Source: an uncultured Gammaproteobacteria bacterium
GTDB taxonomy: Bacteria > Pseudomonadota > Gammaproteobacteria > GCA-002705445 > GCA-002716945
DNA length: 35,000 bases
NCBI GenBank assembly: GCA_902521725.1
Contig: CABYTF010000006.1
Location: 1-35,000, forward strand
Direction of reading: 5' to 3'
Shown here: piece by piece, positions 1 to 35,000 of the stretch
How the letters are laid out: the number at the start of each line of letters is the position of its first letter
Position numbering within the stretch: position 1 is the first letter of the stretch
Translations under genes and position numbers: made by a program
Notes under the pieces: model-generated
What the model was told of the DNA's origin: nothing
What the model saw: the letters and a program-made list of their open reading frames with translations, nothing else
Databases searched by the model: none

Positions 1-206
1 TACCAGCTAATGACAGTGTAGAATTAAAACCAGGTGGCACTCATCTTATGCTGATAGGACCAAGAAGAGATATCAAAGCTGGTGAGCAAATATTAATGAT
101 TGCCCAAGATAGTCTTGAGAGAAGATTTATGCTTAAGTTCAATGTCGTTGACTTTAGAGAGTCAAAAGTAGATGATCACAATAATCTTGGACACCATAAT
201 CACTGA
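1..206 (+). CDS. PCu(A)C-type periplasmic copper chaperone, C-terminal part
   Basis: The reading frame is open from base 3 to a TGA at 204-206; the 5' part lies outside the window. The 67 visible residues contain LKPGGTHLMLIGP, the C-terminal signature of the PCu(A)C (DUF461) family, in which the His and Met of H-x-M are copper ligands. The usual following pattern of a charged loop, a Gly and a final beta strand is present. The protein ends in a histidine-rich tail (DDHNNLGHHNH) that could add metal-binding capacity. Members of this family act in the periplasm, delivering Cu(I) to cytochrome oxidase. Only about the last half is seen, so the signal peptide and the first Met ligands cannot be checked. 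It is 46 bases upstream of clpB, which appears to have its own promoter. Confidence 0.75.
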   Translation, partial: PANDSVELKPGGTHLMLIGPRRDIKAGEQILMIAQDSLERRFMLKFNVVDFRESKVDDHNNLGHHNH

Positions 207-217
207 TCTTATTTAGA

Positions 218-252
218 CTTGTTTTTTCTTAAATCATCCATACATTCAGATT
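218..252 (+). promoter_or_regulatory. Putative clpB promoter, possibly heat-shock type
   Basis: The 46-base gap before clpB holds TTGTTT (219-224) and TACATT (241-246) with a 16-base spacer. TACATT is 6 bases before the ATG, so a sigma70 start would fall on or next to the start codon. The same bases can be read as a sigma32-like site: CTTGTTT (218-224), 11 bases, then ATCCAT (236-241), resembling CTTGAAA-N11-16-CCCCAT. clpB is classically sigma32-controlled, which favours the second reading, but both matches are partial. Confidence 0.4.
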
Positions 253-2844
253 ATGGATATAAATAATATAAAATTTACTGATAAAGTGAGAGAAATTTTC
301 TTACTGTCCGATCAAAAGGCAAAACAGCATAAGCATCAACACATCGATAACGTACATGTACTATTATCTATTTTAGATACACCATGTCTTGGTAGAAAGT
401 TATTAGAGGCATCTAAGCTTAATCTAGACAAACTAAGAGTTGAGTGTATTGATGAAATTAATACGCTTCCTGTTGTTTCCAATCTCAGTGAAAAAACTGA
501 AATTACATCTAATTTATATAATGTTCTAAGAAGCTCAGAGAGTGAATCACGTAGTTTGGGAGACACATATGTTGCTTCAGATATCTTGGCTGCACAGATT
601 CTCAATGATATACACTCAAAAGATAGCAAAAAAAATACTGAGTTCGATGTAAATACAGTTAAGGCGAACCTTTTGATAGACAGAGAAAATAACAAAATTA
701 TGACTTCCTCAGCAGAAGACAGTGAATCCTCGTTATCAGATTACCTAATTGACATAACAAAACAAGCGGAGGAAGGAAAGTTAGACCCTGTAATTGGTCG
801 TGACACGGAAATCAGGCGAACTATTCAAGTTCTACAAAGACGAACAAAAAATAATCCTGTGCTAATTGGCGAGCCTGGAGTCGGTAAAACAGCCATTATC
901 GAAGGCTTAGCGCAAAGAATAATTAATAAGGAGGTACCCTCTGGCTTAAAAGATAAAACAATAATGCAACTTGATCTCGCAGCGCTTCTAGCAGGCTCTA
1001 AATTTAGAGGTGATTTTGAGGAAAGATTGAAATCAGTAATAAAAGAAATAGAGAAGAATAATGATAAATATATTTTATTCATTGATGAAATACACACTAT
1101 GGTCGGTGCAGGCAAGGCCGAGGGATCATTAGATGCAGGAAATATGCTCAAACCGGCACTTGCACGTGGTGAGCTCCATTGTATAGGAGCAACGACACTT
1201 GATGAATTTAGAGAAAATATTGAAAAAGATCCTGCGCTTGAAAGAAGATTCCAGAAAGTAATTGTTGAGCAGCCTTCACAAGACGAGACAATTGCGATTT
1301 TAAGGGGTTTAAAAGAAAAATATGAAATACACCATGGAGTCTCAATTTCAGACTCGTCAATCATTGCTGCTACGAGACTGTCTACAAAATACATTACAGA
1401 TAGAAATCTTCCAGATAAAGCGATAGACCTTATCGACGAATCTGCAAGTCTAATAAGAATGGAAATTGATTCAAAGCCTGAAGATCTAGACGAACTTGAA
1501 AGAAAAATTATTACACTGAAGATAGAAAAAGAGGCTTTAGTGAAGAGTCAAGATGACGAGGGTGACGCGATAGATACAATCTTAAATAAACTCAAAGCTC
1601 TTGAGAAAAAATATAATGAGCTAGAAAAAGTATGGGTTCGAGAGAAAGATATCTTGAATGAATCGAATTCACTTAAATCTCAGCTGGAAGAATCACGATT
1701 GCAACTAGAGAGTGCTAAAAGAAATGGCGATCTAATGAAGATGGCAGAGTTAAGACATGGAGTTATTCCAAAAATTGAGAATAGTCTAAAAGACTCAGAA
1801 ACTATGAATCATAAAGATTTAAAACTTCTTCGTAATAGAGTAACTGAGGAGATAGTAGCAAATGTAGTGTCGAAATGGACAGGCATCCCAGTTTCGTCAA
1901 TGATGTTGTCAGAAAAAGAAAAGCTACTTAACTTAGAACAAAAACTATCTGAATCTGTTGTAGGACAAGAGAGAGCTGTTATTGCTGTGAGCAATGCAAT
2001 CAGAAGGTCTAGGGCTGGGATATCAGATCCAGATAAACCTAATGGAGTATTTCTATTTCTTGGACCTACAGGAGTTGGTAAAACAGAACTCACAAAGGAA
2101 TTATCAAAACAGCTATTCGATAACATTGATTCACTCATAAGATTGGACATGTCAGAATTTGCAGAAAAACATAATGTGTCAAGATTTATAGGCGCCCCTC
2201 CAGGCTATGTTGGTTACGAGCAAGGAGGATCACTCACCGAGATAGTTCGAAGAAAGCCATATTCAATTATATTGTTGGATGAGATAGAAAAAGCTCACCC
2301 TGAAGTTTTAAACATTCTTCTTCAACTATTCGACGATGGAAGATTGACTGATGGTCAGGGTAGAGTTATAGATTTCAAGAATACAATTATTGTTATGACC
2401 TCAAATCTTGGTGCTGAGTATTTCAGTGAACCTAACATTGATCTAAAAAATAAAATAAAAGATGTTATACAAGATAGTTTCAAACCCGAATTTATAAATA
2501 GAATTGATGATATTATTGCATTTAATAAACTTAGTTCAGAAAATTTAAAAACTATAACTATCAATCAACTATCTAAACTATCTCAGAGAGTATATCGTGA
2601 CATGGCAATTGAGACTATTTTTGATACCTCTGTGATTAATCATTTATCAAAGGTCGGCGATAACAATATCTATGGAGCTAGACCTATAAAGAGAAAAATT
2701 CAAACGCAGATTGAGAATGAATTATCTAAATTGATTATCTCTGATGATATTATTAAAGGAGGGAGTTATACTATCAGCTTAACAGACGGCAAACTAGTAT
2801 CAACCCTAAATCAAAAGCAGATACAATCAAACCCATCTTCTTGA
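253..2844 (+). CDS. clpB: ClpB disaggregase, Hsp100 AAA+ ATPase
   Basis: An 863-residue protein, the usual ClpB length (E. coli 857) and longer than ClpA (758). It has the N-terminal Clp repeat domain (about 1-145), a first AAA+ module with Walker A GEPGVGKT (206-213) and Walker B ILFIDE, a charged coiled-coil middle domain (about 400-520) diagnostic of ClpB/Hsp104, and a second AAA+ module with Walker A GPTGVGKT (604-611) and IILLDE. No ClpP-binding IGF/L loop was noticed. ClpB works with DnaK/DnaJ/GrpE to pull proteins out of aggregates in the cytoplasm after heat or oxidative stress. The start is an ATG. Its last 18 bases overlap the 3' end of the convergent methyltransferase gene. The final 10 residues (LNQKQIQSNPSS) are a non-conserved tail. 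Confidence 0.97.
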   Translation: MDINNIKFTDKVREIFLLSDQKAKQHKHQHIDNVHVLLSILDTPCLGRKLLEASKLNLDKLRVECIDEINTLPVVSNLSEKTEITSNLYNVLRSSESESRSLGDTYVASDILAAQILNDIHSKDSKKNTEFDVNTVKANLLIDRENNKIMTSSAEDSESSLSDYLIDITKQAEEGKLDPVIGRDTEIRRTIQVLQRRTKNNPVLIGEPGVGKTAIIEGLAQRIINKEVPSGLKDKTIMQLDLAALLAGSKFRGDFEERLKSVIKEIEKNNDKYILFIDEIHTMVGAGKAEGSLDAGNMLKPALARGELHCIGATTLDEFRENIEKDPALERRFQKVIVEQPSQDETIAILRGLKEKYEIHHGVSISDSSIIAATRLSTKYITDRNLPDKAIDLIDESASLIRMEIDSKPEDLDELERKIITLKIEKEALVKSQDDEGDAIDTILNKLKALEKKYNELEKVWVREKDILNESNSLKSQLEESRLQLESAKRNGDLMKMAELRHGVIPKIENSLKDSETMNHKDLKLLRNRVTEEIVANVVSKWTGIPVSSMMLSEKEKLLNLEQKLSESVVGQERAVIAVSNAIRRSRAGISDPDKPNGVFLFLGPTGVGKTELTKELSKQLFDNIDSLIRLDMSEFAEKHNVSRFIGAPPGYVGYEQGGSLTEIVRRKPYSIILLDEIEKAHPEVLNILLQLFDDGRLTDGQGRVIDFKNTIIVMTSNLGAEYFSEPNIDLKNKIKDVIQDSFKPEFINRIDDIIAFNKLSSENLKTITINQLSKLSQRVYRDMAIETIFDTSVINHLSKVGDNNIYGARPIKRKIQTQIENELSKLIISDDIIKGGSYTISLTDGKLVSTLNQKQIQSNPSS

Positions 2845-3495
2845 TTTTGCTTTGTAGCTCTCATAATTAGCCCCAAATAAGTTCTTCAAATAAGTTTCCT
2901 CCCTTTTAATTACAAAATAATGCAAAGTGATTGCAGTGAAAATTGACATTATGCTAATGTGCAAAAAACTAAGTGATATACCAAGACCAATTTGAAAAAT
3001 AACCAAAGCAAGATACATAGGATTTCTAATATATTTATAAATACCAGTGGTTATTAGTTTATTCGACTGAGTGGTTGGATTTGGATCCTCTGTATTTTGT
3101 CTGAATAATCCCACTGATAAAAAAATCAGAGTAAATGATACAAGTACGACTAAGCCTCCTAATTCTGGGGATCTGAGAAAATCAAGAAAAACCGGAAGTT
3201 CATAAAGCTGAATGACATAAAGGTTACTTATGCCAATGAAAAAGCCTAAATTAAAATAAAATAACATAATTAGTGGTGGGAAGGTTGGTATAGTAGCTGA
3301 ATTATTTAATTCTCTGGGGAAATACGAGATGTGTATGAAGAGAATGAAAGCTAGTCCAGAGATAAACGCTACAACACCAAGAGAGAATGCACTCTCAATT
3401 TGTATCTGAGTAGGACCCAAGTACCAGCTGAAAAAAATTGCATACTGATATAACATATTCGCAAGCAATAAATATGAACTATATTTTCTGAACAT
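2827..3495 (-). CDS. Isoprenylcysteine/phospholipid methyltransferase-like membrane protein
   Basis: A 222-residue integral membrane protein with about five hydrophobic segments. Near residues 148-165 it has TTGIYKYIRNPMYLALV, the signature of the ICMT/PEMT methyltransferase superfamily. It ends with the family's REExYLxxxFGxxYxxYxxxxRRW pattern. These enzymes use S-adenosylmethionine to methylate a membrane-embedded acceptor; in bacteria the acceptor is usually unknown and I cannot name it here. I chose the ATG at 3495; an in-frame GTG at 3501 would add two residues. Either start overlaps the 3' end of rsmA, so the gene is probably translated from the lptD-surA-pdxA-rsmA transcript. Its 3' end overlaps clpB by 18 bases on the opposite strand. 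Confidence 0.7.
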   Translation of the reverse strand: MFRKYSSYLLLANMLYQYAIFFSWYLGPTQIQIESAFSLGVVAFISGLAFILFIHISYFPRELNNSATIPTFPPLIMLFYFNLGFFIGISNLYVIQLYELPVFLDFLRSPELGGLVVLVSFTLIFLSVGLFRQNTEDPNPTTQSNKLITTGIYKYIRNPMYLALVIFQIGLGISLSFLHISIMSIFTAITLHYFVIKREETYLKNLFGANYESYKAKSRRWV

Positions 3496-4243
3496 AATCA
3501 CTTATCAAAATGTAGTCACTCACAGTGAGATTTTCTGCCCTGAGATTTGGTTTCATGTTTAGTGTGTTGAAATCACTTGTGTTTAGGTAAGTCTTAAGTG
3601 AAGTCTTAATCATTTTGCGCCTTCCCTCAAATGCTGACTTGACGATATCATAAAAAATATTTTCATGGTTTTTGCTGTAAAAAGGATATTTTCTTGCAGA
3701 CAATCTTACAAATGAGGACTTTACTTTTGGTTTTGGTGAGAAAACATTCTCACTTATATCAAACAATTTTTTTACATCAAAGTATGCTTGAGCCATGATG
3801 CTCAATCTTCCATAGATTTTGGAATTTGATTTGGCAACTATTCTGTCTACAACTTCTTTTTGTAACATAAAATGCATATCTATAACCTTATTACAATTAC
3901 ACATTTTAAAAATTATTTCTGTTGAAATATTATACGGAAGATTTCCTATAACTCTCATTGGTTTCTCCAGACTATTTAGATCATATTTCAAAATATCAGC
4001 ACTAATTATTGAGCTATTGTGGTATGCACTAAAGTTATTCTTTAGATTCTCAATAAGGTCATAATCTTTCTCAATTAAAACCATCTTTTTTACTTTATTG
4101 ATAATAGATTTCGTCATTACTCCATCCCCGGGCCCTACTTCAATAATCTCATCATGTTCCGACGGATTAATATATCTGACTAGTTTGTCGACAATGTTTT
4201 GGTCTTTAAGAAAGTGTTGCCCGAGATTTTTTTTATATTGCAC
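3479..4243 (-). CDS. rsmA: 16S rRNA (A1518/A1519) dimethyltransferase RsmA/KsgA
   Basis: RsmA dimethylates two adjacent adenines in the 3'-terminal hairpin of 16S rRNA late in 30S assembly, using SAM. The protein shows the family N-terminus (KKNLGQHFLKD), the SAM-binding motif EVGPGDG (35-41) and the catalytic motif NLPYNIS (from 101), followed by the small helical C-terminal domain. The start is uncertain. The longest open frame begins with TTG at 4264 (261 residues); I prefer the GTG at 4243 (254 residues), which gives MQYKKNLGQHFL and overlaps the pdxA stop by 11 bases. Neither has a good Shine-Dalgarno sequence, which fits translational coupling to pdxA. It is the fourth gene of the lptD operon, as in many gammaproteobacteria. 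Confidence 0.93.
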   Translation of the reverse strand: MQYKKNLGQHFLKDQNIVDKLVRYINPSEHDEIIEVGPGDGVMTKSIINKVKKMVLIEKDYDLIENLKNNFSAYHNSSIISADILKYDLNSLEKPMRVIGNLPYNISTEIIFKMCNCNKVIDMHFMLQKEVVDRIVAKSNSKIYGRLSIMAQAYFDVKKLFDISENVFSPKPKVKSSFVRLSARKYPFYSKNHENIFYDIVKSAFEGRRKMIKTSLKTYLNTSDFNTLNMKPNLRAENLTVSDYILISDYVQKI

Positions 4244-5213
4244 TTTTTGAAATATCTCTAGCAACTTTTAATGCTTGAGTAAAACTTGATATGTCAACTT
4301 CACCAGTGCCAACAAGTTCTGTTGCTGTTCCATGATCTACTGAAACCCTTATTATAGGTAATCCAAGAGTTACATTTGTAGTTTTACTAAAGTCATCAAA
4401 TTTTATTACAGGCAAGCCCTGATCATGATACATAGTATGTATCACATCGTACTTACTAATGAATTTCTTAATGAATGCAGTGTCTGCTGGAACAGGTCCG
4501 TCAATTGTTATACCCTTCTTCTTGAGAGACTTTACGGCAGGAATAATGATATCAATTTCCTCCTTTCCGAGAAGCCCATCTTCGCCAGCATGCGGATTAA
4601 TTCCGCATATAAGTATTTTTGGTTTGGTACAACCAAACTTAGACTTAAGGTCCTCATTTATTGTGCATATAGTTTCTATAATTTTACTTTTCGTTATTTC
4701 TTTCGTAATTTTTCTAAGTGGTATATGAATGGTTTGAAGAGTAACTTTGAGCCTATCATTCATTAGCATCATAATTGATTTAGATTTGCAGAGTTTTGCT
4801 AGAAATTCAGTATGACCTGAAATTTTATAACCACCTCTATTCAGTATAGACTTTGATATTGGACCAGTAACCATCGCATCAAAGTCACCTCTCATACAGC
4901 CTTCAGCAGCTGTTTGGATACTGTTAATTACAAATGAGGCATTTCTTGGATCCATGTATCCTGGCTTATTTTTAAATCTTAGCTTGAGGGGATACACGTT
5001 TATCATTCCTAAGCCGCTGACTGTCTTTGACGTTACTGTTTCTAATAGATTAATTTTGATTTTAATCTTGAGTTTTCTTGAGCTATCTAACAGTAGGTTT
5101 GGGTCCGTGATGAATATATGATTACGTGTTATGCACGACTGCGCCATCTTGACACATATATCAGGACCAATACCACCCGGATCTCCTAGAGTTATAGCTA
5201 TTCTCTTACTCAT
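4233..5213 (-). CDS. pdxA: 4-hydroxythreonine-4-phosphate dehydrogenase PdxA
   Basis: A 326-residue NAD-dependent enzyme of the DXP-dependent pyridoxal phosphate pathway. It oxidises 4-phosphohydroxy-L-threonine to an unstable ketone that PdxJ condenses with deoxyxylulose phosphate. Visible signatures are the N-terminal ITLGDPGGIGP, SGHTEFL with a metal-binding His, GINPHAGE with the second His, and MYHDQGLPVIK with the third, followed by the GLPIIRVSVDHGTA segment. The length is normal (E. coli 329). The ATG overlaps the surA stop in an ATGA, indicating translational coupling. The usual order lptD-surA-pdxA-rsmA is kept. Confidence 0.96.
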   Translation of the reverse strand: MSKRIAITLGDPGGIGPDICVKMAQSCITRNHIFITDPNLLLDSSRKLKIKIKINLLETVTSKTVSGLGMINVYPLKLRFKNKPGYMDPRNASFVINSIQTAAEGCMRGDFDAMVTGPISKSILNRGGYKISGHTEFLAKLCKSKSIMMLMNDRLKVTLQTIHIPLRKITKEITKSKIIETICTINEDLKSKFGCTKPKILICGINPHAGEDGLLGKEEIDIIIPAVKSLKKKGITIDGPVPADTAFIKKFISKYDVIHTMYHDQGLPVIKFDDFSKTTNVTLGLPIIRVSVDHGTATELVGTGEVDISSFTQALKVARDISKSAI

Positions 5214-6427
5214 CTGACATATTCGATGTAAGCCTGATCTTTAAGTTTAGCTAGCCACTCTTTTTTGGCTACAGCAACTTTCCTATCTTTTAGTATCGAA
5301 ATTGCTTGATTTCTTCTGATGTTATCTGAGATGTTTTTCATTCTCTTGTCCTCTAAATATAGAATATGCCATCCAAATCTTGTATTGAATGGTTCACTTA
5401 CTTCGCCAACTTTGGTGTTAATCATTACTTTTCTAAAATTCTCCACCACTAGTTCTTTTGTGATCCAGCCAAGAGTCCCTCCTTTGATCGCAGAGGCCTT
5501 ATCTATAGAAAATTCCTCTGCATACCTAGAAAAAGACTCACCATTTTGGACATCTGTTTTAATTTTATAAAAATTATTTTTAATTTCTTTTGGTCCTTTC
5601 ATTGGATTCGTCGACATGAGAATATGACTGACTTTATACTCCTCTACTAAAACATTGCTCTCAAGTACTTGAAGCATAGTGAAACCTTTCCCTGTTTTAA
5701 AAACTCTACTGAACTTATCTTTATCGAGAATTTGGAGATTACTTTGATAGATATCCGGAAGTTTATGTACCTGAATATCTTCTATTGTAGTTGTTTTTAT
5801 ATCGTATGCAGGATATTTTTTTTCTTTATCTTCTAGTCCAGAAGCTTTAAAACCATCAAGTACAATTGTGGCTTGGCTTAGATTTAACTTATGTGTTTTG
5901 TCGGAAATGACGTATTCTTTTATTTTCATCCTGCCGTCAATCTGAGGTAATTCATTATTTTTCAGGAAACTTTCTATCTCTTCATCTGATACATATGCTC
6001 TATTAGTAAATTGTGTTCTGAAAAGCTCTTGTCTTTGTATATTTCTCCTAAGTTGATCAAGATATTTCACATAACTAATATTCTGCTTTTCAACCGCATC
6101 CTTGAGCTGTAGCACAGTTAGACCCTGATTCTTGGCAATTAGCTTGAGACTATTCTGGAGATCGATGTCTGAAATTCTGATACCCATTCTAGAGCTGGCT
6201 TGATCCAAAAGGGATTCTTCAATCAACTGATCTAAGACATTATTTTTTATTTTTGCAAGTTCAATTCTACTCAAATTTTGTATATTAAATTCCTGCATCT
6301 TCTCTTCTAACTCTGATTGCAGTATTACTTTGTCATTTACAATTGCCACGACACTATCTTGTAATGAGTAGCTTGTACTCACTAGCAAGAATAAGATCAT
6401 GAAAAATAGAGATTTGAGTTTATTCAT
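5210..6427 (-). CDS. surA: Periplasmic outer-membrane-protein chaperone SurA
   Basis: SurA escorts unfolded outer membrane proteins, LptD among them, across the periplasm to the BAM complex. I start at the ATG at 6427 (MNKLKSLFF), which gives a 405-residue protein with a standard signal peptide ending near SYS; the upstream in-frame ATG at 6445 would put six polar residues in front. An N-terminal SurA_N region (SVVAIVNDKVILQSELEEKM) is followed by two parvulin-like segments. The second (about 262-362, SHILMST...GGTLGWI...GWHILYLED) keeps the parvulin pattern. The first is degenerate, with no recognisable catalytic pattern. The gene overlaps the lptD stop by 8 bases and pdxA by 4 (ATGA), so the three are coupled. 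Confidence 0.95.
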   Translation of the reverse strand: MNKLKSLFFMILFLLVSTSYSLQDSVVAIVNDKVILQSELEEKMQEFNIQNLSRIELAKIKNNVLDQLIEESLLDQASSRMGIRISDIDLQNSLKLIAKNQGLTVLQLKDAVEKQNISYVKYLDQLRRNIQRQELFRTQFTNRAYVSDEEIESFLKNNELPQIDGRMKIKEYVISDKTHKLNLSQATIVLDGFKASGLEDKEKKYPAYDIKTTTIEDIQVHKLPDIYQSNLQILDKDKFSRVFKTGKGFTMLQVLESNVLVEEYKVSHILMSTNPMKGPKEIKNNFYKIKTDVQNGESFSRYAEEFSIDKASAIKGGTLGWITKELVVENFRKVMINTKVGEVSEPFNTRFGWHILYLEDKRMKNISDNIRRNQAISILKDRKVAVAKKEWLAKLKDQAYIEYVR

Positions 6428-9116
6428 AATCTGTTCGATCCTCATAACCGAAAATCCCTCTTCTTAGTAATGCGGCTGTCTTATTATTTGTTGTCGTCAA
6501 ACCTTTAGGCAAGAACTCAATGAATAAAGCATTATCTTTCTTCGTTCCCGTCCAATAATCCCTGGCTACAATTTTAAGTGAATAACAACAACTATCATAT
6601 TCTATACCAGCCATTGTATCGATTAAATCCTCTGTACCTCTTCTACTATTGGAGAACGAGTAGTTATATTTCCCAATTATAGAAAATTGAGTATTAAAAG
6701 AGTAAACTCCGGATAAGTCTATTTCTTCACCATTGCCACGAAAATATCTGTAATCAGCATTAAATAATTTATTCATCGAACTAGAGCTATCATTATATCT
6801 ATATCTTATATTATTTCTCATCCCATGACCTTTGTGCGGGTTCCACACTGATCCAACGGATAGTGATGAATTACTACTTAATTTAGTAGTCATGAGGCCT
6901 ATGATATTTGAAGCATCAGAATGAGATTTTGTATTATCTGTCAAATGAACATCTCTGTCATCGAAGTATATTATCTGACCAATTGTTCCAGTGAATAATT
7001 CATCACCTGAACTTTCATCTATTATTTTATGAGTTAGAGCTAGAGACATCTGTTTTGCATCATTGAGTCTATCTTCACCATGAAATTTATTCTCTGATAG
7101 CAAGGAATATTTAAATTCTTTTAGGCCAGTGTCGAATAAAGGATTGCCATCTTGGTTACCAACTGGGATATATAATAAGTACGCCTCTGGCTCTAATGTG
7201 TAGAGTTTATCTCCAACAAATTTATCAAAATATAGTTTTCCGCGAAGACTAGCTATTGCAGTCGTCTTAGATTTTGCATCCGTAGCATTGTTATCAATAC
7301 TATAGTCAATATACCTAATACCAAATTTAGAGGTGACTTCCCATCCGTCTGTAAGTAATGGCAATTCAATACTCGGATATATTAAATACCTTGTTCCTTG
7401 GACTAGAGAGTCATCATTGTGTTCGAACTTATCGATGGTAGCCTTCATGTTGTAGCTAAATTCAGAGCTATTCTTGTTTTTGTAATTAAATTTGAATGAA
7501 GGCACAGTTTCGTACTGCTCAGTAACGCCGATTGTAGAGGGTTGATAGGATAGCGAAGATAGCTCATAACTATAAATATTTTCATCTGTGTATGTCTCAC
7601 CAAATAATCTGAAATCTCTTTTTACACTAGACTGACTAACTGTGCTAAGAGAATTTCCAAAATCATTAAAGTAATCTCTATCAGATACTCTGCTATATGA
7701 AATATCGCTTTTGATGATAGATCCGATTAATCCACCATTATTGCTTACAAGAGTGTTGTATAAAGTTCTATCATCGTCAATTTTGTAAATATATCTGTCA
7801 TCACCGTATTCATCATCATTTTCTAGGTATGCAAAATTTATCGAATTTCTTGTCTGATTGTGTCCTAAATACCGGAATTCATTATCAAACAATACACCTC
7901 GATCGCTAAGAGATGTAATTTCAATAGTTGCGTCATAATTTTCAGCTAAATTAAAGTAGTATGGTATGGATAAAGCTGTCCCGCTATCCCCAGAAGAACC
8001 AAAAGAAGGTGTTAGAATTCCTGACTGTCTTTTATCTGTCAAAGGATAACTCATGAAAGGCGAGTAAAAAATTGGAATATTTTTATATTTAAGAAACATA
8101 TTATATGAGTGACCCCTCTCATCTTTGTCAAAAAGCTTAGTCGAAGTTGAAGTAAGTTCCCAATCGGGATCGTTTACGTTACATGCCGTATATGTAGCAT
8201 TCTCGAGATAAATATCTTTATTTTCTTTCACAATAATTTTCTTGGATAGTCCAGCGCCTGAATTTTTACTTCTATAATACGTAGCTTTAGAAAATGTGAT
8301 ATCACTCTTCATACCTTGGTATTCAGCAGATTCAGAATATACTGAAAGCTCCTCATTAAAATAACCAACATTACCAGATGCTGAGACATTTTTTGTATCT
8401 GTAAAATATTTAATTTTATCTGCTTTTAGCATGTCACGCTGTCTTTCGGCCTCAGCATTTCCCTCCGCAAGAAACTCCTCTCCAGTCTGACTTTGACTGT
8501 CAGCTCTGATCTCAAGTGTGGATTCATCAGATATTACTAATGTTTTTACATCATCAAAAGTCTCAAAAGTATTTGATATACAAACGCCTAACTCCTCGTC
8601 AAGGTAATCATTATTTTGAAGAGAGACTGTTATTACTCTGTCTCTCGAAATGTTCTCATCACCCTCATTAAACTTAATGATAGGTACATCAGAAATATCT
8701 AGCTGAGAGTTTTCAGTTTCACCAAACTTTTTATAAGTTATCTGATCTACTACAATTTCAAATACCTTCTCATTTTTAAATACCACCGTAAGATTTTTGA
8801 TTTCTTTCGAATCCAGGTTGTTATAGTAGTAGTAATTCCAGTGATCATCATTGAAAGGGCTAGAAGTAGGTACTCCCAGAAGGAATTTAACTTGTTCTCT
8901 TGATAAACCAATATCAAGTTGCCTAAAATTTTTTACTTCCACAAGACGACCTTGCTCAAGAGGTATAATGTAAGGCTTTATCTCGTTAATTGATAGTGTT
9001 TCTTGTAAGCCTTTTTGAACTCCACTTATGAAATCCATCATGCCCGGATGAGCCGGTGATGAGAGCAATACTAGGAATGCTGCCAAGAAGTATCTTATAT
9101 AACTAGTTAGAACCAT
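6420..9116 (-). CDS. lptD: LPS-assembly protein LptD with N-terminal BamE-like domain
   Basis: LptD is the outer membrane barrel that, with LptE, inserts lipopolysaccharide into the outer leaflet. This one has 898 residues against 784 in E. coli. Order: signal peptide (about 1-24, no lipobox), a BamE/SmpA-like domain (about 50-124), a linker, the LptA-like jelly roll (about 195-300: TLEIRADSQSQTGEEFLAEG...ADKIKYF), and a 26-strand-type barrel with PIFYSPFMSYPLTDKRQSGIL. The four disulfide cysteines are present: C179, C312 and the pair C843-C844. Their spacing (133 and 531 residues) closely matches E. coli C31, C173, C724 and C725 (142 and 551). About 150 residues have therefore been added before the first cysteine. 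The ATG is 8 bases after an extended -10 box. Confidence 0.95.
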   Translation of the reverse strand: MVLTSYIRYFLAAFLVLLSSPAHPGMMDFISGVQKGLQETLSINEIKPYIIPLEQGRLVEVKNFRQLDIGLSREQVKFLLGVPTSSPFNDDHWNYYYYNNLDSKEIKNLTVVFKNEKVFEIVVDQITYKKFGETENSQLDISDVPIIKFNEGDENISRDRVITVSLQNNDYLDEELGVCISNTFETFDDVKTLVISDESTLEIRADSQSQTGEEFLAEGNAEAERQRDMLKADKIKYFTDTKNVSASGNVGYFNEELSVYSESAEYQGMKSDITFSKATYYRSKNSGAGLSKKIIVKENKDIYLENATYTACNVNDPDWELTSTSTKLFDKDERGHSYNMFLKYKNIPIFYSPFMSYPLTDKRQSGILTPSFGSSGDSGTALSIPYYFNLAENYDATIEITSLSDRGVLFDNEFRYLGHNQTRNSINFAYLENDDEYGDDRYIYKIDDDRTLYNTLVSNNGGLIGSIIKSDISYSRVSDRDYFNDFGNSLSTVSQSSVKRDFRLFGETYTDENIYSYELSSLSYQPSTIGVTEQYETVPSFKFNYKNKNSSEFSYNMKATIDKFEHNDDSLVQGTRYLIYPSIELPLLTDGWEVTSKFGIRYIDYSIDNNATDAKSKTTAIASLRGKLYFDKFVGDKLYTLEPEAYLLYIPVGNQDGNPLFDTGLKEFKYSLLSENKFHGEDRLNDAKQMSLALTHKIIDESSGDELFTGTIGQIIYFDDRDVHLTDNTKSHSDASNIIGLMTTKLSSNSSLSVGSVWNPHKGHGMRNNIRYRYNDSSSSMNKLFNADYRYFRGNGEEIDLSGVYSFNTQFSIIGKYNYSFSNSRRGTEDLIDTMAGIEYDSCCYSLKIVARDYWTGTKKDNALFIEFLPKGLTTTNNKTAALLRRGIFGYEDRTDYE
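8745..8969 (-). other. BamE (SmpA/OmlA)-like domain within LptD
   Basis: Residues about 50-124 of the LptD ORF fit the SmpA/OmlA (BamE) fold pattern. QG at 55-56 follows a hydrophobic stretch. IGLSREQVKFLLGVP (69-83) matches the family's vGMtkeQVxxlLGtP. PFNDDHWNYYYYNN (87-100) matches dpFhxxrWxYvy. KNLTVVF...VFEI (107-121) matches the closing beta strands. BamE is normally a separate small lipoprotein of the outer membrane BAM complex. Here the lipobox cysteine is absent and the domain is continuous in frame with LptD. Confidence 0.82.
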
Positions 9117-9124
9117 CGAGGAAA

Positions 9125-9154
9125 ATTATAGCATTATCTGATGCTATCAGTTAA
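9125..9154 (-). promoter_or_regulatory. Promoter of the lptD-surA-pdxA-rsmA operon
   Basis: On the minus strand TTAACT (9149-9154) is followed after 18 bases by TATAAT (9125-9130), preceded by TGC to form a perfect extended -10, TGCTATAAT. A start 6-7 bases further would fall near 9118, only 2-3 bases before the ATG at 9116, so the mRNA should be almost leaderless. Confidence 0.65.
9128..9147. repeat. Perfect inverted repeat over the lptD -10 box
   Basis: ATAGCAT (9128-9134), six bases, then ATGCTAT (9141-9147). The repeat covers most of the extended -10 and part of the spacer of the lptD promoter. It could be an operator, or a weak terminator hairpin for adk, which ends 12 bases upstream on the same strand; the run after it (AATTTTC) is a poor U-tract. 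Confidence 0.5.
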
Positions 9155-9158
9155 ATTA

Positions 9159-9800
9159 TCACTTTTTTATGATTGAGATAATTTCGTCAGTTAGTCTTTG
9201 AGGACCATCTTCGCCACCTATTATTCTATGGAGAACACCTTTTCCTTTATAGAAGTCAATGATTGGTTCAGTTTGCTCCGCATAGACCTTAAGACGATTT
9301 GACACAGTCTCTTCATTATCATCAGCCCTTTTAACAAAAACACCCTCGCCGCACTTATCTCCTTCTCTAAAATCCGAAAAATACTCATTTTCTATTTTTC
9401 CACAAGTATTGCAAGTTATACGACCTACACATCTTTTAATTATCAAATCGGTCGGAACATCGATGAGAAAGACATATTCTATTGAGAGGTTGAGGTCACC
9501 TAGTAATCTATCCAGGCTTGAAGCTTGAGATAAGTTTCTTGGAAATCCATCGAGTATAAAACCATTTTTGCAGTCATCAGAGGTGATTTTTTTTGAGACT
9601 AATTTAAGTACTATATCATCACTTACAAACTTTCCTGCTGACATAATGCTTTTTAGCTCCTGCCCTATCTTTGATGCAGATGCTGTCTCAGCCCGTAGTA
9701 GATCTCCAGTGGATATTTGAGGAATATTAAATTTTTCTTCGATGTTTTTTGATTGTGTCCCTTTTCCTGAACCTGGTGCTCCTAAAAAAAGTATATTCAT
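9159..9800 (-). CDS. adk: Adenylate kinase
   Basis: Adk interconverts ATP + AMP and 2 ADP in the cytoplasm. The start is the ATG at 9800, fixed by the strong AGGAGA six bases upstream; the open frame extends 14 codons further but that part has no homology. The 213-residue protein has the P-loop GAPGSGKGT (7-15), STGDLLR, the AMP-binding DGFPR (84-88) and the LID. The LID is of the cysteine type, with C130, C133 and C150 but no fourth cysteine (C150-G-E-G). E. coli Adk has no such cysteines. The gene lies 25 bases behind hppA, which yields the pyrophosphate-hydrolysing partner in nucleotide metabolism, and is probably co-transcribed with it. Confidence 0.96.
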   Translation of the reverse strand: MNILFLGAPGSGKGTQSKNIEEKFNIPQISTGDLLRAETASASKIGQELKSIMSAGKFVSDDIVLKLVSKKITSDDCKNGFILDGFPRNLSQASSLDRLLGDLNLSIEYVFLIDVPTDLIIKRCVGRITCNTCGKIENEYFSDFREGDKCGEGVFVKRADDNEETVSNRLKVYAEQTEPIIDFYKGKGVLHRIIGGEDGPQRLTDEIISIIKK

Positions 9801-9806
9801 TTTTTG

Positions 9807-9812
9807 TCTCCT
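9807..9812 (-). promoter_or_regulatory. Shine-Dalgarno sequence deciding the adk start
   Basis: AGGAGA on the minus strand, six bases before the ATG at 9800. It is among the best ribosome-binding sites in the window and settles the start. Confidence 0.8.
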
Positions 9813-9825
9813 AACGATATTTAAT

Positions 9826-11841
9826 TTATAACAGGGGAGCAATTACAAGGCTTACGATTGCCATTACATTTATTAAAATATTCATTGATGGTCCTGAAGT
9901 GTCTTTGAGAGGATCACCCACAGTATCACCTACAACTGCAGCTTTATGTGTGTCTGACCCTTTGCCACCAAAATTACCCTTCTCGACAAATTTTTTTGCA
10001 TTATCCCAAGCACCACCAGAATTTGACATTGTCAGGGCGAGAAGAATACAGCTAACAAGACCACCACCAAGAAGACCACCTAGCATCTCTGGTCCAAATA
10101 GAAACCCAACAATAACAGGTGAAAAAACAGCTATTGCACCAGGCATAACCATCTTCTTCAAAGCCGCACCAGTTGCAATTTCTACACACTTTTGATTATC
10201 GGGTTTTCCAGTACCCTCGAGTAAGCCAGGTATCTCCCTAAATTGTCTTCTAATTTCATTGATCATGCTATAAGCCGCATCACCCACAGCAGTAATAGTT
10301 AGAGACCCAACGAGAAATGGAATCATACCCCCAATAAATAAGCCGATGAGTACATTCGTGTCTGTCAGAAGCAACTGAATTGGCTCTTGTCGACTATGGT
10401 TTACCTCTTGTACAAACGCAGTGATAATTGCAAGTGCTGCCAACGCTGCGGCACCAATTGCAAATCCTTTTCCTATTGCTGCGGTTGTATTGCCAACCTC
10501 ATCTAAGCTATCAGTAATTTTCCTAGTTTCTTCCCCTAAAGCACCCATTTCTGCAATCCCCCCTGCGTTATCAGCTATCGGACCATATGCATCTATTGCC
10601 ATTGTTATTCCAACAGTTGCTAGCATACCAACAGCTGCAATCCCGACTCCATATAGTCCTGCAAAATAATTAGACAAGAAAATGATTACCACTAGTGTTA
10701 GAACTGGGACAACAACTGATTGGAGGCCGATTGATAGACCAGTAGTTATTACAGTAGCCGACCCTGTTTGACCTTGTTCAGCAATTTTTCTAACAGGGGC
10801 ACCACCAGTGTAATATTCGGTAACAAGACCAATAATAATTCCTCCAACCGTTCCAGAGAGCACCGCGTACCATGCATTTTCTGTCACGCCTAAAGATATA
10901 ATGACAAAGTATGCCAGGACTATGAATGAAATTGCTGAAGCAAACGTTCCCCCTCTGAGAGAATTTGCAATATTTGTCTCATTACTGCCCTGTCTTGAAG
11001 CTAAGATCTTAATGATCAATATCCCAATTATTGAACAGAATAATCCAAGAGAAGCAAGTGCAAGAGGAAGTGACATGAGTATTTCCCTTGACCCGAGTTG
11101 AATCAAATCAGATTGTAGCATGGTTGATGCTATTGCTATTGTTGCAATTATTGCTCCGCAATATGACTCAAATATATCTGAACCCATGCCTGCGACGTCT
11201 CCCACGTTATCTCCAACATTATCTGCTATGACGCCTGGATTTCTTGGGTCATCCTCTGGAATATCTTTCTCTACTTTACCAACTAGATCTGCGCCAACAT
11301 CAGCAGACTTTGTAAAAATTCCGCCACCAACTCTGGAGAATAATGCTACGGTTGATGCTCCCATTCCAAAACCATGAATCGTTGATGCTGTTGCGGGATC
11401 AGAGCCATATAGGATATACAAGAGCCCCAGACCAAGTAAACCCATGGCTGCCACAGTAAGACCCATTATTGATCCACCGAAGAATGCAACTGATAAACTG
11501 TCACTGACACCTGAATTTTGTGCGGCTGTGGCTGTCCTCACATTTGCTTTTGTAGCTGTGTACATGCCAATAAAGCCAGTTATGGAGGAACTTAACGCAC
11601 CAACAATAAATGCTATGGTGCTACTTAATCCAAGTCCTATATATATCCCGAAAACTAGTATGAGAGAGAATACAAAAAGTATGGAATATTCTTTTTTCAT
11701 GAACGCCATTGCGCCAAGATGTATCTCATCAGAGATATCTGTTAAGTTTTTCTCTCCGGCAGGATATTTTTTTACTTGGGCATAGAGCAGATATGCTGCT
11801 AGTAGACCAGAAAAGCCTAATATTATCGGTACTAAATTCAT
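9826..11841 (-). CDS. hppA: Membrane-bound ion-pumping pyrophosphatase HppA
   Basis: A 671-residue, roughly 16-span integral membrane enzyme that couples hydrolysis of pyrophosphate to export of H+ or Na+. Substrate-binding motifs [11 protein letters not shown] (181-191), [22 protein letters not shown] (207-220) and the C-terminal [19 protein letters not shown] are intact. The motif [10 protein letters not shown] (450-459) has Ala at 454 and Gly at 457, where K+-independent enzymes have Lys and Thr, so this should be a K+-dependent type. That group includes H+-, Na+- and dual pumps; the ion cannot be decided by eye. The ATG has GGTGA six bases upstream. It is divergent from mrdA and leads adk. 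Confidence 0.95.
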
Positions 11842-11891
11842 ATTAAATCACCGTTTGTCCTTTTATTTGTTTTCCTTTTAAAATTCTTACT

Positions 11892-11903
11892 TATAATACA
11901 GAT
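11892..11903. promoter_or_regulatory. Back-to-back overlapping -10 boxes for mrdA (+) and hppA (-)
   Basis: On the plus strand TATAAT (11892-11897) lies six bases before the mrdA ATG at 11904, which predicts a leaderless mRNA; a weak TTGTTT (11867-11872) could be its -35. On the minus strand the overlapping TATTAT (11893-11898) could serve hppA, giving a leader of about 45 bases with GGTGA (11848-11852) as ribosome-binding site. The two polymerases could not bind at once. Confidence 0.5.
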
Positions 11904-13805
11904 ATGGTAAGCAAGCATCGCAATGAGACTATCAGAAAAAGGCATAGGTTTGAAGAAAAAACTGGTTGGGAGGACATAAATGATCCAGTTCGTGACAGAG
12001 CATCCCATAAGCTAAGAGCATTAATCGCATCAGCCATAGTTTTTGTAATATCATTATTTTATCTAGATCATATATATCAAATCCAGATTGATGACCATGA
12101 TCTATACACTACCAGAGCGGAAGATAATCGTATCAGAGTAAGACCTATTGAGCCTATCAGAGGAAATATTCTGGATAGAAATGGTACTATTCTAGCCGAG
12201 AGCTTTGATACTTTTGATATTGTTGCGAAAAAAGAAAAAATTGTCTCAGAGAAAAATTTCATTTTAAATGCTAAAAAAGTATTCAAATTCCAAAAACCTG
12301 AAGTTGATAGACTTAGAGAAGAATTCAAAAATAAAAAACTTAAAGAGATAACGCTTCAAAAAAATACCACTATGGAGGAATTTACAAAACTCTCAGTTGA
12401 TCAGTACCTACTTCCTGAAATGGAATTGATAGTAAAATCAAACAGGAGATATGTTTTCCCAGAGTCAACATCACATGTACTGGGTTATACAGGTAAACTT
12501 TCTGAGAGTGACTATAACTCAACTGTAGAGATCAAAGAGGGCATGACGAGTGTTGGCAAAATTGGTGTAGAGAGGTTCTATCAAAATCTTTTATCTGGAT
12601 CACCAGGATTTGAGAAATTAGAAACAAATGCTAACAATGAGATTATAAGGGTCTTAGAAAAGAAATCTGCCACAAGAGGCAGCGATGTTTATCTTACAAT
12701 TGATTACAGACTTCAAAACTATACCTATGAACTGCTCAAAGGACAGAGAGGTTCTATAATTGTTATGAATCCTCACAATGGGGACATTTTAAGTTTTGTC
12801 AGTTACCCTGGATATGACATTAACTTATTCGCTCGCGGAATTTCCTCTAAAGATTATAAGAAATTACTCCAAGATAAAGCGAACCCATTATTTAACAGAG
12901 CGCTTATAGGTCAATACCCGCCAGGTTCTACTATTAAGCCTTTTTTTGGAATTGTTGCTCTTGAAGATGGAATAATCGATAAGTCAAAAGTTTTTGCTTG
13001 CACTGGCGCGTACAAACTTGAAAATTACAAAAGACCTTTTAAGTGCTGGAAAAAAGATGGCCATATGGATGTAAACCTATCCTCGGCTGTTGCATCATCT
13101 TGCGATGTATTTTTTTATCGTTTAGCAGAGGTGTCTGGCATAGATATGATTCATGAAAAACTACAAAAATTTGGTTTTGGTGAAAAAACATATATCGATC
13201 TATATGGGGAAAAAGAGGGTCTGCTTCCATCACGAGAATGGAAAAATCAATCAAGACAAGCAGCTTGGTATCCAGGCGAAACTCTTAATGTTGGTATTGG
13301 ACAAGGTTATTTTTTAGCGACACCACTTCAATTAGCAAATGCCACATCATTATTAGCAAGTGGTGGATCGAGCGTTACCCCACATTTATTTTTGAGAAGC
13401 ATTGATAGAATAAACAACGAGGTATCAAATTTTAATTATTCTGATAACAAAAACGAAATTGAGATTGACACAGAAAGCTTACATGTCGTTAATGAAGCAA
13501 TGTGGCGAGTAATCTATGATAAAAACATTGGTACAGCATCACATATAAAAAAAATAGATAGTCTAGAATTTGCTGGTAAAACTGGAACTGCTCAAGTATA
13601 TAATTTAGACAAAGGAAAAACTGGAAATAAATCATTACAAGACCACGCTCTATTTATTAGTTTTGCTCCATTTGAAAGTCCTGAAATCGTCGTTTCAGTT
13701 ATAGTTGATAATGGCGGAAGTGGTTCTGCAGTAGCTGCACCTATTGCGAGAGATATAATCAATTTTTATTTTGAAAATATAAAATCTCAGGTTGCAATGC
13801 AATGA
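11904..13805 (+). CDS. mrdA: Penicillin-binding protein 2, elongasome transpeptidase
   Basis: A 633-residue class B PBP that cross-links peptidoglycan during rod elongation, with RodA. It has a cytoplasmic tail, one membrane anchor (about 38-56), the pedestal domain with RPIEPIRGNILDRNG, and the transpeptidase domain. The catalytic triads are S342-T-I-K345 (PGSTIKP), S399-C-D401 and K559-T-G-T. The length matches E. coli PBP2 (633). The ATG sits six bases after a TATAAT. The stop overlaps the rodA start in an ATGA. In many relatives rsfS-rlmH precede mrdA; here it is divergent from hppA instead. Confidence 0.97.
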   Translation: MVSKHRNETIRKRHRFEEKTGWEDINDPVRDRASHKLRALIASAIVFVISLFYLDHIYQIQIDDHDLYTTRAEDNRIRVRPIEPIRGNILDRNGTILAESFDTFDIVAKKEKIVSEKNFILNAKKVFKFQKPEVDRLREEFKNKKLKEITLQKNTTMEEFTKLSVDQYLLPEMELIVKSNRRYVFPESTSHVLGYTGKLSESDYNSTVEIKEGMTSVGKIGVERFYQNLLSGSPGFEKLETNANNEIIRVLEKKSATRGSDVYLTIDYRLQNYTYELLKGQRGSIIVMNPHNGDILSFVSYPGYDINLFARGISSKDYKKLLQDKANPLFNRALIGQYPPGSTIKPFFGIVALEDGIIDKSKVFACTGAYKLENYKRPFKCWKKDGHMDVNLSSAVASSCDVFFYRLAEVSGIDMIHEKLQKFGFGEKTYIDLYGEKEGLLPSREWKNQSRQAAWYPGETLNVGIGQGYFLATPLQLANATSLLASGGSSVTPHLFLRSIDRINNEVSNFNYSDNKNEIEIDTESLHVVNEAMWRVIYDKNIGTASHIKKIDSLEFAGKTGTAQVYNLDKGKTGNKSLQDHALFISFAPFESPEIVVSVIVDNGGSGSAVAAPIARDIINFYFENIKSQVAMQ

Positions 13806-14905
13806 GATATTCAACGAGTGAATTCAGTGGCATTTCCTCAATCCTTAAGATTGATCTAAAATTATTCGCGATTGTGATGATTATTGTGTTTCTTGGGATG
13901 ATCACACTTTTTAGTGTATCGAGCGGTGATAGCTCGCTGATGCTCAAACAAGGCATAAGGATCCTAATTGGACTAGTTGCAATGATCCTACTGGCACAGA
14001 TCCATCCTGATAACTTTAAGTTGTTTTCTCCCGCTCTGTACTTTGGTGGGATTTTCTTGTTAGTTATGACAATCTTTTTTGGTGTTGGCAAATCTGCTGA
14101 TCGTTGGCTGGACCTATATTTCCTAAGATTCCAACCATCAGAACTAATGAAAATATTTGTGCCTTTGATGATAGCATCTTTTTATTCTGACAAATCCTTG
14201 CCTCCGAAATTTAAAAATCTGGTTGTTGCAGCATTTATTATAGTTGTGCCAGCTTTCTTAATTGCCAAGCAGCCTGACCTGGGTACAGCAATTTTGATTA
14301 CCACTTCAGGTATTATTGCTATCTTTCTATCTGGAATTCGGCTTGTGCATATATTTTTAGGTTTAGCTTTTGTTATAGGGGCAATCCCTTTTTTATGGTC
14401 ATTGATGTATGATTATCAAAAATCTAGAATCTTATCTTTTTTCAGCCCAGATCAGGATGTTCTAGGCTCTGGTTATCATCTGGTTCAATCAAAAATAGCG
14501 CTTGGATCTGGAGGATTATTTGGTAAAGGATATATGAACGGCACTCAATCTAAATTGGACTTTCTTCCAGAAAATCATACTGATTTTATTTTTTCTGCCT
14601 TTGGCGAGGAGTTTGGATTTATTGGCGTCCTTCTCCTAATCACGTTGTATGTTCTCGCAACGTTTAGAGGTATGAGCATCTCCATAAAGGCTACAGATAA
14701 TTTTTCTCGAATTTTATCTGGTACTTTGATATTGACAATATTTTTATATGTACTCGTCAATATTGGAATGGTAATTGGGATCCTCCCTATCGTTGGTGCT
14801 CCACTACCATTTATGAGTTATGGTGGAACATCAATGCTGACAGTCTTTGCTGCATTGGGAATTATTATGTCCATTAAGTCACACCAGAGGTTGATGAGAA
14901 AATGA
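13802..14905 (+). CDS. rodA: RodA, SEDS peptidoglycan glycosyltransferase
   Basis: A 367-residue polytopic membrane protein (about ten spans) of the SEDS family that polymerises lipid II during lateral wall growth, in complex with PBP2. Diagnostic segments include RWLDLYFLRFQPSELMKI, AKQPDLGTA, LDFLPENHTDFIFSAFGEEFGFIG, which carries the conserved Asp/His/Glu region, and VGAPLPFMSYGGTSML near the C-terminus. It overlaps mrdA upstream and mltB downstream, both by ATGA, so all three are translationally coupled. RodA rather than FtsW is assigned from the pairing with mrdA. Confidence 0.95.
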   Translation: MRYSTSEFSGISSILKIDLKLFAIVMIIVFLGMITLFSVSSGDSSLMLKQGIRILIGLVAMILLAQIHPDNFKLFSPALYFGGIFLLVMTIFFGVGKSADRWLDLYFLRFQPSELMKIFVPLMIASFYSDKSLPPKFKNLVVAAFIIVVPAFLIAKQPDLGTAILITTSGIIAIFLSGIRLVHIFLGLAFVIGAIPFLWSLMYDYQKSRILSFFSPDQDVLGSGYHLVQSKIALGSGGLFGKGYMNGTQSKLDFLPENHTDFIFSAFGEEFGFIGVLLLITLYVLATFRGMSISIKATDNFSRILSGTLILTIFLYVLVNIGMVIGILPIVGAPLPFMSYGGTSMLTVFAALGIIMSIKSHQRLMRK

Positions 14906-15921
14906 TGAAATTTATACTCTTTATTTCGCTTCTAATATCAATAATCTTTAACGCGAATGCAAGCAACTCATATAAGACAAAAGAAGTGAGTGAGTTTATT
15001 GATTATATGGCTAAAAAACATAATTACAAAAAAAATGATCTTAGAAATCTGTTCAATAACATCAAAGAGGAAAAGAAATTAAAAAAATTCTTCAAAAAAG
15101 CTCCAGAGAGAAGATTGACTTGGAATGGCTGCCAGCAAAATGAAAAACAATGCATTAATTACAAAAGTTTATTTGTTACCGACCATAACATCAAAAATGG
15201 GAAACTATTTATTGATGAAAACTATAATAATTTAAAAAAAGCATCAGAAGCTTTTGGTGTACCCGAAGAGATCATTGTTGCCATTATCGGTATCGAGACA
15301 AGATATGGTAAAAATCTTGGTAACTTTAAGACTTTTGATACCCTTGCATCATTATCTGTTGGACCCAATAAGGGAAGGAGGGCTGATTTTTATAGATCAG
15401 AGCTTGAAAACTTTTTATTACTTTGTCGTGAAAATAATTTAGATCCATCATCCATTAAAGGATCATATGCAGGAGCACTTGGAAAGCCCCAATTTATATC
15501 AAGCTCATACAGAAATTATGCAATCGATTTTGATGGTGACAGCTATGCGGATTTATGGAGTTCAAATGCAGATGTAATCGGAAGCGTTGCAAATTACTTA
15601 GAGAAGAATGGATGGAAAAGAGATGGGTTAATTCTAACTGACCTTGTAATTAATAATAATGAGAAGACACTGGAGATGTTATCGAAGAGAACCTACAAAC
15701 CACATACAAAATACATAGACTTCGCAAACATCAGTCTAAAAACATCATTGGCAATAAATGATAACGAGAAATTGTCTGTAATAAAAAGACTGGAAGGTCA
15801 GTCCAATGTATATAGTTTTGGGCATAATAATTTTTATACGATTACAAGGTATAATAGAAGTCGACTATACGCTCTAGCAGTATTTACTCTAGCTCAGGAA
15901 ATAAAAATGGCATCACAGTAG
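14902..15921 (+). CDS. mltB: Lytic murein transglycosylase B
   Basis: A 339-residue MltB-family transglycosylase that cuts glycan strands to 1,6-anhydro-MurNAc ends. The catalytic Glu is E132 in AIIGIETRYGKNLG. Downstream are the family motifs GPNKGRRADFYRSELENFL, GSYAGALGKPQFISSSY, DFDGDSYADLW and ANYLEKNGW. The N-terminus is a cleavable signal peptide (about 1-21) without a lipobox cysteine, so it looks periplasmic and soluble, unlike E. coli MltB, which is a lipoprotein. An ATG three bases further in is an alternative start. The gene overlaps rodA by ATGA; rlpA, often found between mltB and dacA, is absent. Its product feeds the AnmK/AmgK/MurU recycling genes elsewhere in the window. Confidence 0.94.
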   Translation: MMKFILFISLLISIIFNANASNSYKTKEVSEFIDYMAKKHNYKKNDLRNLFNNIKEEKKLKKFFKKAPERRLTWNGCQQNEKQCINYKSLFVTDHNIKNGKLFIDENYNNLKKASEAFGVPEEIIVAIIGIETRYGKNLGNFKTFDTLASLSVGPNKGRRADFYRSELENFLLLCRENNLDPSSIKGSYAGALGKPQFISSSYRNYAIDFDGDSYADLWSSNADVIGSVANYLEKNGWKRDGLILTDLVINNNEKTLEMLSKRTYKPHTKYIDFANISLKTSLAINDNEKLSVIKRLEGQSNVYSFGHNNFYTITRYNRSRLYALAVFTLAQEIKMASQ

Positions 15922-15930
15922 TGTTAGTTA

Positions 15931-15939
15931 TGCTAATAT
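15931..15939 (+). promoter_or_regulatory. Putative extended -10 promoter for dacA-dat
   Basis: TGCTAATAT, an extended -10 (TGn-TAATAT), ends six bases before the dacA ATG at 15946. No clear -35 is visible, which extended -10 promoters tolerate. The spacing predicts transcription starting at or next to the ATG. Confidence 0.45.
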
Positions 15940-15945
15940 ATCAAA

Positions 15946-17073
15946 ATGATTAAAAGCCTAATCTCACTATGCATTGTTATATCCTTCGTTGCCGTCTCAC
16001 AGGCATCACCAATACCACCCGCGCCAACTCTGAATGTAAAAGCTTATGTGGTCATGGATTTTGACAGCAAAATGATATTAGCCTCATCAAACAAGGATCT
16101 AACGCTTCCACCAGCGAGTATAACAAAGATGATGACAGCATATGTAGCCTTCACCGAGTTAAAGGAAAAAAATATTTCTTTTGACGAAGAGATATTGGTT
16201 AGTAAAAAAGCATGGAAAACAGGTGGCTCTAAAATGTTCATTGAAGTGGGAAAAAAAGTCAAAGTGAAAGATATTCTTCAGGGAGTAATTACAGTTTCAG
16301 GAAACGATGCGAGTGTTGCACTTGCAGAGCACATTTCTGGCGATGAAAAAACATTTAGCACATATATGAATCAAATGGCAGCGAATCTTGGATTAAGCAA
16401 TACGAATTACACCAATGCTACAGGACTGCCTAGCGATAGCTTGTATACAACTGCAGAGGATATTTCTATTTTATCAAGGGCTCTTATTGCAGAGTTTCCA
16501 GATCTATATAAACTATATTCCACCAAATCTTTCGAATTCAACGAAATTAAACAATACTCTAGGAACAAATTGCTGTTTGTTGATGACAATGTTGATGGAA
16601 TAAAGACAGGTTTCACTAAAGCTGCAGGTTACTGCCTAGCAAGTTCAGCAAAAAGGGGGAATAGAAGATTAATTGCGGTAGTAATGGGAGCGCCAACACC
16701 TGATGTTAGGATACAAGCGAGCAGAACACTGTTGGAATATGGTTTCAGATTTTTTGAAACCCATACATTATTCAAACGTAATACAGCTATATCAACCGCT
16801 CGAGTGTATTCTGGAGAAGAGACAGAAATAAAATTTGGTATAAATGAAGACGCTAAGGTTACTATTCCAAGAAGACAGAAGAAAAATTTAAAATATGAGT
16901 ATATAGTTGATAGACAGTTAACCGCTCCTATTAAACAGAATCAAACTATCGGATTTATGCATATCAAATTAAAAGATAAAATTATCCAGACTTACAAACT
17001 CACTGCTCTTGAGGATATCAATCAAGGATCGTTTTATCGAAGGACAATTGATTCACTATTGATGGACTTGTAA
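15946..17073 (+). CDS. dacA: D-alanyl-D-alanine carboxypeptidase (PBP5/6 family)
   Basis: A 375-residue low-molecular-weight PBP that trims the terminal D-Ala from pentapeptides in the periplasm. Signal peptide about 1-20 (ending SQA). Active-site motifs: S58-I-T-K61, S118-G-N120 and K220-T-G. A PBP5 C-terminal beta domain (about 265-355) and a terminal amphipathic helix (FYRRTIDSLLMDL) for membrane attachment follow. The stop TAA shares its last base with the ATG of the transaminase gene (TAATG), so the D-Ala it releases and the enzyme that consumes D-Ala are encoded in one unit. Confidence 0.95.
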   Translation: MIKSLISLCIVISFVAVSQASPIPPAPTLNVKAYVVMDFDSKMILASSNKDLTLPPASITKMMTAYVAFTELKEKNISFDEEILVSKKAWKTGGSKMFIEVGKKVKVKDILQGVITVSGNDASVALAEHISGDEKTFSTYMNQMAANLGLSNTNYTNATGLPSDSLYTTAEDISILSRALIAEFPDLYKLYSTKSFEFNEIKQYSRNKLLFVDDNVDGIKTGFTKAAGYCLASSAKRGNRRLIAVVMGAPTPDVRIQASRTLLEYGFRFFETHTLFKRNTAISTARVYSGEETEIKFGINEDAKVTIPRRQKKNLKYEYIVDRQLTAPIKQNQTIGFMHIKLKDKIIQTYKLTALEDINQGSFYRRTIDSLLMDL

Positions 17074-17933
17074 TGTCTCGACAAGAGGTTGTATATTTAA
17101 ATGGAAACTACACTCCAAAAGAAGAAACAACTTTATCTATTCTTGATAGGGGATTTTTATTTGGTGATGGAGTTTATGAGTTAATTCCTATTTACAACAA
17201 AAAAATATTTTACGTAGACGCGCATCTTGAAAGACTAAAAAGCAGTTTGCAGCAAATAAATATAGCACCCTCATTACTTGAGGATCTAGATATTGTAGAG
17301 ATTATCAATAGGCTGATTGATCAAAATAATTATGATGATTATTTCATATACATTCACATTTCACGCGGTGTAGATCAAAAAAGGAACCACATTTATTCAG
17401 AGGATTACAGGCCAACTATATTAATAATGGGAGAAAACTATGTTCCTTTTAACCGTGATGTCATTATTAATGGAAAAAAAGCTATACTAGAAGATGATTA
17501 CCGTTGGTTAAAATCAAATATTAAGTCTACATCTTTACTTGCAAATGTTCTTATTAAAAACAAAGCAAATGATAATGGTGCGTATGAAGCTCTTCTTTTG
17601 AGAGATGGATTTCTGACAGAAGGGTCCGCTAGTAATGTTTTTATGGTTAAGGATGGCATTATTAAGACACCTAGGCTAAGTAACAAGTTACTGCCAGGAA
17701 TTACGAGGAAATTTTTAGTCGATCTTATAAGCCGACATCACCTAGAATATAGCGAATGCGATATTTCTAAACATGAGCTACTTGATTCAGATGAGATATT
17801 TTGTTCAAGCTCTACTAATCCAGTTGTGCCAATTACACAAGTCAATGATAAAATCATATCTGAATCTGCAGGATCTATATCTTTAGATTTGTATAAGCAT
17901 GCACAAGACTATATTAAGGATTCTTATAAATAA
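17073..17933 (+). CDS. dat: D-amino-acid (D-alanine) transaminase
   Basis: A 286-residue fold-type IV PLP enzyme. DRGFLFGDGVYE (25-36) and the HLERL motif are typical of D-alanine transaminases, and the PLP lysine is K151 in NIKSTSLLANV. GFLTEGSASNVF and FCSSSTNPVVPI complete the cofactor site. It converts D-Ala + 2-oxoglutarate to pyruvate + D-Glu, so it can recycle D-Ala released by DacA or supply D-Glu for the wall. IlvE or PabC are alternatives from the same fold, but the N-terminal motif and the dacA coupling favour Dat. In relatives ybeD-lipB-lipA often follow; here a terminator and an opposing lipoprotein gene follow instead. Confidence 0.88.
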   Translation: MSRQEVVYLNGNYTPKEETTLSILDRGFLFGDGVYELIPIYNKKIFYVDAHLERLKSSLQQINIAPSLLEDLDIVEIINRLIDQNNYDDYFIYIHISRGVDQKRNHIYSEDYRPTILIMGENYVPFNRDVIINGKKAILEDDYRWLKSNIKSTSLLANVLIKNKANDNGAYEALLLRDGFLTEGSASNVFMVKDGIIKTPRLSNKLLPGITRKFLVDLISRHHLEYSECDISKHELLDSDEIFCSSSTNPVVPITQVNDKIISESAGSISLDLYKHAQDYIKDSYK

Positions 17934-17962
17934 AAAAACCGCTGAATTCTAGATTCAGCGGT
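17932..17962 (-). terminator. Rho-independent terminator of the small lipoprotein gene
   Basis: A perfect 10-bp stem (ACCGCTGAAT 17938-17947 / ATTCAGCGGT 17953-17962) with a 5-base loop. Read on the minus strand it is followed by seven T (17932-17938), so it is a strong terminator for the leftward lipoprotein gene. On the plus strand the tail is CTTGTGATCTT, so it would stop dat transcripts only weakly. Confidence 0.85.
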
Positions 17963-17996
17963 CTTGTGATCTTACGAAAGTTAAATAACGTAAATA

Positions 17997-18215
17997 TTAG
18001 TTAGGCTGGCACTCGTAAGCCGCTGCTTTCATTTCCATAGCCTTAGCTGCACACTCATCGCGAGATGATACAGGACCTATAGTTTCAAAACGATCGAAAT
18101 CATTTTCTATTGGATATACTTTCACCATATATTCTGATGGAGCACTTGTGCCACCACCGCAAGCAGTGATAATTCCTGTTAAAAGTAGTACAGATAGAAG
18201 TTTAAAATGTCTCAT
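17997..18215 (-). CDS. Small lipoprotein of unknown function
   Basis: A 72-residue protein with a lipoprotein signal peptide: charged MRHFK, hydrophobic LLSVLLLTG, and the lipobox ITAC with C19 as the lipidated residue. A short Gly/Ser/Thr linker follows, and then about 45 residues with two cysteines (in RDECAAKAMEMKAAAYEC) that could form a disulfide. I do not recognise the family. The ATG has AGGGGG four bases upstream and the gene ends at a strong terminator, so it is very likely real and independently transcribed. Residue 20 onward is GGG, not Asp, so outer membrane sorting is expected if it follows the Lol rule. Confidence 0.8.
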   Translation of the reverse strand: MRHFKLLSVLLLTGIITACGGGTSAPSEYMVKVYPIENDFDRFETIGPVSSRDECAAKAMEMKAAAYECQPN

Positions 18216-18356
18216 TTGACCCCCTAGTCGTAATTACACTTAATACTTTATCATAATTAAAATCATCTTGGACAGATATTTAAGTAAAATACATGAGTTA
18301 TTTATATATTATCAACATAAATCTCAGTTTTGCGAAGTCTATTTATTTAAATAGTT

Positions 18357-18385
18357 TTGTATTTCAAGTTAAATATGACTAAAAT
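18357..18385 (+). promoter_or_regulatory. Putative promoter for the DUF1326/DUF2182 unit
   Basis: TTGTAT (18357-18362), a 17-base spacer and TAAAAT (18380-18385) lie in the 225-base divergent gap. A start near 18392 would put the palindrome at 18401-18424 inside the 5' leader, about 10-33 bases downstream. The remaining gap sequence is AT-rich with no other clear site. Confidence 0.5.
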
Positions 18386-18400
18386 GTATGAGGGGTAATA

Positions 18401-18424
18401 CACTATTAGCAAACGCTAATATTG
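18401..18424. repeat. Palindrome upstream of the DUF1326 gene, candidate operator
   Basis: Perfect arms TATTAGC (18404-18410) and GCTAATA (18415-18421) flank AAAC. Beyond one mismatch the symmetry continues for two more pairs (CA at 18401-18402 with TG at 18423-18424). It lies 17 bases before the ATG and downstream of the predicted promoter. It has no T-tract, so a dimeric repressor site or an mRNA hairpin over the leader is more likely than a terminator. Confidence 0.6.
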
Positions 18425-18440
18425 GATACTATTTAATTAA

Positions 18441-19232
18441 ATGGGAATGAATATGAAAAAAGATAAAACTCAAGTTTCAGATTCTAAAAGAGGTTTTCTA
18501 AAAGGATTAGGCGCAGTAGCTGCAGCTACACCTATCATTGGTTCCATGTTTGGATCTGATGATGCTAATGCCGCAAAAGCAGATCATGAGATGTACCTTC
18601 GAGGTACATATTTCGAGTCTTGCACTTGCGATACTATCTGTCCTTGTCTTCTTCTTCTAGATCCAACACAAGGATATTGTAAAGCTTTCTTAACTTGGAA
18701 TATTGAGAAAGGTCACGTTGGAAATGTTGATGTGAGCGGACTTAATGTCTCAATGTGGTTGAATGCGCCACAGAATCTATTAAAAGGTCAATTTGAGATG
18801 GCCGTATATATTGATGAGCGTGCAAACAATGCTCAATTCAATGCACTAAGAGAAGCTTATCACGGAGCCCATGGTGGACATTTAGGTGTAATCGCTAGTC
18901 TTGGTAAAGGAGCTGAGGGCGCACCTCGAGAATACCTACCAACGAAAAGAGCGAAAATCACTTATATGGTTAACTCACCAACTAGACATGTAATTGTTGA
19001 GGGCATAGCTGAAAATAAAATGGAACAACTTGCTGGTGCTGCCGGTCGTCCAGTTATGGTACATGACACACCTCTAGCAGTTGCGCCACCATATCCAATT
19101 ACCGTAAGTAAAGCATCTAAGCTTACTTATAACGATCATGGCATAAGCCACTCATGGGAAGGTGGAAATGGTTTGAGTTCTCCATTCGTATATCGTGATG
19201 GTGCTAACAAACAACAAGCAATCGAAGTTTAA
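18441..19232 (+). CDS. DUF1326 protein with Tat-like signal and Cys-rich motif
   Basis: A 263-residue protein. After the N-terminus it has DSKRGFLKGLG (residues 14-24), a twin-arginine-like signal in which the first Arg is Lys, a hydrophobic stretch, and a probable signal peptidase site after ANA (42-44). The mature start carries the DUF1326 signature, YFESCTCDTICPC, with C61, C63, C67 and C69, plus C80. A histidine-rich stretch (HGAHGGH, near 136-142) follows. The family's biochemistry is not established; the Cys/His content suggests metal binding outside the cytoplasm. DUF1326 genes are often next to DUF2182 (PpoB2-type) membrane genes, as here. ATGs at 18447 and 18453 are alternative starts. 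A terminator follows immediately. Confidence 0.85.
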   Translation: MGMNMKKDKTQVSDSKRGFLKGLGAVAAATPIIGSMFGSDDANAAKADHEMYLRGTYFESCTCDTICPCLLLLDPTQGYCKAFLTWNIEKGHVGNVDVSGLNVSMWLNAPQNLLKGQFEMAVYIDERANNAQFNALREAYHGAHGGHLGVIASLGKGAEGAPREYLPTKRAKITYMVNSPTRHVIVEGIAENKMEQLAGAAGRPVMVHDTPLAVAPPYPITVSKASKLTYNDHGISHSWEGGNGLSSPFVYRDGANKQQAIEV

Positions 19233-19244
19233 CTTCAAGTAGAT

Positions 19245-19277
19245 AAATGGCCTGCTAGCAAGCGGGCCATTTTTATT
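19245..19277 (+). terminator. Rho-independent terminator between the DUF1326 and DUF2182 genes
   Basis: The stem AAATGGCCTGCT / AGCGGGCCATTT (19245-19256 with 19261-19272, one G-U pair) has an AGCA loop and a TTTTTATTT tail. It is GC-rich, strong, and only eight bases before the next ATG. Most transcripts of the first gene should stop here, so the second gene is made by read-through or from its own promoter. Confidence 0.85.
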
Positions 19278-19284
19278 TAATCCA

Positions 19285-20181
19285 ATGAACGAAAAAGCAA
19301 TACAAGCACCTCTAAAAGATAGAATGATCGTATACGTTGGAGTAGCCATTGTTCTTATGTTTTCATGGCTTTACATTCTTGGAATGGGCTGGCACATGAA
19401 TACACTTCCATTTACTGATAACACAACCATGAGTATGGACATGTCACAAGATTCTATGAGCATGAAAGACAATGGTATGGAGATGAATAAGCAAGAAATG
19501 AAGGATATGAATCAGGAATCAAATATGATTACTGAAGTTTTGACATGGATGCCCCCAATGGGAAATATGTGGGCTTTAACTGATTTCTTTTTATTATTTA
19601 TGATGTGGGCTGTTATGATGATCGCCATGATGACCCCATCAATACTTCCAATGCTCATGTTGTATACAACTCTTAACGCGAGGAAAAAAGTTCAAGGACA
19701 AGAATCGGCATCAACGTTGATCCTTCTTGCAGGCTATTTATCAAGCTGGGTGTTATTTAGTTTATTCATTACTTTTCCTCAGTACTTTTTACACACAAAC
19801 GGATTTCTAAATATGATGATGGAACCTATACATGCTTATCTTGCTGCCTTTGTTCTTATCTTGGCTGGAATTTATCAATTTACACCATACAAAGACGCCT
19901 GTTTAAATGTTTGTCAATCTCCTTTGAGCTTTCTTACTAATAACTGGCAAGACGGTAATTTTGGGGCCTTTATCATTGGTTATAAACACGGCTTTTATTG
20001 CGTTGGTTGTTGTTGGGCATTAATGCTCACTCTTTTTGCACTCGGTGTAATGAATATTCTTTGGGTAATAGTCCTAACAGTCTTTGTTTTATTTGAGAAA
20101 GTCTCTTATAACTACCCTTTAATATATAGAAGAGTAGTGGGCGCTTTTTTAATTATGTGGGGTCTTGTTCTAGTTGTCTAA
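19285..20181 (+). CDS. DUF2182 (PpoB2-like) metal-binding membrane protein
   Basis: A 298-residue membrane protein with one N-terminal span (about 15-33), an extracytoplasmic methionine-rich segment, and about five further spans. Between residues 34 and 95 there are 15 methionines, many as MxM (M49-M51-M53, M58-M60, M65-M67), a typical soft-metal Cu(I)/Ag(I) pattern. The family signatures YQFTPYKDACLNVCQSPL (C206, C210) and GFYCVGCCWALML (C239, C242, C243) are intact. The related PpoB2 of Marinomonas is, as I recall, a copper-delivery factor for a tyrosinase, so copper handling is a reasonable inference, though no tyrosinase is in this window. The 3' end overlaps murU by 29 bases on the opposite strand. 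Confidence 0.82.
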   Translation: MNEKAIQAPLKDRMIVYVGVAIVLMFSWLYILGMGWHMNTLPFTDNTTMSMDMSQDSMSMKDNGMEMNKQEMKDMNQESNMITEVLTWMPPMGNMWALTDFFLLFMMWAVMMIAMMTPSILPMLMLYTTLNARKKVQGQESASTLILLAGYLSSWVLFSLFITFPQYFLHTNGFLNMMMEPIHAYLAAFVLILAGIYQFTPYKDACLNVCQSPLSFLTNNWQDGNFGAFIIGYKHGFYCVGCCWALMLTLFALGVMNILWVIVLTVFVLFEKVSYNYPLIYRRVVGAFLIMWGLVLVV

Positions 20182-20794
20182 CTTTTTCTAGTCGCTCTGG
20201 AGTTCCAATATCCATCCATTTCCCATCATAGATGCTGAAAGCTATCTTTTCTTCTGATCTAAGGATATCACCAAGTTCAACATCACTGTATTTTATGAAT
20301 AACTCTCTGTGATATTTTCCTATACCTGAAAATACATAGCTATCACCCACTAATAAGTTTCTTCCATCACAGCTAAAATCTCCATCTAAGTAATCGGGTG
20401 TATTCGTTAAAACAATATGAGCTAAATTATCCTCGAGGTTCAAATCCCTTAAAACTTTTAAATTGTAATCAGTCCAAATATCGCTATTAATAACGATGAA
20501 TTGTTCATCATCAAAACTTTTGATGATATTTCTTATTCCTTCGGCAGTACCAAGTGGCTCATCACCTTCGTCAACTAGGTGAATATCAATATCCAGTGTT
20601 TTGATGAAATTGATAATCACATTTTTTTTATAAGCGACGTTGATAGTAATTTCATTCAGTCCAGAATTTCTACAAAGATTGATTTTATTCTCCAGTAAAT
20701 ATTCACCATTAATCTCTAACATAGGTTTAGGAGTATCCTTTGTGAGAGGCATCATTCTTGTGCCTTTTCCTGAAGATAATATGATAACTTTCAT
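20153..20794 (-). CDS. murU: N-acetylmuramate-1-phosphate uridylyltransferase MurU
   Basis: A 213-residue nucleotidyltransferase of the sugar-phosphate family: LSSGKGTRMMPLT (6-18), TPKPML, DEPLGTAEGI (78-87), the metal-binding NSDIW (103-107) and GKWMDIGTPERL near the end. In general it could be a sugar-1-phosphate nucleotidyltransferase of another specificity, but the close fit to MurU and the coupling to amgK (ATGA overlap) point to MurU. It turns MurNAc-1-phosphate and UTP into UDP-MurNAc, bypassing MurA/MurB and thus fosfomycin-sensitive synthesis. In Pseudomonas the amgK-murU pair sits next to lptD; here it has moved away. Confidence 0.85.
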   Translation of the reverse strand: MKVIILSSGKGTRMMPLTKDTPKPMLEINGEYLLENKINLCRNSGLNEITINVAYKKNVIINFIKTLDIDIHLVDEGDEPLGTAEGIRNIIKSFDDEQFIVINSDIWTDYNLKVLRDLNLEDNLAHIVLTNTPDYLDGDFSCDGRNLLVGDSYVFSGIGKYHRELFIKYSDVELGDILRSEEKIAFSIYDGKWMDIGTPERLEKVRQLEQDPT

Positions 20795-21768
20795 TTTGAA
20801 ATCTTCTCTAGTAAGTTTAGATCGCTAAAAATCTCATTCAGATTAGTAAGATCTTTATATTTCTTCAATGTTTTTTCAATATACGAATAAGTTCTTGGGA
20901 TATCTTTAAGATAATTATCTTTGTTATCTCTATAATTCAAACGGGAAAATATACCAATAGCTTTTATATGTCTTTGGAGCCCTGTCATATCAAACCAATA
21001 TCTAAAATCGGAAATATTGTTTATGTTATTAGATTTAATTCTTGTAAAAAAACACTCAAGCATATCTTCTATAAGACCATCGTCCCATGTTACGTAGCAG
21101 TCTTTAAGTAGGGATACTAAATCATATGTTATAGGTCCAATTACTGCGTCTTGATAATCGATAACTCCAGGGTTATTAGTATCAGTAACAAGAAGGTTTC
21201 TTGAATGAAAATCTCTATGAACAAATGTCTGAGGAATCTCTTTGAGCAATACATTAAGTCTATCGAACTCTGTATTTATCAGATCAAGGTGTCCATCATC
21301 TTTATTAATCTCAAGATGACTTACTAAAAACCAATCTATAAATAAATTGTTTTCCTCTTGATACAACTCATCAAAAGATTCTAAATCAGAACAATCCACA
21401 CTGACCTGCATTTTAACAATTGCCTCAAGCGCATCAGTGTATAAGCAGTAAACTGTTTCGCTATCAAGTTTTCTAGAATATAAATCATCTCCAAGATCAG
21501 ATAGTACTAAGAATCCATTTTCTTGATCACAATCAAAAAGTTTAGGAGCGTTTACTTTTGCATTATGCAGTTTTTCTGAAACTGATATAAATGATTTGAG
21601 ATTTTCTTTATCAGGGGGACAATCCATAACAACGTAAGAAAGATTTTTTTTCTTTACTCGATAATACTTTCTAAAACTTGCATCCCCAGACAGGTCTGTA
21701 ATAGATGCTTTTTCATATCCATTTTCACTAAGCCAAGCTATTAGTTTTTGCTCTCTATCACTACCCAT
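20791..21768 (-). CDS. amgK: Anomeric MurNAc/GlcNAc kinase AmgK
   Basis: A 325-residue aminoglycoside-phosphotransferase-fold kinase. The N-terminal part has GDASFRKYYRV (28-38), VVMDCPPDKENLKSF (46-60) and GFLVLSDLGDDLY (85-97), all typical of AmgK. The catalytic loop is HRDFHSRN (184-191) and the metal-binding Asp is in VIDYQDA (202-208). It phosphorylates MurNAc at the anomeric carbon in peptidoglycan recycling. The gene ends in an ATGA overlap with murU. The ATG follows a TAATAT by six bases. MupP, the phosphatase needed between AnmK and AmgK, is not obvious in the window. Confidence 0.87.
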   Translation of the reverse strand: MGSDREQKLIAWLSENGYEKASITDLSGDASFRKYYRVKKKNLSYVVMDCPPDKENLKSFISVSEKLHNAKVNAPKLFDCDQENGFLVLSDLGDDLYSRKLDSETVYCLYTDALEAIVKMQVSVDCSDLESFDELYQEENNLFIDWFLVSHLEINKDDGHLDLINTEFDRLNVLLKEIPQTFVHRDFHSRNLLVTDTNNPGVIDYQDAVIGPITYDLVSLLKDCYVTWDDGLIEDMLECFFTRIKSNNINNISDFRYWFDMTGLQRHIKAIGIFSRLNYRDNKDNYLKDIPRTYSYIEKTLKKYKDLTNLNEIFSDLNLLEKISK

Positions 21769-21774
21769 TTGGCT

Positions 21775-21789
21775 ATATTACTATATAAT
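21775..21789. promoter_or_regulatory. Divergent -10 boxes for amgK (-) and the MazG-like gene (+)
   Basis: The two ATGs are only 28 bases apart. On the plus strand TATAAT (21784-21789) is seven bases before the ATG at 21797. On the minus strand TAATAT (21775-21780) is six bases before the ATG at 21768, with TTGACT (21801-21806) upstream at a long 20-base spacing, or TATAGT (21780-21785) at 15. Either way both leaders must be a few bases at most. Confidence 0.55.
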
Positions 21790-21796
21790 TTCGCGA

Positions 21797-22159
21797 ATGA
21801 AGTCAAAAAACCTAATAGATGAGTCAATCAAATTACAACTTGAAGCAAAAGCACTGGGACTTGATTGGATCGAACTTGATAAAATCATTAGCAAAATACG
21901 CGAAGAGACAGATGAATTAGAAGAAGCTATTGGCATGGAAAATAAAGCTCACATCAAAGAAGAGTTAGGTGATTTATTCTTTTCGCTTATTTCACTATCT
22001 AGACATTTAAACATTGATATAGATGATTTAAATAAATCAGCGAATGATAAGTTTAAAAGCAGGCTAGATAAAATTAAAGAAGAAATGAATAAAAGAAATA
22101 TCAAGTATGCTGAGCCATCAGAAATGATTGATATTTGGAAATCAATTAAAAATAAATGA
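21797..22159 (+). CDS. Single-domain MazG-like NTP pyrophosphohydrolase
   Basis: A 120-residue protein with the all-alpha MazG pattern: IREETDELEEAI (about 34-45), KEELGDLFFSLISLSRHLNID (starting near 54) and NDKFKSRL. The paired E-x2-E/D motifs bind Mg2+. E. coli MazG has two such domains (263 residues); this protein matches the C-terminal one only. The family splits (d)NTPs to (d)NMP and pyrophosphate as a housecleaning activity. Translation can start from a nearly leaderless mRNA. nth follows after 12 bases in the same direction, so both may limit mutation by damaged or unwanted nucleotides. Confidence 0.82.
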   Translation: MKSKNLIDESIKLQLEAKALGLDWIELDKIISKIREETDELEEAIGMENKAHIKEELGDLFFSLISLSRHLNIDIDDLNKSANDKFKSRLDKIKEEMNKRNIKYAEPSEMIDIWKSIKNK

Positions 22160-22171
22160 GATTACTTACTT

Positions 22172-22825
22172 ATGAATAAATCTGAAAGAGCTATCGCTGT
22201 AAAAAAAATCCTTGATAAAACTTATCCTGAAACACCTGTCCCACTTCATCACAAAGATAATTTTTCGTTACTAGTAGCTGTCCTTCTATCAGCACAATGT
22301 ACAGATGAAAGAGTAAACGAAATAACTCCAAAATTATTTTCTGTTGCTTCAGATCCAGCGAGTATGTCTAAAGTTTCCGTAAATAAAATATATAAAATTA
22401 TCAAGCCTTGTGGACTAGGACCACAGAAATCAAAAGCTATTCATAAACTGTCAAACATACTAGTCAAGAAATTCAAAGGTAAGGTTCCAAATAACTTTAA
22501 AGATCTTGAGTCACTTCCGGGTGTTGGACATAAGACAGCTTCTGTTGTAATGAGTCAAGGCTTTGGCATCCCTGCATTTGCAGTTGATACGCATATTCAT
22601 AGATTAGCCCAAAGATGGGGTTTAACAAATGGAACAAATGTTGCAACAACTGAAAGGGATCTTAAAAAAATATTTCCAAAGGACTCTTGGAATAAACTAC
22701 ATCTTCAAATAATTTTTTGGGGAAGAGAATTCTGTACAGCTAGGTCCTGTTATAGATTAGAATGCAAGATTTGTAAAACATGTTATCCAAATAGAAAAAA
22801 ACCCTTTATGCATAAAAAACCCTAA
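22172..22825 (+). CDS. nth: Endonuclease III, DNA glycosylase/AP lyase
   Basis: A 217-residue helix-hairpin-helix glycosylase that removes oxidised pyrimidines. The HhH motif LPGVGHKTASVV contains the catalytic K121, and D139 lies in FAVDTHIHR. The C-terminal Fe-S region has five cysteines (C188, C193, C198, C201, C204), whereas the classical pattern is C-x6-C-x2-C-x5-C; the spacing here is shorter at the end (C198-x2-C201-x2-C204). A [4Fe-4S] cluster is still plausible. It sits 12 bases behind the MazG-like gene and 6 bases from the end of the convergent rnfB-like gene. In Pseudomonas nth follows the rnf operon, and the neighbourhood looks like a reduced version of that. Confidence 0.94.
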   Translation: MNKSERAIAVKKILDKTYPETPVPLHHKDNFSLLVAVLLSAQCTDERVNEITPKLFSVASDPASMSKVSVNKIYKIIKPCGLGPQKSKAIHKLSNILVKKFKGKVPNNFKDLESLPGVGHKTASVVMSQGFGIPAFAVDTHIHRLAQRWGLTNGTNVATTERDLKKIFPKDSWNKLHLQIIFWGREFCTARSCYRLECKICKTCYPNRKKPFMHKKP

Positions 22826-22831
22826 AGATGA

Positions 22832-23440
22832 TTACTCGTATTTTTTTATTTTTTGGTGTTTTATCGATTCCGCCTCTAGAGCATAACGAATGTATTCATC
22901 CATGTCTGTATCCTCCAGGATTTTTTGTCTATTAAGCTCTTTTTCTTTTTTTATTCGGTCTAAACGATCTACTTTATGATAATAATTCTTTTTAGATTGC
23001 TCAGATTGCTCAGACGGCCATGTCCATGTAATTTGCTCTCTAGTTTGAATCATAGACATACAGTTGACAGGACATTGATCTATGCAAAGTTCACAACCAT
23101 TGCACTGACTTTCTAATACTTTATGAATCATCTGTCTTGCACCTATGATTGCGTCTACTGGACAGACTTTAATACAAATAGTACAACCTATACATTCTTC
23201 ACGAATAATATCGGCAATATGATGCTGCTTTATTTGCTTAGGTAAGTTAAAATTCTGATTAGATAGTATTGATTTGATGTGTGCTTCAGTCTCTGTTCCA
23301 CCAGGTTCGCATTTATTTGTTTTTTCATTTTTTTCTATTAGGGATCTAGCATAACTTTTACAATCAGGATACTCACACTTCTTGCATTGAAGTTGTGGCA
23401 AAGCTTCAATTATTTGATTTTGTAAAGATTTATAATTCAT
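22832..23440 (-). CDS. rnfB: Soluble RnfB/RsxB-like ferredoxin
   Basis: A 202-residue iron-sulfur protein. It starts with the RnfB-type Fe-S domain (C19-x2-C22-x4-C27...C44, QCKKCEYPDC) and continues with two ferredoxin motifs, C83-x2-C86-x2-C89-x3-C93 and C113-x2-C116-x2-C119-x3-C123, so three [4Fe-4S] clusters are expected. The N-terminal membrane helix of true RnfB is missing; similar soluble forms occur in betaproteobacteria. No rnfA, C, D, G or E gene is in the window. A charged helical tail (about 140-202) follows. The ATG directly abuts the metG stop. It may serve as an electron carrier for another partner; the symbol is given by homology only. Confidence 0.8.
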   Translation of the reverse strand: MNYKSLQNQIIEALPQLQCKKCEYPDCKSYARSLIEKNEKTNKCEPGGTETEAHIKSILSNQNFNLPKQIKQHHIADIIREECIGCTICIKVCPVDAIIGARQMIHKVLESQCNGCELCIDQCPVNCMSMIQTREQITWTWPSEQSEQSKKNYYHKVDRLDRIKKEKELNRQKILEDTDMDEYIRYALEAESIKHQKIKKYE

Positions 23441-25420
23441 TTATGAGATTTTTGATCCCGGCGAGACATCTTTTTCAGGCTGGATAATGATAATATCTCC
23501 ATCATGCTGAGTGGCTAGAACCATTCCATTAGAAGTTCCAAACTTCATTTTTCTTGGCTTTAGATTAGCAATTACCACCACTAGCTTCCCGATAAGATCA
23601 TCTGGAGAATAAGATTTTTTGATACCTGCAAAAATAATTCTAGTTTCATCCCCAAGATCCACCTCGAGCTCTAGAAGCTTTCTAGACTCTTCAAGCTCTT
23701 TTGCATTAATTATTTTGGCAACTCGAAGATCAACTTTGATAAAATCATCGATAGCAATTTTATCTGTATCTTCTGTAGCAGCAGATTCTTTATTATTCTC
23801 TTCTTTCATTTTTTCAATACTCTCTTTATTAATTCTAGTGATTAATGGCACAAATGCATTAATTTTATGGTCTTTAAGTTGGTTATCTATATTAGACCAA
23901 GTGATTGAATCACAATTAAGTAGATTTTCAACCTTGTTTGCTATCTCAGGTAGTACAGGTTTTAGATAACCAATAATGAATTTAAATCCATTGATACTGT
24001 CAGAGCAAATTGTTTGAACATGACCTTTTGTTGAATCATCTTTAATTTTTATCCATGGTTTTTCATCATCTAAATATTTATTTATCTCATCACTTAGGCT
24101 GGAGATAATTCTAATGTTTGCAGCATAATTTCTAGTTTCATAATTTTGAATGATTTCTTCTTTTCTAGATAAAACTGATTTAATCAATTCTTCATTTCCG
24201 ACTTCAGCAGATAATTTGCTGTCGAAATCTTTATTGATGAATTTTGCACAACGACTACCTATATTAATTATTTTTCCAACCAAGTCTGAATTAACACGAG
24301 TCATAAAGTCATCGAAATTCAAATCTATATCTTCAATTTTGTTTGTTAGTCGACTGGAGAAATAATACCTTAAATAATCAGGTAGTAGATGATTAAGATA
24401 AGTTCTAGCATTAAAAAATGTGCCCCTGGATTTAGACATTTTTTCTCCATCTATTGTCAGAAATCCATGACAATAAACACCATTTGGTTTTCTCAGACCA
24501 GCACCCTCCAACATTGCTGGCCAAAATAGCCCATGGAAGTAAGCTATGTCTTTACCGATAAAGTGGTAGAGTTCAGTTTTGGAGCCCTCTTTCCAATCAT
24601 CTATATAATTTTGTTTATTTTTATCACAATAGTTCTTATGTGATGCTATGTATCCAATGGGCGCATCAAGCCAGACATAAAAGTATTTGTCTTTTAGATC
24701 AGGAATCTCAAATCCAAAATAAGGCTTATCACGCGTTATGTCCCAATCAACTAACCCACCCTCAAGCCACTCACTAAGTTTATTTTTAATCTCTTTTTGA
24801 ATCTCATTGTTCTGCATCCACTCTTTTAAAAATGACTCATACGAGCTCAACTGAAAAAAGACATGTTCTGTTTTCTTTGTAACAGGTGTAGTATTTGAAA
24901 CTGTTGAGATAGGATTTTTTACATCGGTTGGCGAGTATGTGGCGCCACACTCTTCACATGAATCACCATACTGATCTTTAGCACCGCACTTTGGACACTC
25001 ACCTTTAATGAATCTATCAGGCAAAAACATCTTAGCTTCGTTATCATAAAACTGTTCGATTTCTTTACTTACGACATTTCCTTTATCTCTAAGGGATTGA
25101 TATATTTTTTGAGATATTTTCTTATTTTCATCAGAGTGAGTCGTGTGAAAGTTGTCAAATTCAATTTGAAAATCTTTGAAATCTTTTACGTGCTCATCGT
25201 AGGTTTTTTCTATCAATTCCTCAGGAGTAATCCCAAGTTCTTTCGCTTTGAGCATAATTGGGGTTCCATGAGAATCGTCTGCACAAATATACACACACTC
25301 ATTGCCATTCATCTTCTGGCTCCTAGCCCAAATATCTGTCTGGATATACTCTACAAGATGCCCTAAATGAATAGAGCCATTAGCATAGGGTAGAGCACTT
25401 GTAACAATTATTCTTCTCAT
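23441..25420 (-). CDS. metG: Methionyl-tRNA synthetase
   Basis: A 659-residue class I synthetase. It has TSALPYANGSIHLGH (HIGH motif H18-H21), a zinc knuckle C142-x2-C145...C155-x2-C158, and KMSKS at 327-331. The anticodon-binding helical domain follows, and then a C-terminal tRNA-binding dimerisation domain (from about 560, IDDFIKVDLRVAKI...GNL/KPRKMKFG-type motifs). This is the long, dimeric MetG form of E. coli. It charges initiator and elongator tRNA-Met. It is divergent from apbC, as in Pseudomonas, with rnfB immediately behind. Confidence 0.97.
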   Translation of the reverse strand: MRRIIVTSALPYANGSIHLGHLVEYIQTDIWARSQKMNGNECVYICADDSHGTPIMLKAKELGITPEELIEKTYDEHVKDFKDFQIEFDNFHTTHSDENKKISQKIYQSLRDKGNVVSKEIEQFYDNEAKMFLPDRFIKGECPKCGAKDQYGDSCEECGATYSPTDVKNPISTVSNTTPVTKKTEHVFFQLSSYESFLKEWMQNNEIQKEIKNKLSEWLEGGLVDWDITRDKPYFGFEIPDLKDKYFYVWLDAPIGYIASHKNYCDKNKQNYIDDWKEGSKTELYHFIGKDIAYFHGLFWPAMLEGAGLRKPNGVYCHGFLTIDGEKMSKSRGTFFNARTYLNHLLPDYLRYYFSSRLTNKIEDIDLNFDDFMTRVNSDLVGKIINIGSRCAKFINKDFDSKLSAEVGNEELIKSVLSRKEEIIQNYETRNYAANIRIISSLSDEINKYLDDEKPWIKIKDDSTKGHVQTICSDSINGFKFIIGYLKPVLPEIANKVENLLNCDSITWSNIDNQLKDHKINAFVPLITRINKESIEKMKEENNKESAATEDTDKIAIDDFIKVDLRVAKIINAKELEESRKLLELEVDLGDETRIIFAGIKKSYSPDDLIGKLVVVIANLKPRKMKFGTSNGMVLATQHDGDIIIIQPEKDVSPGSKIS

Positions 25421-25461
25421 TGAAATTTGATAATTAACCTATAAATTAATCAGTATGAGGT

Positions 25462-25515
25462 TATAATAAAGCCTCAATATATTATGAGTATTGTATATTA
25501 AAACCATACAAAGGA
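25462..25515 (+). promoter_or_regulatory. apbC upstream region: TATAAT and Shine-Dalgarno
   Basis: The divergent gap to metG (25421-25523) contains TATAAT at 25462-25467 with no clear -35; its palindromic overlap TATTAT could serve metG on the other strand. AAGGA (25511-25515) is eight bases before the ATG at 25524 and fixes the apbC start. So this gene, unlike many neighbours, has a conventional leader of about 50 bases. Confidence 0.45.
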
Positions 25516-25523
25516 CTAAGGGA

Positions 25524-26606
25524 ATGAATAAAGAGAACATAGAAGCGCTATTAAAGGACTATCACTGTCCATATATGGGAACAGATTTAGTAAGTGGAAA
25601 CACAGTCAAAGAAATTAAGGTTGAGGGAAACAACGTCTTTGTAAAGTGTGTTTTAGGTTGGCCTGCTGAGGGAATCATGCAAGCATTCCATGAAAATATG
25701 GATAAGAAAATAAAGGAAGCTTATCCAGATGCGCAAACCAATCTCGATCTTAGTTACGAAATATCTGCTCATGGTATTCAAAAATCAACAGAGAGAATCA
25801 AAGGGATTAAAAATATAATAGCTGTAGCTTCAGGTAAAGGCGGAGTTGGAAAATCAACAACTGCAGTCAATCTGGCACTAGCATTAAAAGAAGAAGGAGC
25901 AAATGCAGCTATCTTAGATGCTGATATTTATGGTCCCAGTATTCCGAGAATGTTAGGGGTAAGCGGTCAACCTGATTCAGAAGACGGTAAAACACTCATG
26001 CCAAAAATAGGACACGGACTGCAATCCATGTCCATAGGTTTACTTGTAGAAGAAGACACACCAATGATCTGGAGAGGACCAATGGTTACACAAGCCCTAG
26101 AGCAACTTCTTACAGATACCCAATGGAAAGATGTCGATTACCTAATCATAGATTTACCACCAGGAACTGGCGACGTACAGTTAACACTATGTCAAAAGAT
26201 TCCAGTCAGTGGCGCTGTGATCGTAACCACTCCACAAGATATATCTTTAATTGACGCCAGAAAGGGACTTAAAATGTTTGAGAAAGTTGAAGTTCCTGTA
26301 TTAGGAATTGTTGAAAACATGAGTACACATGTTTGTAAGAAATGTGGTCACATAGAGAGTATTTTTGGTGAAGGTGGAGGCGAACAACTTGCTTCCGAGG
26401 CAGGTGTAAAACTTCTAGGTGAGTTACCTTTGGAAAAACAAATTAGAGAAGAGATGGATAAAGGAACACCAACAGTATCATCTAACCCTATGGATCCAGC
26501 ATCCCTAGCTTACAGGGAGATAGCTCGTAAGATGACTGCTACACTTTCAATGCGCAAGAAAGACTACAGTGCAGCATTTCCTAAAATTGTTATTCAAAAC
26601 GACTAG
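25524..26606 (+). CDS. apbC: ApbC/Mrp P-loop iron-sulfur carrier
   Basis: A 360-residue member of the Mrp/Nbp35 family that binds and transfers [4Fe-4S] clusters to apoproteins. An N-terminal DUF59/MIP18 domain (about 1-85) precedes the ATPase, which has the deviant Walker A SGKGGVGKSTT (about 103-113), DADIYGPSIPRMLG, and the CxxC (C271-K-K-C274) that holds the bridging cluster. The open frame begins with TTG at 25491, but the ATG at 25524 has a ribosome-binding site and gives the usual N-terminus. It lies upstream of dcd, the Pseudomonas arrangement. Confidence 0.95.
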   Translation: MNKENIEALLKDYHCPYMGTDLVSGNTVKEIKVEGNNVFVKCVLGWPAEGIMQAFHENMDKKIKEAYPDAQTNLDLSYEISAHGIQKSTERIKGIKNIIAVASGKGGVGKSTTAVNLALALKEEGANAAILDADIYGPSIPRMLGVSGQPDSEDGKTLMPKIGHGLQSMSIGLLVEEDTPMIWRGPMVTQALEQLLTDTQWKDVDYLIIDLPPGTGDVQLTLCQKIPVSGAVIVTTPQDISLIDARKGLKMFEKVEVPVLGIVENMSTHVCKKCGHIESIFGEGGGEQLASEAGVKLLGELPLEKQIREEMDKGTPTVSSNPMDPASLAYREIARKMTATLSMRKKDYSAAFPKIVIQND

Positions 26607-26646
26607 GAATAGCTATCATCATAGCTCTATGATATTTTTTATAGAG

Positions 26647-26655
26647 TGATAATAT
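26647..26655 (+). promoter_or_regulatory. Putative extended -10 promoter for dcd
   Basis: TGATAATAT ends six bases before the dcd ATG at 26662. Its layout matches that of dacA (TGn-TAATAT, six bases, ATG). No good -35 is visible. A weak AT-rich hairpin (CTCTAT 26625-26630 / ATAGAG 26641-26646) lies just upstream. Confidence 0.45.
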
Positions 26656-26661
26656 ATCTTG

Positions 26662-27228
26662 ATGACAATAAAATCTGATAAGTGGATTAAAGATATGGCG
26701 GAGAGCCATGGAATGATCGAACCATTCCAATACGATCAAGTCAAACAAAATGGTAAGGGCTCAATTGTCTCATTTGGAACATCTAGTTACGGATATGATG
26801 TTCGTTGTTCTGACGAATTTAAAATCTTTACAAATATAAATTCATCTTTTGTTGATCCTAAAGCTTTCGATGAACAGAGTTTTGTGGATGTAAAATCTGA
26901 CGTGTGCATCATTCCGCCAAATTCGTTTGCCCTTGCTCGCACCGTCGAGTATTTCAGAATTCCTAGAAAGGTGCTTACTCTGTGCTTAGGTAAATCAACT
27001 TACGCTAGATGTGGGATTATCGTTAACGTGACGCCACTGGAACCTGAGTGGGAGGGACACGTAACTTTGGAATTTTCCAATACCACACCACTCCCGGCCA
27101 AAATATATGCTAATGAAGGTGTAGCGCAATTCATATTCTTAGAGTCCGATGAAGTTTGTGAAACCTCTTACAAAGATCGTAAAGGTAAATATCAGGGACA
27201 AAAGGGTGTCACACTACCTAAAACATAA
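26662..27228 (+). CDS. dcd: dCTP deaminase
   Basis: A 188-residue trimeric enzyme that deaminates dCTP to dUTP, the main route to dTMP in gammaproteobacteria. Visible motifs are [36 protein letters not shown], the active-site [12 protein letters not shown] with the catalytic Arg/Ser, and [24 protein letters not shown] with the catalytic Glu. The ORF can be extended one codon to a TTG at 26659, but the ATG at 26662 is the sensible start. It lies 55 bases behind apbC. It converges on the CIA30 gene with a 13-base gap and no terminator. Confidence 0.96.
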
Positions 27229-27241
27229 AGTATTTTATTAA

Positions 27242-27829
27242 TTAGTATAATTCGATCGAGGCTAAATCGATCTCGGCGACAAATTCTCTTCCTATGGCTA
27301 CAACTCCAATTGTTTTTATGTCTTGGGATGATACATTGGATGGCTGATAAAAATTAGATTTTCTGAATGTCGTAAATGGAAGCTCAACTGTCGTCCAAGT
27401 ATCAGTAGCTTGAAATGCAGATTCATAGTATTGCCAGGGTAAAAATAAATACTTTGTTCGGATATGAACAGTATATTCGTTATCATTTCCTCTTACTCTT
27501 AGCCTCACTCCTTTGAAGCTTTTACCTTTAGGATGATTTTCTATTTTAGTTCTGAACTGTATGAAACCCCCATTATTCTCCAGAGATAACTCACCAGTCA
27601 TTCGATAAAAGTAAGTACCATTCTCTTGTTTAAATTCTAGCGAACCATTTGAGATACCACCCATAACTTTATCTGTAACGAAGCACCACTTTGCATTACC
27701 GCTCTCGCAGAACTCCTCGTCCGGTACACCAGATTGGTTTTTCATATCGTCAATAATCATCTTGTCAGCCATAGAATTACTACTTATAAAATATGTAATA
27801 ACTATAAAAATAGTATATTTGAGTTTCAT
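27242..27829 (-). CDS. Periplasmic CIA30-family (NDUFAF1-like) protein
   Basis: A 195-residue protein starting at the ATG at 27829, which overlaps the stop of the HAD phosphatase gene as ATGA; an in-frame GTG at 27844 is less likely. The first 21 residues (MKLKYTIFIVITYFISSNSMA) form a signal peptide, so the mature protein is exported. The body is a CIA30 beta-sandwich with galactose-binding-like fold: WCFVTDKVMGGISNG, GELSLENNGGFIQFRT and FKGVRLRVRGNDNEYTVHIRT. The mitochondrial member assists complex I assembly, but bacterial exported forms have no established function. The name is by family only. Confidence 0.8.
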   Translation of the reverse strand: MKLKYTIFIVITYFISSNSMADKMIIDDMKNQSGVPDEEFCESGNAKWCFVTDKVMGGISNGSLEFKQENGTYFYRMTGELSLENNGGFIQFRTKIENHPKGKSFKGVRLRVRGNDNEYTVHIRTKYLFLPWQYYESAFQATDTWTTVELPFTTFRKSNFYQPSNVSSQDIKTIGVVAIGREFVAEIDLASIELY

Positions 27830-28479
27830 CTGAAACTTATGCACTCCCAGTTGTTACTTCTGCCTATTTCTCTAAGTTTATCATCACCATCAACAATAAT
27901 CGGATTTTTTACTTTTTCTAACAGAGGTAGATCATTGAATGAATCTGTATAAAAAGATGCTTGCGATAGATCAAAGTTATTTTCGTTTATCCATCTACTA
28001 ACTTTATCGAGCTTACCATCTCGAAAACATGGAGCACCTAGTACATTTCCTGTAAATGAATTATTTTTTATTTCAAATTCTGTTGCTATCAAGACTGACA
28101 CATCGAATATATCTGCAATCGGTCTTGTAACAAAATCATTAGTGGCAGTTGCGATGATGACCTCCTTCCCTTGAGAGTGAGCTTTATCGATAAGATCTTT
28201 GCCTACTTTTGTAACGATTGGTTTAATTTTTTCTTCAATGAATTGATCTCGAAGCCCTAGTAATACTGACATATCGTTAGCTACAAGAGGTCTTAAACAA
28301 AATGACAGAAATCCATCTATATCCAAACTGCCTTCGTAGTAGTTATTGTAGAAGCGTTCACTTTCATCGAGGTATGACGAATCGACTATTTGCTGCTCGG
28401 ATAAGAAAATTCCCCAATTTCGATCGCTGTCTCCAGCAAGGAGTGTGTTATCTAAATCAAATATTAAAAGTTCATTCAT
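27826..28479 (-). CDS. HAD-IB family phosphatase (SerB-like)
   Basis: A 217-residue HAD hydrolase. The nucleophile motif is FDLDNTLL (D8 and D10), with a subfamily IB helical cap (FYNNYYEGSLDIDGFLSFCL). Motif II is IATATNDFVTRP, and motif IV is YTDSFNDLPLLEKV. Similar genes lie beside rppH in Pseudomonas (PA0335/PA0336), where I recall this phosphatase being assigned to histidinol phosphate; the substrate here is open. A MurNAc-6-phosphate phosphatase (MupP) role is conceivable given the recycling genes, but MupP belongs to a different HAD subgroup. It is divergent from rppH and coupled to the CIA30 gene. Confidence 0.82.
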   Translation of the reverse strand: MNELLIFDLDNTLLAGDSDRNWGIFLSEQQIVDSSYLDESERFYNNYYEGSLDIDGFLSFCLRPLVANDMSVLLGLRDQFIEEKIKPIVTKVGKDLIDKAHSQGKEVIIATATNDFVTRPIADIFDVSVLIATEFEIKNNSFTGNVLGAPCFRDGKLDKVSRWINENNFDLSQASFYTDSFNDLPLLEKVKNPIIVDGDDKLREIGRSNNWECISFR

Positions 28480-28589
28480 TTTTGATTAATAAGCGATAAT
28501 TAGTCGTATATACTAGTATCATTATATCGGTTCAGGGGGAATGATTAAAGCCGTGTCTATAAAGTACATTTTAGCACTTAAACAAAATC

Positions 28590-29066
28590 ATGGATAAGAA
28601 AAATTATAGACGAGGAGTGGGTATGATTATTATAAATAATGATGGTCGCTTTTGGCTCGGCAAAAGGATAGGCACAGAAGCATGGCAATTTCCACAAGGT
28701 GGAATAGACAAAGGCGAGAAAGTTAGAGAAGCCATGTATCGCGAATTACATGAGGAAACTGGCTTAGAACAGGACACAGTTGAAATATTAAGCATTAGCA
28801 AAAGATGGTTGGTCTACCACATACCTCACGTGTTTCAGAGGCATAATAAAAAATTCGATGGGGCAATGCAAAAATGGTACCTGTTGAAACTTATCGACAG
28901 TGATTCAAAAATAAATTTAAATGCTAGCGGTCATGCTGAATTTGATGATTGGAAATGGGGCGACGAGAAAACTGCAATTAAAAGCGTTATTAGATTTAAA
29001 CGAGATGTTTATAAGAGTATTTTGAAAGAATTTAAAGATGTTTTAGATGGGCTTGTACACAACTAA
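28590..29066 (+). CDS. rppH: RNA pyrophosphohydrolase RppH
   Basis: A 158-residue Nudix hydrolase that removes pyrophosphate from 5'-triphosphorylated mRNAs and so triggers RNase E decay. It opens with YRRGVGMIIINNDGRFWLGKR, and the Nudix box is GGIDKGEKVREAMYRELHEETGL (23 residues, complete; starts near 36). WQFPQGGID and the later QKWYLLKL fit RppH rather than other Nudix enzymes. The 110-base gap upstream contains an AGGGGGA and a short open frame overlapping the start, so the leader may be about 50 bases long. The gene is divergent from the HAD phosphatase and overlaps the 3' end of hemJ by 24 bases. Confidence 0.93.
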   Translation: MDKKNYRRGVGMIIINNDGRFWLGKRIGTEAWQFPQGGIDKGEKVREAMYRELHEETGLEQDTVEILSISKRWLVYHIPHVFQRHNKKFDGAMQKWYLLKLIDSDSKINLNASGHAEFDDWKWGDEKTAIKSVIRFKRDVYKSILKEFKDVLDGLVHN

Positions 29067-29453
29067 TGCAACAATCAAAACCAAAAATATTACTGGTACT
29101 TCATTAAATATTCGATACCAAACATGACTGTGAGAATTACTGTCAGTCTTAAATTTTTCTAGTAAGACTCCACACCACACATGATAGAGAGCCAAAACAA
29201 AAACTAACAATATTTTCATCTTAAGCCAGTAAGACATCACGTGATACTCTATCAGTAGTACACCAAATAGCACTGTAAGCACTGCACCAGGAGTCATAAT
29301 CCCCCAAAACAATTTTTTCTCCATAATCTTAAATCTATCTTTTGAGATTTGATCTTCAGCTTGGGCATGATAGACATACAGGCGTGGTAAATAAAAAAGT
29401 CCAGCAAACCATGTCACCATGAAAATAATGTGTAGTGTTTTATACAGCAGCAT
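29043..29453 (-). CDS. hemJ: Protoporphyrinogen IX oxidase HemJ
   Basis: A 136-residue membrane protein with four predicted spans. The N-terminus LHIIFMVTWFAGLFYLPRLYVYHA is characteristic of HemJ (UPF0093), with a conserved His (H8) thought to bind haem, and MEKKLFWGIMTPGAVLT follows. It oxidises protoporphyrinogen IX to protoporphyrin IX, the penultimate haem step, in place of HemG or HemY. It is divergent from argC, a common Pseudomonas neighbourhood, and overlaps rppH tail to tail. A TAGAAT box ends seven bases before the ATG, so the transcript should be almost leaderless. Confidence 0.9.
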   Translation of the reverse strand: MLLYKTLHIIFMVTWFAGLFYLPRLYVYHAQAEDQISKDRFKIMEKKLFWGIMTPGAVLTVLFGVLLIEYHVMSYWLKMKILLVFVLALYHVWCGVLLEKFKTDSNSHSHVWYRIFNEVPVIFLVLIVALVVYKPI

Positions 29454-29460
29454 GTTTATT

Positions 29461-29466
29461 ATTCTA
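29461..29466 (-). promoter_or_regulatory. -10 box for hemJ
   Basis: TAGAAT (5 of 6 to the consensus) lies seven bases before the hemJ ATG on the minus strand. The -35 region is not recognisable. Confidence 0.4.
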
Positions 29467-29476
29467 CCTTTAAATG

Positions 29477-29516
29477 TATAATGTGCCTAAATAATTAGCT
29501 ATTAAAATATGAGGGT
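29477..29516 (+). promoter_or_regulatory. -10 box and Shine-Dalgarno for argC
   Basis: TATAAT at 29477-29482 predicts a start near 29489. GAGGGT (29511-29516) lies six bases before the ATG at 29523. argC therefore has a normal 5' leader of roughly 34 bases. Confidence 0.55.
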
Positions 29517-29522
29517 ATCTAA

Positions 29523-30539
29523 ATGATTTCTGTAGGCATAGTAGGAGCATCAGGGTTTACTGGTGAAGAACTCGTAAAGCTACTTTTGAAACACCCAGAT
29601 GTCTCACTTGATGTCCTTACCTCAAGAACACATGCCGGTAAAAAAGTAAGTGATTGTATAAAGCTCGGTACAGGTTTGGACAAAAAATTTTTAGAACCTG
29701 CAGTAGATAATTTGTCACATTGTGATGTAGTTTTTTTTGCGTCACCTAATGGTGTAGCTATGGATATGGCAAGGGAACTTGTAAAAAATGATATAAGATT
29801 AATAGATATATCTGCTGATTTTAGGATACCTGATGCTGAAATATGGGAGCAGTGGTATGGTCAAAAACATACATCCCCAGAACTCATTGAACAGTCCGTA
29901 TATGGTTTGCCTGAGATGAAAAATCAAAGAGATAAAATAACAAATGCAAAAATAATTGCCAATCCAGGTTGTTACCCAACATCGTCATTATTAAGTCTCT
30001 TACCAATACTTGATGTGATTGACGAACAAAGAATTATTATCAATGCAACTTCTGGTATAACAGGAGCTGGTAGGAATCTTAATCCTGATAAGTTGTTTGC
30101 ACCTGGGACTGAAAATTATCAAGCCTATGCAGTAGCAAAGCACAGGCACTATCCTGAAATGTTAAATCAGATACAACATATAAATAAAAATACAGATGTA
30201 CTATTTGTGCCACACTTGAGTTCGATTGAAAGAGGAATATACTCTACTCATTACCTAACTATAAAAGATCTTGATTTAGATCATCTATACGATGTCTATG
30301 ATGATTATTATAAAGACTCTCAGTTCATAAAAATCATTAATCAGACTTATCCTAAACTTGGTGAAGTCAATACCACTAATGATTGTCTAATCTCACTATT
30401 TTCATCCTCAGATAAAAACGAAGATTCTAATCTTGTCATCATAAGTGCGATCGATAATCTGATGAAGGGAGCCTCAGGGCAAGCCGTACAAAACATGAAT
30501 ATTATGTTCGGACTCAAAGAATCTACTGGATTAGTCTAA
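29523..30539 (+). CDS. argC: N-acetyl-gamma-glutamyl-phosphate reductase
   Basis: A 338-residue NADPH-dependent enzyme of arginine synthesis that reduces N-acetylglutamyl phosphate to the semialdehyde. The N-terminal dinucleotide-binding motif is GIVGASGFTGEELVKLLLKHP (starts near 4). The catalytic C150 is in ANPGCYPTSSLL, and the C-terminal NLMKGASGQAVQNMNIMFG is typical of ArgC. The length is normal (E. coli 334). It has its own promoter and ribosome-binding site and precedes the bactofilin gene by 67 bases, a conserved order in many gammaproteobacteria. Confidence 0.97.
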   Translation: MISVGIVGASGFTGEELVKLLLKHPDVSLDVLTSRTHAGKKVSDCIKLGTGLDKKFLEPAVDNLSHCDVVFFASPNGVAMDMARELVKNDIRLIDISADFRIPDAEIWEQWYGQKHTSPELIEQSVYGLPEMKNQRDKITNAKIIANPGCYPTSSLLSLLPILDVIDEQRIIINATSGITGAGRNLNPDKLFAPGTENYQAYAVAKHRHYPEMLNQIQHINKNTDVLFVPHLSSIERGIYSTHYLTIKDLDLDHLYDVYDDYYKDSQFIKIINQTYPKLGEVNTTNDCLISLFSSSDKNEDSNLVIISAIDNLMKGASGQAVQNMNIMFGLKESTGLV

Positions 30540-30567
30540 ATTTAATCAAATTATCACAAAATTTTTG

Positions 30568-30597
30568 TTGAAATACATTCAAAATGTAGGGTAGACT
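30568..30597 (+). promoter_or_regulatory. Promoter for the bactofilin gene
   Basis: TTGAAA (30568-30573, 5 of 6), an 18-base spacer, and TAGACT (30592-30597, 4 of 6). The start should fall near 30604, about three bases before the ATG at 30607. Confidence 0.5.
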
Positions 30598-30606
30598 GAA
30601 TGTCCT

Positions 30607-31080
30607 ATGGGAATTTTTGATAAAATACAAGATACTACCGCTGCAGTAACATCTAGCGATAAAAACACTACATCAATTGGTGAAAATTGTACCATTGATG
30701 GAGACATCACTTTTGATAAGACAATCGAAATACATGGTAAAATTACTGGTACTGTCAAGATTGCTGAAAATTGTACTACTGCGATGCTTGTCATTAAAAA
30801 GAACGGTATTGTTGAAGGCGATGTCTATGGTGACGAGGTAGTCATAGAGGGTGAAGTTATTGGTAATGTAACTGGCAAAAAGAAAATTACTATCAAAAGC
30901 TCTTCATTTGTATCAGGTAATGTTTACTATGATATTTTAGATATGAATGGTGGTGCGACAGTAAATGGCAACCTTATCAGAAATAAGGGAAAAGAACCTC
31001 AAAAACTTGAAGACAATTCTGCAGTTTCATTGAATATTAAAAGCGCAGACAAAGAAGATTCTAAAGAAAAGCTTCTGTAA
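30607..31080 (+). CDS. Bactofilin (polymer-forming cytoskeletal protein)
   Basis: A 157-residue bactofilin. A short N-terminal tail leads into a right-handed beta-helix region (about 25-125) with repeated short strands separated by glycines: IGENCTIDGDITFDKTIEIHGKITGTV, GIVEGDVYGDEVVIEGEVIGNVTGKKKI and SGNVYYDILDMNGGATVNGNL. A lysine/glutamate-rich disordered tail follows. Bactofilins form nucleotide-free filaments at the membrane and often direct local peptidoglycan synthesis or lytic enzymes; in other genomes the gene is paired with an M23 peptidase, which is not seen here. Its position among argC, erpA and anmK is the usual gammaproteobacterial one. Confidence 0.9.
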   Translation: MGIFDKIQDTTAAVTSSDKNTTSIGENCTIDGDITFDKTIEIHGKITGTVKIAENCTTAMLVIKKNGIVEGDVYGDEVVIEGEVIGNVTGKKKITIKSSSFVSGNVYYDILDMNGGATVNGNLIRNKGKEPQKLEDNSAVSLNIKSADKEDSKEKLL

Positions 31081-31086
31081 CATAAA

Positions 31087-31114
31087 TTGTTATTTAAAAC
31101 TTTTTTGTTATAAT
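31087..31114 (+). promoter_or_regulatory. Promoter for erpA-gltA
   Basis: TTGTTA (31087-31092), a 16-base spacer and a perfect TATAAT (31109-31114). Transcription should start near 31121, with a 17-base leader containing a weak AGAGA before the ATG at 31138. Confidence 0.6.
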
Positions 31115-31137
31115 GTACCCACTGTAGAGATCACATT

Positions 31138-31497
31138 ATGGAAAACGTTACAACAACAATTCAAGATAAAGAACCACTCATCTTCACAGATAGTGCTGCA
31201 GAAAAAGTTAAAAAATTAATCGAAGAAGAGAAAAACCCCTCGCTTAATCTAAGAGTATTTATCACAGGCGGCGGTTGTTCTGGTTTTCAATATGGATTTA
31301 CTTTTGATGAGAAGATTCAGGACGGTGATGCTGAAATTGCAAAATGTGGAGTCAAACTTCTTGTTGACCCAATGAGCATTCAATATCTAAGAGGTGCTGA
31401 AATTGACTATCAGGAAGGACTCGAGGGAGCGCAATTCATAATAAAAAATCCCAACGCAAAAACGACATGTGGCTGCGGTTCTTCTTTTTCAACATAG
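31138..31497 (+). CDS. erpA: Iron-sulfur cluster insertion protein ErpA
   Basis: A 119-residue A-type carrier. The three cluster cysteines are C47 ([11 protein letters not shown]), C111 and C113 ([10 protein letters not shown]). The N-terminal extension and the [13 protein letters not shown] start fit ErpA rather than IscA or SufA, as does the location beside anmK and tyrS. ErpA delivers [2Fe-2S]/[4Fe-4S] clusters to targets such as IspG/IspH. The citrate synthase gene follows after 8 bases and is likely on the same transcript. Confidence 0.93.
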
Positions 31498-31505
31498 AAC
31501 ACTGA

Positions 31506-32681
31506 ATGACAGATTCAAGCACGCACTTATATAGCCCTGGGCTAGTCGGTATAATAGCTACTGAATCATCTGTGTCAAACATCAATGGTAAGAAAGGCAT
31601 TCTCAGTTATAGAGGATACTCTATTGAAGAATTAGCTCAAAAAAGTACTTTTGAAGAAACCTCTTACTTACTCTTGTTTGGAGAGCTTCCTACCTCAGCT
31701 CAATTAAAGAAATTTACATCCAAAGTGACACAATACCGGGATCTTCCCGAAGAATTAGTCTTAATTTTGAAAGCTTTGCCGAAACACACTAGGCCAATGG
31801 ACGTGCTTCAGATGGCTGTGTCCTCACTCGGCACTTTTTATGACTTAGAGGTAAGCCCTGAGAAAGTCAAAGGCAAAAAGTACAATGATGAATATTTCTT
31901 GAATACATCAGCTGCACTTATTGGAGCATTAGGCTCTATTGTGGCTGCTTGGCATAGGATCCGAAATGGAGACGAACCAATATCATCTAAACCTGATTGT
32001 AAATATGCAGAGAATTTTTTGCATATCCTGGGTGCTGAAAAAATAACACCACTTATGACTCGTATAATGGATGCAACATTAGTTCTTCATGGTGAACACA
32101 CCATCAATGCGTCCACTTTTACTGCTATGGTAACTTCATCCACACTTGCTAATGCATCTCAGGTCGTTGCGTCTGCGATTGGATCATTATCAGGTCCTTT
32201 GCATGGTGGAGCTAATGAGAAGGTTATTGCGATGTTGCAAAAAATTGAGTCTAAAGAAGAAATAAGACCATGGCTAGACGATACATTAAAAGCTAAAAAT
32301 GTTGTCTGGGGCATGGGCCACAGAGAATACTCTGTCAAAGATCCTAGAGCTAATATACTAACTGACATGGTGCAGCAACTATTTGATGAGAGAGAAGGTG
32401 GTGTTACAGATATATTTGAAAAAGCTATTGAGTTAGAGAAGGCTTGTGAAGAAAAATTATCACATAAAGGAGTTTATCCAAACGTTGATTTTTACTCGGG
32501 AATTCTTTACAAAGAGATGGATATTCCGACTGATATTTTCACACCAATTTTTGCAATGTCACGTGTTTCAGGCTGGCTGGCGCATTGGATAGAACAGATA
32601 CAAGATAATAAGATTTTCAGGCCTACACAGAATTATGTAGGCTCAGATGATCGAGCTTATATTGATATCAGCGATAGATGA
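31506..32681 (+). CDS. gltA: Citrate synthase, short dimeric type
   Basis: A 391-residue citrate synthase with all three catalytic residues: H233 (GPLHGGANEKV), H272 (GMGHREY) and D328 (NVDFYSG). The N-terminus SPGLVGIIATESSVSNINGKKGILSYRGYSIEELA resembles the short enzymes of cyanobacteria, Gram-positives and Thermus rather than the 427-residue, NADH-inhibited hexameric GltA of most gammaproteobacteria. The closely related 2-methylcitrate synthase (PrpC) is possible, but no prp genes are nearby. It condenses acetyl-CoA with oxaloacetate at the entry to the TCA cycle. In Pseudomonas no citrate synthase lies between erpA and anmK, so the placement is notable. Its 3' end overlaps anmK by 14 bases. 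Confidence 0.9.
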   Translation: MTDSSTHLYSPGLVGIIATESSVSNINGKKGILSYRGYSIEELAQKSTFEETSYLLLFGELPTSAQLKKFTSKVTQYRDLPEELVLILKALPKHTRPMDVLQMAVSSLGTFYDLEVSPEKVKGKKYNDEYFLNTSAALIGALGSIVAAWHRIRNGDEPISSKPDCKYAENFLHILGAEKITPLMTRIMDATLVLHGEHTINASTFTAMVTSSTLANASQVVASAIGSLSGPLHGGANEKVIAMLQKIESKEEIRPWLDDTLKAKNVVWGMGHREYSVKDPRANILTDMVQQLFDEREGGVTDIFEKAIELEKACEEKLSHKGVYPNVDFYSGILYKEMDIPTDIFTPIFAMSRVSGWLAHWIEQIQDNKIFRPTQNYVGSDDRAYIDISDR

Positions 32682-33741
32682 TGCCAAGCAATCTACTGGT
32701 TTTAGCACCGGTTATATAGCCTTTTGAGATAAGCTTACCGTTAACTCTTGCCATTGCTAACCATGCAAAAGCAGATGATTCTATGTTTTTGAAATCAAGA
32801 CCCCATGGTAGATTCTCTATATCGCTCAATCCAGTACGCTTCAATATCTCGCTCTTTATAAGAGGATTTTTGGAACCTCCGCCCGCAAAGAATATTTTAT
32901 CTGAATCAAGATCATTGGAATTAATGGCATCAGATACTGAAATTGAAGTAAGTTGGGTAAGAGTCGCGATTAATGAGCTTCTACTCAATTGAAATTTATC
33001 TTTGTACTTTTCTATCCATTTAATATTAAATTTTTCAAAACCAGTGCTTTTGGGAGGATCTTGATAAAAATACTTATCTGACAACATAGACATCAGAGCT
33101 TTATCATTAATTTTACCTCTTTTAGCTAATAGCCCATTTTTATCATAATCCTTCTTGAAATATTTTTTTGAAACTTCATTAATAAGATAATTTGCTGGTC
33201 CAGTATCAAAAGCCATCAATTTATTGTTGGACCAGTAAGTTAAATTAGCAAAACCCCCAAGATTAATAAAATTTAAAGAATATCTACCTTTTGATGCAAT
33301 ATACTCATGAAAATATGGAGCCAGAGGCGCCCCCTGTCCACCATATTTCATATCCGTAAGCCTAAAGTCAGCGACAACTATCAACCCAGACTCTTTTGCA
33401 ATTATTGCTGGATTGCCCAGAGTTTTTGAAATTTTTTTCTTTGGGTTATGAATTACTGTAATGCCTGGATAACCTATGGCTACAATTTTTTTTGTGTTTG
33501 ATACCGAGATAAATTTTCGAAGAGAGTTAATGATAAATTTGGTGACCAGTTCGTCTGTCTCATTAAAAAGTTTCTTTCTATTTGGGTGATTCTTACATTC
33601 ATTGATTTTATCTCTCAGGGGTTGACCTATTCTGTAAGATTTGAAATATTTTATCTTTTTATTTCTCTCAAAGTCACAAAGAGACAGATCTAGAGAGTCT
33701 AGACTAGTACCACACATTATTCCTATGTAATTCTCTGGCAT
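32668..33741 (-). CDS. anmK: Anhydro-N-acetylmuramic acid kinase
   Basis: A 357-residue sugar kinase (E. coli 369) that opens and phosphorylates 1,6-anhydro-MurNAc, the product of lytic transglycosylases such as MltB, to MurNAc-6-phosphate. The nucleotide-binding start is IGIMCGTSLDSLDLSL, a variant of the usual MSGTSxDGxD with Ser in place of Gly. Other motifs: YGGQGAPLAPYFH, FINLGGFANLTY, FDTGPANYLINE, FFAGGGSKNP and near the C-terminus ESSAFAWLA. In Pseudomonas it is in line with erpA and tyrS; here it is inverted and divergent from tyrS. Possible -10 boxes on the minus strand are TATAAT (33766-33771) and a TTTAAT six bases before the ATG. Confidence 0.94.
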   Translation of the reverse strand: MPENYIGIMCGTSLDSLDLSLCDFERNKKIKYFKSYRIGQPLRDKINECKNHPNRKKLFNETDELVTKFIINSLRKFISVSNTKKIVAIGYPGITVIHNPKKKISKTLGNPAIIAKESGLIVVADFRLTDMKYGGQGAPLAPYFHEYIASKGRYSLNFINLGGFANLTYWSNNKLMAFDTGPANYLINEVSKKYFKKDYDKNGLLAKRGKINDKALMSMLSDKYFYQDPPKSTGFEKFNIKWIEKYKDKFQLSRSSLIATLTQLTSISVSDAINSNDLDSDKIFFAGGGSKNPLIKSEILKRTGLSDIENLPWGLDFKNIESSAFAWLAMARVNGKLISKGYITGAKTSRLLGIIYR

Positions 33742-33764
33742 TTCAGTATTAAAGTATATTCGTA

Positions 33765-33771
33765 TATTATA
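33765..33771. promoter_or_regulatory. Divergent -10 region for tyrS and anmK
   Basis: The 47-base gap between the two ATGs contains TATTAT on the plus strand (33765-33770) and the overlapping TATAAT on the minus strand (33766-33771). They predict leaders of about 12 bases for tyrS and 18 for anmK. TATAGA (33781-33786) is two bases before the tyrS ATG and probably too close to act. Confidence 0.4.
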
Positions 33772-33788
33772 TAGTTTAGCTATAGATA

Positions 33789-34997
33789 ATGAAAAATATT
33801 GATAATCAATTAGAAATCATTAAACAAGGGGCGGCGGAAATTATCCAAGAAGCTGAACTTGTCGAAAAGCTTAAATCCAAAAAGCCGCTTACAGTCAAAG
33901 TTGGACTAGATCCAACCATGCCGGATATGCATCTCGGTCACACTGTGGTTATAAATAAGCTGAGACAGTTTCAGAAGCTAGGTCATAATGCTGTCTTCCT
34001 AATAGGAGATTACACGGCATGTATAGGTGATCCATCTGGCAGAGATGTAACCAGACCGGCAGTTGACCCTAAGACTATAAAAGAAAACTCTAAACAATTT
34101 CAAAAAGAGATTTTTAAAATCCTTGATAAAAAGAAAACGAGAGTTGTGTTTAACAGTGAATGGCTTGGGAAATTAAAAGGACTTGATCTTATTGAGCTCG
34201 CCTCACATTACACAGTAGCACGCATGTTGGAAAGAGATGACTTCGATAAAAGGTTTAAAATTGAAAAGAAACCCATATCAATACATGAATTTTTATATCC
34301 TCTTTTACAAGCTCAAGATTCTGTAGAGCTTCAAGCCGATGTTGAATTAGGTGGCACGGATCAAAAGTTTAATCTATTACTCGGAAGAAAATTGCAAGAG
34401 GACCATAAGATTAAACCTCAAGTTTGCATTATGATGCCAATTCTAGAGGGACTGGACGGCGTCAAGAAAATGTCAAAATCTTTAGATAATTATATATCTA
34501 TAAGTGATGAGTCAAATGACATGTTTGGTAAGCTAATGTCGATTAGTGATGACCTGATGTGGCGATATTATAACTTGTTAAGTTTTAAAAATTATGAGGA
34601 TATTGCATTAGTAAAACAAATGTGCTCACAAGATAAATTAAACCCCAGAGATGCCAAGATTGATTTAGCGCACGAATTGATAGAGAGATTTCATGGTCAT
34701 GACAAGGCAGATAAGGCTAAAAGCAACTTTATTTCCAGATTTCAGAATAAAAATATAACAGATGATATTCCTCTCATAGAATTACAAAGTACTGGAAAGC
34801 TCAGGATAATTGATTTAATAATAAACAATCTAAAGGCCGTGAAAAGTACATCTGAGGTGAGAAGATTGATTAGTCAAAATGCTATCAGGATCGATTCAGA
34901 ACCAATAAGCACTATTGACTATGATTGCAGTGTAGATTCCGAATTTCTCCTACAAATTGGCAAGAAAAAAGCCTATAAAATATTACTAAAGCCATAA
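33789..34997 (+). CDS. tyrS: Tyrosyl-tRNA synthetase
   Basis: A 402-residue class I synthetase, complete three bases before the window ends. HIGH-type motif HLGH (48-51) in DPTMPDMHLGHT, the GDYTACIGDPSGRD loop, and KMSKS (227-231) are present. A C-terminal S4 RNA-binding domain (about 340-402, LRIIDLIINNLKAVKSTSEVRRLI) follows. The length and motifs fit the TyrS form found in Pseudomonas and Haemophilus rather than the 424-residue E. coli enzyme. It charges tRNA-Tyr. The gene is divergent from anmK. Confidence 0.97.
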   Translation: MKNIDNQLEIIKQGAAEIIQEAELVEKLKSKKPLTVKVGLDPTMPDMHLGHTVVINKLRQFQKLGHNAVFLIGDYTACIGDPSGRDVTRPAVDPKTIKENSKQFQKEIFKILDKKKTRVVFNSEWLGKLKGLDLIELASHYTVARMLERDDFDKRFKIEKKPISIHEFLYPLLQAQDSVELQADVELGGTDQKFNLLLGRKLQEDHKIKPQVCIMMPILEGLDGVKKMSKSLDNYISISDESNDMFGKLMSISDDLMWRYYNLLSFKNYEDIALVKQMCSQDKLNPRDAKIDLAHELIERFHGHDKADKAKSNFISRFQNKNITDDIPLIELQSTGKLRIIDLIINNLKAVKSTSEVRRLISQNAIRIDSEPISTIDYDCSVDSEFLLQIGKKKAYKILLKP

Positions 34998-35000
34998 TAA

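Follow-up and report, generated by a model that had tools for sequence, protein, structure and literature searches.

A BamE-family domain fused to the N-terminus of LptD in an order of Gammaproteobacteria

The lptD gene of an uncultured gammaproteobacterium (contig CABYTF010000006.1; the window is the whole stretch of DNA analysed, 35,000 nucleotides, positions 1 to 35,000) codes for a protein with about 150 extra residues between its signal peptide and its first cysteine. This raises the question of what the additional block is, how it came to stand in front of LptD, and what it could be doing there. The gene order lptD-surA-pdxA-rsmA is the usual one, and the features of the locus relevant to the question are the following:
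5210..6445, minus strand: surA, which follows lptD and overlaps its end
6420..9116, minus strand: lptD gene, coding for the BamE-LptD fusion (898 aa) in one uninterrupted frame
6585..6590, minus strand: LptD Cys3-Cys4 pair, residues 843-844
6708..7727, minus strand: PF04453 LptD match (hmmscan), barrel domain, residues 464-803
8181..8183, minus strand: LptD Cys2, residue 312
8580..8582, minus strand: LptD Cys1, residue 179
8583..8747, minus strand: BamE-LptD tether, residues 124-178, 55 aa, predicted disordered
8751..8978, minus strand: BamE domain, residues about 47-122 (Pfam core, residues 56-120, at 8757-8951)
9045..9116, minus strand: Sec signal peptide, residues about 1-24, without a lipobox cysteine, the sole signal sequence of the fusion
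9159..9842, minus strand: adk, upstream of lptD on the same strand

Along the protein, the signal peptide is followed by a short spacer, the BamE domain, the tether, Cys1 and then the jellyroll and barrel of LptD, and this layout agrees with the clean insertion proposed in a preliminary description of the locus. No second hydrophobic segment was found between the BamE and LptD parts, and since there is a single signal sequence, LptD can enter the periplasm only with the BamE domain at its front. The LptD part itself is recognised by PF04453 (180 bits, E 1.1e-52) and by NCBIfam LptD models, which match from residue 196-200 onward, while the jellyroll model PF03968 reaches 15.2 bits, below its cut-off of 20.4. 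Comparison of the cysteines (179, 312, 843 and 844, versus 31, 173, 724 and 725 in E. coli) shows that the E. coli spacing is nearly kept, as had been noted, and the order C1, C2, C3-C4 is common to all complete relatives. As regards the neighbouring SurA (5210-6445, minus strand), a clear PPIase (Rotamase) domain is found only at the PPIase-2 position (274-366), with no match for PPIase-1 passing E 0.001; PPIase-2 is the part of SurA for which contact with BamE has been proposed (PMC13067283).

The BamE part was identified by both sequence and predicted fold. PF04355 (BamE) matches residues 56-120 of the complete frame (hmmscan, E 8.8e-12, 45.1 bits, cut-off 23.2), the N-terminal part alone scores 48.2 bits against the same model and cut-off, and the NCBIfam BamE model matches residues 53-118. 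When the N-terminal part is searched with phmmer against all sequences in the PDB, the best matches are BamE/OmlA (2pxg with E 5e-10; 5wam, 9cmw), with E. coli BamE at E about 1e-3. A profile of the N-termini from the whole order reaches E 5e-21 against the PDB sequences, and nearly all of its other matches are BamE. The AlphaFold2 model of the N-terminal region (22 sequences) consists of two helices followed by three long strands, with a core pLDDT of about 80-90. BamE chains come top when it is searched with Foldseek (5wam with E 4.4e-5; chains E of E. coli BAM structures), and give Z 7-8.7 with VIA-align, where a Z near 8 is modest alone and the sequence agrees; the related TpgA and BLIP folds rank below the BamE chains. 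Judging from these matches and from the modelled fold, the block at about residues 47-122 is homologous to BamE and does not merely resemble it, which upholds the assignment first made for residues 50-124 (8745-8969). None of the fused proteins has a lipobox within its first 45 residues, and the lipobox cysteine is found in nearly all correctly read stand-alone BamEs of the outgroup. As the domain agrees with BamE in sequence and fold and not as a lipoprotein, we refer to it as a BamE-family domain rather than as a canonical BamE lipoprotein.

The order to which the window belongs, made up of marine bacteria with tiny genomes (mostly 0.7-1.2 Mb), was sampled with 25 genomes from a single family and six genera. 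PF04355 has matches in 24 of them, always in LptD frames (45.7-81 bits in the relatives), and every LptD found in the order, across all six genera and in both single-cell and metagenome assemblies, is a fusion. The named relatives include the single-cell genomes AG-349-E17, AG-461-I20 and AG-390-N19, as well as MAGs from many projects. The sole genome without BamE (G008) is also without LptD in its assembly, and no other PF04355 match, which would indicate a second or free BamE, was found in any of the 25 genomes. The fusion frame runs off the contig end in G012 and in one of the copies from G021. In two genomes the gene is broken, by a frameshift in the tether (G006, L069) or by a stop in the LptD part about 58 residues after Cys1 (G011, L063); sequencing error is the likely cause, since both assemblies are incomplete (69-70%). 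The resulting frames of 145 aa (G006) and 263 aa (G011) were rejected as free BamEs, being interrupted fusions alongside which LptD continues, and the two BamE matches in G021 were likewise rejected as evidence of a separate BamE, both being LptD fusions on short contigs, probably from mixed strains.

Outside the order, the two families are found apart. A full-length profile of the fusion, searched against 57 relatives, gives a single match from about 3 to 903 in each complete member of the order, and in the other 32 families either BamE and LptD matches at separate places or one of them alone. In a survey of 370 genomes of the class, five of the LptDs among the best ~150 matches listed start at profile position 3-5, all of them from this order, and the other LptDs listed start at position 154 or later; weak, distant fusions could lie beyond these best ~150. 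A 912-aa frame in G376 with a strong BamE match was rejected as a second fusion, as it consists of an ordinary small BamE lipoprotein preceded by an open frame in GC-rich sequence. PF04355 is unmatched at E 1e-5 in 28 of 369 gammaproteobacterial genomes, some of which are more than 95% complete; loss of free BamE is thus probable in other lineages as well, with no fusion seen there.

In the rest of the class, BamE occurs as a small lipoprotein whose gene usually lies beside fur and ratB: bamE adjoins fur in 19 of 23 outgroup loci, and ratB/ratA are commonly found on the other side. In three genera of the order (represented by G000, G009 and G010), ratA, ratB and fur are contiguous without bamE, at what we take to be the empty ancestral site:
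2245-3468 of L144: ratA-ratB-fur without bamE
2866-4092 of L145: ratA-ratB-fur without bamE
1795-2918 of L146: ratA-ratB-fur without bamE
The genes were identified by Pfam in G000 and G009, and by frame sizes and order around a RatB match in G010. The suggestion that the fused domain might replace free BamE is supported by these results, the order's genomes having no other PF04355 match and the bamE slot being empty in the three examined. A single move of bamE into lptD, earlier than the diversification of the order, is the most parsimonious account. The partners of BamE have been kept in most genomes: BamD and BamC are each present in 24 of 25, and BamA-type POTRA repeats in 23 of 25, with those missing in G000 and G006 probably accounted for by contig gaps. 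LptE was found in 22 of the 25 genomes (above the cut-off in 20; in G000 it adjoins leuS and scores 21.6 bits, just below the cut-off), and its presence led us to reject the fused BamE as an LptE substitute.

The explanation that we favour, with modest confidence, is that bamE moved once into lptD, and that LptD carries the cell's BamE, which docks on BamA and BamD. In the ancestor of the order, bamE would have left its site beside fur/ratB and its product would have become a domain between the LptD signal peptide and the first cysteine. This domain is the sole BamE found in these genomes and lacks a lipid anchor; after insertion of LptD it would be anchored to the outer membrane by the LptD barrel, via a flexible tether of 53-56 residues. 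It would still dock on POTRA5 of BamA and on BamD, acting first in cis, while LptD slowly folds on BAM, and possibly later in trans from mature LptD, so that the LPS translocon and BAM would be connected physically. Of this account, the fusion and its conservation, the single copy, the empty site, the missing lipobox, the purifying selection and the presence of BamA, BamC, BamD and LptE in most genomes were observed directly, and the docking, the cis and trans action and the coupling of the machines are inferred. Such docking is compatible with what is known of the components: BamE contacts BamA POTRA5 and BamD, helping to align them (PMC13067283), stalled E. coli LptDE co-purifies BamD and BamE (PMC10567701), and LptD, which according to the literature is handled by BamA/BamD, is an unusually slow client, its folding taking orders of magnitude longer than that of other barrels (PMC6887485). 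The main evidence against it is the loss of residue N36, described below, and the reported dispensability of BamE for LptE/LptD assembly in E. coli (PMC6529637), which also weakens the simple idea of an assembly aid. In the full-length AlphaFold2 model (19 sequences, pTM 0.41) no fixed docking is seen, and the model is too poor to place the domain on LptD. A more far-reaching form, in which mature LptD is a stable part of BAM or its permanent docking partner, the two machines would be one physical unit and BamE-dependent BAM function would need assembled LptD, is possible in our view and somewhat doubtful.

The fused BamE could also dock on BAM solely while its own LptD chain folds, a slow and disulfide-controlled process, and speed or proofread LptD-LptE assembly, with the other porins being built by BAM without BamE. 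With BamE fused to a single client, there are only as many copies of it as of LptD, few in comparison with porins, and surA is the next gene; both would suit a module acting only in cis, as would the slow folding of LptD and its handling by BamA/BamD. We nevertheless consider this rather unlikely, as LptD/LptE assembly in E. coli is unaffected by Delta-bamE, and nothing in the sequence limits the action of the domain to cis.

Mean identity between relatives is 55% for the BamE block, 58% for the jellyroll, 60% for the barrel and 30% for the tether, which evolves faster than both the BamE domain and the jellyroll. For moderately diverged pairs, the BamE domain has a dN of about 0.07-0.16 and a dS close to 1 or higher, much as the LptD jellyroll does, and by this codon-level measure the domain is under purifying selection. 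The residues were compared between the fused forms, 22 stand-alone BamEs and E. coli BamE, in a sequence that agrees with the residue numbers of the mutant table cited below. The fused forms keep Q34, G35, G49, Q54, G60, P62, F68, W73, Y75 and F95. Changes at 22 non-lipid positions are known to impair E. coli BamE (Knowles 2011, tabulated in PMC10135246); six of these (Q34, G35, F68, W73, Y75 and F95) are unchanged in every fused copy, and at about ten others a similar hydrophobic residue is retained. Other positions have changed: N36 of the “QGN” motif, which is Asn in 21 of the 22 stand-alone BamEs, has been replaced in the fused copies with a single exception, M50 is Leu in the fused forms, and the C20 lipidation site is gone. 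D66 is kept outside the window's genus, which has lost D66, D74 and mostly R72. Changes at N36, D66 and C20 raise vancomycin sensitivity in E. coli (PMC10135246). The comparison indicates a maintained fold, the loss of lipidation and a change in part of the conserved surface. The BamE-domain scores are also lower in the window's genus (46-60 bits, versus 61-81 bits in the other five genera), which, together with the lost D66, D74 and mostly R72, suggests that in this genus the domain may be loosening or switching to another partner.

These losses would fit a domain exapted to LPS export, which acts in the Lpt bridge (by docking LptA, or by binding phospholipid or peptidoglycan so as to position LptD) and not on BAM: near-invariant N36 and lipidation are lost, divergence is greater in the window's genus, and the conserved length of the tether suggests a spatial role. 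Such a change of function is nevertheless improbable given the strong conservation of the core BamE positions and the retention of BamD and BamC, and the retained LptE speaks against a role as its substitute.

The tether is 53-56 residues long in every measurable relative, despite the drift of its sequence, and the spacer before BamE varies in length, placing the QG at residue 53 to 78. In G011 (L063, fusion N-terminus at 1991-2776), tandem “ELPDF” repeats lie between the signal peptide and BamE, which shows that the spacer is free to expand and the tether is not. A disordered and variable tether could be cut in the periplasm, yielding a soluble BamE and a normal LptD from a pro-protein, in which case the fusion would merely couple their synthesis. 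This is very improbable, as no conserved cleavage motif is apparent in the tether, the freed BamE would be without a membrane anchor, and a length kept within 53-56 residues would be needless if the tether were cut. An artefact, whether a join of two frames by assembly error, the refutation first envisaged, or a spurious match, can be dismissed given the same architecture in 24 genomes of the order, which come from independent projects and include several single-cell genomes, and the homology in sequence and predicted fold.

Compared with known systems, the fusion shares with BamE (SmpA/OmlA) the PF04355 domain, the predicted alpha-alpha-beta-beta-beta fold, the motif QG...GLxxxQVxxLLGxP...PF...W.Y...F and its status as sole copy in the genome, but BamE is a separate lipoprotein with its gene beside fur and ratB, while the fused form has no lipobox, sits on the 53-56 aa tether and has lost N36. 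It shares with LptD the PF04453 domain, the C...C...CC cysteines, the surA-pdxA-rsmA neighbours and, in most genomes, the LptE partner, but differs by the ~150 residues before Cys1, which are unseen in other LptDs among the class-survey matches listed. LptM (YifL) is likewise a small envelope module tied to LptD at the BAM stage (PMC10567701), though it is a separate lipoprotein without a BamE domain. The N-terminal BamE-like domain of TpgA, the partner of the adhesin AtaA (PDB 9vnj, Foldseek rank 3), is a case of the BamE fold in a larger envelope protein working with an outer-membrane protein; in that case, however, the partner is a trimeric autotransporter, and no fusion joins the domain to its barrel partner. 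No prior description of a BamE-LptD fusion was found in the open-access literature (subscription papers and preprints were outside the search), and it may be that domain databases contain the architecture without remarking on it. Both families were known before; what is new to us is that they are combined and that the free subunit has been lost.

The fusion bears on the question of whether BAM and LPS export by Lpt are coordinated. A natural fusion across the order, together with the loss of free BamE, is Rosetta-stone-type evidence of a functional link between BAM and Lpt, and suggests a physical connection between the two machines in this order. It also shows that BamE, once deprived of its lipid anchor, either can still work or can be done without. 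If the two machines did form a single unit, outer-membrane protein assembly and LPS export, both of them essential, would be joined physically.
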